From: Rhizobium sullae
GTDB lineage: Bacteria > Pseudomonadota > Alphaproteobacteria > Rhizobiales > Rhizobiaceae
Direction of reading: 5' to 3'
Length of the DNA: 64,000 nt
Assembly: GCF_025200715.1 (NCBI RefSeq)
Contig: NZ_CP104143.1
Location: forward strand, 2,232,001-2,296,000
Positions 1 through 64,000 of this stretch are shown in pieces; position 1 is the first letter of the stretch, and every line of letters begins with the position of its first letter. The position numbers and the translations under genes were made by a program. The notes below the pieces were generated by a model. The model was given only the letters and a program-made list of their open reading frames with translations, had not been told where the DNA came from and ran no database searches.

Positions 1-25
1 CGCTGCTCGCCGGTGTGACCGGCCG

Positions 26-1435
26 ATGACAGTCTTCCCATTACGTTTCAGGCCATCTCGATCCGGCGACTTGCTCTTTGCCGACGACGCAGGCACCTAC
101 TTCAAATCCGACAATGACTTTCTCACGCGCTACGCGCTCGGTCGCCTGACCGCAGAAGATAAATTTTTCTTGAACCACAACGGCCATGCCTTTGAGGAAG
201 TTGGTGATCTCGCATACGCGGGGTTCGAGCACAGGTTTGCAAGCCGTCTCTACACCCCTGGCCAGCTGGACTACGTGATCCTCGTCCCCACACTACGCTG
301 CAACCTCGCTTGCGGTTATTGTCAGGTCTCACGGGTCAACGAAAACACATCCGGATTTGACTGGGATGAGCCGACGCTAGACGCAGGCATTCGCTTTTTG
401 AACGGATTGTCTACCCGAAAAATCAAGATCGAGTTTCAGGGCGGTGAGCCTACGCTGCGGCTCGATGTGCTCGACAGGGTTCGCGACTTTTGTCTGACGA
501 AGTTCGAAACCTGCGAGTTCGTCGTTTGTACGAACCTGCAGGATATGAGCGAAGACGCTTGGCGGTTCTTGGAATTGCCGGACGTATTCGTCAGCACGTC
601 ACTTGACGGTGATATGTTCACGCACGAAAGTCAGAGGACTTTCAGCCCCGATAAAACCCAGGCGTTCTCATCGAACCTTCATCGCGCTCTTGAACAGTTG
701 GGCAGTGACAAGGTGTCCGCGTTGCCGACGATCAATCCACATCGTCCACCGCCAACGCGATCTGTGATCGAAACCTACGCGTCCCTTGGAATGCGATCGA
801 TCTATTTGCGGCCCATAAATTTTCAGGGGTTTGCTCGTAAGAAGTTCGACGCGGCGGCGGCGGCCGAGGTCTGGAACGTCTATCATTCGGCATTTATCGA
901 CGACCTCATCGAGTACAACTGGACAGCTAACCTCGCTGTGGAGGAATACTATTTCGTCCACTGTCTTCGCCGGGTCCTGAGGTCAGGACACAACGGGCAC
1001 GTAGACCTCAGAAATCCGAACATCGTTGGTCACGGATACCTCGTCGTCGACTACGACGGCAAATTTTACCCAACGGATGAAGCGAGGATGGTCACCCGCG
1101 TCGGCCAGTTTGATCTATCCATGGGCAACGTCTTCGACGGGATTGAGCGAACGACTATCGATACGTTGAACTCGGAAGCTCTAAACAATTATCACCCAGA
1201 CTGCCTGCACTGCCCTTATCAGCCATTCTGCGGCGTCGACCTCATCGACGATCTCTCCCGCTATGGCCGGATCGATATGCCAAAGCACCTAACTGACTTC
1301 TGTCAGCGGCATACGCATATCTTCGATAAAATTTTCTCAATGATCTACTCCGACGATCCGAAGGTCAGGAAATCCATGGCAATCTGGGCTGGTGTTCCTC
1401 ACTTCGATGAGGCTCTGGCAAGGTGGCATCGATGA
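26..1435 (+). CDS. hxsB: His-Xaa-Ser system radical SAM maturase HxsB
   Basis: Radical SAM enzyme of the His-Xaa-Ser (Hxs) system, expected to modify the HxsA repeat protein with HxsC. The 469-residue protein carries the SAM-cluster motif CNLACGYC at residues 92-99 (CX3CX2C), a glycine-rich FQGGEPTLR segment about 50 residues later, and a C-terminal auxiliary cluster motif CLHCPYQPFC typical of SPASM-type maturases. The start ATG lies just downstream of TGA codons at 16-18 and 27-29, one of which probably ends hxsD outside the window. Its stop overlaps the hxsC start (ATGA at 1432). The reaction on HxsA is not known; the assignment rests on the motifs and on the hxsB-hxsC-hxsA order. Confidence 0.9.
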   Translation: MTVFPLRFRPSRSGDLLFADDAGTYFKSDNDFLTRYALGRLTAEDKFFLNHNGHAFEEVGDLAYAGFEHRFASRLYTPGQLDYVILVPTLRCNLACGYCQVSRVNENTSGFDWDEPTLDAGIRFLNGLSTRKIKIEFQGGEPTLRLDVLDRVRDFCLTKFETCEFVVCTNLQDMSEDAWRFLELPDVFVSTSLDGDMFTHESQRTFSPDKTQAFSSNLHRALEQLGSDKVSALPTINPHRPPPTRSVIETYASLGMRSIYLRPINFQGFARKKFDAAAAAEVWNVYHSAFIDDLIEYNWTANLAVEEYYFVHCLRRVLRSGHNGHVDLRNPNIVGHGYLVVDYDGKFYPTDEARMVTRVGQFDLSMGNVFDGIERTTIDTLNSEALNNYHPDCLHCPYQPFCGVDLIDDLSRYGRIDMPKHLTDFCQRHTHIFDKIFSMIYSDDPKVRKSMAIWAGVPHFDEALARWHR

Positions 1436-2520
1436 TCAATCTCCGGGTCAAAATCGATCCCCTACCGTTGGACGAGCCCATCGTGGTTCGGCTGCGCAAT
1501 TCACTTTCCAACACCCCGTCCGAGGCCGACGCGATCCTGATCGCTCGCGATGATGGTCGCCTGGAATATGACTTCCACGGCTTTTCCCTTGTGATCCATC
1601 CGGCAGAGCCCGAAGAGTACGACGGCGACGTCATCCTTGTCTTGCCTGGTCAAGCGACCGCGCACAGGCTGATCCGCGCTTCGTCGCAGCACAATACCTT
1701 CCTCGTCACCGAACAATGTGACCAGCTCTGCGTTATGTGCTCCCAGCCGCCAAAGCGGCATCATACGGACCTGTTCAGTCAATTTGCTGAAGCAGCCTTG
1801 CTTTCACCCAAGGGAGCAGTGATCGGAATCTCAGGCGGAGAGCCCCTTCTCCATAAGGATCGGCTCTTCGAGATGTTGCGCACCGTGACCGCTGCGCGAC
1901 CGGACGTGACCTTCCACATCTTGACCAATGGGCAGCACTTTGAGGCATCCGACGTCGCTGAGCTGTTGGAAATCGGAACAAGTCGCATCTTGTGGGGTGT
2001 GCCCCTTTATTCCGCCCACGCGGACACGCACGATAAAATCGTCGGTAAGGCTGGTGCATTCAGACGGCTTGAGAGGGGGCTTGGCATCTTGATGCGCTGC
2101 GGGGCGTCCGTCGAACTGCGGACAGTAGTGATGCGACAGAACGCTTCGGACCTTGCCGACCTAGCAGATTTCGTCTTCACCCGTTTGAGTTTCGTCCACG
2201 TTTGGGCTCTGATGCAAATGGAACGCATCGGCTATGGCCGGATGAACTGGACCAAGTCGTTTTTCGATACATCCTCTGACTTTCTGCCAGTTGCGACGGC
2301 TATCGATCGAAGCGTGGCCCGAGGCACATCGGTTGCATTGTATAATTTCCCGCTTTGTTCGGTCCCACCTGAGTATCGCCCTTACGCTCCTTCAACCATC
2401 TCTGATTGGAAACGGAAGTATCTCGATTTTTGCTCGGGGTGTGGCTCTCGCGCAGCTTGTGGTGGTTTTTTCGAATGGTATAGTCACAACGAGGGGTTCG
2501 CTGGGCTAGGTTCAATATGA
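1432..2520 (+). CDS. hxsC: His-Xaa-Ser system radical SAM maturase HxsC
   Basis: Second radical SAM enzyme of the Hxs system, 362 residues from the ATG at 1432. This start was chosen because it overlaps the hxsB stop as ATGA; a GTG nine bases upstream is possible. The cluster motif is CDQLCVMC (Cys96, Cys100, Cys103), followed by the SGGEPLL motif and a C-terminal CSGCGSRAAC cluster. The first ~90 residues form an N-terminal domain ahead of the TIM barrel. The gene overlaps hxsA by four bases (2517-2520), so translation of maturases and substrate is probably coupled. Two distinct radical SAM proteins acting on one repeat substrate is characteristic of this family. Confidence 0.9.
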   Translation: MINLRVKIDPLPLDEPIVVRLRNSLSNTPSEADAILIARDDGRLEYDFHGFSLVIHPAEPEEYDGDVILVLPGQATAHRLIRASSQHNTFLVTEQCDQLCVMCSQPPKRHHTDLFSQFAEAALLSPKGAVIGISGGEPLLHKDRLFEMLRTVTAARPDVTFHILTNGQHFEASDVAELLEIGTSRILWGVPLYSAHADTHDKIVGKAGAFRRLERGLGILMRCGASVELRTVVMRQNASDLADLADFVFTRLSFVHVWALMQMERIGYGRMNWTKSFFDTSSDFLPVATAIDRSVARGTSVALYNFPLCSVPPEYRPYAPSTISDWKRKYLDFCSGCGSRAACGGFFEWYSHNEGFAGLGSI

Positions 2521-3134
2521 AAAAGAGGCTGTTTTTAATTCCGTCGTTTTTTGCGGCGGGCTTCCTGCCGTCGAAGGCAGATGCAATGCTTCCAGGCGAC
2601 CTCGTCGCAAAGCCAAATCCGGTGCCGTCGGTGCTTGAGCGACTGAAGCTCAAACATATCTACACGCTAGCTGGCCACCGTTCCCATAGTTCCCATCGAT
2701 CGCATTCGAGCCATCGTTCGAGCAGCGGCGGGGGATACAGCTATCGAACGTATAGCTCGCCGACCTACACACGTCCCTCGACCGTTTACACTGCACCAAC
2801 GTACACCGCGCCTGCTCCGACCTACATGCCACCCGCCCCGGCTCCCGCTCCTGCTCCGGCAGCACGGACGCCTGCCTATGCGGTTGCACCGGCTGCACCG
2901 GCACTAGCAGCACCTTTAAAGACCTTACCCGGCAACAGCGAGAAGTTCACCCGCATCGTGATGCGGGTGCAGACGGCGCTGACCGCTTATGGCTATTACT
3001 CCGGTCTGATCGACGGAAAGGTTGGTCCAGCCTGCAAGACCGCGCTACTCGCCATGCAGACAGACTATCGCCTGCGGGCGACGGGGACGATCACCCCCGA
3101 GGTTCTGGACGCCTTCGGTATCGCCGCGAACTAA
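2517..3134 (+). CDS. hxsA: His-Xaa-Ser repeat protein HxsA (putative maturase substrate)
   Basis: Secreted protein of 205 residues and likely target of HxsB/HxsC. Residues 1-23 form a signal peptide ending in SKADA. Residues 54-68 are five uninterrupted His-Xaa-Ser triplets (HRS, HSS, HRS, HSS, HRS), followed by a Ser/Gly/Tyr patch. Residues ~85-130 are a low-complexity Pro/Ala/Thr/Tyr linker. Residues ~140-205 resemble a peptidoglycan-binding domain (VQTALTAYGYYSG, IDGKVGPACKTAL). This suggests a modified peptide tethered to the cell wall; the modification itself is unknown. The start overlaps the hxsC stop and the VWA gene follows after 24 bases. Confidence 0.88.
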   Translation: MKKRLFLIPSFFAAGFLPSKADAMLPGDLVAKPNPVPSVLERLKLKHIYTLAGHRSHSSHRSHSSHRSSSGGGYSYRTYSSPTYTRPSTVYTAPTYTAPAPTYMPPAPAPAPAPAARTPAYAVAPAAPALAAPLKTLPGNSEKFTRIVMRVQTALTAYGYYSGLIDGKVGPACKTALLAMQTDYRLRATGTITPEVLDAFGIAAN

Positions 3135-3158
3135 TCATTTCCATCAACGAGGTTCCCA

Positions 3159-3839
3159 ATGACCAATCCTTTCGAGCAGCAGCCATTTGAAGGTGCCGAA
3201 TTCGTTGACAATCCGGAACCGCGCTGCCCGTGCCTCCTGCTACTTGACGTTTCCGGCTCAATGAACGGGAAGCCGATCCGAGAACTGAACGATGGCCTCG
3301 TTCAGTTCAAAGATGAGCTTTTTGCTGACGCTCTGGCAGCAAAGCGCGTTGAGGTCGGGGTGGTCACCTTCGGCCCGGTAAGCATCGTCAACGATTTCCA
3401 GAGCGTTCAGAACTGGTATGCGCCGAACCTTGAATCGCACGGTGACACGCCCATGGGTGCCGCGATCGAGCAAGGCTTGCAGCTGCTCCGTGATCGCAAA
3501 AACCAGTATCGTCAGAATGGCATCTCCTACTACCGTCCCTGGGTATTCCTCATCACCGACGGTGGCCCGACCGACGCTTGGAAGAATGCCGCGAGTCTTG
3601 TGAAAGCCGGTGAAGCTGAAAAGGCCTTCTCCTTCTTTGCGGTTGGTGTCGAAGGCGCGAATATGGAGGTGCTTTCACAGATCAGCACCCGTGCGCCGCT
3701 CGCCTTGAAGGAACTCCGCTTCCGCGATTTGTTCTCTTGGCTGTCCAGCTCCCTCAGCTCGGTTTCCCAATCGAACCCCGGCGATGCAGTTCCGCTGTCG
3801 AACCCGGCAACGCCGGATGGGTGGGCCTCTATTTCATGA
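3159..3839 (+). CDS. TerY-like von Willebrand factor A domain protein
   Basis: Cytoplasmic VWA protein of 226 residues that spans a single VWA fold. The metal-ion site is intact: DVSGS at residues 30-34, a central Thr in GDTPMG, and the ITDGGPTD loop. Short Pro-containing tails flank the domain. It is the first member of a VWA-phosphatase-kinase triad (TerY-P type; the E. coli yegL-yegK-yegI genes are similar). In such modules the VWA protein is thought to bind partners or be the phosphorylation target. An AACGAGG ribosome site precedes the ATG. The stop overlaps the phosphatase start as ATGA at 3836. Confidence 0.88.
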
Positions 3840-4606
3840 ATGGCACATGGCGATGGGCGGGAGCCCGTTCGATCGGCACGTCCCACATAAAGAAAAATGC
3901 GCCGTGCCAGGACTACGCCTGCGCAAAAGAGTTTCTCACAGGCGACGGCTCGGTAATGGTAGCTGTCGTTTCCGACGGTGCCGGAAGCGCCTCTTTGGCG
4001 GAATTTGGCTCTCGCACCGTCTGCATCGCCTTTCTCAAGGCCTGCCGCCAGTTTCTCGTTCGATCCTCGCTCGCAGAGCTGGACGAGGATGTCGTGTGGG
4101 ATTGGATCGACACAGTGCGGGAAGCCATCAATCACAAAGCCAAAGCTGCTGAGGCTCGGCCGCGAGATTTTGCTGCGACGCTGGTTGCGGTACTTGTTGG
4201 AGATCGGGCGTCGGTCGTCATTCATATTGGCGATGGAGCCGCAGTAATCCGGCGCTCAGCTTCAGAAGAATGGGAGGTCCCGTCCTGGCCCTATCAGGGC
4301 GAATATGCATCTACCACATCGTTTGTGACCGACGATCCCCAGCCTCGCCTTGAGGTCGTGGTGGTCGAAGGACAAATCGCGGAGTTTGCAGTCTTCTCAG
4401 ACGGCATAGAGCGTCTCGTCCTCGATCACATAGCCAAGACCGCCCATGGCCCTTTCTTCAATCGAATGCTCGCGCCCCTGAAACTGTCCTCGGCCCGCTC
4501 CGTCGATAAGGAGCTTTCCAACGCGCTTCGGGCGTACCTCGACAGCCCAAATGTTTGTGAACGGACCGACGATGACAAATCTTTGATCCTGGGGCTTCGA
4601 ACGTGA
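3836..4606 (+). CDS. PP2C-family Ser/Thr protein phosphatase
   Basis: Metal-dependent protein phosphatase of 256 residues, probably reversing phosphorylation by the downstream kinase. PP2C motifs appear in order: SDGAGSA near residue 44, GDGAAVI near residue 130, FSDGIERL near residue 187, and DDKSLIL close to the C-terminus, giving the acidic metal ligands. The ATG at 3836 was chosen because it overlaps the VWA stop; an in-frame ATG about 100 bases upstream would run deep into the VWA gene. The end overlaps the next gene's GTG start by four bases (GTGA at 4603). No signal peptide or membrane segment is visible. Confidence 0.88.
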
Positions 4607-6513
4607 CTACGGTAATTTCCTCTGATGGCCGCCGATTGACGCTGGGCGCGACGTTGGGCAAGGGTGGTGAAGGCGCGGTCCATCACATCGCTGAAACCGC
4701 AGACCTCGCTGCGAAAATCTACAATCCAGGCAAGGCGAAAGACAGGCGCGATAAGGTAACTGCGATGGTGGCAGACCGGCTGCATGTCCGGTCCGATTAT
4801 GTCGCCTTCCCTATCGATACCCTCAAGTCACCATCCGGTGAGTTTCTGGGTTTCACAATGAAAAAAGTCGCCGGGTATAAGAGTGTCCACGACCTCTACG
4901 GTCCTGGCAGCCGAAAGACCGAGTTCCCAACGGCGGACTCGCAGTTCCTTTTGCGGTCGGCGATCAACTTGGCCAGTGCGGTCGCCAGCATCCATGCGAC
5001 CGGGTGCGTAATCGGGGATATCAATCATTCGGGCATCCTTGTCAGTAACAAGGCGCTGGTCACACTCATCGACAGCGACTCCTTCCAGTACCGTTCTGGA
5101 TCGACAACATATAGGTCGCTTGTCGGCGTAGCAGAATATACCCCGCCTGAATTGCAGGGGGCGTCTTTCGACAAGGTGGATCGCACGCCAAACCATGACA
5201 ACTTCGGTCTCGCTGTCCTGCTCTTCCAGCTTCTATTCCTTGGTCGCCATCCCTATGCTGGCAGGTACCTGGGCAAAGGCGACATGGACATCAAGACGGC
5301 GATAGGCGGTGGGCGCTTTGCCTACAGCTCACGCAAGTCGGAAACCATGATGGAGCCGCCGCCCTTTGTGCCAGGTCTTGGCGATTACGGTGACGACATC
5401 CGCAGAGCATTCGAGGCAGCCTTCATGCCGCCTGCCCGACAACCTGGAGGTCGGCCCGCTGCCGCTGACTGGGTGAGACTACTCAAGAACGCCGAAGCGA
5501 TCTTGGCAATCTGCACAGTAGACAAATCCCACGCGTATAAGCGAGATGTTGGGGCTTGCCCTTGGTGCAAGCTTGAGCACTCAATGGGCAGGTCCCTGTT
5601 CCCAGCCCAGTTCTCTCCGACTGCTCCGATCATGGACATCGGGCAGCTCCTGACCGCTATCAAAACAATGCCAGCTCCACCTTCTCCGCCTAACCCGGAG
5701 TCGGCGTTGGGTCCGCTTCCCCAACTCGCCATGTCTTCGGCAGGAAGAGGTGCTCGCAGCGAACGAAATCTAACCGTGCTCGCTGGTCTTGGGGCGATCG
5801 TAGTGGGGCTTTATCTTATGTCGCAGGTCAGCGGCTTCTGGGGTCTCGCCTTGGTAATAGGCGCGGGTATCGTTGCCGCAAGATCGCTCGACCTGAAAGC
5901 AAAGTTTGCCACCGAGCATAACAATGCCAAATCGGGCTGGGAGGAACAGAAGAAAATATGGCTTAGCAAGGCAGGGCCAGAAACATTCGAAGCACGGCGT
6001 AGCCATTATCTGTCCCTTGCGAACGCTCACTCGGCCCTGCCCACCAAAGAACGGGAAAAACTCGCTGCGCTGGAGCAGAAGAAGAGGCAGCTGCAGCTTG
6101 AAAAGCACATGGACTCGCACCTTGTCGACCGGGCCAAAATCCCGCGCATTGGCCAGGGACGAAAAGCAACGCTTGCGTCTTATGGTTTCGAAAGCGCGTT
6201 GGATGTTCGGCAAAGGTCTGTGACGGGCGTGCCCGGCTTTGGCCCGTCACTTGCTAGTGACATCGAGGCATGGGCGCGATCTGTTGAACGCAAATTCGTG
6301 TTCAATGCATCGATACCGACAGACCCACAAGCCGTTCAGGCGGTCAAATCCGAGATTGCCAAGCAGAGAGCTGAAATTGAACGTGAGCTGTTGAAGGCTC
6401 CGGTCGACTTAAAGCAGATCGCTGACGCCGCCTCAGCACTTCGCGTCAAGCCGCCGCAGCAACTTGTCGATGCTTACACACGCCTCAAACAAGTCGAGTT
6501 GGACATCGGTTAG
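4603..6513 (+). CDS. Protein kinase with zinc-ribbon, membrane segment and helix-hairpin-helix
   Basis: Multidomain kinase of 636 residues, third member of the triad and similar in layout to YegI-type kinases. Residues ~12-300 are a kinase fold: glycine-rich LGKGGEGAV, Lys38 in AAKIY, catalytic-loop Asp139 in GDINHSG, and a DSD metal-binding motif at 157-159 in place of DFG. Residue 144, normally Asn in the catalytic loop, is Gly. A CPWC half zinc ribbon sits near residue 320, a hydrophobic membrane stretch around 388-425, a charged helical segment, and helix-hairpin-helix sequence (ALDVRQRSVTGVPGFGPS) around 525-560. GTG is the start, overlapping the phosphatase stop. Confidence 0.85.
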   Translation: MTTVISSDGRRLTLGATLGKGGEGAVHHIAETADLAAKIYNPGKAKDRRDKVTAMVADRLHVRSDYVAFPIDTLKSPSGEFLGFTMKKVAGYKSVHDLYGPGSRKTEFPTADSQFLLRSAINLASAVASIHATGCVIGDINHSGILVSNKALVTLIDSDSFQYRSGSTTYRSLVGVAEYTPPELQGASFDKVDRTPNHDNFGLAVLLFQLLFLGRHPYAGRYLGKGDMDIKTAIGGGRFAYSSRKSETMMEPPPFVPGLGDYGDDIRRAFEAAFMPPARQPGGRPAAADWVRLLKNAEAILAICTVDKSHAYKRDVGACPWCKLEHSMGRSLFPAQFSPTAPIMDIGQLLTAIKTMPAPPSPPNPESALGPLPQLAMSSAGRGARSERNLTVLAGLGAIVVGLYLMSQVSGFWGLALVIGAGIVAARSLDLKAKFATEHNNAKSGWEEQKKIWLSKAGPETFEARRSHYLSLANAHSALPTKEREKLAALEQKKRQLQLEKHMDSHLVDRAKIPRIGQGRKATLASYGFESALDVRQRSVTGVPGFGPSLASDIEAWARSVERKFVFNASIPTDPQAVQAVKSEIAKQRAEIERELLKAPVDLKQIADAASALRVKPPQQLVDAYTRLKQVELDIG

Positions 6514-6521
6514 GGGGACGA

Positions 6522-7229
6522 GTGTCTACATCTTATAAGGGCTTCTGGATAATTATCGGCATGACTGTCGGCGCAGTCGTCATCGCGCAGTCGACGGCGA
6601 AGCCTCGCCACTCGTCGAACTTCGGTCGTTCGGGTTACAGCGAGTCTGGCAGCGCGAAGTCTGTTTTTCCGAGTTCTTCGTCCCCGCAGTCATCAACAAC
6701 AGCATCCACCCCAATCACGCCCGAGCCAACCGGAACCACCCTCTCCCCGTCGGCTAGTCAGCCTGAGGAAAACCTTTCAGTTTCGGCCGATCCGTCAAAA
6801 TCCGCCGTTGAGACACGATCGATCGAGCCCGATTTTCAAGCGGCCTTCGACAAGGCAATGGAAATCTCCCTTGCTGTTCCCCCTGCCGTGAAGACACAGA
6901 TTTTAAACGAACCCGCATCTTCTTCGGAACCATTTCTGCCGCCCTTGGAAAGAAAAGAGGTTTCTTCGTCGCCTAGAATATTCGATGAACCGCCGCCGGT
7001 CGCCTCAAGTGACGAAAATAATATCCCCGCTTCCGTCGAGCCGTTCGTGACGACGACCGACCTCAACCTGCGCGAGGGTCCTGCACCTGCCTATCTGAAA
7101 ATCGAAACCCTTGGAAAAGGGAGCGGACTGACGGTATTGGAAAGACAAGGGAAGTGGTGGCGTGTGAAGTCCGCCGCCTCCGGCGCGGAAGGTTGGATCA
7201 ACGGGACCTTCGTAAAGCCGAAAACTTGA
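6522..7229 (+). CDS. Membrane-anchored SH3-domain protein
   Basis: Hypothetical protein of 235 residues with GTG start preceded by a GGGGGACGA ribosome site, eight bases after the kinase stop. Residues ~6-24 are a single N-terminal membrane segment. Residues 30-165 are low-complexity Ser/Thr/Pro/Glu linker. Residues ~173-233 form a bacterial SH3 domain (DLNLREGP, KWWRVKSAASGAEGWI, final FVKP). The topology suggests a periplasmic SH3 domain on a long stalk, binding wall material or a peptide. Its position at the end of the hxs/triad block, together with the wall-binding domain of HxsA, suggests both exported proteins act at the envelope (inference). Confidence 0.75.
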   Translation: MSTSYKGFWIIIGMTVGAVVIAQSTAKPRHSSNFGRSGYSESGSAKSVFPSSSSPQSSTTASTPITPEPTGTTLSPSASQPEENLSVSADPSKSAVETRSIEPDFQAAFDKAMEISLAVPPAVKTQILNEPASSSEPFLPPLERKEVSSSPRIFDEPPPVASSDENNIPASVEPFVTTTDLNLREGPAPAYLKIETLGKGSGLTVLERQGKWWRVKSAASGAEGWINGTFVKPKT

Positions 7230-7432
7230 GCCGGATCATAAGGCTGGGGGACAGGGTGCTCGCTCGGGCCCGATCATCGCGCGTTTAATCACTGCAAGCG
7301 AATAATACCAATTATAGTCTTGTCGCCTTGGTAGTTACAGCCTTGAGAAATTCACGTTAGGCGAGTAATATCGCTTGGGCATCCAAAAATCTACATCGCA
7401 TCCGCATTTCGCAAACTTGAGGGGTTATCGAA
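7230..7432. other. Intergenic gap between SH3 gene and nuclease-fold gene
   Basis: About 200 bases with lower GC (AATAATACCAATTATAG) than its neighbours. It probably holds the promoter for the following operon. No clear hairpin terminator and no convincing small gene were seen. Confidence 0.4.
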
Positions 7433-8539
7433 ATGAACTGCTTGCGTTCGCTTCTTCTCGCGTCCGGTGCGTTGCTTGCAACCAATACCTGGGCTGCCGA
7501 CGTCAAAATAGTCTCCTGGAACATCGCTGCGTCACCTTACGAGAAGCTTCTCGTACGAGCGTCCGACTACAAAAAGATGGCGGACACCCTCTCCCCTGAC
7601 GTGATCGTTTTGATCGAGCTGACCGGGCGGCCTGACATCAAGGCAATCGCCGAGGCCATCGGGTGGCCGACGTACTATGCAACAACGTCTGATGGTCAGG
7701 TCCAGGGCGACGAAATCCATGCAAGTCTGGAAGTCGGTGTCCTCTCGAAGATACCGATCACTTCGGTCATCGAGTTCGATCCCAAGCCCGAAGGCCGCAC
7801 TGTCCAGGTCTTCACGAACTCCAAGCCAGATGGAGACAGCTCGATACCCGTAAGCGAGATGCCGCTGAAGGGCATCGACATGATGGGCTTGGCGGCTACG
7901 GATCGAGGAACCTTGCGTGTTGACCTGGCAAACGGTCTGACCCTCTTCCCGGTTCATCTGAAATCCAATTCCAATGACGCTTGCTTCGCCGCAGGCGACG
8001 CAATCAAGGGTTTGAAAAAGCTCGACCTACCTCCGGCCCCTGCCCTTCAAAGCATTCTGGACAACGGTTCAGACGTGAAGGCCAAGGCAGACAAGGACAA
8101 CGCCTTCAAACGCGAGCGAGTGATAGCAGCGACCAAAGTGGTCGCCGACCACGCTGTTGCCGATGGCCGTACGGTGTTGATCGCCGGGGATTGGAACACA
8201 TCCTTCGAACCAGGCAAGTTTGGCCAGTCGTTCGACGATTGCCAACTGGCAGCCTTCACTTGCGCGAAAGCGCCCTTTCCTGCCAGCACTTGTACGGGTG
8301 ATGGCTTCGACGACACCTTTGCGGTAATGACAGTGCCGCTGGCGGGTAGCCAAAAGTGGACGATGCTGACGAAGGACCTTGGCCGGACTTTCAAGGACAC
8401 CGAATTCGCGGACAAAGCAATCGACCATATATCCGCACCGGCCGCCCAAGCTGCGTCTTTTGCCGCGCCAAAAGTGGCATCGGATACATTCGGCTCCGAT
8501 CACTTCCCAATTTTCACCGCCTGGACTGCCGGTCCCTGA
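7433..8539 (+). CDS. Secreted endonuclease/exonuclease/phosphatase-family protein
   Basis: EEP-fold phosphodiesterase/nuclease of 368 residues with a signal peptide (MNCLRSLLLASG to NTWAA, cleavage near residue 22), so it acts outside the cytoplasm. Signature residues: VSWNIA (metal-associated Asn), LIEL (catalytic Glu), IAGDWNTS (Asp-x-Asn), and SDHFPIF at the C-terminus. The substrate could be nucleic acid or a phosphoester; the sequence does not decide. The ribosome site is GAGGGGTTATCGAAATG. It is 27 bases upstream of the beta-helix gene and probably co-transcribed with it. Confidence 0.85.
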   Translation: MNCLRSLLLASGALLATNTWAADVKIVSWNIAASPYEKLLVRASDYKKMADTLSPDVIVLIELTGRPDIKAIAEAIGWPTYYATTSDGQVQGDEIHASLEVGVLSKIPITSVIEFDPKPEGRTVQVFTNSKPDGDSSIPVSEMPLKGIDMMGLAATDRGTLRVDLANGLTLFPVHLKSNSNDACFAAGDAIKGLKKLDLPPAPALQSILDNGSDVKAKADKDNAFKRERVIAATKVVADHAVADGRTVLIAGDWNTSFEPGKFGQSFDDCQLAAFTCAKAPFPASTCTGDGFDDTFAVMTVPLAGSQKWTMLTKDLGRTFKDTEFADKAIDHISAPAAQAASFAAPKVASDTFGSDHFPIFTAWTAGP

Positions 8540-8566
8540 TCGCCCGTTCGAACGGAGAAAACCAGC

Positions 8567-10168
8567 ATGGGAAGATCGCGCGACGCACGTCCCGACAACG
8601 TGCACAGAAAGGTTCGACAACTTACAGCGGGCGATAAGCTGCACTTGACGAAGGGGGACTACGGAAAGCCCATCGTACTGTCGTCGCTTGCCGGGAGCGA
8701 ATCCGACCCGATCATCATCTGCGGTTCCGGTGCGGTGGTCGGACCGAAAGTCAGGTTTGAGGAGTACAAAGAAACCGGCAACAGGCTCGCCGCCGCGCAA
8801 GAGGCCGGAGGTCGTTTCCCTGGTCTCTATTATCTTGCGGACAATGGCGCGTTTGTCCTGAAGAACTGCCAGTGGGTCACCATCGAGAACTTGCATTTCG
8901 AAGGTTGCTGGCCGACAGCGATCTATCTGGAGAACTGCCAGCACATTACAATTCGCGGGCTAAAAATCAGCGGTGGCACCTTTGCGATAGGTGCCACGGG
9001 TATCAACACTCGGCATATACTGGTCGTCGATTGTGATTGGGTGCAGGACCCCAGTGGAAATGGCTGGGAAATATGCGAGGCGATCCGCTGCGGACGAACA
9101 ATCGAAAAAGAGCTGGAAGGCACTCCATCGCGGCTTTGGCGAGATATAGATTGGGAGCAAGTGCATGGCGAGCGTCAAGAAACGGGAAAGCTGGTCAACG
9201 TCGAGAGCGACGCGCGGGCGTATGACGGCGACTTCTTTCGCGCCTGGAGCATCGCAGGTTACGTCGTCATCAAAAACAACATCATCGCTGACGCCTTCAA
9301 TGGGATTCACTTTTTCAACCAGGTGGCCGAGCCCATTGTTGAGAGCTGTTCGCGCAACGTATTGATCGAAGGAAATTGGTTCATTCGCATCCGAGACAAT
9401 GCCATTGAACCCGAGCACTTTGCCTGGAACTGGACGGTCCGGCACAACGTGATCGTCGATTGCTACGTGCCGTTCTCGCTGGAAATGGCACGCTCCGGCT
9501 ACTTCTATATCTACGGAAACATCGGTTGGAACCTGCGTAAGCCCGGTCCCGAAGAAGACACGCACACCAGGGGTCAGTTCTTCAAATTCCCGACAGAGCA
9601 CGTCGCCGACGGCCCCCACTACGTCTTCAACAACAGCTGGGTGCTGCGTGCACCGCTGGCGAAGAAGAAGCGCTTCTCGAATTTCGTGCACGTCAACAAT
9701 GCAATCGATTATTACGAAACCGATCCGTCAGTGACGGCACCATTTGGCAAGAATTTCGACGATTCCGCTCCAGCTGGATCACAGAAGGAAGAAACCCTAA
9801 ATTTTGAGGGTGAACACTTCACGAGGGCATGGCAGCACCTTGGGATCAGATTCGATGGCGACGTGATCAATCATCCATCGTTTCGCGGCGTATTGCGGGA
9901 GGCAGGTTTTCCAATCGGCCCTGACGCCAAGGGCCAATCCCCCAACTTCGCAATTAAGGTGCAGGGGCTTCCACGGGGTTTGATGATTGATAGCTGGATC
10001 GACGCGGTTGACCTCACCGTGCTGCGGCCCGATGGCACGATGGCTACGGCAGTCGATGCCACTAGGCATCAGATAGGTGCTTGGCAGGGAAACGATCTCA
10101 TCAGGATGGAAGACCCGCTGTTCTGGTCGTACTGGCCAGGCCGACACGCACGTAGCGAGGTCTCGTGA
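8567..10168 (+). CDS. Right-handed beta-helix repeat protein
   Basis: Protein of 533 residues with the repeated short beta-strand pattern of pectate-lyase-like right-handed helices: successive segments such as FVLKNCQWVTIENLHF, ITIRGLKISGG, VVIKNNIIADAFNGI and VLIEGNWFIRIRDNAI. No signal peptide is visible at the chosen start (MGRSRDARP), which follows a CGGAGAAAA ribosome site. Polysaccharide lyase, hydrolase or structural roles are all possible; catalytic residues cannot be picked out. It follows the secreted EEP protein by 27 bases and its stop overlaps the GTG of a small secreted peptide gene. Confidence 0.75.
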   Translation: MGRSRDARPDNVHRKVRQLTAGDKLHLTKGDYGKPIVLSSLAGSESDPIIICGSGAVVGPKVRFEEYKETGNRLAAAQEAGGRFPGLYYLADNGAFVLKNCQWVTIENLHFEGCWPTAIYLENCQHITIRGLKISGGTFAIGATGINTRHILVVDCDWVQDPSGNGWEICEAIRCGRTIEKELEGTPSRLWRDIDWEQVHGERQETGKLVNVESDARAYDGDFFRAWSIAGYVVIKNNIIADAFNGIHFFNQVAEPIVESCSRNVLIEGNWFIRIRDNAIEPEHFAWNWTVRHNVIVDCYVPFSLEMARSGYFYIYGNIGWNLRKPGPEEDTHTRGQFFKFPTEHVADGPHYVFNNSWVLRAPLAKKKRFSNFVHVNNAIDYYETDPSVTAPFGKNFDDSAPAGSQKEETLNFEGEHFTRAWQHLGIRFDGDVINHPSFRGVLREAGFPIGPDAKGQSPNFAIKVQGLPRGLMIDSWIDAVDLTVLRPDGTMATAVDATRHQIGAWQGNDLIRMEDPLFWSYWPGRHARSEVS

Positions 10169-10299
10169 AACGCTTCAGATTCCTGCTTGTCGTCGCGCTG
10201 GCGATAACCGCTTTTCTTTCGCAGGCAAGCGCGAAGAAGCCGCGCAAGTCGCTTCCGATTGCTGCATCTTCGGCGTACCCGCCCACGTCGACGGCTTGA
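10165..10299 (+). CDS. Small secreted peptide, 44 residues
   Basis: Short gene starting with GTG that overlaps the TGA of the beta-helix gene (GTGA at 10165-10168). It translates to KRFRFLLVVALAITAFLS after the initiator, a strong signal peptide with a QASA-KK cleavage site near residue 23. A mature tail of about 21 residues follows (KKPRKSLPIAAS onward, Pro/Ser/Thr rich). The overlap and the well-formed signal peptide support a real gene. No family is recognised. Confidence 0.55.
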   Translation: MKRFRFLLVVALAITAFLSQASAKKPRKSLPIAASSAYPPTSTA

Positions 10300-10432
10300 T
10301 AAATATGCCCAATCTGCTCCGTCAGATCGGTCGATGAAATCCAATATCTCGCCCCGTAAACGCCTCACCTTTTTTGCGGGTATCATATTGTCCGCCAGGC
10401 GTTAAAAAGGCCTCTAAAAACAGGAGCGAGTC

Positions 10433-11482
10433 GTGAGTTCTAAACCCACCCGTCAGGAGGTTCGACCTTTAAAGACCAGACACGTATTTCTCGATACCGA
10501 GGTGTATAGGCGGGCAGGATACAACGTCCGCAACAGCCAGTTCAAAGTCTTTGGAGATTATATCCTCGCAGGGAAGCTTGTCCTTCACACGACAGACATC
10601 ACGTACGCTGAAGTCAGCCGCCAAATTATGGAATTGGTTTCGGAACGCGCCGCGCGGTTGAAGAAGATTGCCCATGACTTTCAACGCATGTCCCAATTGA
10701 GCAATGCCTTTCCCAAGCTTTCGGAAGTCGATGAGAAGGAGTTGGGCCAGTCTCTCTGGAAAGCGTTCCTCGACGTCATTATCAACGACTTCAACGCCAA
10801 CCACATTTTGGCGCAGCAGATACCTGTTCGCAGGATTTTCGAGAAGTATTTCGCTGGCGCTGCCCCATTCGCAAAACGAGGCAGTAAGGAATTCCCGGAC
10901 GCATTTATGGTAGAGGCGCTTGCGGATTTCTGCGCCGAAAACTCCGCAAGAATGTATGTCATCTCAGGGGATGCGCAGCTCCGTTCCGCCGCAGGATCGC
11001 ACCCCGCGCTGATCCCTTTAGGTTCCATTGATGACCTTTTGGCGTCGTGCGCTGCCGAAAGTGACATTGATCTGGAGCCCTTAGTAGACCAGCTTTTTGA
11101 GCATCCTGGATTCGATGATCAGCTATTTGAGGTCTTGTCTAACGAAGCGCCTTATCTTGAAGGCCTCTATTTCGGCGATCTAACAGACGGGAGCGTAAAG
11201 GACATCTGGCTTGATGAGATTTTGGCGGTTGACGGTTATACTCTCGCGGCAGTCGATGACATCTTCGTTTCTCTCATTCTCGATGTACCATGCGTCCTAC
11301 AAGCGTCGGTAGACTATATTTACGAAGACCCCGACGTCGAAGAGGGCGACGCTCAGTATGTGACGACCGCAACAGACTCGATAAGTGGGAATGTGCATCT
11401 CAAGGTTTACTTACGCATCGACACCTCAACCGCACGGTTTGTCGAGAAAGAGCTTCTGACAAAACGTGCAATTTTCCAATGA
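10433..11482 (+). CDS. PIN-domain protein
   Basis: Protein of 349 residues with GTG start after a CAGGAGCGAG ribosome site. The N-terminal ~190 residues look like a PIN nuclease: VFLDTEVY (first acidic pair), YAEVSRQI, FPDAFMVEAL and VISGDAQLR provide the expected Asp/Glu metal ligands in order. The remaining ~150 residues are an acidic C-terminal domain of unknown role. This is larger than VapC toxins, and no antitoxin gene is next to it, so it is more likely a stand-alone RNA/DNA nuclease of the DUF4935 type (tentative) than a classical toxin. Confidence 0.7.
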   Translation: MSSKPTRQEVRPLKTRHVFLDTEVYRRAGYNVRNSQFKVFGDYILAGKLVLHTTDITYAEVSRQIMELVSERAARLKKIAHDFQRMSQLSNAFPKLSEVDEKELGQSLWKAFLDVIINDFNANHILAQQIPVRRIFEKYFAGAAPFAKRGSKEFPDAFMVEALADFCAENSARMYVISGDAQLRSAAGSHPALIPLGSIDDLLASCAAESDIDLEPLVDQLFEHPGFDDQLFEVLSNEAPYLEGLYFGDLTDGSVKDIWLDEILAVDGYTLAAVDDIFVSLILDVPCVLQASVDYIYEDPDVEEGDAQYVTTATDSISGNVHLKVYLRIDTSTARFVEKELLTKRAIFQ

Positions 11483-11768
11483 CGATGTCATCCGGAACAA
11501 GTGTAGTCGCTCCGTCGATTTGGGCGATGGGCTCCTACGCGAAAAAAATGTCAACGCCTTTGAACATGCGACGTCGCTTCTCAAAACGGAGCATGATGCG
11601 GTCCCATCGTTTCCTACGGCAGTCGTATCGACGATAATAAGTGCGGTAAGAAGTATTGTACCACGTCAATCGTCCACTCTTCCGACCGCTGCATGGGTAT
11701 CCTATGTCAGCGGGACGACGTTTCGATCCGGCGTAGGCGCGATGGCGTGGGCATTCGACTTTTTATGA
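11466..11768 (+). CDS. Hypothetical small protein (doubtful)
   Basis: An open frame of 100 codons beginning with GTG inside the last 17 bases of the PIN gene. It contains FEHATSLLKTEHDAVPSFP, which looks protein-like, and ends in AMAWAFDFL. There is no ribosome site of note and no recognised family. It may be a translationally coupled partner of the PIN protein or a chance frame. Otherwise the ~400 bases between the PIN gene and the DUF5131 gene hold nothing clear. Confidence 0.3.
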   Translation: MQFSNDDVIRNKCSRSVDLGDGLLREKNVNAFEHATSLLKTEHDAVPSFPTAVVSTIISAVRSIVPRQSSTLPTAAWVSYVSGTTFRSGVGAMAWAFDFL

Positions 11769-11883
11769 TCAGAGCCGCCTCTAGCATCCATCCTCGTGTG
11801 CCACCACGTTCCAACATGAGTGAGCCTTTTTATCAGTTTGTTTACCAAACGCGGTACAATGCCAAACATTCTGGAGCTGGGCG

Positions 11884-12633
11884 ATGGCCGACACAACTAT
11901 CGAATGGACGGATGCAACGTGGAACCCGGTGGCAGGTTGCACGATCATGAGCGCTGGCTGCACCAACTGTTATGCTATGAGGATGGCAGCACGCCTGGAG
12001 GCAATGGGCGTTGAGAAGTATCGAAGTCTGACGCGGAAAACAGGCGGTCGCGCGAAATGGACGGGGGCGCTTTACCTCGATGAGAACGCTCTCCGAATCC
12101 CGACGACCTGGTCTAGGCCCAGGAACGTCTTCGTCAACTCCATGTCGGACCTTTTCCATCCGGATGTGCCGGTCGACTTCATCGGCAAAGTTTGGTCGGT
12201 GATGGCGGAGACACCCCGCCACACCTATCAAATTCTGACGAAGCGACCTGATCGGATGGCTGCTATACTGCAAAATGATTTCGAGGTGCTGCCGAATGTC
12301 TGGCTCGGCGCGAGTGTTGAGGACGGCAGGGTGATCCATCGTCTCGACGAGCTACGCGAAGTCCCTGCGGAGGTCCGTTTCGTATCGTTCGAGCCGCTCA
12401 TCGGCTCAGTCTTCTCAGGGAGTCTTAAAGGAATTCATTGGGCCATCGTCGGAGGTGAATCAGGTCCGCAGGCTCGCCCCATGGACCGTGCTTGGATCGA
12501 CGAAATCTTCGACATGTGCACCGATGCTGACACTGCCTTCTTCTTTAAGCAGTGGGGCGGCTACAACAAGAAGAAGACCGGCCGATCATATCGAGGACGC
12601 ACCTGGGACAATATGCCCGCTGTCGCAGCCTAA
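11884..12633 (+). CDS. DUF5131 (phage Gp37/Gp68-like) three-Cys protein
   Basis: Protein of 249 residues of the DUF5131 family, often named after phage Gp37/Gp68. It begins with a conserved IEWTDATWNPVAGC block and three cysteines, Cys19, Cys26 and Cys29 (CX6CX2C), a spacing that suggests an iron-sulphur cluster of a radical-SAM-like fold. Later conserved stretches are VFVNSMSDLFH, YQILTKRPDRM, WLGASVED and VGGESGP. The biochemical role is unknown. Families of this kind pair with TcmP, which is encoded on the opposite strand with a four-base overlap of stops. The ribosome site is GGAGCTGGGCG. Confidence 0.85.
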   Translation: MADTTIEWTDATWNPVAGCTIMSAGCTNCYAMRMAARLEAMGVEKYRSLTRKTGGRAKWTGALYLDENALRIPTTWSRPRNVFVNSMSDLFHPDVPVDFIGKVWSVMAETPRHTYQILTKRPDRMAAILQNDFEVLPNVWLGASVEDGRVIHRLDELREVPAEVRFVSFEPLIGSVFSGSLKGIHWAIVGGESGPQARPMDRAWIDEIFDMCTDADTAFFFKQWGGYNKKKTGRSYRGRTWDNMPAVAA

Positions 12634-13778
12634 GACCGCTCGATCTTATCGGTGTCGTCAGGCTTACGCCGCCTGGACCCATTCATGCGCCAGGTTTCCT
12701 TGATTTCTCCGGCCTTCCCTAGCTCTACACATATGTCTCTAGCGTCGGTTTTTCTGAGCATAAAATTATCAAGCATTGGCGGCCAGATATCGGAAAATGG
12801 CTTCGGACAGCTTGGCAATTGTTGGCGAAGCCAGTCCTTCGCTTGGACCTTGATGCTCGCAATTTGAGTTTCCATCGAGTCTTCCGCTAGAGAAGCCGCT
12901 CCCTCAGCCCCGAACAGATCGGTCTGCCCCGTCTTGCTTTCCCTGATAACCTCGCGAGCTGCTGCGCGGCGCATACCGTGATCCTTGAGAGCCGCATATT
13001 CGACATCGCGATAGGCCGCCAGCCCCTCAGGGCTGCGCGTTCCGTACACAATGTGAAAGTGCGTGCGATCAGATATCTTCTCAATCGGGGTGCTGAGAAC
13101 GTGTGCGAATTTGCCAGCTTTCCAAAACTGTTCATTGAAAAGGCCCATCAAGGCCTCTTCACGCGGCACCAACGGGTTGAGCCGTGCTTTCCAGTTTGGA
13201 CCAAGGATACCCTCGAATGAGGCGAGCGTCTTAGGGTCTGAAGAGGCCGTGAACCGGTTGACGAAGTCAAACATGAAGTTAAGCAACACTTCACCAGGCG
13301 CATGTTCGAAAACCGGTCTGACCTTATTGAACTCGTATCCGGTCCAGCCGGTCGGATCGATGAACGTCAGAGCGAAGGCGTTAGAAATGGTCCGTCGGAT
13401 TTGGGGCAGCGTATTCTCGAACTTGCCATTGAAGGTCTCGACAAAGAAATCGTTCGCTGGGTCGTGATGGGCAGTCACCACCGGATGAAGCTGAGCGAAC
13501 GACGCAGCGTTCTCTTCAATGAAAAGGCATTTGACGCGAGGTTTTTTTCCTGACGCCCGCACCTTGGCCTGGGCATCCTTCAGCACTTCGATTGCGATCA
13601 TGAAAGAGGAGTCAGAATGGTCCGGCGTCTTTGACTGCCATGGTCCTGAAAAGCCGTCGATATAAGCAAGGGTGCTCCAACCGCCGTGTAAGGTTTTGAA
13701 TGCCAATGTCTGCAGATATTTCCGCAAGATGAAATGCTTGGCTTCTGTCTGCTCTCTATGATGATAGACGCCCGTCAT
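12630..13778 (-). CDS. tcmP: Three-Cys-motif partner protein TcmP
   Basis: Protein of 382 residues from the ATG at 13778 (a GTG at 13808 would add ten residues). It starts YHHREQTEAKHFILRKYL, the recognisable TcmP N-terminus, followed by LAYIDGFSGPW and later LTFIDPTGWTGYEF, resembling a methyltransferase-like nucleotide-binding fold. TcmP genes are found next to three-Cys DUF5131-type genes; here the partner is convergent and the two stops overlap at 12630-12633. The function of the pair is not established. The ATG start is favoured because family members begin just before the REQT motif. Confidence 0.8.
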   Translation of the reverse strand: MTGVYHHREQTEAKHFILRKYLQTLAFKTLHGGWSTLAYIDGFSGPWQSKTPDHSDSSFMIAIEVLKDAQAKVRASGKKPRVKCLFIEENAASFAQLHPVVTAHHDPANDFFVETFNGKFENTLPQIRRTISNAFALTFIDPTGWTGYEFNKVRPVFEHAPGEVLLNFMFDFVNRFTASSDPKTLASFEGILGPNWKARLNPLVPREEALMGLFNEQFWKAGKFAHVLSTPIEKISDRTHFHIVYGTRSPEGLAAYRDVEYAALKDHGMRRAAAREVIRESKTGQTDLFGAEGAASLAEDSMETQIASIKVQAKDWLRQQLPSCPKPFSDIWPPMLDNFMLRKTDARDICVELGKAGEIKETWRMNGSRRRKPDDTDKIERS

Positions 13779-14285
13779 GCGAAGATGACTCCCAGCTGGT
13801 GTTATCACAACCTATGACTGGACAATGATTCCGCCAATACATCTCACGGTATCCACGCTTGTTTTATCAATATTTCTTGGAAAAACTGCTCGTCAGTGCT
13901 CAGGCTTGAAAATATAGGTTATTCCTACATGACGGATTGGAAAGCCTGAGTGAGAAGCAGGCATGTCTTGGCTGTTGCCAGTTTGCCCAAATCAACAACT
14001 GAAGAAAGGTTTACGCCATCAACGGTCCAGCGCCAAATATCAAGATATCGATCAAGCTGCTTGAAAACCTCGATGGGCTCGCCCTTAGAACCAAACTGCG
14101 TGGACACCTGCTTTGCGACCGGACGCTGTTAAGTAGACTTCCCCTAATGATCTTGGCCACTATTCGATTTTCACGAGTTGAATGAAACGTCCGGTCTTCC
14201 CATCAGTTTCGTTTGACCGGTTGCAATTACCTCGCGACATTTGCATCTATCATTCATGACGTGAATTGCTTGATGGAGCCAACCC
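13779..14285. other. Intergenic region, about 500 bases, with one doubtful small frame
   Basis: Between tcmP and the MBL-fold gene. A minus-strand frame at 13925-14107 (GTG start, 60 residues, containing FKQLDRYLDIWRWTVDG) reads like protein but has no recognised family, and might be a gene remnant. The rest is AT-richer sequence likely to hold the divergent promoters for tcmP and the MBL gene. Confidence 0.35.
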
Positions 14286-15560
14286 GTGAGAATCGATATA
14301 CCTACGCCCACTTTCCCTGAAGACGACAGACCGCGAGCCCTTTACGCCCGTCTGTCCCGCATCGACTTTTTGAGCGCATCCCCATACCGACGAGCCTCCA
14401 TAGAATTTGATGGTGTAGACGCCGATCAAGTCGATGATTCCAGGAACCCGGAAGGTGAGCTTTTCAACGAGAAGGAGTTCAAGGCTTTCGCGTTGACCCG
14501 TATCGTCACGACGCCGCGTCGGTTTGAAGAGGTCATGGGGGCTCCACCGGTTGTAGGATCATGGTTTCGCCTGAAGATTGAGCCGAGCGGAGATGGCTTG
14601 ATGACTTGGCAAGCGCAACTGGGACCTCTTGGATATTACGCCCAAACGCGCGTCGTCACCGTTGGCGGCAGCCCTCTTGTTGACCCGTTGTCGCCGCCTT
14701 CAGGCCCCTCACCCAAATCACTGGGCGCAGCCTCTGCGAAAGAACCGCTGCCGACGTGCATTGCGGAGCTTTCGAACCGCTTCACGGTAGGCAGGAAATG
14801 GAGCGATATCGAGCCAATCCTCAAGTCAATCGCTGCTCCTACGGAGATCGTAGTTCGCGACGTCGGACAAGCAAGTTTCGTGTCATTTGTCGACAAGGAG
14901 GGCCGATCCTACCTCCATTTCGACACTGGCCTTCCTGTCTCATGGAACGGATACACAGCGCCCAAGAAACTTGACGTTGACCTTGCGAAAGACCAGATCG
15001 TGATACTGTCTCACTGGGACTGGGACCATTTGCATGCTCCCTGTACGATCAAGGACCTCTACGATGCCAAATGGATCGTTCCCAGTCAGCGGCTGGGCCC
15101 GGGCGCTGCCCGAATAGCGATGGCGATTGCAAAGCGCGGAAACCTTTTTGTGTGGCCATACGGTGCCGCCTTCACCACTCCCGATTTGTCTATCGCAGAA
15201 TGCGCTGGGAAATTTGGAAACGCGAACAATACTGGCCTCACGCTGAGAGCTAGATTGCGTGCAGGACGAGAGGCATTGCTGACTGGCGATGCTGACTATT
15301 CAACTCTTCCTGCCACTATGACAGCACCCGTGGATTATCTACTCGTCAGCCATCACGGAGCAGCGATGCCCGTGGGTAGCGTCCCAATAGCCCGAATCGG
15401 TACAGTGGGCTTCGCAGCGGTGTCGTTTGGCGGGGGTAACACTTATCGCCATCCAAACGCAGCAACCGAATTGACCCATTTCAAATCTGGGTGGGGAAAT
15501 TGGCGTCCGACGGCGCGAAGACCTGGGATTAGGCCTCGCGGGGATCGCAAATTTGTTTAG
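14286..15560 (+). CDS. Metallo-beta-lactamase-fold hydrolase (ComEC-like domain)
   Basis: Protein of 424 residues starting at GTG 14286. The first ~170 residues are of unknown type. The second half is a metallo-beta-lactamase fold: DVGQASFVSFVD, then the metal motif SHWDWDHLHA (variant of HxHxDH), GDADYSTLP (third metal ligand Asp) and SHHGAAMP. The order resembles the ComEC/Rec2-type MBL domain, but no membrane channel domain is present, so it is a soluble enzyme, probably acting on a phosphoester or nucleic acid. Such stand-alone proteins occur in accessory and defence-rich islands. Confidence 0.75.
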   Translation: MRIDIPTPTFPEDDRPRALYARLSRIDFLSASPYRRASIEFDGVDADQVDDSRNPEGELFNEKEFKAFALTRIVTTPRRFEEVMGAPPVVGSWFRLKIEPSGDGLMTWQAQLGPLGYYAQTRVVTVGGSPLVDPLSPPSGPSPKSLGAASAKEPLPTCIAELSNRFTVGRKWSDIEPILKSIAAPTEIVVRDVGQASFVSFVDKEGRSYLHFDTGLPVSWNGYTAPKKLDVDLAKDQIVILSHWDWDHLHAPCTIKDLYDAKWIVPSQRLGPGAARIAMAIAKRGNLFVWPYGAAFTTPDLSIAECAGKFGNANNTGLTLRARLRAGREALLTGDADYSTLPATMTAPVDYLLVSHHGAAMPVGSVPIARIGTVGFAAVSFGGGNTYRHPNAATELTHFKSGWGNWRPTARRPGIRPRGDRKFV

Positions 15561-15706
15561 ATTTAACCCACTGGACTGCCGCCAGATGACAAAGCTGTCC
15601 GCCATCGCCGTTCTCAGGTTGCACGAAGGGCGGTATCCGCCGACTTCGGTTGCAACCCTTATTGTTTTCGAGCAGATTGCCGCTCGCTGTACGGGGGGAA
15701 CTTTTT

Positions 15707-16359
15707 ATGAAGACTATCGCTTATTTCGCACTCTTTATGAGTGCCGCGTTTTAAGCGCACGGCGAAGACCAATATCGATGCAAGAATTTCGTGGCCGACT
15801 TCATGTCGATCTCCTCAACTGACAAATTGAAATCGAGCAGTAATGTAAACCTCGCCCAGGCGGCCGGTTTCCTGATGGGTTCCTACTTCGCAAAGACCGG
15901 CGCTGATTTCGAAAGGCCAACACTTCGGGTCTTGGCGAGTTTGAAAAGAAGGTGGTCGGAGAATGCTCGGCGCATCCAAACGACGGCGTGTCTGCGACCG
16001 TGTTGCGCTTGGCAGCTTCATTGAAAACCGTGGATGCTCTCGCGGCGAAACCCGCTGATGTAAAGCCTGGCGGATACGAGGCTATGTCCCTCACGGACGT
16101 CAAGCTCGATGCGAAACAGATGCAAGGCAAGAAGGTGGAAGTTTCCGGCGTCCTTATCACGATGGGCGACATGGCAATGCTTGGGGACAGTCCGTTCAGC
16201 ACCAATAGGCTCTTCGTCGACAACAAAAAGCTGTCGCGCGAGGAGCGGAAATACATTCTAGAAAACTGCGAGGGCGGCTGCTCTATCACCGTGAGGGGCA
16301 AGGTCGGTAGCGTAATGCTCAACGATGGCATCATCGCTGACGCCATCGCGACCCAATAG
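15707..16359 (+). pseudogene. Broken secreted-protein gene: nonsense codon plus frameshift
   Basis: A GGGGGGAA ribosome site precedes ATG 15707, which opens a signal peptide (MKTIAYFALFMSAAF) cut by an in-frame TAA at 15752-15754. The same frame continues AHGEDQYRCKNFV and then NLAQAAGFLMGSYFAKTG, an HdeA-like pattern (Cys plus GFLMGSY). Near 15910-15925 the coding sense shifts one frame to GLGEFEKKVVGECSAHP and runs to the stop at 16359 through a C-terminal domain (GKKVEVSGVLITMGDM, ITVRGKVGSVML) that looks like a small OB-type barrel. Restored, it would be about 217 residues. Either a decayed gene or sequence errors. Confidence 0.65.
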
Positions 16360-16365
16360 CTGGTA

Positions 16366-16648
16366 TCAGTTTGGCCGGTCGGCCTGCTCGATCTCGCCCG
16401 GAATCTCACCCTTGTGCAGGACGGAATAGCCCGCGACGGTCAAGGCATTGAGCATGAAAGGAATGGTCCGGTCAGCCAATGCGACCTCAAAGCGGGCCAT
16501 TTGTAGCTGAATTGCAGGTTGGGAATAGAGCGGAGAACCTGGATTAAACCGCGCTGAATCACGCCATAATCGCCGCTTCGAATGTCCTCATCGAGAGCGA
16601 ATTTGAAAGTCAGCGGATCGCGGGCCTATTGAGAATAACGGTCGTCAT
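16366..16648 (-). pseudogene. Frameshifted hypothetical gene remnant
   Basis: Minus strand. ATG at 16648 starts MTTVILNRPA, then the sense moves to another frame (DPLTFKFALDEDIRSGDYG, VIQRGLIQVLRSIPNLQFSYK) and again to a third (MARFEVALADRTIPFMLNAL to EQADRPN, stop at 16366). All three pieces read as good protein in succession, so this was probably one gene of about 94 codons with two frameshifts. It begins three bases after the stop of the upstream frame at 16651. No family is recognised; small paired genes of this kind are common in phage and plasmid modules. Confidence 0.5.
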
Positions 16649-16650
16649 GG

Positions 16651-16914
16651 TCAAGCTGCCTTCCGAATGATGTAATCGGGAACGTCGCCAGTGTGCGAAA
16701 CCTCGAATCCGATACCCGCAAGCCGGGGCATAAGCTGAATAGCCGACAAAGCCGGGTAGCTCCAAGCGATCCAATCGGCGCGGTGTTGACGCTGCAGGAA
16801 GCCTGCGGCGGCAAGGGTCAAAGAAACGATCTGATGTTCTGCCGGGTCAACACCCTGGGGCAGCTCGACGCGGAAAGCGACGGCCTCGCCCTTCCCGAAA
16901 TCGGCCAGACGCAA
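16651..16914 (-). CDS. Hypothetical protein, possibly truncated
   Basis: Minus-strand frame of 87 residues beginning at TTG (LRLADFGKGEAVAFRVELP) and ending DVPDYIIRKAA. The sense continues upstream without a good start (CGPATISK), so the 5' end may be lost or shifted. It is followed immediately by the frameshifted gene at 16648. No family is recognised. It is probably part of the same decayed module. Confidence 0.4.
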   Translation of the reverse strand: MRLADFGKGEAVAFRVELPQGVDPAEHQIVSLTLAAAGFLQRQHRADWIAWSYPALSAIQLMPRLAGIGFEVSHTGDVPDYIIRKAA

Positions 16915-16997
16915 CTTGCTGATGGTAGCTGGACCGCAAAGGCGGAGGATTCATCATTACCCTGCTCCCCCAAACAAAGGCCCGCTGGAAGAGCCAC

Positions 16998-17178
16998 ATG
17001 ACGCACGCTAACCGGTTACTCGCCGTCATGGCCGCGCTGGCAGGACAGCTTGCAGGCAGCAAAGGATACGGCGTTTTTGACGCTCGATGGTACTGTCAAC
17101 TGGTTGCACGAGTATGAGCAGCAGCAGGCAGAGGAGCGTCGGCGGAGGTCTCGTCGGGCGATCAATCTCGACGACTGA
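16998..17178 (+). pseudogene. Short frameshifted gene remnant
   Basis: ATG at 16998 gives MTHANRLLAVMAALAGQLAG; near 17057 the sense moves by one base at an AAA run to KDTAFLTLDGTVNWLHEYEQ and ends in an Arg-rich tail at TGA 17176-17178. The joined product would be about 60 residues. No family recognised. The remaining ~150 bases up to the next gene hold nothing clear. Confidence 0.4.
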
Positions 17179-17336
17179 TCCTGCTTACGGCTCGGTAGAT
17201 TTGTCTCGGTCGCGGCATAAAGTAGGCCAATTCCCGATTTTGCCAGCAAACGCTTGTGGGAACAGCCTGCGCCTTTGTTGCGAGAGCGGAAAGCTTCTGC
17301 ATCAATGGCCTTCCAGCACACTGAGGGGTGAGAAAT

Positions 17337-18257
17337 ATGATGGGCCAATGCGTTGTATGCGGCAGTGCTGCCGAGATCGGCAGTAATGGGGACGTCCGCC
17401 AGTATCGCTGCGACCGCTGTGGGCCTTTCGTTGTAACAGGCACCGCAGTCGCCGTCTTGAAGGGCCGTACTCAACCAACTGGGAAGGTCAACGACCTCAT
17501 TGTGGCGAAGGTCAGTCATTACATTCGCACGCATTCGACCGAGGAAGATTGGCTAGAGATCGATTCTGCGTTGATCGACGAAATGGTCGCGCAAAAGCTC
17601 CCGTCACCAAATCAACAGATAGAGAATCTTTTGCGCTGGATGGCAGAGCAGGTAGGTGAAGACCATCTCGCCGCGCTCGAATTTTCAGCAATGGACGTCT
17701 GCGCCATAATGGGAGCCGCCTCGGAAGACAGTGCAGGCGACCTCATGGATGAGGCAACAAGTTCCGGACTGATCCAATTCGTGCCTGATGATTGTTATCG
17801 ACTGACAAAAGCTGCCTGGGATCGGCTGTCAGCGTCCGAGCCGCCGCACATACCCCGGCAGCAACGGGGCGACTTCGTCGACAGCGCCCGGATGGCGGAA
17901 CTACGGGCAATTTCGGACAGTCAATTCGACCTCACACGTCTCGTGAGAATGTGCGAAGAGATCAACAGTGCCTGGGGAGCTGGTAACACGATATCGGTCG
18001 CGATGCTCGCGAGGGCGATGGTGGACCACGTCCCACCAATTTTCGGCCAGACGAACTTTTCACAGGTGACGAGCCAAGCATCTCGATCAATACGCGGGTC
18101 GTTCGAGCACATTCAGACGGCGCTTCGTCATATTGCGGACGGTGCGCTCCATACGCAAATCCGGCGCAGAGAAACAATTCCGACCACCACCCAAGTTGAT
18201 TTCCGACAGAGCTTCGATGTTTTGCTAAGCGAATTGGTTCGAATTCTTCGGAGCTGA
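17337..18257 (+). CDS. Zinc-ribbon hypothetical protein
   Basis: Protein of 306 residues from ATG 17337, behind a GAGGGG ribosome site (a GTG nine bases upstream is possible). It starts with a four-Cys zinc ribbon (CVVCG ... CDRCGPF). The middle is helical (IENLLRWMAEQVG). The C-terminal third has a distinctive pattern, RLVRMCEEINSAWGAGN, AMLARAMVDHVPPIFG and HTQIRRRETIP, that recurs in uncharacterised proteins of mobile regions; I do not recognise a function. No membrane segment or signal peptide. Confidence 0.65.
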   Translation: MMGQCVVCGSAAEIGSNGDVRQYRCDRCGPFVVTGTAVAVLKGRTQPTGKVNDLIVAKVSHYIRTHSTEEDWLEIDSALIDEMVAQKLPSPNQQIENLLRWMAEQVGEDHLAALEFSAMDVCAIMGAASEDSAGDLMDEATSSGLIQFVPDDCYRLTKAAWDRLSASEPPHIPRQQRGDFVDSARMAELRAISDSQFDLTRLVRMCEEINSAWGAGNTISVAMLARAMVDHVPPIFGQTNFSQVTSQASRSIRGSFEHIQTALRHIADGALHTQIRRRETIPTTTQVDFRQSFDVLLSELVRILRS

Positions 18258-18360
18258 AGGGAGGGGATGTAGCTGGTTTTCCCAATCTCCACGACTGAAG
18301 TCAATGTTGACATTGTGGCGCAAACCAGTTGCTCTCGCGTTGAAAGATGCGGGAGCCATC

Positions 18361-18781
18361 ATGTTATTCGGACTATTTAAGCGGAAGCAAAAACAGCAGC
18401 AATTCACGCCTGAAAACCAGCTGTTGCCGACAGAATTCGGTATCGCGGGCAAGGCCCCCACGACGACATGGCCGTGGATGCCGTTGTGCAGGAAGTCTCG
18501 CGAGGCTTGCGAAACGACAACAAATACGCCAACGACCTGATTGTAAAGGGTGACTGGTCCGTGCCCGACGCGGCCCACATGATCATCTCGGAATATGCTT
18601 CCGCCGAGATCATGACTGGGCAGCTTCACATCTATCGAGGCGTGCTTAGTGACAAGGGCAAAGCATACCTGAAGCTGTTCAAGGTCTGCAGCTCAAGCTG
18701 ATGGCGTCCGGCCGACTGACCGAAAAGGAAGCTGTCGAAGGGGTCAGAGAATTCGAGGACGAGATTGCGACCCTTGGCTAG
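18361..18781 (+). pseudogene. Frameshifted hypothetical gene
   Basis: ATG 18361 starts MLFGLFKRKQKQQQFTPENQ. At a run of five C's near 18456 the sense shifts to HDDMAVDAVVQEVSRGLRND, LIVKGDWSVPDAAHMIISEY and YRGVLSDKGKAYLKLF. A second shift near 18685 leads to GLQLKLMASGRLTEKEAVEG, ending at TAG 18779-18781. The three pieces together give one protein of about 140 residues with no recognised family. The shift at a homopolymer fits either slippage decay or a sequencing indel. Confidence 0.55.
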
Positions 18782-18800
18782 TGTGCGGGAGGAATCCCGT

Positions 18801-19637
18801 TCAGGGGTCCGATATCAGCTCGAATGGCAGCGATTTCGCGAACTGTGCGAGGCTGTCGAGCATATTTTCGACCATAGTCGGCATCTGATTGATTGCTTCA
18901 TTGGTGATGTAAAAGGCCCATGGTTCGCCCCCTGATTTCGAACAAGTAAACAGGTCCCAACCGTTTTTTTCGATAGCCTCTTTAAATGCTGCCCTACGTT
19001 CAAGGCTCCATTCGAACCCCCCGTGAAACATGAAATTCCGGTAGGTGAACATGGCCTTAAACCAGGCATGGAAACCCGGCGATAGAAATGGCTCAAGCCC
19101 AGACGCCGCCGCCAACTGCGGAAAGCCTTCCAAGATGTTGCTTTTCGCCTCGCCTTTGTCGTTGAAATAGATTTGGCAGTTCCATCGGGCCGGGTTGCTC
19201 TTCGCCCGCTTCCAGCGTTTATGCTCGGGTGGCGTCAAATTTTTGCGGGTATACATCTCGCCCAAGGCAGCAAGCGATTGCCCCAAGGTGCTTTCGACCA
19301 TTGGTGCGATCATACCTATTGCCGCCATGCTTTCAGCTGCGTCTCGAAAGACGGATTCGTGCAGCATGTCGGTGTGCTGATCGACGTAATGATGATGGTG
19401 AGGTCCCCTATAAGCTTGAACCTCTTCCTCGTCGCGCTCAATAGCCTTGCTGAATGCTTCCTCAGCATGCCGGTTCCTGGCGATCATCATCCGGACGGCC
19501 GAAAGCTGCGAATCCCAGTCCAGATTGTCGAGCAGGAAGAAGAGGTAATCCCGACCCTGCAGAAGATCGCCGAAATTGCCGGATCGGGATGCCTCAAATT
19601 CGCTTTCGTCGAAAGATTTCGCCACCGGCTCCGCCAC
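18801..19637 (-). CDS. Hypothetical protein with candidate HEPN RNase motif
   Basis: Mostly helical protein of 278 residues. The region around 195-208 reads FTYRNFMFHGGFEW, where Arg200 and His205 match the RX4H signature (with Asn after Arg) of HEPN ribonucleases. An unusual PHHHHYVDQH stretch lies near residue 79-88. No other domain is recognised. It is transcribed away from the next gene (gap 120 bases), which carries a similar motif, and sits among other accessory genes, which fits a role in defence or abortive infection (inference). Confidence 0.55.
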   Translation of the reverse strand: MAEPVAKSFDESEFEASRSGNFGDLLQGRDYLFFLLDNLDWDSQLSAVRMMIARNRHAEEAFSKAIERDEEEVQAYRGPHHHHYVDQHTDMLHESVFRDAAESMAAIGMIAPMVESTLGQSLAALGEMYTRKNLTPPEHKRWKRAKSNPARWNCQIYFNDKGEAKSNILEGFPQLAAASGLEPFLSPGFHAWFKAMFTYRNFMFHGGFEWSLERRAAFKEAIEKNGWDLFTCSKSGGEPWAFYITNEAINQMPTMVENMLDSLAQFAKSLPFELISDP

Positions 19638-19757
19638 CTCAGTTGAACATTATTACCGTTACTGTAGTGCAATTCTGACGCAATTTCGCATCCGATGATT
19701 TCGAGGTATCTCTGCGATAAACGGTGCAAAGCAGGCACTGATAATGCCTACGAGGAG

Positions 19758-20990
19758 ATGAAATTGGACGCAGCGACGATATTGGCCACTGTTCTGAAAA
19801 AGTATCAAGAGTCCAGCGACTTCAATGGTTGGCCTGCTCACGCAATCCATTCGCAGGACGAGAAAGCTGCGTTGATCGACCTGATCGAGGCGGGACTGGT
19901 GGACCTGATCAACGACGAAGAAACTCATAATCCGCACATTCGACTGCTGCCAGCCAGGCCTATCTCCGATCAAGTCAAGCGAGTGTCGAACAAGGGATTG
20001 AAGTTCGGGTGTTTGTTTCCCACTCGAAAGGCCTTGGTTGAGGTTGCAGGCGTTGGTCCTGATCCTGCCGCTCCTTATACAGCGGCATTAAAGCTCGGAG
20101 CCCCACAGCTTGAATTCCGGACCTTTCGCTTGGAGGTGCTGGAGCGATACCGCAACGATCCTACCTTTAGGTATTCGGTCGACGACACGTCCGGAACCAT
20201 CTATCGCGACAGCGAGGATAAAGAATCCCACGAATATGCCCAGTTCGGCTTTGCGTTCGATGAGAACGTGAACCGATATGTCGCTGCCTTCCTCCGATAC
20301 CTACATGACATGTCAGCCGAACAGCAGGCCTACTGGGCTGGATTTGAACTCCAAGGCGATTTCCAGCTTCACCCGGATTATTACCGTTCGTCTATTCTCG
20401 GGGAATGGCCTGAAGGAGTGTCGGTATTCGACGCGATCCTCGAAGAGAAGAAGATCATCAACATCATGAGCGAAAGCATGGGCAAGCCGAGGCTTTTTAA
20501 GTCCGACTATGAGGCCTATCGCCGCCCAGACCATTTCGGCTTTCTGATCCGCCCGACCAAAAAGGAGTTCTCAGATTTCTGCCTCCGGCTTGACCAGCTG
20601 ATGTCCGATGACATGAACTACAAGTTTTTCGAAGGGGATATCGAGGTCTACGAATACGGAAAGATGGACAGTGGCGAACAGATTAAAAGAATGAAGGGAA
20701 CTATCTCGCTGCTGATGGAGTGGTTGGCAGCGAAATTTAAGCCCAAAGACGAAAACGATATGGTCCCCATCAATGAGGGTTTCAGGGCCGTTCGCAAGGC
20801 TCGCCAGAAACCCGCCCATAAGATCGAGGACAACGTTTTCGATGAGGCCTATTATCAGCAACAGCGAGAACTAATCATCGCAGCATATGGGGCGGTTCGT
20901 TTCCTGCGGCAGGTTTTTGCCAATCATCCTGCCTGTAAAGATGTAGACGTCCCAAAGTGGCTATTCGAAGGGCACATCTGGACGCAATAG
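19758..20990 (+). CDS. Hypothetical protein with C-terminal HEPN-like motif
   Basis: Protein of 410 residues from ATG 19758 (an ATG at 19695 would add 21). The first ~90 residues look like a small helical domain (LKKYQESSDFNGWPAH). The C-terminal ~65 residues hold FRAVRKARQKPAHKIEDN with RX4H spacing (RQKPAH), followed by a long helix ending in FLRQVFANHP, a layout seen in several HEPN-type proteins. The central ~200 residues are unrecognised. The start is uncertain because the GAGGAG before 19758 is only two to three bases from the ATG. Confidence 0.5.
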   Translation: MKLDAATILATVLKKYQESSDFNGWPAHAIHSQDEKAALIDLIEAGLVDLINDEETHNPHIRLLPARPISDQVKRVSNKGLKFGCLFPTRKALVEVAGVGPDPAAPYTAALKLGAPQLEFRTFRLEVLERYRNDPTFRYSVDDTSGTIYRDSEDKESHEYAQFGFAFDENVNRYVAAFLRYLHDMSAEQQAYWAGFELQGDFQLHPDYYRSSILGEWPEGVSVFDAILEEKKIINIMSESMGKPRLFKSDYEAYRRPDHFGFLIRPTKKEFSDFCLRLDQLMSDDMNYKFFEGDIEVYEYGKMDSGEQIKRMKGTISLLMEWLAAKFKPKDENDMVPINEGFRAVRKARQKPAHKIEDNVFDEAYYQQQRELIIAAYGAVRFLRQVFANHPACKDVDVPKWLFEGHIWTQ

Positions 20991-21078
20991 GCGCTTCTCG
21001 TTCTAGTGTCCGATAATGAATGTTATCGGTCATTAGCGCCCCAATGCGCCAATAACAGAGATTTGAAGCTAGGGAGCT

Positions 21079-21213
21079 TTAGCTTCCGCTTTCTATAAAA
21101 CTGCCGTAGGCCAGGTTGTCCTTGTTGCTGACGATCGCCTCCAGGAGTTCAGAATCCTCGCCGAGCATTTTTGCGACGTGATTGATAGCGAAGACGTGGG
21201 TGATTGTGGCCAT
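21079..21213 (-). CDS. Small hypothetical protein or 3' half of a frameshifted gene
   Basis: Minus-strand frame of 44 residues from ATG 21213 (MATITHVFAINHVAKMLGED, ending GSFIESGS). The sense extends upstream (LNRPLSGREYVKL) to the end of the neighbouring frame at 21249, so it is either a coupled small gene or the continuation of that gene after a frameshift. No family recognised. Confidence 0.45.
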   Translation of the reverse strand: MATITHVFAINHVAKMLGEDSELLEAIVSNKDNLAYGSFIESGS

Positions 21214-21248
21214 CAGCTTTACATATTCTCGGCCGGAAAGCGGTCTGT

Positions 21249-21617
21249 TCAGCGTATGGGTTGTGAGACTATGCGGTCAATCGCGCGAGCCCAGCTAAAG
21301 ACCCCAGCCAGACCGCCACCTTCCGCGAATACGAAATAGCATCCGAGCGTAAGCTCGTGGCCCAAGGCCTCAGCCTTAAAATCCGATATTCCGTCGCAAC
21401 CATCAGGGTTGATTTCGAACGTTAAGAGACAATCTTCTCCGCCGCTCGCCCTGACATCATCGAAGACGGCCTTGATCTCGACGTGGTTGTCGGCGTCGAT
21501 ACGAGCGAGGACTTCGTCGAAGGTCTGCTGTCCAAAACCAATAATGTCGTCATTGGGCGCGAAGTTTGCCCAGACGTGGATATCATCGAAAATGCGTTCG
21601 ATCTGTATGAATGCCAT
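21249..21617 (-). CDS. Hypothetical protein
   Basis: Protein of 122 residues, acidic, starting MAFIQIERIFDDIHVWANFA and containing FGQQTFDEVLARIDADNHVE and LGCYFVFAEGGGLAGVFSW. It looks like a small alpha/beta protein of an immunity or unknown family; I cannot name it. Its 3' end abuts another frame with good coding sense, so the true product may be longer and frameshifted. Confidence 0.5.
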   Translation of the reverse strand: MAFIQIERIFDDIHVWANFAPNDDIIGFGQQTFDEVLARIDADNHVEIKAVFDDVRASGGEDCLLTFEINPDGCDGISDFKAEALGHELTLGCYFVFAEGGGLAGVFSWARAIDRIVSQPIR

Positions 21618-21980
21618 TGTGCCGCGCGTTTGCCCTTTCGTAGTTGTGAAGCAGCCAGTGCCCTAAGACGGCCGATCCAAGTGATCAGGATAGATAAGGC
21701 ACGCACGGGCACCTCACAACTGCTGGAGATTGCGGACCAGTACCGCCGAGATTGCGGTCAGTGCCGACAAGCCCTGCGGGGCTTTCATGGCTTGCAAGCA
21801 AGCCAACGGACGGGCTACGCCCGGAGTCTTTTGTATCCGTGCCGAACGGACCGCAAGACTCTAAACGGTCGCTGTCCGAACGGCCCGTCTACCAAGAAGG
21901 AATCCGCCTGGTCGGCGGATACTCGGTTTGAAGGCTACGAAAGTGCTTGCGAATTCAATTAGTTGCGGATACCTTATGTT
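21618..21980. other. Island edge, about 360 bases, with hairpins and no clear gene
   Basis: No convincing gene, although a plus-strand stretch near 21675-21835 is open. Two inverted repeats are visible: AAGCCC-tgcg-GGGCTT at 21769-21784 (followed by TTC, a weak terminator shape) and the near-perfect palindrome GGCTTGC-aa-GCAAGCC at 21789-21804. They lie about 200 bases from the point where accessory DNA meets the truncated MHYT-GGDEF gene. Confidence 0.4.
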
Positions 21981-22916
21981 TTAGGCGGAAACCGTTGATC
22001 CGTGAAAACCGTGAACGTCATTGATTTCCTTGAAGCGATCGAGATCGAAGGAGAGAACGGCAATATGGGCCGTCATGTCCTTCGGCCTGTTGATCAGGCT
22101 GGCCAAATGCTCGTTGAATGCGGCGCGATTGGGCAGGTTGGTCAGCGGGTCGTGCAGCGACAGATGCCGGTAACGCGCGACGGCGGCCTGTGTCGTTTGC
22201 ATATCGATGATGTAAGTCGAAGCGCCGAGCACGAGGATGATCACCATTATCGCACCAACCAGACCGGTCATGATACCGACGGATATCAATTCGGCCGGCA
22301 CCGCTGCGGACGGATCCGGCATGATCGATAGGCCGGCCATGCCGGTGAAATGCGTCAGCACGATCGCAAGAACCAGCGCCAAGGCCGAGCCGTGTCTACA
22401 AAAGCGTGTCAAAGGGCGGGCAACGCGGTTGGTTGCGGCGGCCCCGAAGATACCGGCAAAGACAAGCGAGGCGGCGACATAGGACGTCTGCCACACCAGA
22501 TCGCCTCCGACTTCAAATCCCGCAATACCTACGTAGTGCACCAGCGCGACGCCGAGCCCGACGATGGCGCCGCCGGCTTCGATCAGCGCACTCTTCTGCG
22601 ACATGGAAGCGATCGTGAAGCCCAGCATCGTCGCGACCATGCCGATAAACAGCGAGAGAAGCGTCAGGCCGGGATCGTAGCCGCTCATGACCGGCGAGCG
22701 GTAGCCGAGCATCGCGATGAAATGCGTCGTCCAGATGGTCGAGCCGCCGACGAAGCCGGAGAGGAATAGCCAGTTGACCCTCTGAAGCCCCTGCGTGCGA
22801 CGAGCCCTGGTAAACAGCCGCATCGTGAGCAGCGAGCCAAGCAAGCAGATGATCGTCGCAAATATAAGATCGTCAAAGCTGTGCTCGACCGTGATGCAGG
22901 AAATAACGCGCAACAT
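21981..22916 (-). pseudogene. MHYT-domain protein truncated within its GGDEF domain
   Basis: Remaining 311 residues of a membrane sensor. Residues 1-250 are seven membrane helices with the paired MHYT-type motifs (THFIAMLG, LVHYVGIAGF, LTHFTGMAGL). Residues ~262-300 start a GGDEF domain (HDPLTNLPNRAAFNEHL, FDLDRFKEINDVHG), after which the normal sequence stops and eight unrelated residues (FHGSTVSA) lead to a stop. The GGDEF signature and any EAL domain are missing, so it cannot make c-di-GMP. The break falls exactly where the accessory region begins. Confidence 0.8.
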
Positions 22917-23074
22917 TTAGAAAAACCGAACATTGATATCGGCTCCATCATTATTGTCTCGCTGCGTAGGATTCCTTAATTCCGAGGAGTGACGTACTTT
23001 GATGGTTAAACAATCCATAGAAAATGCAACCGCCACCCGATGGACGGCAACTCAAGATGTAGACGTTGCGTCAG

Positions 23075-23103
23075 CTTGCGTTTCCGCTTCACTTATACTA
23101 TAG
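23075..23103 (+). promoter_or_regulatory. Probable sigma-70 promoter of rplY
   Basis: CTTGCG at 23075-23080, 17-base spacer, CTATAG at 23098-23103. This matches the rhizobial housekeeping consensus CTTGAC-N17-CTATAT in ten of twelve positions. It lies about 120 bases before the rplY start, leaving a leader of roughly 115 bases. Confidence 0.55.
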
Positions 23104-23225
23104 CGCACGCGTCCGCGCAGACACCCTTGGAGGCAATGCGGATGAGGAAGGCCTAAACGCCCCTCCAGTCACCGGAAGGCTGATGCCTGGCGGAGACTCT
23201 CCAAATAACCTCGAAAGGAATAGCC

Positions 23226-23840
23226 ATGAGCCAGGAAACTTACGAGCTCAAGGCCGAGGCGCGCGAACGGGTTGGTAAGGGGTCCGCCCGTGAACTTCGC
23301 CGCAACGGTTTGATTCCCGCTGTCATCTACGGTGATAAGCAGGCCCCCATTTCTATCGCTCTCAACACCAACGAGGTGACGAAGCGCATTCATGCCGGTG
23401 GTTTCATGACCACTGTCGCGACGATCGACGTCGGCGGCCAGAAGTACAAGGTTCTGCCGAAGGACTATCAGCGCGATCCGGTTCGCGACTTCATGATGCA
23501 CGTGGACTTCCTCCGCGTCTCCGGCAACACGCAGGTCACCGTCGAAATCCCGGTTCACTTCATCAACGAAGAGAAGTCGCAGGTGAAGATCGGCGGCGTT
23601 TTGAACATCGTTCGCCACACCATCGAAGTTCAGTGCCCGGCTGATGCGATCCCGGAATTCTTCAATATCGACCTCACCGGTAAGAAGATCGGCGACAGCA
23701 TCCATATCTCCGAAGTCACGCTGCCGAAGGGGGTGACCACGGTTATCGACCGCGACTTCACGGTCGCCACAATCGTTGCTCCGGCCGCTGGCGTCGAAGA
23801 AGAAGCTCCGGCTGAAGGCGAAGGCGAAGCGGAAGCATAA
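23226..23840 (+). CDS. rplY: 50S ribosomal protein L25/general stress protein Ctc
   Basis: L25 of 204 residues: an N-terminal 5S rRNA-binding domain ([28 protein letters not shown]) followed by the C-terminal Ctc/TL5 beta domain ([23 protein letters not shown]) and a Glu/Ala-rich acidic tail. It binds 5S rRNA in the large subunit. The ribosome site is GAAAGGAATAGCC before ATG 23226. It has its own promoter upstream and a strong terminator downstream. Confidence 0.97.
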
Positions 23841-23865
23841 CCCGCATACACCAATTCGTAATCAT

Positions 23866-23898
23866 AAGGCCCGCTTTCCTCTTGAAGGCGGGCCTTTT
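23866..23898 (+). terminator. Rho-independent terminator of rplY
   Basis: AAGGCCCGC (23866-23874) pairs with GCGGGCCTT (23888-23896) and is followed by TTTTC. Nine perfect base pairs, 26 bases after the rplY stop. Confidence 0.9.
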
Positions 23899-24024
23899 CA
23901 ATTTAGGCGCGAGCTTACTTCAGCAACATTTAACACATTCGTGAAAGCATTCTCCGAGCATTTGTATACTTGCATCTTTGCCACTACGGCCCCGAAGTTC
24001 AGGCCTGGGGAGAAAACGGAAACT

Positions 24025-26382
24025 ATGAATAATTCCGTTGAGAACAGATTTTTTGCGATTGTTTGCGGAGCGCTGTTCATATTTGTTGCTCCGCTTTTTG
24101 TATTGTTTCTTTTCCTTTCCTCCGAGCGCGCCGACAAGGAAATACGCGACCACATCTCCATTCTTCTGGTCGCAAATTCCCAGGCGCTCGCAAAGCCGCT
24201 CTGGGATCTGGACGAGGAAAGCGTGACCCAGATCAGCGCCACGATGGTTTCGCAGGGCGCCATCGTGAAGGTCGAGGTCCGTGATCAGTCCAGCCAGCTC
24301 AATGTTACGCAGTCGACCATCCCGAAGTCCTTCAACGGCGAGCTCGTTCAGGTTTCCCGCGCCATCATCTACAACACAGTCAACGGCCCGAAGAATCTTG
24401 GCAGCATCGCGGTCTATTATCCAAAGCTCGGCCTATTTTCCGGCCTGAAGCATGAAGAAGTCGTCTTCATATCCATCTTCATCTTCGCTGTGCTCACCGT
24501 CTTCGGCACGGCGCTGATCGGTAACCGCCTCTTCGTCATCCAGCCCCTCATGCGGCTCATCGCTGCCATCGAGGCTACCCGCCAGCTCGGATCGCGCCAT
24601 CATGTCGATTGGCAATCGAGCGATGAGATGGGCCGCCTCGCCCGCAGCTTCAACGAGATGCAGACCAAACTGGAGAGCGAGGAGAAGGAGCTGAAGCTCG
24701 CCCACCGCCTCGCAACCGACATCTATAACCTGACGCCCGCCATGCTCTTCTCGCTGGACAACGAGGATCGCATCACCGCGGTCAGCGATTATTGGCTGGT
24801 CGCAACGGGTTACGGCAGGGCCGACGTCACCGGACGCAGATTTTCCGAACTCGTGACGCCCGACACCCGCGACGTCTTCCAAAATCGCAAGGAAGGGATG
24901 GAAACCGGCGCGGCGCTCGACGTGACCGTCAAGTTCCTCTGCGCCGGCGGCCATGTGATGGATGTGCTTATCCTGGAATCCAAGACAGCCACCGGGCCAA
25001 ACCAGCTCTCGCTCTCCGTTATGACCGATGTAACGGAACTGAAGGCCTCCGAGGACCGCAATCACCGCCAGGCGATCACCGATCATCTCACCGGCCTTTT
25101 GAACCGCCAAGGCTTCGAGGCCGCGCTCGACATCAAGATTGCCGAAGCCGATGCCGCGGGACAGGAAGTTGCCTGCCTCTTCGTCGACCTCGACCGCTTC
25201 AAGTGGATCAACGACAATCTCGGCCATGCCGAGGGCGACCGTGCGCTGCGCGAGCTCGTGGAGCGGCTTAACACGCATCTTGCCCCCTCCGACCAGGCAG
25301 CGCGCCTTGGCGGCGATGAGTTCGCCATCCTGCTTCCGGCCAAGGATGGCGAGAAGCGCGCCAAGGCGATGTGCGAACAGATCGCCTCCCTCTTCGAGGA
25401 GCCTTTCGGACCGGACCTGCATCTGAGCGCCAGCGTCGGCATCGCCATCTATCCGCGCCATGCATCGAATGCCGCCGAACTGCTGCAGAAATCGGATATG
25501 GCGATGTATGCAAAGAAGCGCGACGGCAAGAACGGATCGCAGCTCTTCGACAACGGCATGCTGGATAGTGCCCGCGCCCGAGCCGAGATCGAAAGCCACA
25601 TCGAGAACGGCCTCACCGAGGATTGGTTCGATGCCTATCTGCAGCCAATCGTGGGCCTCGATGACCGCCGCATTACCGGCTTCGAAGCGCTCTTGCGTCT
25701 CAATCACCCGCAGAAAGGGCTTATGTCCCCGGCTGGCATCATCCACGTCGCCGAGGAGACCGCCAAGATTGTCCGCGTCGGAAACGTCATCATGGAAAAG
25801 GCAATCGGGCATCTAGCGCAGATTTCCCGGATTCCGGGGATGCACGATGCCTACCTTGCGATCAATTTCTCGCCGCTGCAGTTCGAAACCACACTGCCCT
25901 CCCGACTCGCCGGACTCCTCGGGCGACACGGCATCCGTCCGGATCGAATCGTCGTCGAGATCACGGAAGCCGTACTGATGCACGACAACCCGCAGATCCG
26001 CATGGTAGTGACCGAACTACGCCGCTTCGGCTGCCGCATCGCGCTAGATGATTTCGGCACGGGGTATTCGTCTCTGAGTTATCTCAACCGTTTCCCCGTC
26101 GATATCATCAAGGTCGACCAGTCCTTCACGCGGTCGATCAACGACGCGAACGATGACGTCCGCCACAAGAGCCGGATGCTTATCGAAGGCATCACCACGT
26201 TGTCGCACAAGATGGGCTGCGCCGTCATCGCAGAAGGCATTGAAACAGAGGAAGAATGCCGCACCCTCCACCAGATGGGGCTTGACTACGGCCAGGGCTA
26301 CCTCTTCCATCGCCCGCAGAATGCCGAAAAATTGATCGAAGAACTCACACACGCGCCGAATGCGGTGGCGCGCGCCTCGTGA
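24025..26382 (+). CDS. Membrane PAS-GGDEF-EAL c-di-GMP signalling protein
   Basis: Bifunctional-type c-di-GMP protein of 785 residues. ATG 24025 follows GGGGAGAA. Two membrane segments (~9-32 and ~145-170) enclose a periplasmic sensor region; then HAMP-like sequence, a PAS domain (~235-340), GGDEF (LGGDEF at 428-433) and EAL (EALLR at 554-558, with ITEAVL, DDFGTGYSSL, KVDQSF, AEGIET). Both active sites look intact. The inhibitory RxxD site before GGDEF reads APSD, so product inhibition is probably lost. A solute-binding protein gene follows after 25 bases and may supply the signal. Confidence 0.9.
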   Translation: MNNSVENRFFAIVCGALFIFVAPLFVLFLFLSSERADKEIRDHISILLVANSQALAKPLWDLDEESVTQISATMVSQGAIVKVEVRDQSSQLNVTQSTIPKSFNGELVQVSRAIIYNTVNGPKNLGSIAVYYPKLGLFSGLKHEEVVFISIFIFAVLTVFGTALIGNRLFVIQPLMRLIAAIEATRQLGSRHHVDWQSSDEMGRLARSFNEMQTKLESEEKELKLAHRLATDIYNLTPAMLFSLDNEDRITAVSDYWLVATGYGRADVTGRRFSELVTPDTRDVFQNRKEGMETGAALDVTVKFLCAGGHVMDVLILESKTATGPNQLSLSVMTDVTELKASEDRNHRQAITDHLTGLLNRQGFEAALDIKIAEADAAGQEVACLFVDLDRFKWINDNLGHAEGDRALRELVERLNTHLAPSDQAARLGGDEFAILLPAKDGEKRAKAMCEQIASLFEEPFGPDLHLSASVGIAIYPRHASNAAELLQKSDMAMYAKKRDGKNGSQLFDNGMLDSARARAEIESHIENGLTEDWFDAYLQPIVGLDDRRITGFEALLRLNHPQKGLMSPAGIIHVAEETAKIVRVGNVIMEKAIGHLAQISRIPGMHDAYLAINFSPLQFETTLPSRLAGLLGRHGIRPDRIVVEITEAVLMHDNPQIRMVVTELRRFGCRIALDDFGTGYSSLSYLNRFPVDIIKVDQSFTRSINDANDDVRHKSRMLIEGITTLSHKMGCAVIAEGIETEEECRTLHQMGLDYGQGYLFHRPQNAEKLIEELTHAPNAVARAS

Positions 26383-26407
26383 TCTGCACGTCGAAGGAGG
26401 GAATGCG

Positions 26408-27127
26408 ATGAAAAAGCTCCTGCTCCTTGCTCTTCTGGCGCTGCATTGCGCAGCGCCGGCACGGTCGCAGACGGTAAATTTCACAACCGAGGAGTACCCG
26501 CCCTTCAACTATCGTGATGGAAAGGCGATCAAAGGCGCGACCGTCGAACAAGTCGAAAAGATCATGGCTGATATCGGCATCGACTATGCGATGGAGGTGC
26601 TACCCTGGGCCCGGGCCTATAGCCTTGCGCAATCGCAACCCATGACCTGCGTCTTTGCCACGGCGCACAATGCGCTGCGCGATCCGCTCTTCAAATGGAT
26701 CGAACCGCTGCTCGTCGACCGCAACATCCTGATCACGCGGAAGGGATCGGGCGTCGTTGCAAAAGATCTTGAGGAGGCCAAGAAATATATCATCGGCACG
26801 CAGCGCGAGGATTATACCGAGATGGTACTAAGAGAGAAGGGCTTCACCAAGCTTGACGTCGCGACGGATTTCAATGCCACGCTTCGCAAGCTTCTCGGCA
26901 GCCGTATCGACATGATGCCCATTTCGGAAATCTATTTCGAGAAGCTGAAGACGGATCAACCGGTGGAGATGGTGACCATGCTCTCCTCGCAGCCGATGGG
27001 CATAGCCTGCCACAAGGATTTTCCATCCGATCTGCAAGCCAGGATGCAGGCCGCGCTCGACAAGCTGATCGCCGACGGTACGCAGAAAGAGATTTTCCTG
27101 AAGTACGGACTGAACCTCGGCAACTGA
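26408..27127 (+). CDS. Periplasmic solute-binding protein (amino-acid-type fold)
   Basis: SBP family 3-like protein of 239 residues with a signal peptide (MKKLLLLALLALHCAAPARS, cleavage near residue 20). EEYPPFNYRDG, GATVEQVEKIMADIGI and MEVLPWARAYSLAQ are typical of type 3 binding domains. No ABC permease or ATPase gene is nearby. It lies 25 bases after the GGDEF-EAL gene, so it may act as a periplasmic ligand sensor for that protein rather than in transport. ATG 26408 follows GAAGGAGGGAATGCG. Confidence 0.85.
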   Translation: MKKLLLLALLALHCAAPARSQTVNFTTEEYPPFNYRDGKAIKGATVEQVEKIMADIGIDYAMEVLPWARAYSLAQSQPMTCVFATAHNALRDPLFKWIEPLLVDRNILITRKGSGVVAKDLEEAKKYIIGTQREDYTEMVLREKGFTKLDVATDFNATLRKLLGSRIDMMPISEIYFEKLKTDQPVEMVTMLSSQPMGIACHKDFPSDLQARMQAALDKLIADGTQKEIFLKYGLNLGN

Positions 27128-27207
27128 CGCCGCCTTGCCTTTGCGCTTGACTTCCCGCCCGTTTCGCGGTGGTGAAACGGGCGAAGTATTGAAGGAGCGG
27201 ACTGCCA

Positions 27208-27930
27208 ATGCTGATCATCGCGGGTCTCGGCAATCCCGGAAGCAAATATGCCCGAAACCGTCACAATATCGGCTTCATGGCAGCCGACGCCATTCACCGG
27301 CGTCACAACTTCTCGCCCTGGTCCAAGAAGTTCAAGGCGGAAATTTCGGAAGGCGAGCTTGGTGGCGAAAAGGTGCTGTTGATCAAGCCGCAGACCTACA
27401 TGAACCTTTCGGGCGAGGCCGTCGGCGAAGCGATGCGCTTCTACAAGCTGCAGCCCGCTGATCTCGTTGCCATTTATGACGAACTGGACCTCCCTCCCGG
27501 CAAAGCCCGGCTGAAGACCGGCGGCGGCAATGGCGGCCATAACGGCATCCGGTCGCTCGACGCGCATTGCGGCAAGGAGTACCGGCGCTTGCGCCTCGGC
27601 ATCGGTCACCCTGGCGTCAAGGAGCTGGTGCAGCACCACGTCCTCAGCGATTTCGCCAAGGCCGACCAGACCTGGCTGGAGCTACTTCTGGAAACGCTTG
27701 CCGACAATGCCGATATGCTTGTGCGCAAAGAGGATTCGCAGCTGATGAACAAGCTCGCTCTTGCCGTCGGCGGCAAGGCGGCGGAGGAGGAGGAGAAGCC
27801 GAAGCCGCAGAAAAAGCAGGCAGCGCAATCGCACATCCCTCAGGCACGCAATCACGCTCAGCCGAAGCTGCCCGCGACCGGCCCCATGGCCGAGATGCTG
27901 AAGAAGATATTCGGCAACAAAGGCGAGTAG
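27208..27930 (+). CDS. pth: Peptidyl-tRNA hydrolase
   Basis: Cleaves peptidyl-tRNAs released from stalled ribosomes. 240 residues; N-terminus [18 protein letters not shown] with the catalytic His, [14 protein letters not shown] with the active-site Asp, and [12 protein letters not shown]. The usual enzyme is about 190 residues; residues ~190-240 add a Lys/Pro/Gln-rich tail ([12 protein letters not shown]) common in rhizobial homologues. ATG preceded by GAAGGAGCG. The next gene starts six bases after its stop. Confidence 0.97.
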
Positions 27931-27935
27931 GCAAG

Positions 27936-28391
27936 ATGCCGAAGCGAGATATCTTGATCAGGTCCGCGGGCCCCAACGACCTACTGGCGCTTCTCGATCT
28001 CTACCACCACCTTAATCCCGATGATCCCGCGATCGATCCGGCACGGGCAAACGAGCGCTTTGCGGCCATCCTCGCTCAACCGGGCATGACCATATTTATC
28101 GCGCTGGCCGACGACGTGCCCGTCGCATCCGCTACGCTGATCATCACACCTAATCCGACGCGAAACGGTGCCCCATACGCCCTGATCGAGAATGTCATCA
28201 CACATGCCGACCATCGCAGGAAGGGCTATGGCGGCGCGTTGATCCGGCATGCCTGCGCAACGGCCTGGGAGGAGAATTGCTATAAAGTGATGCTCCTCTC
28301 CGGTTCAAAGAACCCTGAGACCCTGCGTTTCTATGAAAACTGTGGTTTCATGCGGGATAAGACCGGCTGTCAGATCAGGCGCCCTGGCTGA
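27936..28391 (+). CDS. GNAT-family N-acetyltransferase
   Basis: Acetyltransferase of 151 residues with a complete GNAT core: IENVITHADHRRKGYGGALI (acetyl-CoA loop RRKGYG) and SGSKNPETLRFYENCGF. It is six bases downstream of pth, so probably translated from the same message. The substrate is unknown. Confidence 0.88.
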   Translation: MPKRDILIRSAGPNDLLALLDLYHHLNPDDPAIDPARANERFAAILAQPGMTIFIALADDVPVASATLIITPNPTRNGAPYALIENVITHADHRRKGYGGALIRHACATAWEENCYKVMLLSGSKNPETLRFYENCGFMRDKTGCQIRRPG

Positions 28392-28524
28392 TCAAAGGGA
28401 TTTATGCATTCGGTGGGCCGCGTGGGCGATTTTTCGCCAGAAGCAGCCACCCCGAATACCCTGGATTGAACGACAAGCTTCAGGCTGCACTGAGGTCAAT
28501 CGTCATCATCGTAATGGCGCCTGC

Positions 28525-28779
28525 CTAGCGCCGGTTGCCCTCATGGCCACTCCGCCAGTCGTCGCGATAGACCCGACGCAAAACGTAGCGTTCGCAATAG
28601 GCGTCTTCAGCCGTCTTCAGCCGTCTTCGGCCGTCTTCGCAATAGGTATCGACAACCCGCTCGCGCACGACACCGTTATTGGAAGAGCTGTTCGAGCTCG
28701 TATTCGACGATTGGCTCCCGGCCTCCGCCAGGCTGGTCGTCATCGCCATGGCAGCAAATAGGACGAGTTGCGTGCGCAT
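28525..28779 (-). CDS. Small secreted protein with repeat-generated segment
   Basis: 84 residues with a signal peptide (MRTQLVLFAAMAMTTSLAEA). The mature part is Ser/Asn-rich and then YCEDGRRRLKTAEDAYCERY followed by a basic tail. The YCE duplications come from a 10-bp tandem repeat in the gene (28601-28640). No family is recognised. Four copies give a 40-bp block that is not a multiple of three, so changes in copy number would shift the frame. Confidence 0.55.
   Translation of the reverse strand: MRTQLVLFAAMAMTTSLAEAGSQSSNTSSNSSSNNGVVRERVVDTYCEDGRRRLKTAEDAYCERYVLRRVYRDDWRSGHEGNRR
28601..28640. repeat. Four tandem 10-bp repeats
   Basis: Units GCGTCTTCAG, CCGTCTTCAG, CCGTCTTCGG and CCGTCTTCGC, flanked on both sides by a direct repeat TTCGCAATAGG (28591-28601 and 28636-28646). 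It lies inside the small secreted-protein gene. Confidence 0.9.
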
Positions 28780-28910
28780 CTGCTTCTCCTTCCATCACTA
28801 CAGGTTCAGCCACGAAGCCTGAACTGGCAATGAACCGCGAGGTCTTTGTCATCGATCGCAAATCCAGCGCGATTTGACGGATGGCGGTTTCAGAAGACTG
28901 GAAACGGTAG

Positions 28911-29222
28911 CTACTCTTCCGGCTCGGCCGTAAACATCAGCGGGAAGCTCGCCTCCTTGGCATAATCCATCGCCTCCTTGACCTTCGTCTCGGCGATATC
29001 CTTGGCGCAGACGACGACCACGCTGGAGCCCATTTTATGCGCCGTCATCATCACACGGTAACCCGTCTCCTCGCTCATCCGGAAGACGGCCTTGAGGATC
29101 ATGACCACAAATTCGCGCGGCGTATAATCGTCGTTGAAAAGAAGAACCTTGTAGAGCTTCGGCTTATCCAGCTTCAGCTTGACCTTCGTTTTCGGCTTTA
29201 TGGCAACGTCGTTGTCACTCAT
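28911..29222 (-). CDS. clpS2: ATP-dependent Clp protease adaptor ClpS2
   Basis: Adaptor that delivers N-degron substrates to ClpAP. 103 residues from ATG 29222 (an upstream start would add 17 poorly conserved residues). The core is complete: KLYKVLLFNDDYTPREFVVM with the NDDYTP motif, VMMTAHKMG and FPLMFTAEPEE. The short Lys-rich N-terminus and the TAEPEE end resemble the second, ClpS2-type, adaptor of rhizobia rather than ClpS1. There is no clpA next to it. Confidence 0.92.
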   Translation of the reverse strand: MSDNDVAIKPKTKVKLKLDKPKLYKVLLFNDDYTPREFVVMILKAVFRMSEETGYRVMMTAHKMGSSVVVVCAKDIAETKVKEAMDYAKEASFPLMFTAEPEE

Positions 29223-29283
29223 CGGAAAATCCACCCGTTGATGACATGAGAGGGAGTTTTCTAAATTAGACAATTATTGTCGG

Positions 29284-29444
29284 CTAGGAAATTTCGACGC
29301 TCACCTGTCGATTGCAAGCACGGACTACAGCTTTTCGATCAGGTAAGAGCTCAAGTTCAAGCTCGTCGCCGGGTTTGACACCAAGATGGTCGAGGATCTC
29401 CTTCGTGAGGGTCACTGACCTTTCGGTGAAATCCGCAATATCAC
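29284..29444 (-). pseudogene. Frameshifted AbrB/MazE-type antitoxin
   Basis: Minus strand. GTG at 29444 opens VILRISPKGQ, the usual start of an AbrB/MazE DNA-binding antitoxin. Near 29416 one base is missing (GGTCAGTGACC where GGTCAGGTGACC would keep frame); the next frame continues VTLTKEILDHLGVKPGDELE and VVRACNRQVSVEIS to the stop at 29284. Joined it would be about 53 residues. No toxin gene is next to it. Confidence 0.7.
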
Positions 29445-29590
29445 GTCTCGAAATCTCCGCGTGCAGAAAGAATAGGCCAGCATCGCCCCATCGGCAAGTG
29501 AGCAGCGGTAAAAGTGCCCGAAGACTTGACCGCATGGCTCCTTTATCCCATAGGCAAGGCAACGATTTCAGCGAATACGGACATCCAGCC

Positions 29591-30694
29591 ATGGGCTTCA
29601 AATGCGGTATCGTCGGTCTGCCGAACGTCGGCAAGTCGACACTCTTCAACGCGCTCACCAAGACGGCAGCGGCGCAGGCAGCGAACTATCCCTTCTGCAC
29701 GATCGAGCCGAACACCGGTGAAGTTGCCGTTCCCGATCCGCGGATGCAGAAACTTGCCTCGGTCGCCGGCTCGAAAGAAATTATTCCCACCCGCATTTCC
29801 TTCGTCGATATCGCCGGTCTCGTGCGCGGCGCGTCCAAGGGTGAAGGACTCGGCAACAAGTTCCTCGCCAATATCCGCGAGGTCGATGCCGTCGTGCATG
29901 TGCTGCGCTGCTTTGAGGATGACGATGTCACCCATGTCGAAGGCCGCATCAATCCGGTCAGCGACGCCGAAACCGTCGAAACCGAGCTGATGCTCGCCGA
30001 CCTTGAAAGTCTGGAGCGCCGTGTCGAGCAAACCCGTAAACGCGCCGCCTCCAAGGACAAGGAATCGCTGGCCCAGCTTCCCGTCATGGAAGCGGTGATC
30101 AAGCTCCTCAACGAAGGGAAACCGGCACGCCTCTTGCTGAAGACACTCGGCGCCGACGAGATCGAAATCCTGAAGGGCCTGAACCTTCTGACGTCCCATC
30201 CGGTGCTCTACGTTTGTAACGTCGCGGAAGCCGATGCCGCGGCCGGCAACGAACATACCGAGGCTGTTGCCGAGATGGCGAAAGCCCAAGGCGCCGAATG
30301 CGTGATCATCTCGGCCGCGATCGAATCCGAAGTGGCTCAACTGCCGGAAGAAGAAAGCAAAGAATTCCTCTCCGCACTTGGTCTCGAAGAGGCCGGCCTC
30401 GATCGCCTGATCCGTGCGGGCTATCACTTGCTCGACCTGATCACCTATTTCACCGTCGGCCCCAAAGAGACCCGCGCCTGGACGATCGTGCGCGGCACCA
30501 AGGCGCCGGCCGCTGCCGGCGTCATCCACACGGATTTCGAACGCGGCTTCATCCGCGCCTTCACTATCGCCTATGATGACTACATCGCGCTCGGCGGCGA
30601 AACCGGCGCGAAGGAAGCCGGCAAAGCCCGGGACGAAGGCAAGGAATATGTAGTTCAGGATGGCGACGTGATCCACTTCCGCTTCAATACCTGA
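29591..30694 (+). CDS. ychF: Redox-regulated ribosome-binding ATPase YchF
   Basis: OBG-family P-loop NTPase of 367 residues from ATG 29591. Motifs: GLPNVGKSTLFNAL (P-loop), NYPFCTIEPN (switch), VDIAGLVRGASKGEGLGN, and a C-terminal TGS domain (FTVGPKETRAWTIVRG, HTDFERGFIRAFTI). It binds the ribosome and prefers ATP in studied relatives. The length fits the family exactly. Confidence 0.97.
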   Translation: MGFKCGIVGLPNVGKSTLFNALTKTAAAQAANYPFCTIEPNTGEVAVPDPRMQKLASVAGSKEIIPTRISFVDIAGLVRGASKGEGLGNKFLANIREVDAVVHVLRCFEDDDVTHVEGRINPVSDAETVETELMLADLESLERRVEQTRKRAASKDKESLAQLPVMEAVIKLLNEGKPARLLLKTLGADEIEILKGLNLLTSHPVLYVCNVAEADAAAGNEHTEAVAEMAKAQGAECVIISAAIESEVAQLPEEESKEFLSALGLEEAGLDRLIRAGYHLLDLITYFTVGPKETRAWTIVRGTKAPAAAGVIHTDFERGFIRAFTIAYDDYIALGGETGAKEAGKARDEGKEYVVQDGDVIHFRFNT

Positions 30695-30726
30695 TTGGCA
30701 CCACGGCCGAGGGAGGACGAGGCCAG

Positions 30727-31188
30727 ATGAAGCTAACTTTTGAAGACTTCGAACCGGGCCGCACTTTTGCGTTAGGCCCGGTCGCCGTGACGGCGCAGGA
30801 AATTATCGAGTTCGCAACCGAATTCGATCCGCAGCCGATGCATATGGACGAGACCGCCGGGCGCGCGAGCATCCTCGGCGGGCTCGCAGCTTCAGGCTGG
30901 CACACCTCAGCCCTCTTCATGCGCATGATGGCTTACGGCTATCTGTTGAATTCCCGTTCCGAGGGCGCGCCGGGCATCGATCTCATGGAATGGAAGAAGC
31001 CTGTGCTGGCCGGCGACACGCTATCCGGCCGCTCGACTGTACTCGAAGCGCGCACCATGCGCTCGCGGCCCGGCATCGGCATCGCCCGGTTCAAGCATGA
31101 GGTCCAGAATCAGCGCGGCGATCTGGTCTGCTACTGCGAAAACTGGATCATGTTCGGCATGCGCGATGCAGCGGAGGCAAACCCATGA
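30727..31188 (+). CDS. MaoC-family dehydratase (first of pair)
   Basis: Hot-dog-fold protein of 153 residues: EFATEFDPQPMHMDETAG matches the hydratase motif with the catalytic Asp and His, followed by GGLAASGWHTSALFMR. Likely an (R)-specific enoyl-CoA hydratase or related acyl-CoA enzyme. It overlaps the next MaoC gene by four bases (ATGA at 31185), so the two probably form a heteromer. Confidence 0.88.
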   Translation: MKLTFEDFEPGRTFALGPVAVTAQEIIEFATEFDPQPMHMDETAGRASILGGLAASGWHTSALFMRMMAYGYLLNSRSEGAPGIDLMEWKKPVLAGDTLSGRSTVLEARTMRSRPGIGIARFKHEVQNQRGDLVCYCENWIMFGMRDAAEANP

Positions 31189-31652
31189 GGATGGCAAAGC
31201 TTTACACGATCGGCGAAAAGACGGTGATCGGCAGCTATACGTTTACCGAGAAACGGATCGTCCATTTCGCCACGCGTTTCGACCCGCAGCGCTTCCATGT
31301 CGACAAGGAGGCAGCCAGGAAGACGCTCTTCGGCAATCTCTGCGCCTCCGGCTGGCACACCTGCGCTGCGTGGATGCGGACGTTCCTGGACTACTGGGAA
31401 AAGGAAACCGCACGGCTTGCCAGGGAAGGCATCGCCCCGCCGAAACTCGGCCCCTCGCCAGGCTTCCAGAAGCTGCAATGGCTGCGCCCGGTCTTCGTCG
31501 ACGAGACGGTCAGCTACTCGGTGACCTTGCTTGCCAGCCGGCCTCTCACATCGCGGCCGGGCTGGTTCCTCAATTCAATTCTCAACGAAGGCGTCAATCA
31601 GGACGGCACGCCCGTCATCCGCTTCGAAAGCAGCGTGCTGGAATTCGAGTAA
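31185..31652 (+). CDS. MaoC-family dehydratase (second of pair)
   Basis: 155 residues, paralogous to the preceding protein: HFATRFDPQRFHVDKEAA and GNLCASGWHTCAAWMR. Both proteins retain the FDPQ-x-H motif region, so either could carry the active site. Start overlaps the upstream stop; the stop lies ten bases from the convergent apt gene. Confidence 0.88.
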   Translation: MRMAKLYTIGEKTVIGSYTFTEKRIVHFATRFDPQRFHVDKEAARKTLFGNLCASGWHTCAAWMRTFLDYWEKETARLAREGIAPPKLGPSPGFQKLQWLRPVFVDETVSYSVTLLASRPLTSRPGWFLNSILNEGVNQDGTPVIRFESSVLEFE

Positions 31653-31661
31653 TGCCGAAGC

Positions 31662-32204
31662 TCAATGCCCGGCAAATTCGACCAGCGTGTGGACCTTGAC
31701 GCCAAGCTCCTCGAGCTTCCTGCGTCCGCCGAGATCCGGCAGATCGATGACGAAGCACGCGCCGACGACGTCCGCGCCCATCTGGCGAAGCAGCTTCGTC
31801 GCGCCGACGGCCGTCCCGCCGGTCGCAATGAGGTCGTCCACGAGAATGACCTTTTCGCCCGGCTGAACCGCATCCCGGTGCATCTCCATCTCATCGACGC
31901 CATATTCCAGGCTGTAGGCGATCCGCACCGTGTCATGCGGCAGCTTGCCCTTCTTGCGGATCGGCACGAAGCCCGCCGAGAGCTGATGCGCCACAGCACC
32001 GCCGAGGATGAAACCCCGCGCTTCCATGCCGGCGATCTTGTCGATCTTCAGGCCCGCATAGGGCTGCACCAGTTCGTCCACGGCGCGGCGGAACGCCCGC
32101 GGATTGCCAAGCAGCGTCGTGATGTCGCGAAAGATGATGCCGGGCTTCGGATAGTCCGGGATGGAGCGGATGCTGGCCGCAAGCTCCGAGGCAATATTGT
32201 TCAT
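31662..32204 (-). CDS. apt: Adenine phosphoribosyltransferase
   Basis: Purine salvage enzyme making AMP from adenine and PRPP. 180 residues from ATG 32204 (a start 27 bases upstream is possible). Motifs: [29 protein letters not shown], and the PRPP loop [14 protein letters not shown]. It lies downstream of petC, separated from it by a shared terminator. Confidence 0.96.
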
Positions 32205-32274
32205 GGAAAGTCCGTCTGTCTGCGAAGGCATTTAGTCGGCTGTACCCTATCAACTGACTGACATGGAACCAACC

Positions 32275-32301
32275 AAAAAGGCGGCCCGAAAGCCGCCTTT
32301 T
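32275..32301 (-). terminator. Terminator of the petABC operon
   Basis: AAAGGCGGC (32277-32285), loop CCGAAA, GCCGCCTTT (32292-32300). On the minus strand the hairpin is followed by TTTTT, giving a good Rho-independent terminator just past petC; runs of T on both sides may make it work in both directions. Confidence 0.88.
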
Positions 32302-32320
32302 GCTTGTTGAGTTAGACCAC

Positions 32321-33205
32321 TCAGTGTTCCTTGTTGGCGTAGACCGAGCGCTTCGTCAGGAAGATGAGCCCCGAGAAGATCAGCAGGAACACGATGACCA
32401 TGAAGCCGGTGCGCTTGCGCTCTTCGAGGTGCGGCTCTGCCGCCCACATCAGGAATGCCGAGACATCCTTGGAGTACTGGTCGACGGTCTGCGGCGTGCC
32501 GTCATCATAGGTCACCTGATCGTCCGAAAGCGGCTTCGGCATCGCAAAGGCCGCCGCCGCGTTGAAGTACGGGTTGTAATGCGCACCCTCCGGAACCTGG
32601 AAACCCGCCGGCGGCTCTTCATAGCCGGTCAACAGCGAGTAGATGTAGTCCGGCCCGCCTTCCTGATACTGGGTGAAGATATCGAAGACGAACTGCGGGA
32701 AGCCGCGGGTGATACCGCGGGCCTTCGCAATCAGCGAAAAGTCCGGCGGGGCCGCGCCATTGTTCGAGGCTGCAGCAGCCTGGGCGTTGGCGTAAGGCGA
32801 CGGAAAATAATCAGAGGCGATAGCCTTGCGTGTGAACATCTCACCCGCAGAATCCGGGCCATCCTGAACTTCGTAATTCGCGGCAAAAGCCTTGACCTGT
32901 GCCTCGGAGTAACCGAGTTCGCCGAGCATGCGGAACGGAACGAGGCTCATCGAGTGGCAGGCGGAACAGACTTCCGTATAGACCTTCAGGCCGCGCTGCA
33001 GCTGGCCCTTGTCATAATGGCCGAACGGGCCAGCGAAGCTCCAGTCCTGTTCGCGCGGGTGCTTCAGCGGGTAGTGCGGGGTGGCACCCTCCTCATGCTC
33101 GGCCGGAGCAGCGCCCTCGCCGGGCGTCGCTTCCTGGGCGAATGCAGCGCTTCCGAGGAAGGCTGCGACTGCGAGCGGCAGAATGCTTGCAACAAGCTTT
33201 TTCAT
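32321..33205 (-). CDS. petC: Cytochrome c1 of the bc1 complex
   Basis: 294 residues: signal peptide (MKKLVASILPLAVAAFLGSA, cleavage after AFA), an acidic Glu/Ala linker, the haem c motif CSACH at residues 80-84 followed by SMSLVPFRML, DYFPSPYANAQAA, and a C-terminal membrane anchor (MVIVFLLIFSGLIFL) ending YANKEH. It passes electrons from the Rieske protein to cytochrome c. It is the last gene of petABC, 21 bases after petB. Confidence 0.97.
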   Translation of the reverse strand: MKKLVASILPLAVAAFLGSAAFAQEATPGEGAAPAEHEEGATPHYPLKHPREQDWSFAGPFGHYDKGQLQRGLKVYTEVCSACHSMSLVPFRMLGELGYSEAQVKAFAANYEVQDGPDSAGEMFTRKAIASDYFPSPYANAQAAAASNNGAAPPDFSLIAKARGITRGFPQFVFDIFTQYQEGGPDYIYSLLTGYEEPPAGFQVPEGAHYNPYFNAAAAFAMPKPLSDDQVTYDDGTPQTVDQYSKDVSAFLMWAAEPHLEERKRTGFMVIVFLLIFSGLIFLTKRSVYANKEH

Positions 33206-33226
33206 CGTTCTATTCCTTCCGCTCGC

Positions 33227-34498
33227 TTATGCCTTGACCGTAGCAGTTTGTTGATTGCGCTTTTCCAGCACGGCTTCGGTGATCGAGTTTGGAATGCGGC
33301 GCGGCGTCTCGACGAGACCAAGCACCGGCATGGCGACCAGGAAGAAAGCAAAGTAAAGCAGCGTGCAGATCTGCGAGATCAGGACGAAAGAACCTTCCGC
33401 AGGTTGGGAACCGAGCCAGCCGAGGATGATCGCATCGATCACGAAGAGCCAGTAGAACATCTTGTACCACGGGCGGTAGACCGCAGAGCGGACCTTCGAC
33501 GTGTCGAGCCACGGCAGGAAGAACAGCACGATGATTGCGCCGAACATCACGAGGACGCCGCCGAGCTTGGAGTCGATGGGGCCGATGTTGAAGGTGATCG
33601 AGCGTAGCATCGCGTAGAACGGCAGGAAGTACCATTCCGGAACGATGTGGGCCGGCGTCTTCAGCGGGTCTGCCGGGATATAGTTGTCCGGATGGCCGAG
33701 GAAGTTCGGCATGTAGAAGACAAAGTAGGCGTAGACCAGCAGGAAGATCGAAACGCCGAGTGCGTCCTTCAGGGTAGCATAAGGCGTGAAGCGGACGGTG
33801 TCCGTCTTGGTCTTGACCTCGACGCCGGTCGGGTTCGTCTGACCGACGACGTGCAGCGCCCAGATATGCAGCACGACAACGCCTGCGATAATGAAGGGCA
33901 GCAGGTAGTGCAGCGAGAAGAAGCGGTTCAGCGTGGGGTTTTCGACTGCGAAGCCACCGAGCAGGAACTGCTGCACCCATTCGCCGACCAGCGGGAAGGC
34001 CGAGAAGAAGCCGGTGATGACGGTCGCGCCCCAGAAGGACATCTGCCCCCAGGGCAGGACGTAGCCCATGAAGCCGGTCGCCATCATCAGCAGGTAGATG
34101 AGAACACCGAGGATCCAGAGGATTTCGCGCGGCGCCTTGTAGGAGCCGTAGTAGAGGCCGCGGGCAATGTGCAGGTAGACAGCAACGAAGAAGAAGGATG
34201 CGCCGTTGGCATGCATGTAGCGCAGCAGCCAGCCGTGGTTGACGTCGCGCATGATCTTTTCGACGGCGTTGAAAGCGACCGAGGCCTCAGGGGCATAATG
34301 CATGGCGAGCACCACGCCGGTCAGGATCTGAGCGATCAGCATGACCGCAAGCATGGCGCCGAAGGTGTAGGCATAGTTCAGGTTACGCGGAACCGGATAT
34401 GCAACGAAGCTGTCGTAGACCATGCGCGGTAGCGGCAGGCGCGCGTCGATCCACTTCTCTAGGCCGGTTGATGGCTCGTAGCTGGAATGGCCACTCAT
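33227..34498 (-). CDS. petB: Cytochrome b of the bc1 complex
   Basis: 423-residue membrane protein with the eight helices of cytochrome b, full-length form. [20 protein letters not shown] and the paired haem-binding histidines are present, as is the Qo-site PEWY ([13 protein letters not shown]). It carries quinol oxidation and reduction sites. Located between petA (14 bases upstream) and petC. Confidence 0.98.
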
Positions 34499-34512
34499 AA
34501 ATCAGTCTCCCC

Positions 34513-35091
34513 TCAACCGATCTTGATCATTGTATCGGAAACGAACGAATAGGTCGGAATCGGCAGATTCGTCGGCGCCGGACCTTTACGGATGCGGCCG
34601 GCCGTGTCGTAGACCGAGCCATGGCAGGGACAGAACCAACCATTGTATTCGCCGGCCTGCCCGAGCGGCACGCAGCCGAGATGGGTGCACGAGCCGATCA
34701 TGACGATCCAGTTTTCCTTGTCCTTGCCGGCAGAGCGGTCGATACCGGTTGCCTGCGCTTCGGCCGGAAGGTTCTCGTTGCGTGCAATCGGATCCTTGAG
34801 ATCCGAAAGCGGAACCTCGTCGGCAGCCTTTACTTCCTCGGGCGTACGGTTGCGGATGAAGACCGGCTTGCCGCGCCACTTCGCGGTCAGCGACATGCCG
34901 GGCTGGAGGCTCGATACATCGACTTCGATGGACGCGAGAGCGAGCGTGGACGCATCCGGACGCATCTGATCGATGAAAGGCCAGGCGACGGCCGCAGCGC
35001 CGACCGCGCCCGCCATACCAGTGGTGAGATAAAGGAAATCACGGCGCGTGGGCTCCGCTGAAGCCTCGCTTGTCGTTTCGTGTTCGCTCAC
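34513..35091 (-). CDS. petA: Rieske iron-sulphur subunit of the bc1 complex
   Basis: 192 residues. An N-terminal twin-arginine motif (RRDFLYLTTGMAGA) precedes the membrane anchor, so export by Tat is expected. The [2Fe-2S] ligands lie in CTHLGC and CPCHGS (GWFCPCHGSVYDTAGR). First gene of petABC; the 240 bases upstream presumably hold its promoter. Confidence 0.97.
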   Translation of the reverse strand: MSEHETTSEASAEPTRRDFLYLTTGMAGAVGAAAVAWPFIDQMRPDASTLALASIEVDVSSLQPGMSLTAKWRGKPVFIRNRTPEEVKAADEVPLSDLKDPIARNENLPAEAQATGIDRSAGKDKENWIVMIGSCTHLGCVPLGQAGEYNGWFCPCHGSVYDTAGRIRKGPAPTNLPIPTYSFVSDTMIKIG

Positions 35092-35332
35092 GGCTAAACC
35101 ATCCTCTGCGCAATTTTCGCGGAATTCCGCCCTGCCCCTCTACGCGGCGAATCCATATAGACACAGTTCGGCCATAGATTCCCCGCCAATCCGGCGCGTT
35201 CTATGCTTGATCGCAAATTATGTCCAGCCTTGACAAGGGGATGGGGGCACAATGTCGCGGGAAAATACGGATGAAATTTTTTTGGCAATCCGCAGGCTTC
35301 AACGGATCGAAGCCTAGCCGGCAGACGCTTTT

Positions 35333-37225
35333 CTAGACCACCTTCGCCTCGCGCCCGGGCATCTCTTCGTCTGCACCAAGGAAGCCGCCGGACTGGCGCG
35401 CCCATAGCTCTGCATAAAGCCCGCCCCTTCCGACCAGTGATTCATGCGTTCCTTCTTCGATGATCCGACCGCGATCGACGACGATCAGCCGATCGAGTGC
35501 GGCGATGGTGGAAAGGCGGTGCGCGATGGCGAGCACAGTCTTCCCCTCCATGATCCGGCTGAGATTGGACTGGATCACCTCTTCCACCTCGGAATCAAGC
35601 GCCGAGGTCGCCTCGTCGAGCACGAGGATCGGCGCGTCCTTCAGCATGACGCGCGCGATCGCTATGCGCTGCCGCTGCCCGCCTGAAAGCTTCACGCCAC
35701 GCTCGCCGACATGCGCATCGAAACCCTTGCGTCCCTGCTGATCTTGCAGTTGATCGATGAAGCCGAGCGCCTCGGCCCGTCGCGCGGCGTCAAGCAGCCT
35801 CTCCTCGCCCGCATCGGGCCGGCCGAAGAGGATGTTGTCCTTGACCGAGCGGTGCAGCAGCGACGTATCCTGGCTGACGACGCCTATCTGCATGCGCAGC
35901 GACTCCTGGCTGACGGCGGCGATATCCTGGCCATCGACAAGGATGCGTCCGCCTTCAAGGTCGTAAAGGCGCAGCAGGAGGTGGACCAGCGTCGATTTGC
36001 CGGCGCCGGAACGCCCGACGATCCCGACCTTCTCGCCGGCCGCGACGGTGAGCGAGAAATTCTCGATGACACCCTTGCCCCGGCCGTAATGGAAGGAGAC
36101 GTTTTCGAAGCGGATGCCGGGCTCCCGGACGACGAGATCGGAAGCATTGGGCCGATCGACGAGGGCGAGTGGCTGCGAAATCAGCTCGGCGGCGTTCTGG
36201 ATCGTGCCGAGATTGCGCATGATGCCGTTGAATTGCGTCATCAGACGCCCGAGGAGGAAGTTGAGGCGCAGGACCAGCGCCAGCGAAAAAGCCACCGAAC
36301 CGGAACTCACCAACCCGCGCAGCCACAGATCGACGCTCAACCCGGCCATCGTCACGATCATTAGGCCGGAAAGCAGCGCCATCGAGGCGCGCACACCGGT
36401 GATAAACCGGGTAAAGCGCAGCACGGTATCCTGATAGATGTCGAAGCCCTGGCGCATGTAGCGGTCGGTCTCCTCGTGACGAGCGAAAAGCTTCAGCGTC
36501 TGGATGTTGCTGTAGGAATCGACCATGCGGCCGTTGAGCATCGAGGCGGCTTCCGCCGTTTCGCGTGAGTGATAGCGGATGCGCGGCACGAAATAGCGGG
36601 CAAGCACGCCGAAGGCGCAAAGCCAGAACAGCACCACGGCGGCAAGCGAAAGATCGAGCCGCGCGACCAGCACCAGTGTCGTCGCTGCGTAGATTCCGAC
36701 GAACCAGACGCTCTCCATGAGAGAGGTGGTGAGATCGCCCACCGCTTGGCCGGCCGACCAGACCTTCGTCACGATCCGCCCGGAAAAATCGCTCTGGAAG
36801 AAGTGCAGCGACTGGCGCGACACATGCAGATAGGACTGCCAGCGTGCGAGATTATAGAAGCCCGGCGTGATCACCTGCTGATCGACCAGCGCGATGAGAA
36901 AGGCAACCACGAAACGAACGAGGCCGATCAGGGCCAGCATGCCGAACAATTCGCCGCCGTGCGCAGCAAGCAGTTCGCTCCAGCCAACGCCCGGCTTGAC
37001 GGCGCCCAGTATATCGACCAGCCGTCCGACGAACCAGAAAAGCGCGGCCTCGATCGCCGCCGACATGCCGCCCAGAACGAGCATCGCGACGAACGGCCAT
37101 TTAGCCTGGCCGATGTAAAACCAGATGAAGCCCGCGGTCGAACGCGGCGGCTGGATATTGCCGCGCGGTCGGAACGGATCGATCCAGTGTTCGAACAGAT
37201 TGAGTATCGGGCGCAGGAGCATCAT
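35333..37225 (-). CDS. ABC exporter, fused membrane and ATPase domains
   Basis: 630 residues from ATG 37225. Residues ~20-340 form a six-helix exporter membrane domain; the nucleotide-binding domain has Walker A GRSGAGKST, signature LSGGQRQR and Walker B ILVLDEATSALDSE. It is a half transporter of the lipid/multidrug type. A second exporter of the same class lies upstream on the same strand, about 590 bases away and now separated by antitoxin and IS sequence; the two may form a heterodimer. Confidence 0.93.
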   Translation of the reverse strand: MMLLRPILNLFEHWIDPFRPRGNIQPPRSTAGFIWFYIGQAKWPFVAMLVLGGMSAAIEAALFWFVGRLVDILGAVKPGVGWSELLAAHGGELFGMLALIGLVRFVVAFLIALVDQQVITPGFYNLARWQSYLHVSRQSLHFFQSDFSGRIVTKVWSAGQAVGDLTTSLMESVWFVGIYAATTLVLVARLDLSLAAVVLFWLCAFGVLARYFVPRIRYHSRETAEAASMLNGRMVDSYSNIQTLKLFARHEETDRYMRQGFDIYQDTVLRFTRFITGVRASMALLSGLMIVTMAGLSVDLWLRGLVSSGSVAFSLALVLRLNFLLGRLMTQFNGIMRNLGTIQNAAELISQPLALVDRPNASDLVVREPGIRFENVSFHYGRGKGVIENFSLTVAAGEKVGIVGRSGAGKSTLVHLLLRLYDLEGGRILVDGQDIAAVSQESLRMQIGVVSQDTSLLHRSVKDNILFGRPDAGEERLLDAARRAEALGFIDQLQDQQGRKGFDAHVGERGVKLSGGQRQRIAIARVMLKDAPILVLDEATSALDSEVEEVIQSNLSRIMEGKTVLAIAHRLSTIAALDRLIVVDRGRIIEEGTHESLVGRGGLYAELWARQSGGFLGADEEMPGREAKVV

Positions 37226-37385
37226 TGCGTTATAGTCCGGGACAACCCTGCGGCAAAGGCAATGGAGGAGGGGCAGAACCTTATATTTTGGCAATTTTCG
37301 GTAACATCGGCGGCATCCGTGTTGAATGTCGCTGACCTCGTCACGATCTCGGAGTACAATCGCCGTTTAACGGAGAAATACCGTC

Positions 37386-37610
37386 ATGGAAACGAGGGTG
37401 CTCGCGTCGCATATTCCGCTTCCGCTTGCGAAAAGACTCGATGAAACCGCAGCCCAACTCGGCATATCGCGCGACACCATCGTCAGCGAGGCCGTTGCCG
37501 CATGGCTCGACAACGAGGAAGAACGCCGCCTGACGGCACTCCGCACGATGGCGGGCGCCATCGTCGTGGTCGAACGTCATAGGGTACGGGATTGGGCGGA
37601 CAGCCTGTGA
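37386..37610 (+). CDS. Ribbon-helix-helix antitoxin (ParD/CopG-like), apparently orphan
   Basis: 74 residues: METRVLASHIPLPLAKRLDE then LGISRDTIVSEAVAAWLDNE, a ribbon-helix-helix domain, and a C-terminal tail ending RVRDWADSL as in antitoxins paired with ParE/RelE toxins. The ribosome site is ACGGAGAAATACCGTC. No toxin gene follows; instead an IS3-type transposase tail begins 29 bases later, so the toxin has probably been lost. Confidence 0.8.
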   Translation: METRVLASHIPLPLAKRLDETAAQLGISRDTIVSEAVAAWLDNEEERRLTALRTMAGAIVVVERHRVRDWADSL

Positions 37611-37638
37611 ACAGGCTCTTTTAGGATTCGTTCAGAGC

Positions 37639-37785
37639 CTGCAGTCCGCCAGTACCGACTATACCCACTACTACAATCACGACAGGATCAAAATGAAACT
37701 CAAAGGGCTGAGCCCTGTACAGTACAGAACCCAGCCCTTAAATCTGCCGCGCCTTTAAACCGTCCAACTTAATGGGGTCAGTTTA
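37639..37785 (+). mobile_element. IS3-family transposase 3' remnant
   Basis: Frame 37639-37758 translates to TDYTHYYNHDRIKMKLKGLS then PVQYRTQ, the characteristic C-terminus of IS3-family OrfB (YNN-R-K-KLKGLSPV-YR). It ends at TAA 37756-37758 and is followed by GTCCAACTTAATGGGGTCAG, resembling an IS3-group terminal inverted repeat. The rest of the element is absent. Confidence 0.8.
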
Positions 37786-37810
37786 CTTTCACCGGGAGGG
37801 CCTTTTCGCC

Positions 37811-39667
37811 TTACTCCGCCGCTTCCTCGGCTTCTACCGAATGATCAGCGAGGAAGCCGCCGGACTGTCGGGTCCAGAGGTCGGCATATATGCCGCCCTG
37901 GCTGACGAGATCGGCGTGCGAACCAGCCTCGATGATCCGGCCTTTGTCGAGCACGATCAGGCGGTCCATCTCCGTCAGCGTCGACAGGCGATGGGCGATC
38001 GCGATCACCGTCTTGCCTTCCATCAGCGCAAATAGGTTCTCCTGGATCGCCGCTTCCACTTCGGAATCGAGCGCCGAGGTCGCCTCGTCGAGCACCAGGA
38101 TCGGCGCGTCCTTCAGGAACACGCGCGCGATCGCAACGCGCTGGCGCTGGCCGCCGGAGAGCTTGACGCCGCGCTCGCCGACCTGCGCGTCGAGCCCTTT
38201 GCGGCCCTGCATGTCGACAAGCCCGTCGATGAATTCCCAGGCATTTGCCCGCTTCGCCGCCTCGATCACGTCCGTATCCGTCGCGTCCGGACGGCCGTAG
38301 GCAATGTTGTCGCGGATCGAGCGATGCAGCAACGACGTATCCTGCGTCACCACGCCGATCAGCGACCGGAGGCTTTCCTGCGACACCTGCGAGATATCCT
38401 GCCCGTCGATGGTGATGCGGCCGGCTTCCAGATCGTAAAAGCGCAGCAGCAGGTTCATCAGTGTCGTCTTGCCTGCCCCGGACCGGCCGACGAGGCCGAC
38501 CTTCTCACCCGCCTTGATATCGAGCGAAAGGCTTTCGATGACGCCCTTGCCCTTGCCGTAGTGGAAGCGGATGCGGTCGTAGTGGATCGCACCTTTCTTC
38601 GCCTGCATCGGCGGTGCACCGGGCTTGTCGGTGATGTCGTGGCTCTTCGTCATCATTTCCATGCCGTCATAGACGGTACCGATGTTTTCGAAGAGCGCCG
38701 ACACCTCCCACATGATCCACTGCGACATGCCGTTGACACGCATCGCAAGGCCGATCGCGATGGCGATCGCGCCGACCGAGATCTGGCCATTCAGCCAAAA
38801 CCAGATCGACAGGCCCGAGATGACGAAGAGTGCCACGCAGTTGTTGATATAGACGCACACATGGAACAGCGTGACGCGGCGCATCTGCTGGTGCACCGTC
38901 TGCAGGAATTCGTCCATGCCGGCCTTGGCATAGCCTTCCTCCCTGCCCGCGTGCGAGAACAGCTTGACGGTCGCAATGTTCGTGTAGCTATCGACCACCC
39001 GGCCGGTCATCATTGAACGCGCATCGGCCTGACGTGCGGCGATCCTGCGAAGCCGCGGGACGAAATACGACACGATGCCGACATAGATGCCAAGCCAGAC
39101 CAGGATCGGCATCATCAGCCGCCAGTCTGCCGCGGCGATCACGATGATCATCGTCAGGAAGTAGGTGACGACATAGACGAAGACGTCGAGGATCTTCATC
39201 GTTGTTTCACGAACTGCAAGCGAGGTCTGCATCACCTTGGTCGCAACGCGTCCGGCAAATTCGTTGGCGAAGAAGGTCATGCTGTGGCGCAGCAGGAAGC
39301 GGTGCATCTGCCAGCGCGCGCTCATCGGGTAGTTGCCGAGCAGAACCTGATGCATGATGAGCGAATCGAGCCCGGCCGCCAGCGGCAGGCCGATAAGGAT
39401 CAAAGCCGCCATCCAGGCAAGCTTGTGCCACTCCGTCTGCAGGAACGTCGCCTTGTCAGCATTCGTCAGCCAGTCGACGACATCGCCGAGGAACTGGAAG
39501 AGTGCCACCTCGCCGATCGCAATCAGCGCCGTCAGCACCGCCATGGCCGCAAGCCAGGGCGCTGCAGGCTTCGTATAGTGCCAGCAGAAGGCAAAAAGGC
39601 CTTTCGGGGGAACGACGGGCTCCTCACTCGGAAAGGGGTTCAGTCGCTGTTCGAACCAGCTAAACAT
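37811..39667 (-). CDS. ABC exporter, fused membrane and ATPase domains
   Basis: 618 residues from ATG 39667 (MFSWFEQRLNPFPSEE). Six-helix membrane domain followed by the ATPase: Walker A GRSGAGKTT, signature LSGGQRQR and Walker B ILVLDEATSALDSE; the C-terminus is Glu/Ala-rich. Closely similar to the exporter at 35333-37225 (shared FYDLEAGRI, QDTSLLHRS). Likely a paralogous pair once adjacent, now separated by the antitoxin and IS remnant. Confidence 0.93.
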   Translation of the reverse strand: MFSWFEQRLNPFPSEEPVVPPKGLFAFCWHYTKPAAPWLAAMAVLTALIAIGEVALFQFLGDVVDWLTNADKATFLQTEWHKLAWMAALILIGLPLAAGLDSLIMHQVLLGNYPMSARWQMHRFLLRHSMTFFANEFAGRVATKVMQTSLAVRETTMKILDVFVYVVTYFLTMIIVIAAADWRLMMPILVWLGIYVGIVSYFVPRLRRIAARQADARSMMTGRVVDSYTNIATVKLFSHAGREEGYAKAGMDEFLQTVHQQMRRVTLFHVCVYINNCVALFVISGLSIWFWLNGQISVGAIAIAIGLAMRVNGMSQWIMWEVSALFENIGTVYDGMEMMTKSHDITDKPGAPPMQAKKGAIHYDRIRFHYGKGKGVIESLSLDIKAGEKVGLVGRSGAGKTTLMNLLLRFYDLEAGRITIDGQDISQVSQESLRSLIGVVTQDTSLLHRSIRDNIAYGRPDATDTDVIEAAKRANAWEFIDGLVDMQGRKGLDAQVGERGVKLSGGQRQRVAIARVFLKDAPILVLDEATSALDSEVEAAIQENLFALMEGKTVIAIAHRLSTLTEMDRLIVLDKGRIIEAGSHADLVSQGGIYADLWTRQSGGFLADHSVEAEEAAE

Positions 39668-40049
39668 GAAAAGTGCTCCGGAACTTTGCCGTTCCGCCTC
39701 CCGGCCTGCGCAAAACGCACTGAGGCACATATGGGAACCGGACGTTCGAGGGGCGAGGCCACGACAGCCGCGCAATGGATCAAAAATGGGAATTTTAGGA
39801 AGTTTTGCGCTCAGGAGCGCGAGATCGCCACGCTTGGTATCACGGCTGGAAGGCGCGTAAGCATCAGAATATTCATGTCGGCCCTCCCTAGCTGGCGATT
39901 GAAGATGTGCACCAATAACGCGAAAATTGCGAAATTTCCAGTCCAAAATCGGCGGAAATTGAACAATTCAGGGCCAAGATGCGTCCTGTTGCACCGAAAT
40001 CACAGTTGAACTAGGTCTCTTTGCCTTAAGCAGCAAAATGGTATTTCGG
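39668..40049. other. Divergent intergenic region between ABC exporter and trmL
   Basis: About 380 bases, AT-rich near trmL (GCGAAAATTGCGAAATTTCC). It should contain both divergent promoters. No small gene, RNA or strong hairpin was recognised. Confidence 0.4.
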
Positions 40050-40511
40050 ATGACCGATCTCAGACTGGCGCTCTATCAGCCCGATATCCCCGGCAATACC
40101 GGCACGATCCTTCGTCTCGCCGCCTGTCTCGGAATTGCCGTCGACATCATCGAGCCCGCCGGCTTCGACATTTCCGACCGCAACCTGAAACGCGCCGGCA
40201 TGGACTATATCGCAGCCGTCGCGCTCACCCGTCATGTCAGTTGGGATCGCTTCGAGGAATGGCGGGCTCCGACGGGCCGCCGCATCGTGCTTGCCTCCAC
40301 CAAGGCATCGGGCCGGTACACGGACTTCGCATTCCGACCGGACGACATTTTGCTGTTCGGCCGCGAAAGCGCGGGCGTTCCGGACCATGTTCACGAAAAA
40401 GCCGACGGGCGTATTCTGATCCCGATGGTCGAAGGCCAGCGGTCGATCAATGTCGCGGTCTCCGCCGCGATGATCGCCGGCGAGGCCATACGCCAGACCG
40501 TCTGGCGTTGA
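40050..40511 (+). CDS. trmL: tRNA (cytidine/uridine-34-2'-O)-methyltransferase
   Basis: SPOUT methyltransferase that methylates the wobble base of leucine tRNAs. 153 residues from ATG 40050 (an ATG 12 bases upstream is also possible). Knot motifs: LYQPDIPGNTGTILRLAACL, FGRESAGVPDHV and MVEGQRSINVAVSAAM. Length fits the family. Confidence 0.95.
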   Translation: MTDLRLALYQPDIPGNTGTILRLAACLGIAVDIIEPAGFDISDRNLKRAGMDYIAAVALTRHVSWDRFEEWRAPTGRRIVLASTKASGRYTDFAFRPDDILLFGRESAGVPDHVHEKADGRILIPMVEGQRSINVAVSAAMIAGEAIRQTVWR

Positions 40512-40716
40512 TTTCGTCTCCGAGCGGCCGCGCGAAGCCTCGCCAAGATATGTCGCGAACGACGTTGTGATATCCCGAAACAGGCGTATTATATTTAGCC
40601 GGACAATCAAAAGAAGCCAGAATCCAGGCCGCGATTTCAAAGAGATGGCAATGCGCTGAACGTCAGATTGCACAGCATTGCGCCGGCCGCGAACGAGAAG
40701 AAAAGACCCGCAGAGC

Positions 40717-42363
40717 ATGAAATCCACGATCGTCATGATAAACCTGTTCGGCGCAGTAGCCCTGTTGCTGTTCGGTCTCGCGCAGGTGAAGGATGGCGTA
40801 TCGCGGGCCTTCGGTGCACGGCTGCGGACGGGTCTTGCGACAGGCACGCGCGGCGGATTGCGCTCCTTCGTTTCAGGCTTCGTCGCGACGCTGGCATTGC
40901 AAAGCTCCACGGCGACGGCGCTGATGGTCGCCTCCTTCGTCGAGCGCGAACTCGTGAAGCCGCGCATGGCGCAGATCGTCTTGCTCGGCGCCAATGTCGG
41001 CACGGCGGTCACGGCCTGGATCGTCGCGACCGGCATCGAGTGGCTGTCGCCGCTCGTCATCCTCGCGGGTATCATCCTCTATCGTAGCGGCTCGACCGCA
41101 CGCCAGGGCGGCGGCACCGCCCTGATCGGCATCGGTCTCATGCTCCTGTCGCTGCACCTCCTGAGCGGCGCAACCGAGCCGATGCGCCAATCTCCTGCCC
41201 TCGCCGCCTTCATCGGCCTGCTCGACAACGCCTGGCCGGTGGCGCTTGCCTTTTCCGCCGGCATTGCCTTCATCTCCTCGTCGAGCCTCGCCGCCGTGGT
41301 GCTGATCCTTTCGTTGGCGTCAACCGGTATTCTTTCGGCCGGCCTCGTGATCGTGCTCGTTCTGGGCGCCAATCTTGGCGGCGCAATTCCGCCGGTTGTC
41401 GCTTCGCTTGCGGGGCCCGCCTCCGCAAAACGCGTTGCGCTGGGCAACCTGATCGTGCGCGCCACCGGCTGCGTGATCGCGCTGCCGCTTGCCGGCTATG
41501 GAGCTATACTTTTGGAAATGCTGCCGCTTGCGCCCACCAAGCTGCCGGTCGACGCGCATCTCGGCTTTAACCTGATCCTCGCTGCTCTCGCCTGGCCGTT
41601 CTCGCGCCTCTTGTCGCAGCTGATGCTGCGCCTCGTTCCGGAGGAAACACAGACCGATAATGCGCCGAAATACCTCGACCAGCACGAGTTGTCGACGCCC
41701 GTCGTGGCGCTTGCGAGCGCCACTCGCGAAGTCCTCGGTGTCGGTGACATCATCGAACGTATGCTGATGCGCGCCTCTGACGCCTTCGAGCAGAACGACC
41801 TGACGAAGCTCAAGGAAATTCCCACGCTCGAAAAGCGGGTCGACAGCCTGCAGCAGGAAGTGAAGGTCTACCTTTCCAAGCTCGGTCGCAAGGGCCTGAG
41901 CGAGGAGAACGGCCGCCACTCGATCGTCATCATTGACTACGCCATCAACCTCGAGCATATCGGCGACATCATCGAAAAGGGCCTGCTGCCGCAGATAGGC
42001 AAGAAGGCTTCGCTCGGCCTGCGGTTCTCCGACGACGGCTACCAGGAGCTCAAGAAGCTCTTCCATCTGACGATCGACAACCTGCGGATCGCACAAACGA
42101 TCTTCGTGACGCGCGACTTCAATCTCGCCAAGCAGATGATGGAAGTGAAGGTCGAGGTGCGCAGGATGGAGAAGCAATCCGCCGAACGCCACCTTGAACG
42201 CCTGCGCGAGGGCTACGCCGACAGTCTGCAGACGAGCTCGCTACATCTCGACATGCTGCGCGACCTGAAGCGCATCAACGCCCACATTGTCTCGGTGGCG
42301 CACCCGATCCTCGACGAGAGCGGATTGCTCATCGAGAGCCGGCTGCGCACGCCTGCGGAATGA
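40717..42363 (+). CDS. Na/Pi cotransporter family protein with PhoU domain
   Basis: 548 residues from ATG 40717. The membrane half has the duplicated Na/Pi motif (ATLALQSSTATALMVASF and SAGIAFISSSSLAAVVL, each with the QSS/SSS pattern). The last ~200 residues are a PhoU-like helical domain (NLEHIGDIIEKGLLPQIGKK). It probably exports or balances phosphate with Na+. No pst genes are adjacent. Confidence 0.92.
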   Translation: MKSTIVMINLFGAVALLLFGLAQVKDGVSRAFGARLRTGLATGTRGGLRSFVSGFVATLALQSSTATALMVASFVERELVKPRMAQIVLLGANVGTAVTAWIVATGIEWLSPLVILAGIILYRSGSTARQGGGTALIGIGLMLLSLHLLSGATEPMRQSPALAAFIGLLDNAWPVALAFSAGIAFISSSSLAAVVLILSLASTGILSAGLVIVLVLGANLGGAIPPVVASLAGPASAKRVALGNLIVRATGCVIALPLAGYGAILLEMLPLAPTKLPVDAHLGFNLILAALAWPFSRLLSQLMLRLVPEETQTDNAPKYLDQHELSTPVVALASATREVLGVGDIIERMLMRASDAFEQNDLTKLKEIPTLEKRVDSLQQEVKVYLSKLGRKGLSEENGRHSIVIIDYAINLEHIGDIIEKGLLPQIGKKASLGLRFSDDGYQELKKLFHLTIDNLRIAQTIFVTRDFNLAKQMMEVKVEVRRMEKQSAERHLERLREGYADSLQTSSLHLDMLRDLKRINAHIVSVAHPILDESGLLIESRLRTPAE

Positions 42364-42366
42364 CGG

Positions 42367-42627
42367 TCAGTCGGCGGAAGGAAGCCGGCGCATGGTGAAT
42401 TCGATCTGGTCGTTGTCGAGCTGCCGCCAGCTTTCCACTTCGGTCCAGTAGGCCGCCTTCGGGTATTCGGCGAACCATTCGCGCGCCTTGGCCCGCGCGT
42501 CGAGCAGGCCAAGGCGGTATGTCTGGCGTACGAAATGGTCGCCCTTCCGGGCAGTGCCTTCCGCCCGATGCCGTTCGATCCTTCGCTTCAGGCCGTCAAA
42601 CGACGGAGGTCCCGGGATTTTAGTCAT
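42367..42627 (-). CDS. Conserved hypothetical protein
   Basis: 86 residues from ATG 42627 with GAGGTAG-like sequence upstream: MTKIPGPPSFDGLKRRIERH, LGLLDARAKAREWFAEYPKA and IEFTMRRLPSAD. Helical, charged, soluble. No family name is recognised. It is convergent with the Na/Pi gene (three-base gap) and divergent from hemF. Confidence 0.65.
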   Translation of the reverse strand: MTKIPGPPSFDGLKRRIERHRAEGTARKGDHFVRQTYRLGLLDARAKAREWFAEYPKAAYWTEVESWRQLDNDQIEFTMRRLPSAD

Positions 42628-42795
42628 GAAACCTACCTCTGACCGAAAAGGTAGTATTGAAAATTTCAATTTGCGAGTCGAATCTTTGCCGCCTCGACTG
42701 CGTCCTTCCGCCCGCTGGCAAGCCACCGATGCACCTGATACCACGAAGCCATAATTAGCGATGATCGAGTCGCGTTGTGTTGTAATGTAGGGGTA

Positions 42796-43713
42796 ATGAT
42801 GGAACGACCAGACCTGCCGGTCGGCCTGCCGGACGATATCGAAGACAAGAAAACCGCCGCCCGCACGTGGTTCGAAGGTTTGCGCGATACGATCTGCGCC
42901 TCCTTCGAAGCTCTGGAAGACGAGTTGACCGGCCCGCTTTCGGATCAGGAGCCAGGCCGTTTCGTCGGCAAGGAATGGTCGCGTGAAAATGGTGCCGGCG
43001 GTGGGGGCTGCATGTCGATGATGCATGGCCGCGTCTTCGAAAAGGTCGGCGTGCATACCTCCACCGTCTACGGCGAATTCGCGCCCGATCTTCGTGCCCA
43101 GATGCCGGGCGCCAGCGAAGACCCGCGCTTTTGGGCCTCGGGGATTTCGCTGATCGCCCATCCGGTGAACCCCAACGTGCCCACAGTGCATATGAACACC
43201 CGCATGGTCGTCACCTCCAGCCGCTGGTTCGGTGGCGGTGCGGACCTGACGCCGGTGCTCGACCGGCGCCGTACGCAGGAAGACGACGACAGCCGCCTCT
43301 TCCACAAGGCGATGGAAATCGCCTGCCGCAGCCATTCAGGCGTCGCAGACTACGGTGCTTACAAGAAATGGTGCGACGAGTACTTCTTCTTGAAGCATCG
43401 CAACGAGCCGCGCGGCATCGGCGGCATCTTCTACGACTGGCTGCATTCGAGCGAGGAAGCTGGCGGCTGGGAGGCCGATTTTGCATTCACGCGCGATGTC
43501 GGCCGGGCCTTCGCCATGGTCTATCCGAAAATCGTCCGCTCCAACTTCAACAAGGAATGGACGGAGGCGGACCGTGACGAGCAATTGATCAGGCGCGGGC
43601 GCTATGTCGAGTTCAATTTGCTCTACGATCGCGGTACAATTTTCGGACTGAAGACAGGTGGCAATATCGAGTCAATTCTCTCATCGATGCCGCCGGTCGT
43701 CCGGTGGCCATGA
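42796..43713 (+). CDS. hemF: Aerobic coproporphyrinogen III oxidase
   Basis: Oxygen-dependent decarboxylation of coproporphyrinogen III in haem synthesis. 305 residues from ATG 42796 (a second ATG follows directly). Motifs: [40 protein letters not shown] and [20 protein letters not shown] with [12 protein letters not shown]. Length and C-terminus ([17 protein letters not shown]) are typical. Confidence 0.97.
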
Positions 43714-43731
43714 CCGTACGACAGCGTACGG
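43714..43731 (+). terminator. Inverted repeat directly after hemF
   Basis: CCGTACG-acag-CGTACGG, seven perfect pairs starting with the base after the hemF stop. It is followed by GTAAAAATA rather than a T run, so it is at best a weak terminator on the plus strand or a protein-binding palindrome. Confidence 0.4.
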
Positions 43732-43829
43732 GTAAAAATACATTACATGGCCTTCAAGAAGCGTGAGCGTGCGCTAAACTAACGTGCTAAACTGAGCTTG
43801 TGTTGCCTAACAATCGGAGGAGGATTGTC

Positions 43830-44111
43830 ATGATGATACAGAGCGGTTCGCCGGCGCCTTCGGATGTTCGGGAGGCATCCCGTGCAATCGATACCCCGGA
43901 CTTCCTGAACCGCATCGCCGAAGAAATGCGAGCAACGAGCGGCTCCGATCTGCCCCTGTCCTGCTTCATCGAACAGGTGAAGTTGCAGCTCGCTGCCGGA
44001 AAATCGCCCGAAGAACTGCGGGGACAGGCACGAGAAAGTGCAAATTCGAATGCCCCGTACCAGTCGTCCGAGTGCTTCCGTGCTTGGGCGATGCCGGAAT
44101 ATCGCAGGTGA
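43830..44111 (+). CDS. Hypothetical protein
   Basis: 93 residues from ATG 43830 behind a strong GGAGGAGGA ribosome site. Sequence: MMIQSGSPAPSDVREASRAI, FLNRIAEEMRATSGSD, and AAGKSPEELRGQARE. Soluble and acidic/helical; no family recognised. The 110 bases after it lead to the DUF1059 gene. Confidence 0.6.
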   Translation: MMIQSGSPAPSDVREASRAIDTPDFLNRIAEEMRATSGSDLPLSCFIEQVKLQLAAGKSPEELRGQARESANSNAPYQSSECFRAWAMPEYRR

Positions 44112-44223
44112 CTTGGCGGCCGATGTGCATCATCGGCCGGAACCTTCTCCCCGTTTCGCACATTGAAGAGAGACGCGTGTCAGCGCGATTATTCCGTCAT
44201 GTTCCGGACAAAGGAGTTAGACA

Positions 44224-44409
44224 ATGCGACTTTTCGAATGCGGTACGCTCGTACCGGGCTGCACTTGGCATACACGCGCCGATGAAGACGCCGAGGTCGT
44301 CCGCCGCGTGGTCGAGCATTTGAAGTCCGCCCATGGTGAAACGGTCATTCGCGAGAACATGATCGACAACATCAAGGCCCGCATCCGCGACGAAGCGACC
44401 GCGGCCTGA
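44224..44409 (+). CDS. DUF1059 small protein
   Basis: 61 residues: MRLFECGTLVPGCTWHTRAD, then VVRRVVEHLKSAHGET, the DUF1059 pattern with two Cys and two His that could bind metal. The role is unknown. ATG follows AAAGGAGTTAGACA. Convergent with the CCA enzyme gene, stops adjacent. Confidence 0.8.
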   Translation: MRLFECGTLVPGCTWHTRADEDAEVVRRVVEHLKSAHGETVIRENMIDNIKARIRDEATAA

Positions 44410-45663
44410 TCACTTCGAAAGTTCATTCAGCCGGGCGAGCAGCGCCGCCCGGTCGGCGGCAAAATTCTCGTCCACCCATTGGCTCTCGAGTTTCGCAAGC
44501 GTCTCGCCGACACGTGGACCTGCCGGGATTCCGGTGGAAATGACATCGCCGCCGCCGATCGGAAATTTCGGCTTCCTCCACGCGAGTGCCTGGGCCAGCA
44601 GTTTGCCGAGCCTGGCCGATCGGCTCATCTCCTCCATATTGCCTTCCGCCTTGCCGCGGGCAACGGCGAGCGCGAGCTTCAGGCGCGTGGCGATGCCTTC
44701 AGCTCCGTTGCGATAGAGCAGCCGGTCGAAGGCCGCGGCAGACATTTCGTCATCGACCGGGCGGGCCGCCGCCCAGGCCCTGAAATAGGCCGCTTCGGCA
44801 TTCGAAAATCTCAGGCGGACTGCCATCCTCTCCAGCCGTTCGGCATCGGGCGGAACGATCGAAGCAAGCCGCAGGAGCGGGTCGGGCCTCCAGCTGAGCG
44901 CCTTTTCTGTCGCAACCAACGCCGGAATGGCGTCTATGCCCCATTTCTCGGTCTCCGGCAGGACCTCGCTGAGCACCGCGACCTGCCGCATCCAGAGCAG
45001 CGCCCTGCCCGGGTCTTCGGCAGCAAGCAGCTTGCGAAGTTCGGACCAGACCCTTTCGGATGAAAGGGTGCTGAGCTTCGAGCGTGCCGCCGAACAGGCC
45101 CGCAGCCCTTCCGCGTCAGGCCGGCCGGAGCCGTAATGAGCAAAAAAGCGGAAGAACCGCAGGATGCGCAGATAGTCTTCGGCGATCCGCGCGGCCGCAT
45201 CGCCGATGAAACGGATATTGCGTTTCTCGATATCGGCAAGCCCGCCGACGAGATCGACCACTTCGCCCTTGGAATTCATGTAAAGCGCATTGATCGTAAA
45301 GTCGCGTCGCTCCGCATCCGCCTGCCAATTAGTACTGAAGGCGACCTTGGCGCGGCGCCCGTCAGTTTCGACGTCGGTGCGCAGCGTCGTCACTTCGAAC
45401 GGCTTTCCTTCGATCACGAGCGTCACCGTGCCATGCTCGACGCCGGTCGGGATCGCCTTGATGCCGTCTGCTTTCGCCCGTTGCGTCACGGTGTCCGGCG
45501 TCAGCGTCGTCGCGACGTCGATATCGCTGACCGGGATCCCCATCAGGCTGTTGCGCACGGCGCCGCCTACGACGCGCCCTTCGCCGCCGTCCGCATTCAA
45601 GAGCGCGAAGACGCGCTGAAGGCGGAGATCTTGGAACCATGCTTCATCAGCAAGGCTGGTCAT
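44410..45663 (-). CDS. cca: CCA tRNA nucleotidyltransferase
   Basis: Adds or repairs the 3' CCA end of tRNAs. 417 residues: class II nucleotidyltransferase head with GGAVRNSLMGIPVSDIDVAT (metal-binding DxD), TLRTDVETDGR and RRDFTINALYM, then helical neck/body (RFFRFFAHYGSGRPD) and tail. The start overlaps the stop of the CoA pyrophosphatase gene (45660-45663), so the genes are probably one operon. Confidence 0.93.
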   Translation of the reverse strand: MTSLADEAWFQDLRLQRVFALLNADGGEGRVVGGAVRNSLMGIPVSDIDVATTLTPDTVTQRAKADGIKAIPTGVEHGTVTLVIEGKPFEVTTLRTDVETDGRRAKVAFSTNWQADAERRDFTINALYMNSKGEVVDLVGGLADIEKRNIRFIGDAAARIAEDYLRILRFFRFFAHYGSGRPDAEGLRACSAARSKLSTLSSERVWSELRKLLAAEDPGRALLWMRQVAVLSEVLPETEKWGIDAIPALVATEKALSWRPDPLLRLASIVPPDAERLERMAVRLRFSNAEAAYFRAWAAARPVDDEMSAAAFDRLLYRNGAEGIATRLKLALAVARGKAEGNMEEMSRSARLGKLLAQALAWRKPKFPIGGGDVISTGIPAGPRVGETLAKLESQWVDENFAADRAALLARLNELSK

Positions 45664-46310
45664 ACATAAAGCCTCTCGTAAAGGGTGCGAACAATGCCCG
45701 CGGTGATGCCCCAGATCATCCAGCTTTCATAGGGCATGCGGTAAAAATGCCGGTCGATGCCTTCGACAACGCGCCTATCGCGGGTGTGGTTGTCCGGATT
45801 CATCAGGAACGATAGCGGCACCTCGAAGACATCGTCGACTTCTCGCGGATTGAGCTTTAGCTCGAAACCCCGCTTAACGATGCCAAGCACCGGCGTGATG
45901 CGAAAGCCGGTGGCGGCGAGATAATGCGGCAGGCGGCCGACCGTCTCCACGAAGGAGCCGGCAATGCCGATCTCCTCCTGCGTTTCCCGTAGAGCTGCCA
46001 TCTCCGGAGAAATGTCCGTAGAGTCGATCGCCCCGCCCGGAAAAGATATCTGCCCGGAATGCTTGCGCAGGTTTGTCGTGCGCTTGGTGAAGATCACCCG
46101 CGCCTGGTCGCCGTCGTCGACCACCGGCACGAGGACCGCGGCGTCGCGTAGACGGAAGCCCTCGACCATCGTGACGATATCCGGATTGAGGACGTGATCA
46201 CCGTGATCCCGCCAGGAATGATCGACCGGCCCGCCGCTCTGATTGAGCGCCCGGCGGCGGAATTCGGCGGCGGAATAAAGTGGATAACGCTGGTTCAGGG
46301 TATTGCTCAT
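45660..46310 (-). CDS. NUDIX CoA pyrophosphatase
   Basis: 216 residues from ATG 46310. It has the CoA-hydrolase signature LRKHSGQISFPGGAID and a NUDIX box continuing to AALRETQEEIGI. It should cleave CoA to phosphopantetheine and 3',5'-ADP. Start overlaps the stop of the DUF1285 gene (46307-46310) and its stop overlaps the cca start. Confidence 0.9.
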   Translation of the reverse strand: MSNTLNQRYPLYSAAEFRRRALNQSGGPVDHSWRDHGDHVLNPDIVTMVEGFRLRDAAVLVPVVDDGDQARVIFTKRTTNLRKHSGQISFPGGAIDSTDISPEMAALRETQEEIGIAGSFVETVGRLPHYLAATGFRITPVLGIVKRGFELKLNPREVDDVFEVPLSFLMNPDNHTRDRRVVEGIDRHFYRMPYESWMIWGITAGIVRTLYERLYV

Positions 46311-46930
46311 CGGGAAAGCGCATCCAGTTCGTCGGCCGGCATGATGGGAAAGAGCGATCCGCCGGAGCGGACGCAGAACATCTCCTTGCCCTCCATGTCG
46401 GCAATCTCGCCGAGGTCCGCCAGCTCGTACATCACGGCACGCGATACTAAGGCCTCGAGACGCCCGCGCACATGCAGATAGGGCTTCAGTTCGCGGTTTG
46501 CGCCATGGATCACGAAACGCAACGGATGCTCCTTGCCGGCTTCGACGACATCGCCGGTATTGGTGCGGAATGTCAGCGCCTGCTGACCGCCGCGATTCGT
46601 AGCGATCATCTCGACTGCGACGAACGGCGCGTCCGCGACCTGGATCCCGACTTTTTCCACAGGAGTTACGAGATAGGTCTTTCCGTCCTCGTCCTTGCGC
46701 AGGACGGTCGAAAACAGGCGAACCAAGGGCGCGCGGCCGATCGGCGTTCCCATGTAGAACCAGGTGCCGTCGGCGCGGATTTCCATGTCGATATCGCCGC
46801 AAAACGGCGGATTCCATTTCTCGACGGGCGGAAGTCCGCGCTTTTTGCCTCCGTCTTCGCCCGCAGCACGCGAAATCAGCGCGGCAAGCCCTGCGGCATC
46901 TTCGCTCGCTCTTATCTCTTGCGCTGCCAT
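46307..46930 (-). CDS. DUF1285 protein
   Basis: 207 residues from ATG 46930. Conserved features: KWNPPFCGDIDMEIRADGTW, FYMGTPIGRAPLVRLFSTVL, KDEDGKTYLVTPVEKVGIQV and LEALVSRAVMYELAD. Function unknown. First gene of the DUF1285-NUDIX-cca operon and divergent from moxR; the ~160 bases between contain the promoters. Confidence 0.88.
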   Translation of the reverse strand: MAAQEIRASEDAAGLAALISRAAGEDGGKKRGLPPVEKWNPPFCGDIDMEIRADGTWFYMGTPIGRAPLVRLFSTVLRKDEDGKTYLVTPVEKVGIQVADAPFVAVEMIATNRGGQQALTFRTNTGDVVEAGKEHPLRFVIHGANRELKPYLHVRGRLEALVSRAVMYELADLGEIADMEGKEMFCVRSGGSLFPIMPADELDALSR

Positions 46931-47088
46931 TCTTCTGTCCCGGTTTGCTTTTAACGAAAGGGTAGTCACGAGATAGTCATTTGGAACGAACTTGTCAGCC
47001 CGCAACATCTCCATAACTCTATAGGGTACGGGCCAGAGGCGTAAATCCGCCGATTCGCGACGAATGATTCAGCCGTTGGAGATACCTG

Positions 47089-48099
47089 ATGGGTATGATG
47101 AAGACCGAAGACAGCCTCGATGAAAGGGAAGTCATCGCCGCTGCGGAAAAGGCGCTCGCCGATATCGCCCTTATTCGCGAAGAAGTCTCGAAGGTGATCT
47201 TCGGCCAGGAAAGCGTCGTCGAAAACACCCTGCTCGCCGTCCTTTCCGGTGGCCATGCGCTTCTGGTCGGCGTTCCCGGCCTTGCAAAGACCAAGCTGGT
47301 GACCACGCTCGGCGAAGTGCTGGGCCTCGGCGCCAACCGCATCCAGTTCACGCCGGACCTGATGCCGTCCGACATCTTGGGCTCCGAAGTGATGGACCAG
47401 GACGAGAACGGCCGCCGCTCCTTCCGCTTCGTCAAGGGCCCGGTCTTCGCCCAGCTGTTGATGGCCGACGAGATCAACCGCGCCTCGCCGCGCACGCAGT
47501 CGGCGCTGCTGCAGTCGATGCAGGAGTATCACGTCACCATCGCCGGCCAGCGCTACGACCTGCCGACGCCGTTCCACGTTCTCGCGACCCAGAACCCGCT
47601 GGAGCAGGAAGGTACCTACCCGTTGCCGGAAGCCCAGCTCGACCGCTTCCTGCTGCAGGTGGACGTGCACTATCCGGAGCTTGCCGCCGAACGCCAGATC
47701 CTGCTGGAAACGACCGGTATCAGCGAAACGAAGCCGCAAGCCGTCCTCGATGCCGGGCGGCTGATGGAAATCCAGAGGCTCATCCGCCAGATGCCGGTGA
47801 GCGACAAGGTGGTCGACGCGATCCTCGATCTCGTGCGCTCCGCCCGCCCTGGCCAGGGCAACGCCGCGACCGACAAGAATGTCGCCTGGGGGCCCGGCCC
47901 GCGCGCCGGCCAAGCCATGATGCTCTGCGCCCGCGCCCGTGCCCTCTACGAAGGTCGGCTCGCGCCGTCGCTCGATGATATCCATGCGCTTGCCGAACCC
48001 GTTCTCGAACACCGCATGGCGCTCACCTTCGCTGCCCGCGCCGAGGGCATGTCGGTCCGCGATGTCATCGCCGGCCTCGTCAAGCAGGCCAAAGGATAA
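47089..48099 (+). CDS. MoxR-family AAA ATPase
   Basis: 336 residues. Walker A VGVPGLAKTK, Walker B LLMADEINRA, sensor ATQNPLEQEGTYPLPEAQLD, and arginine finger region. MoxR ATPases act as chaperones for VWA/DUF58 partners; the next genes encode such partners (DUF58 at 48113, BatA-like at 49030). First gene of a five-gene run. Confidence 0.93.
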   Translation: MGMMKTEDSLDEREVIAAAEKALADIALIREEVSKVIFGQESVVENTLLAVLSGGHALLVGVPGLAKTKLVTTLGEVLGLGANRIQFTPDLMPSDILGSEVMDQDENGRRSFRFVKGPVFAQLLMADEINRASPRTQSALLQSMQEYHVTIAGQRYDLPTPFHVLATQNPLEQEGTYPLPEAQLDRFLLQVDVHYPELAAERQILLETTGISETKPQAVLDAGRLMEIQRLIRQMPVSDKVVDAILDLVRSARPGQGNAATDKNVAWGPGPRAGQAMMLCARARALYEGRLAPSLDDIHALAEPVLEHRMALTFAARAEGMSVRDVIAGLVKQAKG

Positions 48100-48112
48100 G
48101 GAATCCGGACGC

Positions 48113-49033
48113 GTGGCATCTATCGGACAGATCGTCAATCCGACCCCTGGCAGCGATGCCCTTGCCCGCGCAAGGCAGCGGGCTTCCCTGGTGCCGGACT
48201 GCCTGGTCGAAGCCAAGCGCATCGCCAACAACGTGATTGCCGGCTGGCACGGCCGCCGCAAGCGCGGCATCGGTGAGAACTTCTGGCAATTCCGCCCCTA
48301 TACCGAAGGGGAAAGCCTGTCGCGCATCGACTGGCGCCGTTCGGCCCGCGACGACCATACCTATGTCCGCGAGCGCGAATGGGAAGCCGCCCACACCATC
48401 TGGCTCTGGGCCGACATGTCGCCCTCGATGATGTACAAGTCGACCTTCGGCAGCGTCTCGAAGGAAGGCCGCGCGCTCGTCATCATGCTGGCGCTCGCTG
48501 AAATCCTGGCGCGCTCCGGCGAACGCATCGGCTGCCCCGGCGTCATGGAACCGGTCGCCGCCCGCAACGCCGCCGAGCGGCTTGCGACCGCGCTGATGCA
48601 TGCGCCGCTGCCCGGCGGACTACCGGAAATCGCCATGATCCGCGGCTGGAGCGATCTCGTGCTCATCGGCGACTTCCTAGACGATGCACCGGCGATCATG
48701 GCCCGCATCACCCCGCTTGCCCGCCGCGGCCTTCGCGGCCATATGGTCGAGATCGCCGATCCCGCCGAGGAGCTTTTTCCTTACACCGGCCGCACCGAAT
48801 TCACCGATCCGGAAACCGGTTCGAAGCTCGTGTCCGGCCGTGCGGAAAACATCCGCGAAGCCTATGGCCGCGCTTATCTGGCACGCCGGGACGATCTCGG
48901 CCAGTCGCTTCGCCACCTCGGCTGGACGTTCGTCACCCATCGCACCGATCACCTGGCATCCGAAGCGCTGGTCGCCGTGCACATGTATCTTTCCGGCATG
49001 CCGGCCAAGGCGACGCATGGAGGGCTGTTATGA
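48113..49033 (+). CDS. DUF58 protein
   Basis: 306 residues from GTG 48113. It contains IANNVIAGWHGRRKRGIGEN, the FRPYTEGESLSRIDWRRSAR DUF58 signature, and a VWA-like region WLWADMSPSMMYKS. It is a standard partner of MoxR. It overlaps the next gene by four bases (ATGA at 49030). Confidence 0.9.
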   Translation: MASIGQIVNPTPGSDALARARQRASLVPDCLVEAKRIANNVIAGWHGRRKRGIGENFWQFRPYTEGESLSRIDWRRSARDDHTYVREREWEAAHTIWLWADMSPSMMYKSTFGSVSKEGRALVIMLALAEILARSGERIGCPGVMEPVAARNAAERLATALMHAPLPGGLPEIAMIRGWSDLVLIGDFLDDAPAIMARITPLARRGLRGHMVEIADPAEELFPYTGRTEFTDPETGSKLVSGRAENIREAYGRAYLARRDDLGQSLRHLGWTFVTHRTDHLASEALVAVHMYLSGMPAKATHGGLL

Positions 49034-51843
49034 GCACCCTTCCCTTTGCTTTCGCCTATCCTGCAATCCTCGGCGCGCTTGTCGCCCTGCCGGTCATCTG
49101 GTGGCTGCTGCGGCTCACGCCGCCGCGTCCGAAGTCCGAAGTCTTCCCGCCGCTGAAGATTCTGGCGGCCGTGCTGAAGCGTGAGGAAACACCTGCCCAA
49201 AGCCCTTGGTGGCTGACGCTGCTGCGTATGCTGCTGGCCGCTGCCGTGATCCTCGCCATTGCCGACCCGGTCTTCAATCCGCGTACCAGTTCGCTCGCCG
49301 CAGGCGGCCCGCTGGTGCTCTTCGTCGACAACGGCTGGGCGACGTCGCCGGATTGGGAACGCCGCGTGCAGACCGCCGAAGCGCTGATCGACGATGCCGA
49401 ATCCGCGGGCACGCCCGTCGCGGTCGCCTTTACGGCCGATCCGACCAACAATGCCGTGCCGGGCACCGCGACAGCAGCCCGCGATATGCTGCGCGCCGCC
49501 GAGCCGCAGCCGCTCGTTCCGGATCGCGAACGCGCCTTCGAGGCATTGCGCGCGGCCCTCAACGGCACGAAACCCGGCACCCTCGCCTTCCTTTCTGATG
49601 GCGTTGCCGCCAAGGAAGACGATGCCACCGTCCGCCAACTCGCCGACCTGCAGCCTGCCGAGCTCCGTCTCATCGAAGGCGATGCCACACGAACGGTCGC
49701 GATCACCGGTGCCACGAATGCCGCAGACGCCATGAGCGTGACAGCGACGCGCGTTGACAGCACGGGCGCTGCCTCGCTGCCGCTGACGGCGCAGGATGCC
49801 CAGGGCCGCGCGATTGCCGCAGGCACGGTCGATTTCCAGCCCGGACAGTCTGTTGCCTCAGGCTCGATTCCCGCCCCCTTCGAGATGCGCAACGATTTCG
49901 CACGCGTCAGCATCGACAATCATGCCACGGCAGGCTCGGTCCATCTGCTCGACGATGGCTTCAAGCGCCGCCGCGTGGTGCTGCTTTCCGGCGAAGCGGG
50001 CGATGAATTCCAGCCGCTGCTTTCGCCTCTCTATTACATTCAGCGCGCATTGCAGCCTTATGCCGATCTGATCCAGCCGAACACACCGGATCTCGCGGCC
50101 TCCATTCCCGACCTGCTGTCGCAGAACCCGTCCGTCATCATCATGGCCGATATCGGCCGGCTGCCGCAGGAGACCTATGAGCCGATGCAGCGCTGGATCG
50201 CCAATGGCGGCACGCTGATCCGCTTCGCCGGTCCGCGCCTCGCCGCCGCGCCGGCGGATGACCCACTGGTGCCGGTGACGTTGCGCCAGGGCGAGCGTGC
50301 GCTTGGCGGCGCGCTCTCCTGGGCCGAGCCGCAGCCGCTCGCGGATTTCCCGAATTTCGGTCCTTTCGCCGGCATGGCCAAACCGACAGATGTGACCGTC
50401 AAGCGCCAGGTTCTGGCCGAGCCGACGCCCGATCTTGCCGAGCGCACCTGGGCAAGCCTTGCCGACGGCACGCCGCTGGTAACGACCAAGCCGATCAATG
50501 CCGGCCGTATCGTGCTCTTCCATGTCAGCGCCGAGGCGACCTGGTCCAACCTGCCGATCTCCGGCAATTTCGTCGAGATGCTGCGTCGCATCGTTCAACT
50601 CTCCCGCTCGGGCGGCGTAACCTCCGAGGCCGGTGCAGCAACGACCGCCGAAGCCCTGCCGCCCTTCCGCCTGCTGACCGCGAAGGGCGTGCTGACGACG
50701 GAGACCGGCACTGCGCGGCCGCTGATCCCGAACGCAAAGGCCGAGCCCGTTTCCAATTTCGACAATCCGCCCGGACTCTATGGTTCAGAAGACGGCTTTA
50801 CCGCATTGAACGTATTACCGAATAACGCCGAGCTGAGGCCGCTCGACACGGCTGGCATCAATGTCCTGCGCGAAGGCCTGATCGGCGGTGAAACCTGGTC
50901 CGCCAAGCCCACTCTCTTCCTCATCGCCTTCCTTTTGCTCCTGGCGGACAGCCTCATCGTGATGTTCATGGGCGGCGCCTTCTCCCGGTTGCGTTCGGCC
51001 GCGCGTCCTGCGGCGATCATCGCAGTTGCCGTCGGTGCGGCCTTCTTCCTGCAGCCGTCGCAATTGCGCGCCGACGATTCCAAGCCCGGCGACGACCAGA
51101 TATTCCAGCGACTGGACAATACTCACCTCGCCTATGTCGTCACCGGCGAGCAGGACGTCGACAATATTTCCGAGCATGGCCTTGAAGGCCTGACCGAGTT
51201 CCTGACCTTCCGCACGACACTAGAACCGGCGCCACCCGTCGGCCTTGATCTGACGAAGGACGAGCTGTCCTTCTATCCGATCATCTATTGGCCGGTTTCG
51301 GCCTCCGCGCCGATGCCGTCTGCGGCTGCGATTAACCGCATCGACGCCTATATGCGCGCCGGCGGAACGGTACTTTTCGATACGCGAGACCAGTTCGCCT
51401 CGCTGGACAATAATGGCGGTGCGTCGAGCGCCAATGGCGAGCGTCTGCAGCAGATCCTCGCCAATCTCGACATCCCTCCACTGGAGCCGGTTCCTTCGGA
51501 CCACGTGCTGACGAAGTCCTTCTACCTGCTCTCCAGCTTCCCGGGCCGCTATTCCGGAAGCCCTCTGTGGATCGAGTCGCGACAGGACGACCGCGCGTCG
51601 GACGCCAAATCCACCGCCTCGGCCGACGGCGTTTCGCCGATCCTGATCACCGGCAACGATTTGGCCGGAGCCTGGGCGGTCGATCAGAACGGTTCACCAA
51701 TGCTGCCGACAGTTCCGCCGGATGAAATGCAGCGCGAATACTCCTATCGGGCCGGCGTCAACATCATGATGTATATGCTGACGGGCAACTACAAGACCGA
51801 TCAGGTCCACATCCCCGCGCTCCTCGAACGGCTGGGACAGTGA
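49030..51843 (+). CDS. BatA/DUF4159 membrane protein
   Basis: 937 residues. N-terminal BatA-type membrane region (FAYPAILGALVALPVIWWLL, then LRMLLAAAVILAIADPVF), a central VWA/Ig-like region, two membrane helices near 625-675, and a C-terminal DUF4159 domain (AYVVTGEQDVDNISEHGLEG, YWPVSASAPMPSAAAINRID). Probably an envelope protein acting with the MoxR ATPase. The next gene starts one base after its stop. Confidence 0.88.
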   Translation: MSTLPFAFAYPAILGALVALPVIWWLLRLTPPRPKSEVFPPLKILAAVLKREETPAQSPWWLTLLRMLLAAAVILAIADPVFNPRTSSLAAGGPLVLFVDNGWATSPDWERRVQTAEALIDDAESAGTPVAVAFTADPTNNAVPGTATAARDMLRAAEPQPLVPDRERAFEALRAALNGTKPGTLAFLSDGVAAKEDDATVRQLADLQPAELRLIEGDATRTVAITGATNAADAMSVTATRVDSTGAASLPLTAQDAQGRAIAAGTVDFQPGQSVASGSIPAPFEMRNDFARVSIDNHATAGSVHLLDDGFKRRRVVLLSGEAGDEFQPLLSPLYYIQRALQPYADLIQPNTPDLAASIPDLLSQNPSVIIMADIGRLPQETYEPMQRWIANGGTLIRFAGPRLAAAPADDPLVPVTLRQGERALGGALSWAEPQPLADFPNFGPFAGMAKPTDVTVKRQVLAEPTPDLAERTWASLADGTPLVTTKPINAGRIVLFHVSAEATWSNLPISGNFVEMLRRIVQLSRSGGVTSEAGAATTAEALPPFRLLTAKGVLTTETGTARPLIPNAKAEPVSNFDNPPGLYGSEDGFTALNVLPNNAELRPLDTAGINVLREGLIGGETWSAKPTLFLIAFLLLLADSLIVMFMGGAFSRLRSAARPAAIIAVAVGAAFFLQPSQLRADDSKPGDDQIFQRLDNTHLAYVVTGEQDVDNISEHGLEGLTEFLTFRTTLEPAPPVGLDLTKDELSFYPIIYWPVSASAPMPSAAAINRIDAYMRAGGTVLFDTRDQFASLDNNGGASSANGERLQQILANLDIPPLEPVPSDHVLTKSFYLLSSFPGRYSGSPLWIESRQDDRASDAKSTASADGVSPILITGNDLAGAWAVDQNGSPMLPTVPPDEMQREYSYRAGVNIMMYMLTGNYKTDQVHIPALLERLGQ

Positions 51844-51844
51844 C

Positions 51845-53914
51845 ATGACGGTTGATTTCTCGCCCTTCATTCCCTGGCCGGTTCTTGCGGCGCTTGCGGC
51901 CGTGGTCGCCGTTGTCGCGGCCTTCGCCATCTGGCGCGGCATCCGCGGCGCCTGGATCCGCACGCTCGCCGCCTTCGCATTGCTGGCAGCGCTCGCCAAT
52001 CCGCTGCTCATGCAGGAAGACCGCGAGCAGCTTTCGACGGTCGTTCCCGTCATCGTCGACCGCAGCCAGAGCCAGCAGACGCCGGAACGCATCAAGATGA
52101 CCGACGAGGCGCTGGCGCAGCTGAAGGATCGCCTCTCGCGCTTCCCGAACATCGAACCTCGCTATGTCGATGCGACCGAGCCGGAAGATTCTGATACGCC
52201 GTCCACACGCCTCTTCACCGCGCTTTCGGCTGCCGTTGCCGACGTGCCTCCTGCCCGCATCGGCGGCGCGATCATGCTGACGGACGGCGAAGTGCATGAC
52301 GCGCCGGGCGTCACTCAGGCGCTCGGCTTCGAAGCGCCGGTCCACGGCCTGATTACCGGTAAGGCCAACGAATTCGACCGCCGCATCGAGGTGATCAAGG
52401 CGCCGCGCTTCGGCATCGTCAATGAAGAGCAGCAACTGGTCCTGCGCGTCTTCGACGACGGCCCGAGCCCCGGCAGCGCGGCCGATGTCACCGTGAAGCT
52501 GAACGGCGACGTGATCGCCACGATGCAGGCGACGCCGGGTCAGGATACGCCGTTTTCCTTCAGGGTCCCGCGCGGCGGCAGCAACGTGCTGGAATTCTCG
52601 GTGGCTGGTTTCCCCGGCGAAGTGACCGAGGCAAACAACCGCGCCGTTCATGTCATCGATGGTATCCGTGAGAACCTGCGCGTGCTTCTGGTCTCCGGCG
52701 AACCGCATGCCGGCGAGCGCGCCTGGCGCAATCTCCTGAAGTCCGACGCCTCGGTCGATCTCGTCCATTTCACCATTCTGCGCCCGCCCGAAAAGCAGGA
52801 CGGCACGCCGATCAACGAGCTTTCGCTGATCGCCTTCCCGACGCGCGAGCTTTTCGTCGACAAGATCAAAGACTTCGACTTGATCATCTTCGATCGGTAC
52901 CAGCACCGCGGCGTGCTGCCGATCCTTTACTACGACTACATCGCCCAATATGTCGAAAACGGCGGCGCGCTGCTGATCGCCGCGGGTCCCGAACATGCCG
53001 GCCAGGATTCGATCGCGCTGACGCCGCTTTCGGCCGTTCTTCCCGCCGAGCCGACCGGCCAGATGATCGACAAGGCCTTCTATCCCCGCCTTTCCGAGGA
53101 GGGCCGCAAGCATCCCGTCACCCGCGGCCTCGACGGCTCCGTTGATGAGCCGCCGCATTGGGGCCGCTGGTTCCGCAGCGTCGATGTCGCCTCTCCGCAT
53201 GGCCAGACGGTGATGGTCGGCGCCGACAATCATCCGCTGCTGCTTTTGAACCGCGCCGGCCAGGGGCGCGTCGCCATGCTGCTCTCCGACCAGGGCTGGC
53301 TCTGGGCCCGCGGCTTCGAGGGCGGCGGCCCGCATGTCTCGCTCTACCGCCGCATCGCGCATTGGCTGATGAAGGAACCGGCGCTGGAGGAGGAAGCGCT
53401 GACGGCACGCGCCTCAGGCCGCACGCTGGAGGTTACCCGCCAGACGATCGGCGACAATCCGGGCGAGGCTACGGTCCGATATCCGTCAGGCAAGATGGAA
53501 AACCTTCCGCTGGCGCAATCCGAGCCCGGTCTCTTCAAGGCCGAGAAGAAGATGGATGAGATCGGCCTCTTCGAAATCCGCAACGGCGACCTGACGACGC
53601 TCGTCCATGTCGGTGCCGTCGATGCGCCCGAATTCAAGGCGATGATCTCGACGACGGACGTGCTGAAGCCGATTTCCGACAAGACACGCGGCCTTGTCAC
53701 CCGCGTTTCAGATACTAATGGCGCTGTCGAGGTGCCGCCGATCCTGCCGGTTCGCGGCCAGATCCGCGTGGTCGACAACGATCGCATGCAGATCAAGCTG
53801 ACTAACGAGACAGTTCTGAAGGGCATCAACACCTTGCCGCTCTTTGCCGGTTTTGCCGGCGTCGGCGTGCTGCTGCTCGCCTTTGGCGCCATGTGGTGGC
53901 GCGAAGGACGATGA
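51845..53914 (+). CDS. Membrane protein with glutamine-amidotransferase-like fold
   Basis: 689 residues. Two N-terminal helices (FIPWPVLAALAAVVAVVAAF; TLAAFALLAALANPLL), a large soluble region containing LLVSGEPHAGERAWRN and an amidotransferase-like part (GALLIAAGPEHAGQDS), and a C-terminal helix (FAGVGVLLLAFGAMWW). No catalytic Cys was found. Last structural gene of the MoxR operon. Confidence 0.8.
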   Translation: MTVDFSPFIPWPVLAALAAVVAVVAAFAIWRGIRGAWIRTLAAFALLAALANPLLMQEDREQLSTVVPVIVDRSQSQQTPERIKMTDEALAQLKDRLSRFPNIEPRYVDATEPEDSDTPSTRLFTALSAAVADVPPARIGGAIMLTDGEVHDAPGVTQALGFEAPVHGLITGKANEFDRRIEVIKAPRFGIVNEEQQLVLRVFDDGPSPGSAADVTVKLNGDVIATMQATPGQDTPFSFRVPRGGSNVLEFSVAGFPGEVTEANNRAVHVIDGIRENLRVLLVSGEPHAGERAWRNLLKSDASVDLVHFTILRPPEKQDGTPINELSLIAFPTRELFVDKIKDFDLIIFDRYQHRGVLPILYYDYIAQYVENGGALLIAAGPEHAGQDSIALTPLSAVLPAEPTGQMIDKAFYPRLSEEGRKHPVTRGLDGSVDEPPHWGRWFRSVDVASPHGQTVMVGADNHPLLLLNRAGQGRVAMLLSDQGWLWARGFEGGGPHVSLYRRIAHWLMKEPALEEEALTARASGRTLEVTRQTIGDNPGEATVRYPSGKMENLPLAQSEPGLFKAEKKMDEIGLFEIRNGDLTTLVHVGAVDAPEFKAMISTTDVLKPISDKTRGLVTRVSDTNGAVEVPPILPVRGQIRVVDNDRMQIKLTNETVLKGINTLPLFAGFAGVGVLLLAFGAMWWREGR

Positions 53915-53918
53915 CGCC

Positions 53919-54338
53919 ATGCCGGAATTCGAGCTGACAGCATCGCCCTCCCCAGAGGACCTTGCCATCATCCAGGATGCGCTCAGCGCCTTCAACACGG
54001 AGGACGTCGGCGCTTGGGAACGCAAGCCGCTCGCCGTCCTCATCCGCGATACCGACGGCAAGGTGACAGGTGGACTTTCGGGCTACACCGCATGGGGCTG
54101 GCTCTTTACGCAGACCCTCTACATTCCGGAAACCCAGCGCGGCAAAGGCATGGCCGGAAAGATCCTCGCTGCGGCAGAGGAAGAGGCAAAAGCCCGCGGC
54201 TGCCACGGCGCATGGATCGATACGTTCAATCCGCAGGCGCTGCACACCTACCAGCAGGCGGGCTATGAAATCTTCGGCGACCTGCCGCAGTTTCCGAAAG
54301 GCCGGACACGGAGCTTCCTGCGCAAGAACCTTGGTTAG
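53919..54338 (+). CDS. GNAT-family N-acetyltransferase
   Basis: 139 residues from ATG 53919, four bases after the membrane protein. Core motif LYIPETQRGKGMAGKILAAA (acetyl-CoA loop) and WIDTFNPQALHTYQQAGYEI. Substrate unknown. Its stop overlaps that of the convergent MFS gene by four bases. Confidence 0.85.
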   Translation: MPEFELTASPSPEDLAIIQDALSAFNTEDVGAWERKPLAVLIRDTDGKVTGGLSGYTAWGWLFTQTLYIPETQRGKGMAGKILAAAEEEAKARGCHGAWIDTFNPQALHTYQQAGYEIFGDLPQFPKGRTRSFLRKNLG

Positions 54339-55648
54339 GCGAGCGAGACTCGCCGTGTTTCCGCATCGATCACCAGCGCTGCGATGGCAGCGATGACCAG
54401 CAGCGCTGCAAACAGCCCGATGGCGACGCCGAGCCCCAGCGACACGACGAATGCCATCAGCGACGGTGCGGCAAGCCCGCCGAGCCGGGCCATTGCGCCT
54501 GCGGCTCCCATCCCGGTGGCGCGCGATCCCGTCGGGTAAAGCTCCGGCGTATAGGCGTAGAGCGCGCCCCAGGTACCGAGCAGCGCGAAACTCATGATCA
54601 GCAGCGATGCACCGATCAACGTATCGTCCGGCGAAAGCACGAAGAGCAGGCATCCCGCCGCCGAAAGCAGGCAGAAGCCGATCAGCGTCGGCCGCCGTCC
54701 CCACTTTTCGACGCCATAGGCAGCAAGCGCATAGCCCGGTATTTGGGCGAGCGCCACGAAGACGAGAAAGCCGTAGCCGCGCACGAAACCGAAGCCCTCG
54801 CCGGCAAGCCTGGCGGGCATCCAGGTGAACACGCCGTAATAGGACACCGAGACGAGGAACCATATCGCCAGGATCATCAGGCTACGGCGGCGAAGCGAGG
54901 CGGAGAAGATGCCCTCGGAAGCCGCATGCGTAACCGGCACAATCTGCTCGGCGGCGGCAAGCTGCGGCCTGCCGTTGCGCTTCAGCATGCGGTTGACGAT
55001 CGCCTTGGCTTCTTCCGCATGGCCGGTCCGCAACAGATAGAGCGGCGATTCCGGTACGAAGAAACGGAGCCCGATGCCAAGGATGGCAGGCAACGCCGTC
55101 ACGGCGAAGATGTAGCGCCACGCATCGGCAACGCCGGCGACGCTCGCAGCCCATGCGGCAAGCGCGACGATCAGCGTGCCGACCGCCCAGAAGCCTTCGA
55201 GCACGACGAGCCAGCGGCCGCGGTTCTTTGCCGGCAGGAACTCCGCCATCATCGCATAATCGACCGGCAACGTGCCGCCAACCGCCATCCCCGTCAGGAA
55301 ACGCAAAACGAGCAGGCTGGTGAAATCCGGCGCAAAGATCGAAAGCGTGCCGAACAAGGCATCGCAGCCGACCGTCAGGATCAGCACGGAGCGTCGACCC
55401 ACCTTGTCGGCAAGCCGACCGAAAACGACGGCCCCGATCAGCATGCCGAGGAAGAAAAGCGTGCCGGTCTGCAGCGCCTGCGGGACCGTCAGCTGGAACG
55501 TGGCGGCGATCGAAGCGGCCGTAAAGCCGACGGCGAGCACCTGCATGGCGTCGGCCGCCCATACAAGCCCAAAAATCGCCATCAGCCCCCGCTGAAAGGC
55601 GCCTGTCCCGGCGCGATTCAGCGCCTCGTCCATCGAAATTCCACTCAT
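54335..55648 (-). CDS. MFS transporter, metabolite-type
   Basis: 437 residues from ATG 55648 (MSGISMDEALNRAGTGAFQR). Twelve helices are predicted; VFGRLADKVGRRSVLILTVG is the MFS motif between helices 2 and 3 and PVDYAMMAEFLPAKNRGRWL the motif after helix 4. It resembles the sugar/aromatic-acid symporter branch. Substrate unknown. Confidence 0.9.
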   Translation of the reverse strand: MSGISMDEALNRAGTGAFQRGLMAIFGLVWAADAMQVLAVGFTAASIAATFQLTVPQALQTGTLFFLGMLIGAVVFGRLADKVGRRSVLILTVGCDALFGTLSIFAPDFTSLLVLRFLTGMAVGGTLPVDYAMMAEFLPAKNRGRWLVVLEGFWAVGTLIVALAAWAASVAGVADAWRYIFAVTALPAILGIGLRFFVPESPLYLLRTGHAEEAKAIVNRMLKRNGRPQLAAAEQIVPVTHAASEGIFSASLRRRSLMILAIWFLVSVSYYGVFTWMPARLAGEGFGFVRGYGFLVFVALAQIPGYALAAYGVEKWGRRPTLIGFCLLSAAGCLLFVLSPDDTLIGASLLIMSFALLGTWGALYAYTPELYPTGSRATGMGAAGAMARLGGLAAPSLMAFVVSLGLGVAIGLFAALLVIAAIAALVIDAETRRVSLA

Positions 55649-55721
55649 ATCGCCCTCCACCAAGCTGCCGAAATCTCGCGCCAAGTGAGGTTCCGGGGTA
55701 ATCAGCGATAGAACATATGAC

Positions 55722-56222
55722 CTATGCACGCCAGCCGATTATACCCTTGAGACGCTGATGCGCATTTTCGGCAATCGGAACGGCGAGAACGCGGGCGGGA
55801 TCGACCGGACCCGGAAAGGCGAGCGCGTTGTAGGCGACCCTCTCGAAGCCGAGCGGGCAATAGTAAGGCGGATCGCCGACGAGGATGACGGCCTCGGAGC
55901 CCTTGCTCCTTGCCGCCTCCACCGCGATCCGCACGAGTTCGCGCCCGATGCCCATATTCTTGTGCGATGGCCGGACAGCGAGCGGCCCGAGCAGGTGCCC
56001 CTTCACCTCGCCCGCCATGACCGGCGTCATTCTGACGGAAGCGATCGTTTCGCCATCATCGGTGCAGATGAAGGAGAGCGACAGATCGTGCGGTCCCTGT
56101 TCGCGGATGCGGGCCGCGGCACGCGTATGCCGGCCGGGGCCGAATGCTTCTTCGTTGATGTGTTCGATAGCCGCGTCGTGAGACGCATCCTCGGTGAGGT
56201 AGACCAGATCGTGCTTGTGCAT
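55722..56222 (-). CDS. GNAT-family N-acetyltransferase
   Basis: 166 residues of the YhbS-like branch: GPFAVRPSHKNMGIGRELV-type loop (LAVRPSHKNMGIGRELVRIA) and VILVGDPPYYCPLGFERVAY. It may act on small molecules or proteins. Start ATG 56222. Separate from the MFS gene by 73 bases. Confidence 0.85.
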   Translation of the reverse strand: MHKHDLVYLTEDASHDAAIEHINEEAFGPGRHTRAAARIREQGPHDLSLSFICTDDGETIASVRMTPVMAGEVKGHLLGPLAVRPSHKNMGIGRELVRIAVEAARSKGSEAVILVGDPPYYCPLGFERVAYNALAFPGPVDPARVLAVPIAENAHQRLKGIIGWRA

Positions 56223-56497
56223 GATGAGACAGAAACCGGATAGACGGAAGTGATGGATTCTCGAGCACGCCGTTCAGGCGTTCGGGAGCATCAGCGTCGT
56301 CGCAGGTTTCTGGTTGCGGGCATCAAGTCGGATCCTGAGAAAATGTGAAAAGGCCGATAGCAGGAAAAATTCCCCCCGTCCAACGCAAAATGCGGCCGTC
56401 GAAAAACTGCAGGACGCACTGTTCAGCGTTTGCACCCTGCAAAGAAGGGCCGCCTGCGATATGTTGCCGCCAACGACGAATTTGAAGGAAGCACACC

Positions 56498-57487
56498 ATG
56501 GGCATTCTGGTTGACGGCGTCTGGCAGGACGTCTGGTACGATACGAAGGAAACGAAGGGCCACTTCAAGCGCGCGGCCTCGCAGTTCCGCAACTGGATCA
56601 CGGCCGATGGAGAGGCCGGCCCGACAGGCATCGGCGGCTTCAAGGCCGAGGCGGACCGTTATCATCTCTATGTGTCGCTCGCCTGCCCCTGGGCACACCG
56701 TACGCTGATCTTTCGCAAGCTGAAGACACTTGAGAACATCATCTCCGTCTCCGTGGTCGATCCCCTGATGGCCGAGAACGGCTGGGAATTCAAATCCGGC
56801 GACGGCGCCACCGGCGATCATCTTTACGGAGCAAAGACCCTCTGGGAGATCTACGTGAAGGCCGACCCGCATTATTCCGGCCGCGTCACAGTTCCCGTGC
56901 TCTGGGACAAGAAGACCGGCACGATCGTCAACAATGAATCGGCCGAGATCATCCGCATGTTCAACAGCGCCTTCGACGGCCTGACGGAGTCGAAAATGGA
57001 TTTCTATCCCGTCGATCTTCGCGCCGATATCGATGCGCTGAACGCAATCGTCTACGACACTGTCAACAACGGCGTCTACAAGGCCGGTTTTGCAACGACG
57101 CAGGAGGCCTACGAAGAAAATGTCGTCAAGATTTTCGAAACGCTGGACATGCTGGACGAGCGCCTCGGCAAGACCCGCTACCTCTTCGGCGACCGGCTGA
57201 CGGAAGCGGACTGGCGCCTGTTCACGACGCTGGCGCGCTTCGATGCCGTCTATGTCGGCCACTTCAAATGCAACATCCGCCGCATCGAAGACTACAAGAA
57301 CCTTTCGGGCTACCTGCGCGATCTCTACCAGACGCCGGGCGTCAAGGAGACGGTGAACCTCCACCACATCAAGCAGCACTATTACCGCAGCCACAAGACG
57401 ATCAACCCGACGGGTGTGGTGCCGGTCGGACCGGCGCTCGACCTCGACGGCGCGCACGGGCGCGCCAAGCTTGCTGCTGCGGCCTGA
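56498..57487 (+). CDS. Glutathionyl-hydroquinone reductase (Xi-class GST)
   Basis: 329 residues of the YqjG/Ecm4 type. The catalytic Cys63 lies in SLACPWAHRTLIFRKLK. VVDPLMAENGWEF, HLYGAKTLWEIYVKADPHYS and NIRRIEDYKNLSGYLRDLY are typical of this class. It reduces glutathionyl-hydroquinones with glutathione. ATG 56498 follows GAAGGAAGCACACC. The ~270 bases before it are noncoding. Confidence 0.93.
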   Translation: MGILVDGVWQDVWYDTKETKGHFKRAASQFRNWITADGEAGPTGIGGFKAEADRYHLYVSLACPWAHRTLIFRKLKTLENIISVSVVDPLMAENGWEFKSGDGATGDHLYGAKTLWEIYVKADPHYSGRVTVPVLWDKKTGTIVNNESAEIIRMFNSAFDGLTESKMDFYPVDLRADIDALNAIVYDTVNNGVYKAGFATTQEAYEENVVKIFETLDMLDERLGKTRYLFGDRLTEADWRLFTTLARFDAVYVGHFKCNIRRIEDYKNLSGYLRDLYQTPGVKETVNLHHIKQHYYRSHKTINPTGVVPVGPALDLDGAHGRAKLAAAA

Positions 57488-57490
57488 ATC

Positions 57491-57970
57491 CTACCAGTAG
57501 TGAGCGGCGGGCTCTTCGCCACTCAGTTCGCGGAGCCTCCGCCTCGTCGCCGCGGTCGCACCCTCCGGCAGATCGTCGAGCGCGAAGAAACCGCATTCGA
57601 CGATCTCCATGTCCGGCTTGCGCGGCGCCGTCTGCTCGACCTCGGCACGATAGAAGACCACATGGTCGCGCCGGCTCGCCGATGCGTTGAAATAGACATG
57701 GAAGAGCTGCGGCCTGCCGATGATCCTGAGGTTGCCCTCCTCGCGCAGTTCCTTGATCAGAGCCTCTTCTGCCGTCTCGTTGCGCTCCAGCCCGCCGCCC
57801 GGCATATGCCAACCGGGAATATAGCTGTGACGCACCAGGAAAATCCGCCCCGACGAATCGAAGCAGGCGGCCCGCACACCCATCGTCATGCCGCGTGCGA
57901 GCGCGAAATAACCATGCACGATCCGCATCAGCAGCTTGGATTGCCAGGGCCTGATTTCCTTGGTCGTCAT
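57491..57970 (-). CDS. NUDIX hydrolase
   Basis: 159 residues. The NUDIX box GGGLERNETAEEALIKELRE-EGN departs from the consensus: Lys replaces the first Arg and Asn the second-last Gly, so activity is uncertain. Preceded by VRHSYIPGWHMP. It is convergent with the GST gene (three-base gap). Confidence 0.85.
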   Translation of the reverse strand: MTTKEIRPWQSKLLMRIVHGYFALARGMTMGVRAACFDSSGRIFLVRHSYIPGWHMPGGGLERNETAEEALIKELREEGNLRIIGRPQLFHVYFNASASRRDHVVFYRAEVEQTAPRKPDMEIVECGFFALDDLPEGATAATRRRLRELSGEEPAAHYW

Positions 57971-58041
57971 GGTTCTGTTTTCACTATTTCGTTCAATCGG
58001 ATGTGTTTGATTTGTAACTATCCTGGTCTATGTGTCGTAGC

Positions 58042-58950
58042 ATGTTCAAGCTCGCGCATATCTCGGATATCCACCTCGGTCCGCTTCCAAATCTTTCATT
58101 CCGCGAGCTTTTCTCGAAGCGCATCACCGGCTTTGTGAACTGGCATCGCCATAGGCGCAAGCATCTTTTCGGCGGCACGCTGGATCTGCTGTTGGACGAT
58201 ATCCGCGCGCGCCATGCGGACCACCTCGCGGTGACCGGCGACCTGGTGAACCTTGCAAGCGGCATCGAGATCCGCTCCGCCGCCGCCTGGCTGCGCGCGC
58301 TCGGAGAGCCAGCCGAAACCTCCGTGGTTCCCGGCAACCACGACGCCTATGTGCCGGGCGCTTACGAAAAATCCATGCGCGCCTGGTATGACTATGTGCG
58401 CGGCGATCTCGCCCCAGTTGAATGGGAGGAAGACAAGCACATCTTTCCCTATCTCCGCGTCCGCGGCAAAGTCGCGCTCGTCGGCTGCTCGACGGCCGTC
58501 GCCACGCCGCCTTTTGCCGCCAGCGGCTTCTTCAGCCAGCGGCAGGCCCGCGAGACCGTCAACATGCTGCGCGCGGCCGGCGAGGCAGGCCTCTTCCGCG
58601 TCGTCATGATCCATCATCCGCCGATCCGCGGCGCGACCGCCTTCTACAAGCGGATGATCGGCATCCGCCGCTTCGCCGCCGTCGTCTCGACCGGCGGGGC
58701 AGAACTAGTGCTCCACGGCCATACGCACCTCAATACGCTCCACTGGCTGCGCGGTCAGACCAGCCCCGTGCCTGTAGTCGGCATCGCCTCCGCCTCGCAG
58801 GGACCGGGCGGCCTGAAGCCCCGCGCCGCCTATAATCTCTTCAGCATCGACGGTTCGCCGGGCGCCTGGGAACTGCAGGGCGAGCGCTTCAGCTTGAACG
58901 ATATGGGTGACGGCGTCACGCCGGAAAGTGTCGATATTTTCAAGCTTTAG
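58042..58950 (+). CDS. Calcineurin-like metallophosphoesterase
   Basis: 302 residues from ATG 58042 (an upstream ATG at 58030 is possible). Metal ligands: HISDIHLG, TGDLVNLA, GNHDAYVPG, IHHPP and HGHTHLN, all present. The substrate is unknown; cyclic nucleotide or nucleotide-type phosphoesters are possible. Confidence 0.93.
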   Translation: MFKLAHISDIHLGPLPNLSFRELFSKRITGFVNWHRHRRKHLFGGTLDLLLDDIRARHADHLAVTGDLVNLASGIEIRSAAAWLRALGEPAETSVVPGNHDAYVPGAYEKSMRAWYDYVRGDLAPVEWEEDKHIFPYLRVRGKVALVGCSTAVATPPFAASGFFSQRQARETVNMLRAAGEAGLFRVVMIHHPPIRGATAFYKRMIGIRRFAAVVSTGGAELVLHGHTHLNTLHWLRGQTSPVPVVGIASASQGPGGLKPRAAYNLFSIDGSPGAWELQGERFSLNDMGDGVTPESVDIFKL

Positions 58951-59094
58951 ACAGGAAAGCGGAATCGGTTTCGCCGCCTCTTGAATCATTTTCTGAAGCC
59001 GTCACGATTTTCCGCTGCGCGATGCTTCTCCCCTTGGTATTTCCAAATCCCGCGGTACAATCCGGCCGCAACTGCCGCCGACCAGGAGCAATCC

Positions 59095-59655
59095 ATGCGC
59101 ACCGCAGCAAACCGCATCTGCCGTCTCATCCTCGCCTTCGGTCTTGCAGCCGGGCTCTCGGCACCGGCCTTCGCTGTCGGTGACGAAAGCGACGAGACCA
59201 AACCACCTCCGAAGACCGAAACCACCACGAAATGCGCCGACGGCAAGGTGTGGGACAAGAAGAAGAAGGAATGCGTCGCGCCGAAGAAGAGCAGCTTCAA
59301 CGACGATGACCTCTTCAAGGCTGCGCGCGAATTCGCCTATGCCGGCCAGTATGAGAACGCCATCACCGTCCTGAATCTCGCCAGGAATCAGAAGGATCCG
59401 CGCATCCTGAACTATCTCGGCTACGCAAACCGCAAGGCCGGCCGGACCGAGCTCGGAATGTCGTATTACCGCAAGGCGCTGCAGGCCGATGGGAACTACA
59501 TTCTCGCGCGGTCATATATGGGCCAAGCCCTGGTCGAAGAAGGAGACATCCAAGGCGCCCGCGTCCAGCTCGTCGAAATCCGCGACCGCGGCGGCGAGAA
59601 CACTTGGGCTTACCGGGCGCTATTGCAGAGCCTGAACGGCTACCGGACCTATTGA
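59095..59655 (+). CDS. Secreted TPR-repeat protein
   Basis: 186 residues from ATG 59095 with a signal peptide (RICRLILAFGLAAGLSAPAF-A). After a Lys-rich linker (CADGKVWDKKKKECVAPKK) come about three tetratricopeptide repeats (ILNYLGYANRKAGRTELGMS, LARSYMGQALVEEGDIQGA). Periplasmic, partner unknown. It lies 170 bases before the ECF sigma operon. Confidence 0.85.
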   Translation: MRTAANRICRLILAFGLAAGLSAPAFAVGDESDETKPPPKTETTTKCADGKVWDKKKKECVAPKKSSFNDDDLFKAAREFAYAGQYENAITVLNLARNQKDPRILNYLGYANRKAGRTELGMSYYRKALQADGNYILARSYMGQALVEEGDIQGARVQLVEIRDRGGENTWAYRALLQSLNGYRTY

Positions 59656-59823
59656 AACGGGAGCCGCGCCGGCGTCCAATAGAAAAACGTTTGGGAATTC
59701 TTCGGCCGCGCCGTCTTCTTCTTGCGCGGCAGTGCAAAATTGTTTCATAAAGGTCACTTCCACGATATAAAAAGCTTAGCCCACATTGGGTGCTTCGCCC
59801 GAACACATTCATGAAATGAGACT

Positions 59824-60330
59824 ATGCGTCAGCCTGTAACGACCATCGATATCCGACGCGACCTGGTGGGACTGCTCCCGCGGCTGCGGCGCTTCGCGAT
59901 GACGCTTGCCGGCGATGCAGCAGCTGCCGACGATCTGGTGCAGGCGGTCTGTCAGCGCGCGGTGGCGAAAAGCCACCAATGGAGCGGCGAAGGCAGGCTC
60001 GAAAGCTGGATTTACACGCTCGCCCGCCAGCAATGGAGCGACGATGGCCGCAAGCGCAAGGCGCGGCCGGCTTCAAAGGGCAACGTCACGGACATCCGCG
60101 ATGCCGTGCGCGACCGCGCAGCCGTCGCTGATACGGATGCCATACACCGCATGCTCGCCGAAATGCCCGAGGGCATTTCGAGCGTCTTCCTGCTCGTCGC
60201 TGTCGAAGGCCATACCTATCAGGAGGCCGCCGACATCATGGGCATATCGGCAGGCAGCGTGCCCGCGCAGCTTGCCGCGGCGCGGTTGCACTTCGCAAGC
60301 CTCGCCGACGACCATCCTCACAGGTACTGA
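59824..60330 (+). CDS. ECF sigma factor
   Basis: 168 residues with sigma-2 (AMTLAGDAAAADDLVQAVCQ, WIYTLARQQWSDDGRKRK) and sigma-4 (EGHTYQEAADIMGISAGSVP) domains. The next gene encodes a membrane anti-sigma factor, starting three bases after its stop, so a stress or envelope signal probably frees it. Confidence 0.93.
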   Translation: MRQPVTTIDIRRDLVGLLPRLRRFAMTLAGDAAAADDLVQAVCQRAVAKSHQWSGEGRLESWIYTLARQQWSDDGRKRKARPASKGNVTDIRDAVRDRAAVADTDAIHRMLAEMPEGISSVFLLVAVEGHTYQEAADIMGISAGSVPAQLAAARLHFASLADDHPHRY

Positions 60331-60333
60331 ACC

Positions 60334-61179
60334 TTGCCCGATTTCAAGAAACTGACGCTTGACGCCCAGCTGACCGCCCTTCTCGACGGGGAAGCGACGC
60401 CGGAGCAGAAGCATGAGCTGGAACAGCGTCTCGCCACCGACGAAGGTGCACGCCGGCTTTACGACAAGTTGCGTCACGGCGCCGATTTCGGCCGCCACCG
60501 ACTGGACGATATTCTGAAAGAGCCGGTTCCGCTGGCGCTCGTGCGCTCGATCAAGAGCGTTCAGCCGCCCAAGGCGCCGATCGCCCCGAGAACCAGCCGC
60601 CCATCGATGAAGCTTGCGCCCAGCGGCACGCAGGCGCTGGCCGCGGCGATCATCCTTTTCATCGTCGGCTGCGGCATCGGCTATCTCGCCGGCGCAAGCC
60701 CCGGCGCTCCCACGGGCAATGGCACAACGCAAGCCGTGGATGACAACGCCGGCAGCAAGAACTGGCTGAACGACATCACCGCCTACCAGCGCCTGATGAT
60801 CCGCCAGCCACGGCATATCGTCGAGGTTCCCTCGACGCAGGCCGAGGAGATTTCCAACTGGCTGACGTCAACGGTCGGCGTCGCCTTCCGCGTGCCTGAC
60901 CTGTCCGCCGACGGCTGGACCTTTCAGGGCGCCCGTGTACTTCTTGGCGACGGAAAACCGGTCGGCCAGCTGGTCTATACGAGCGCTGATGGCGATCTCA
61001 TCTCGATCTGCTTCCGCAAGGATCCCCAGCCACCCGAGTCCGAGGACTTCAAGGAAACGATCAGAGACGAAATCGGCCTGATCACCTGGCACAATGCCGG
61101 CACATCCTACGTTCTGGCAGGCCCTTCCGCCGAAGCCTCGCTCAGCCAGATCGCCATGGAAGTCGCAACCGCGATCTGA
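60334..61179 (+). CDS. Membrane anti-sigma factor
   Basis: 281 residues from TTG 60334. N-terminal sigma-binding segment (LTALLDGEATPEQKHELEQR), one membrane helix near 100-125 (ALAAAIILFIVGCGIGYLAG), then a periplasmic domain of ~150 residues (YQRLMIRQPRHIVEVP, VLAGPSAEASLSQIAM). It should hold the ECF factor inactive at the membrane. Confidence 0.9.
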   Translation: MPDFKKLTLDAQLTALLDGEATPEQKHELEQRLATDEGARRLYDKLRHGADFGRHRLDDILKEPVPLALVRSIKSVQPPKAPIAPRTSRPSMKLAPSGTQALAAAIILFIVGCGIGYLAGASPGAPTGNGTTQAVDDNAGSKNWLNDITAYQRLMIRQPRHIVEVPSTQAEEISNWLTSTVGVAFRVPDLSADGWTFQGARVLLGDGKPVGQLVYTSADGDLISICFRKDPQPPESEDFKETIRDEIGLITWHNAGTSYVLAGPSAEASLSQIAMEVATAI

Positions 61180-61181
61180 GC

Positions 61182-62147
61182 TTACGGCACCAGCACGACC
61201 TTGCCGCTGACGCTCCGGTTTTCGATGGCGCGATGCGCGTCGGCAGCTTTGTCCAGCGGGAAACTTGCGCCCTCCGCGATAGTCAACGCGCCGGAGACAG
61301 CAAGTGAAAACAGCGTCGAGAGATCGTCCGACAGCGTTTCGGATAATAGAGGCAGCAGGGCAAATCCCTTCAGCGACTGGTTCTTTTTGAACATGGCGTT
61401 GAGGTCGGTCGCCTCAAGCTGGAAGCGGCCCAGTGCGGCAAAGACAAGCTCTCCGCCCGGCGCAAGCGTTGCAAGAGAGGCACGCGTCACCTCGCCGCCA
61501 ATCGTATCATAGATCAGATCGACGGATGCCTGCTCACGGATGGTTTCCTGCCAGCCGTCGGCCGTATAGTCGATCGCCGAATCCGCGCCGAGCGCGCGCG
61601 CCAGCGATCTCTTCTTCGCGCTGCTGGCTGTCGCAATGACCGATCCTGCACCCTCGCGCTTCGCCAATTGCACTAGCAGCGACCCGACGCCACCGGCAGC
61701 AGCATGGACAAGAACGGCTTTGCCCCGCGGCGGCGCCTGGCGCACCATATGCAGCGCCGTCAGCCCTTGCACCATCAGCGATGCGGCCGCCTCGAAAGAC
61801 AATTGATCCGGGATCGGGATCACTGAGCTTCCTGGCACGGCGACGTACTCCGCGTAGCCCTCGCCCCGTCCAAGCGCAAAAAGCGGAACGGCGACGTGTG
61901 CACCGATGAGAGCGGCATCAGCTTCCTCGCCCACCGCCTCGACGATGCCTGCAACCTCGACACCCAGGATCATCGGCAATTCCGGCGTCACCTCATACCG
62001 GTCGGCACGCATCAGCACCTCGAAGAAATTGACACCCGCAGCACGGACACGAACAAGAAGCTCCCCTTCACGGGCCACCGGTTTCGGAACCTCGACAATT
62101 TTCAGGACCTCAGGCGGACCGAAATGGTTGAAGCGGACGGCTCTCAT
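61182..62147 (-). CDS. Quinone oxidoreductase/medium-chain reductase
   Basis: 321-residue NADPH-dependent MDR protein without zinc-binding Cys. MRAVRFNHFGPPEVLKIVEV, the cofactor loop VHAAAGGVGSLLVQLAKREG, and ALGADSAIDYTADGWQE. Divergent from the HxlR regulator gene at 62247, which probably controls it. Confidence 0.92.
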   Translation of the reverse strand: MRAVRFNHFGPPEVLKIVEVPKPVAREGELLVRVRAAGVNFFEVLMRADRYEVTPELPMILGVEVAGIVEAVGEEADAALIGAHVAVPLFALGRGEGYAEYVAVPGSSVIPIPDQLSFEAAASLMVQGLTALHMVRQAPPRGKAVLVHAAAGGVGSLLVQLAKREGAGSVIATASSAKKRSLARALGADSAIDYTADGWQETIREQASVDLIYDTIGGEVTRASLATLAPGGELVFAALGRFQLEATDLNAMFKKNQSLKGFALLPLLSETLSDDLSTLFSLAVSGALTIAEGASFPLDKAADAHRAIENRSVSGKVVLVP

Positions 62148-62246
62148 GGGCAGACCTCACGTTTGAATGGCGTGAGCAGCGCTTTACCAGTAAGCTTGGC
62201 GGCAGGAATACACACTCTTTCGTGCCATACCCACCAGGAAGTGACC

Positions 62247-62633
62247 ATGGCTGAACCCATCAAAAAACTGCCGAAATTGCCCGTCGAACGCGCCCTGAAG
62301 GTGATCGCGGGGCGCTGGAAGCCAATCATCCTCTATTACGTTATCAGCGGACCGAAGCGCCTCTCGAAGCTGAAACGCCTGATGCCGGAGATCACGCAGA
62401 AGGTGCTGATCCAACAGCTGCGCGAGATGGAAGAGCACGGTTTGGTGAGGCGCGAGGTCTTCGCCGAGGTTCCCGCACGCGTCGAATATACCGCGACGGA
62501 ACTTGGACTTGGGCTTGAGCCGGTGCTGCTGGCGCTCTGCCAATGGGGACAGCGCCATGCCGAAGCGCTGAACGAAGTCGCCGATATTGCCGACTGCATC
62601 GTCCGTCCGCGCGATGAAAATATCGCCGCTTGA
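62247..62633 (+). CDS. HxlR-family transcriptional regulator
   Basis: 128 residues, winged-helix DUF24 type: LPVERALKVIAGRWKPIILY, RLSKLKRLMPEITQKVLIQQ and LVRREVFAEVPARVEYTAT. The Cys that often precedes the PVERAL motif is absent, so a thiol switch at this position is unlikely. Probably regulates the divergent quinone oxidoreductase. Confidence 0.92.
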   Translation: MAEPIKKLPKLPVERALKVIAGRWKPIILYYVISGPKRLSKLKRLMPEITQKVLIQQLREMEEHGLVRREVFAEVPARVEYTATELGLGLEPVLLALCQWGQRHAEALNEVADIADCIVRPRDENIAA

Positions 62634-62644
62634 GCGGCGAAAAT

Positions 62645-62669
62645 GCGCAGCGGGCAGAACCCGCTGCGC
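62645..62669 (-). terminator. Hairpin terminator of leuA
   Basis: GCGCAGCGGG (62645-62654), loop CAGAA, CCCGCTGCGC (62660-62669): ten perfect pairs. On the minus strand it is followed by ATTTTCG, so it most likely ends leuA; it also lies just after hxlR. Confidence 0.75.
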
Positions 62670-62677
62670 GACGCCGA

Positions 62678-64000
62678 TCAGTTCTTCCCGGCTCTCACAT
62701 CAAGCACCCGGTTCGCCGCCGAGACGATCGCCTCGAGCGAGGCGCCGACGATATTGGTGCTGATGCCGGCGCCGAAGAGCTTGCCACCGGGATAGGCGGT
62801 TTCGACGTAGGAGATGGCCGCCGCGTTCGAGCCGTGCTGCAGCGAGTGCTCGGAATAGTCTTCGACCGACATCTCGATGCCGAGATAGTGCGAGAGCGCG
62901 TTGATGAAGCCGTCGACCGGCCCGTTGCCGCGGCCCTCGATACGCTTCGTCTCGCCATTGTCGGTAATCTCCGCTGCAACGACGCGCACGCCCTTGCGAT
63001 CGGGATCGGCGAAAGTGTGGTGATCGACGAATTTGATACGGCCCTCGGGCTGCGTCACGTAGCGCTCGATGAAGCGGTCGTAGATGCGGCGCGACGGCAG
63101 CTCCTTGCCTTCTTCGTCGGTGATGCGCTGGATCTCCTCGCGGAACTCGACCTGGAGATTGCGCGGCAGGTTCAGCCCGTAATCCTGCTGCAGGATATAG
63201 GCGATGCCGCCCTTGCCGGACTGCGAGTTGATGCGGATGATCGCCTCGTAGGAGCGGCCGACGTCCTGCGGATCGATCGGCAGGTAGGGTACTTCCCACA
63301 GCGGATGGTTGGCGACCTTGATCGCCTTCATGCCCTTGTTGATCGCATCCTGGTGCGAGCCGGAAAACGCGGTGTATACCAGTTCGCCGACGTAAGGATG
63401 GCGTTCGCCGATCGCCATCTGGTTCGAATATTCGAAAACGCTCTTTATGCGCTCGATATCCGAGCAGTCGATTTCCGGATCGACGCCCTGGGTGAACATG
63501 TTGAGCGCCATCGTCACGACGTCGACGTTGCCGGTGCGCTCACCGTTGCCGAAAAGCGTGCCCTCGACGCGGTCGGCGCCCGCCAGCAGGCCGAGCTCGG
63601 CTGCTGCAATGCCGGTGCCGCGGTCGTTATGCGGGTGCAGCGAAACGATCAGGCTCTCGCGATTGTCGAGATTGCGGCACATCCATTCGATCTGATCGGC
63701 ATAGACGTTTGGCGTCGCCATCTCGACGGTGGACGGCAGGTTGATGATCAGCTTGTTGTCCGCCGTTGGCTTCATGACGTCGATGACGGCGTTGCAGATC
63801 TCCAGCGCCACTTCGAGCTCGGTGCCCGTGAAGCTTTCCGGCGAATATTCGAAGCGGTAGCCGCCGCCGGCCTTGGCCGCCATGTCAGTGATCATCTTCG
63901 CCGCATCGACGGCGATCTGCTTGATGCCCTGCACGTCTTTGGCAAAAACCACGCGGCGCTGCAGCTCGCTCGTCGAGTTGTAGAAATGCACAATCGGCCT
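62678..64000 (-). CDS. leuA: 2-isopropylmalate synthase, 3' part
   Basis: First step of leucine synthesis (acetyl-CoA plus 2-oxoisovalerate). About 441 C-terminal residues are in the window; the N-terminus lies beyond 64,000 (the frame is open to the end: RPIVHFYN). Motifs: STSELQRRVVFAKD, LHPHNDRGTGIAAAE (metal/substrate site), VEGTLFGNGERTGNVD, then the C-terminal regulatory domain. It resembles the long yeast-like type. Confidence 0.96.
   Translation of the reverse strand, partial: RPIVHFYNSTSELQRRVVFAKDVQGIKQIAVDAAKMITDMAAKAGGGYRFEYSPESFTGTELEVALEICNAVIDVMKPTADNKLIINLPSTVEMATPNVYADQIEWMCRNLDNRESLIVSLHPHNDRGTGIAAAELGLLAGADRVEGTLFGNGERTGNVDVVTMALNMFTQGVDPEIDCSDIERIKSVFEYSNQMAIGERHPYVGELVYTAFSGSHQDAINKGMKAIKVANHPLWEVPYLPIDPQDVGRSYEAIIRINSQSGKGGIAYILQQDYGLNLPRNLQVEFREEIQRITDEEGKELPSRRIYDRFIERYVTQPEGRIKFVDHHTFADPDRKGVRVVAAEITDNGETKRIEGRGNGPVDGFINALSHYLGIEMSVEDYSEHSLQHGSNAAAISYVETAYPGGKLFGAGISTNIVGASLEAIVSAANRVLDVRAGKN

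Follow-up and report, generated by a model that had tools for sequence, protein, structure and literature searches.

A putative rhizobial operon joining a His-Xaa-Ser radical SAM system to a YegL-PphC-YegI-like kinase triad

In the 64,000-nucleotide stretch of Rhizobium sullae DNA analysed here (the window, whose numbering is used throughout), the genes of a His-Xaa-Ser (Hxs) radical SAM system, reportedly the subject of work by Haft and Basu, are followed on the same strand by genes for a VWA protein, a PP2C phosphatase, a membrane kinase and an SH3 protein. The Hxs-triad linkage is well supported by sequence comparisons. To our knowledge, neither Hxs nor the triad, for which YegL-PphC-YegI seems the best name, has a known purpose, and their repeated linkage gives each of them a candidate partner. 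We propose that the block is a composite mobile rhizobial operon, ordered (secreted-looking 370-aa protein)-hxsD-hxsB-hxsC-hxsA-yegL-pphC-yegI-SH3, whose catalytic triad would be a switch open to gain and loss and tied to HxsA at the envelope; we hold the case for this reading to be evenly poised.

Organisation of the gene block

The seven genes occupy positions 26-7229 of the forward strand, with four-base overlaps at 1432, 2517, 3836 and 4603, and gaps of 24 bases (3135-3158) and 8 bases (6514-6521). These coordinates and overlaps reproduce those of the preliminary description, which had presented the Hxs and VWA-PP2C-kinase genes as one block, a view borne out by the tight packing and by the recurrence of the block in other genomes. 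It had also named a strong promoter or terminator between 3100 and 3160, together with separate transcripts, as evidence that would refute it; simple consensus scans found no promoter- or terminator-like site there, and over the whole 8 kb scanned, terminator- and promoter-like sites stayed below the mean of shuffled sequence. The sequence thus shows the dense packing of a single operon.

Membership of the Hxs system is carried by HxsB, HxsC and HxsA, which are grouped in one cluster and all exceed their NCBIfam equivalog cut-offs. The hxsB gene (26-1435) encodes a radical SAM/SPASM maturase (TIGR03978, 408 bits against a cut-off of 370) with CxxxCxxC at residues 92-99, and hxsC (1432-2520) a second radical SAM maturase (TIGR03977, 320 bits against 268), also with CxxxCxxC. 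The hxsC start was placed at the ATG at 1432; the longest reading frame opens at a GTG at 1423. The repeat protein HxsA (2517-3134; TIGR03979, 167 bits against 122) combines a HRSHSSHRSHSSHRS stretch with a C-terminal peptidoglycan-binding domain (PG_binding_1, E 1.5e-11); its start looks like a signal peptide when read by eye, and a hydropathy scan did not flag it. Directly upstream of the run come two further genes, one hxsD-like and the other, which is conserved, encoding the secreted-looking 370-aa protein. The hxsD-like gene (80 aa; forward strand) starts 214 bases before the window (L002:9787-10029), and its 3' end (1-29) shares an ATGA overlap with hxsB. The expectation of an hxsD upstream of position 26 held in part: a gene of fitting length sits where hxsD should be, with homologues at the equivalent position in related loci, but its product matched no NCBIfam model, TIGR03976 included, and no Pfam model. 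The HxsD protein of Klebsiella does match TIGR03976.

The remaining four products matched Pfam models above the cut-offs, as did the HxsA domain. The VWA protein (3159-3839; VWA) carries a metal-binding DxSxS motif at residue 30 and shares 61% identity with E. coli YegL across 220 aligned columns. The phosphatase (3836-4606; PP2C_2, E 1e-44) and the kinase-like membrane protein (4603-6513; Pkinase) are 34% and 33% identical to E. coli PphC and YegI, respectively, over nearly their full length. The SH3 protein (6522-7229; SH3_3, E 6e-10) has an N-terminal hydrophobic anchor, as judged by hydropathy, and a C-terminal bacterial SH3 domain. The earlier label of TerY-P triad is better replaced by the E. 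coli name, and a TerY-P of the ter operon was rejected: the VWA protein and the kinase are YegL/YegI-like, and with plasmid proteins annotated as TerY-C the VWA protein shares only about 30% identity, across 69% of its length, among the matches listed (50 of 2,326 records). No TerY-C model appeared among the Pfam matches up to E 0.1. A class IV lanthipeptide synthetase, which would join lyase and cyclase domains to the kinase, was likewise rejected; only part of the kinase region matches it, far below the cut-off, and Pfam reports a kinase only.

Recurrence and co-inheritance

The search for recurrence proposed in the preliminary description showed that the Hxs-triad adjacency is not peculiar to this genome. 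Nine loci have the window order intact (the window, L044, L045, L047, L050, L159, L161, L168 and L169), with an hxsA-VWA gap of 20-51 bases, and in a tenth (L158) it is broken; besides the window, the order was seen in other members of Rhizobium, in Sinorhizobium and in R. rhizogenes. Three further arrangements (L043, L051-L054/L163 and L121) comprise a convergent one in the R. tropici group, a triad upstream in another family and a triad downstream in a Sphingomonas. Because the arrangement recurs so widely in other genomes, chance neighbourhood in one genome was ruled out. Literature searches retrieved no description of the combined system, in agreement with what had been said of its novelty.

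The triad is nevertheless an optional partner of Hxs rather than a core part, because most such Hxs loci have none. In a scan of genome contigs that took HxsB as its starting point and retained 80 of 113 confirmed loci, the full triad was found in 6 of 69 distinct loci, whereas both the triad and the C-terminal kinase half were absent from 62 (49 of the 56 with ample flank), so that a universal triad was ruled out. The already named MauG-like partner occurred in 19 of the 80 loci, one of which also had the triad (the marker D408 in the locus tables is a TIGR03982-like protein; MauG itself, counted separately, gave the identical 19 loci). No triad was present in the fetched stretch of the six loci that have their genes in order and an HxsB of the model-central type (L033-L038, of which several end at a contig edge), nor in that of nine further loci (L226-L234) from a phylum survey of 398 genomes. 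In that survey, TIGR03979 matched in 20 genomes; the 13 above the cut-off correspond to these nine loci, to G000, G105 and G301 (examined before) and to G187, which has a broken hxsA only, and the seven sub-cut-off matches were left out. Conversely, E. coli K-12 has the triad and, as a control genome, gave no HxsB above the cut-off and no HxsA match. Neither system therefore needs the other. Phage records held three HxsB matches, none covering 80% of HxsB, and viral contigs held seven HxsB relatives and no match to the triad proteins.

Where they are linked, the genes of the block are inherited together, with a linkage that changed or was rearranged several times. First, across 10 linked loci within Rhizobiaceae, distances between HxsB proteins correlated with those of the kinase (r 0.91), PP2C (0.85), VWA (0.83) and SH3 (0.95) proteins, each with a permutation p of 0.0002, as expected for any genes that stay linked. 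Second, among 394 Rhizobiaceae genomes the kinase was found in 9 and HxsB in 13, with 4 in common (p 8e-5), and the two genes lay within 5 kb of each other in all four; with full triads only, 3 genomes were common to 8 and 13 (p 0.0014). The order-level overlap alone was weak (p 0.016 or 0.062; kinase thresholds E<=1e-20 for the order and 1e-30 for the family). The surveys are not independent, since several loci are one genome in two collections (G560 is L047, G612 is L060 and G385 is L058). Third, on the kinase trees the starred branches require the Hxs label to have changed three times or more, possibly as one gain and two losses. As counter-evidence, the kinase of G688 (58% identical) branches as sister to the linked clade, and its genome has no HxsB like that of the window at E<=1e-60.

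The kinase, its membrane half and the possible roles of the triad

The kinase consists of a kinase domain, a Cys/His cluster (C-x5-H-x8-CPWC), a hydrophobic region at about 388-431 (hydropathy), a helix-hairpin-helix and a coiled coil. The cluster, a candidate zinc ribbon, was present in 21 of 21 kinases checked, including that of the window and two duplicates. In Agrobacterium plasmids, Rhizobium sp. Y9 and Rhizobium sp. PP-CC-3A-592, the half that starts at Met344 (5632-6513 in the window) is a separate gene next to hxsA. In two lineages VWA, PP2C and the catalytic kinase half are missing, and the membrane/helix-hairpin-helix half and SH3 are retained next to hxsA. On the HxsB tree and on the C-half tree, this stand-alone form falls in two distinct positions, although a single origin may still be compatible with the starred branches taken alone. 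Its dN/dS was 0.11-0.21 in five pairs (dS being saturated in two), and 19 of the 37 relatives found measure 292-294 aa. The model of the separate Agrobacterium protein (pLDDT 86.7) is almost all-helical. At E<=0.001, fold searches of the PDB returned nothing for the C-half model or for the weak model of the 370-aa protein (pLDDT 61.5), and sequence searches of solved structures returned nothing for HxsB, PP2C or the kinase.

These observations bear on a rival reading, in which Hxs and the triad are independent accessory modules that became neighbours on a rhizobial plasmid and were then passed on jointly, by descent and by transfer. The block is found on plasmids or in a region of low GC, settings in which unrelated modules collect, some loci carry transposases and other accessory genes, and many records are plasmid-borne among the matches listed (for the kinase, the best 60 of 74 matching plasmid records; for HxsB, 40 and 60 of 429). 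The triad without Hxs in E. coli and the many Hxs loci without a triad also fit this reading. Against it stand the at least three linkage changes, the several gene orders and the overlapping reading frames, as well as the retention of the kinase C-half and SH3 next to hxsA where the rest is gone. Furthermore, the SH3 gene follows the kinase in Rhizobiaceae Hxs loci, whereas none was matched in 12 Hxs-free triad loci (of which L146, L153 and L155 meet a contig end within 610 bases). The SH3 match of L086 covers the domain only. We regard passive neighbourhood as unlikely, though as the likeliest of the rival readings.

Since Hxs and the triad lie in one tight, jointly inherited block, they may work together, and the triad is most likely a recruited envelope switch that would act on, or respond to, modified HxsA. 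HxsB and HxsC would act in the cytoplasm to modify HxsA at its His-Xaa-Ser stretch, and HxsA would then be exported and held at the peptidoglycan by its C-terminal domain. The YegI-like kinase would sit in the inner membrane with both ends cytoplasmic, a layout predicted from hydropathy, while the anchored SH3 protein and the 370-aa protein would work with HxsA at the envelope. PP2C would reverse the kinase, and the VWA protein may serve as an adaptor that depends on metal. SH3 and the kinase's membrane half would be the part most closely tied to HxsA, and the catalytic triad, gained or lost, would either set Hxs activity or relay the state of HxsA inward. The preliminary description had suggested that the kinase might control the export or maturation of modified HxsA or the response to it; any such control may run in either direction. 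A bolder version, which we find rather doubtful, is that a YegI-type membrane kinase has modified, wall-held HxsA as its natural signal or client; the membrane/helix-hairpin-helix half and SH3 would form the receptor, and YegL-PphC-YegI would relay the state of HxsA by phosphorylation. If true, this would give the orphan kinase-phosphatase triad, which ranges from rhizobia to E. coli, its first defined pathway, and a radical-SAM-modified wall protein would for the first time have a role in signalling. Natural variants already dissect the system (some loci have the full triad, some the membrane half alone, some SH3 alone and some the MauG-like partner instead), and the question is accessible to ordinary genetics, because strains of Sinorhizobium meliloti carry the operon.

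Other roles for the triad are improbable. The kinase might phosphorylate the serines of the His-Xaa-Ser stretch before export, as a maturation step or timing mark removable by PP2C, by analogy with the kinase domain of class IV lanthipeptide synthetases. Its own operon encodes such a Ser-rich target, and its best NCBIfam match is the LanL kinase region (E 1.5e-6, weak and far below the cut-off); however, E. coli YegI gives an equal match, so this is a general kinase signal, and the HSS repeats are equally kept in the HxsA of triad-less loci. We see as little likelihood in phage defence of the TerY-P type, for which modified HxsA would be the envelope effector. According to an excerpt of PMC7699616, protection from T7-like phages is conferred by a TerY-P triad; some of the neighbouring genes resemble defence genes, the kinase weakly matches the PADLOC PD-T4-6 kinase models (E 7e-8), and HxsB and HxsC weakly match prokaryotic viperin models, as members of broad superfamilies would. 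PADLOC nevertheless gave no match for the VWA protein, which is YegL-like, and nothing below E 0.03 for PP2C; the defence version is described with an OB-fold in an excerpt of PMC11090510, whereas the C-half is modelled as almost all-helical. No product of the operon matched an OB-fold in Pfam. Very improbable, finally, is that the kinase regulates the hxs operon at the level of transcription or DNA, through its helix-hairpin-helix, and leaves the envelope uninvolved: the helix-hairpin-helix is kept in the C-half and 6 of the 37 relatives bear the JGI name 'DNA-binding helix-hairpin-helix protein with protein kinase domain', but the hydrophobic region is kept too and the operon partners look secreted or anchored.

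Comparison with known systems

The window shares with the Hxs system (TIGR03976-TIGR03979; work by Haft and Basu, as cited in an excerpt of PMC9062424) the order D-B-C-A and an HxsB, HxsC and HxsA above the curated cut-offs. It differs in an HxsD-like protein too divergent for TIGR03976, and in a kinase triad and SH3 gene in place of the TIGR03982 and MauG-like (TIGR03981) pair of 19 of 80 loci. The vWA-FtsH ternary conflict systems, in the excerpted account of PMC7159879, also combine within a single locus a VWA protein and a radical SAM enzyme that has a peptide partner, but they belong to the vWA-MoxR/FtsH chaperone-type systems and not to a kinase-phosphatase pair. The TerY-P triad of ter operons, CoCoNuT systems and TerY-P defence, as excerpted from PMC11090510, has in common with the window the order VWA, PP2C, kinase and a Cys/His cluster after the kinase domain; it differs in its VWA protein (the roughly 30% identity given above, among the matches listed), and no Ter or restriction family was among the Pfam matches of the operon. 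In E. coli K-12, yegJ lies between pphC and yegI, and the 13 kb fetched show neither an hxs nor an SH3 gene next to the triad. An excerpt of PMC13232886 describes YegI as a membrane kinase dephosphorylated by PphC. It is this E. coli set, YegL-PphC-YegI, that the window triad resembles in all three genes, with equal order and near full-length identities of 61, 34 and 33%.

Composition and setting of the operon

Gene calling on the window returned the seven genes hxsB, hxsC, hxsA, VWA, PP2C, kinase and SH3 (26-7229) with the boundaries and the single strand given in the preliminary description. HxsB, HxsC and HxsA each scored over their own NCBIfam cut-off, and VWA, PP2C, protein kinase and bacterial SH3 domains were found in the remaining four proteins, as had been read from the sequence. 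The packing was also as claimed, with four overlaps of 4 bases each (a count that assumes the hxsC start to be ATG 1432) and two gaps of 24 and 8 bases. The window opens in the middle of the operon (source genome G000, contig 1, 2232001-2296000). The hxsD gene, proposed to lie upstream, was looked for and an hxsD-like gene of 80 aa found, the last base of which is window base 29, in an ATGA overlap with hxsB. It is preceded on its 5' side by a gene encoding a 370-aa protein with a hydrophobic N-terminus (8579-9691 of L002, the stretch including DNA upstream of the window), which ends 309 bases ahead of the window. Both genes have counterparts at equivalent positions in related loci. The 370-aa protein gave nothing over cut-off in Pfam and zero matches in NCBIfam; with its L060 copy as query, 22 further clusters were retrieved, the named ones being Rhizobium or Agrobacterium. 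The Rhizobiaceae operons combining Hxs with the kinase or with its C-half (the C-terminal membrane/helix-hairpin-helix half, from Met344) open with a gene for a protein of this type (about 370 aa, secretion-like start).

The hxsA-VWA interval, across which a single expression block had been proposed, was scanned for promoter- and terminator-like sites, and none was reported. Since this gap is 20-51 bases in nine loci (the window, L044, L045, L047, L050, L158, L159, L161 and L169), there is scant space for separate control of the VWA gene.

The operon is located in an island-like stretch. The G+C content is 0.52-0.58 in window 1-24000 and L002:2001-10000, versus 0.56-0.67 farther along the window. 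Two Ku genes (L002:5457-7181) lie upstream of the operon. Downstream, window 10433-13808 holds an accessory cluster with a PIN-domain gene, a DUF5131 gene and, in the opposite direction, a 392-aa gene without Pfam match, the product of which we take to resemble three-Cys-motif partner proteins.

Recurrence and history of the linkage

The adjacency of the Hxs genes and the triad (VWA, PP2C and kinase), which the preliminary description proposed to look for in other genomes, does recur. First, the window's order is also present in plasmid records of S. meliloti, S. terangae and R. rhizogenes, and on the Rhizobium sp. T136 plasmid, where three of the genes (hxsC, PP2C and kinase) are broken. The R. 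tropici group has the triad on the opposite strand, facing hxsA (L051-L054 and L163, with SH3), an arrangement that gene tables place in four more plasmids. In L043 from G010, a genome of a different family, the triad precedes hxsD in the same orientation, separated from it by one other gene, and in one Sphingomonas (L121) it starts about 2.5 kb past hxsA, after a MauG-like gene.

Second, one genome per species was scanned with a profile of window-like HxsB; the 80 loci kept, the best of 113 confirmed, reduced to 69 distinct at 98% HxsB identity. In the stretch fetched, 6/69 carry the full triad, 1/69 the kinase C-half only and 62/69 neither (6, 1 and 49, respectively, among those with ample flank).

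Third, the matches listed from plasmids comprise 15 records (one partial) of kinases with 56% identity or more to that of the window, and 26 records of the C-half at 52-58% identity; there is redundancy in this set, as just two identity values (58.0 and 57.3%) account for 22 of the 26. Among these listed matches, an HxsB match or annotated hxsB is on 40 of the 41 records, and the remaining one, CCGE532, carries hxsC and hxsA, the place where hxsB would continue being occupied by an IS256 element. Gene order was inspected in 14 of the 41. Klebsiella accounts for 318 of the 429 plasmid records matching HxsB, at about 28% identity among the rows listed. The one Klebsiella record inspected (L170) has hxsDBCA on a conjugative IncF plasmid near transposon and resistance genes, and the kinase triad is absent from the 13 kb fetched.

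Fourth, in surveys that did not start from Hxs, 9 of 394 Rhizobiaceae genomes contained the kinase (E<=1e-30) and 13 contained window-like HxsB (E<=1e-60). The two co-occur in four genomes, always at most 5 kb apart, one of the four having the kinase C-half only (p of the overlap 8e-5; full triads only, 0.0014). At the order level (397 genomes), the kinase (E<=1e-20) was found in 14 and HxsB over cut-off in 12; two genomes have both, adjacent in each. This overlap is weak on its own, with p 0.016 when tested on the 6 genomes of window-like Hxs and 0.062 when all 12 are taken. The 12 other kinase loci gave no Hxs or SH3 profile match in the stretch fetched, which in L146, L153 and L155 meets a contig end no more than 610 bases past the kinase.

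In the kinase tree, the 12 Hxs-linked Rhizobiaceae rows cluster with 91/90 support, below the star threshold of the tree program, when the unlinked G688, placed as their sister, is included; without G688 the group is starred. The Hxs-linked kinases of G010 and Sphingomonas are placed among unlinked kinases, so that, given the starred branches, the linkage label must have changed three times or more. Three such changes may represent one gain and two losses, and the long branch of the Sphingomonas row leaves its exact position unsure. Across ten linked loci, HxsB distances are correlated with the distances of the kinase, PP2C, VWA and SH3 proteins (r 0.83-0.95), which shows joint inheritance, not interaction. 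The Hxs system is also undergoing loss in L235 (G187:C32:19500-39400), from a same-genus genome, where hxsA is broken and hxsB and hxsC are unmatched in the stretch.

Stand-alone kinase C-half and alternative modules after hxsA

In four Agrobacterium-type rows, the stand-alone C-half starts at the residue equivalent to Met344 of the full-length kinase, and the Agrobacterium gene begins 5-6 bases past hxsA. A version of 332 aa, unrelated at its N-terminal start, is found in L060 and its duplicate L197. The two types occupy separate positions in the HxsB tree and in the C-half tree, which suggests that the catalytic part was lost twice separately; starred branches force one change only. Among the relatives found by search, 19/37 are of 292-294 aa, others being shorter pieces or longer kinases. 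The dN/dS values are 0.11-0.21 for the C-half versus 0.04-0.15 for HxsB (five pairs, synonymous change being saturated in two). The predicted structure of the stand-alone C-half (pLDDT 86.7, pTM 0.57) forms a helical hairpin at residues 36-114 and contains long helices as well as short ones, the latter where the helix-hairpin-helix region lies; a PDB search returned nothing significant. The SH3 gene is kept beside Hxs without the triad in L046, L056-L059 and L162. The kinase Met344 codon, at window 5632, aligns with the start of the stand-alone Agrobacterium gene. An internal start there, yielding the C-half from the full kinase gene, is possible; by eye, a strong ribosome site is not evident.

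The slot past hxsA is filled by alternative modules, the kinase triad being one of them, since directly past hxsA it holds either, on the same strand, a small protein and a MauG-like protein (19/80 loci, among L061-L122) or a secreted-looking protein of about 386 aa (10/80, L051-L059 and L094; e.g., L052:13113-14297). In the copy tested (L070:13339-14959), the first pair scored over the TIGR03982 and TIGR03981 cut-offs, both named by NCBI as Hxs-associated. The proximity of a di-haem oxidase to the pair of radical SAM maturases is a hint that HxsA may hold a protein-derived, oxidised cofactor. One copy of the 386-aa protein was without match in Pfam and NCBIfam; by eye, its N-terminal region resembles a periplasmic ClpP/SppA-type protease.

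Proposed mechanism and relation to known systems

To the observed gene content and order, joint inheritance, domain make-up and predicted hydrophobic segments we add a proposal, in which HxsA would undergo modification and export and be retained at the wall, the YegI-like kinase would be located in the inner membrane, and the SH3 and 370-aa proteins would be active outside. Because the membrane half and SH3 are kept where the catalytic triad is gone, the comparison suggests that the kinase membrane half contacts the Hxs side, with kinase, phosphatase and VWA adding control. The sequence would fit control of Hxs by the kinase as well as control of the kinase by HxsA. According to PMC13232886, citing primary papers, the relatives YegI and PphC act together, YegI being a membrane Ser/Thr kinase dephosphorylated by PphC; it also states that earlier work had defined no condition promoting their expression.

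In direct comparison, the window VWA, phosphatase and kinase are 61%, 34% and 33% identical, over nearly full length, to E. coli K-12 YegL, PphC and YegI, whereas the VWA is only about 30% identical, over 69% of the length, to TerY-C-annotated plasmid proteins (best 50 of 2,326 records). The name "TerY-P triad", first given to these genes, thus holds for the wider kin, and YegL-PphC-YegI is the precise one. The E. coli gene order, yegL-pphC-yegI, matches that of the window triad, but has yegJ between pphC and yegI. As anticipated, the combined system had no description in the literature searched, which takes in a minority of subscription papers. PMC7159879 describes vWA-FtsH systems in which a radical SAM protein is one component. 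What would be new here is the joining of a YegL-PphC-YegI switch to an Hxs system, Hxs and triad each being already known.
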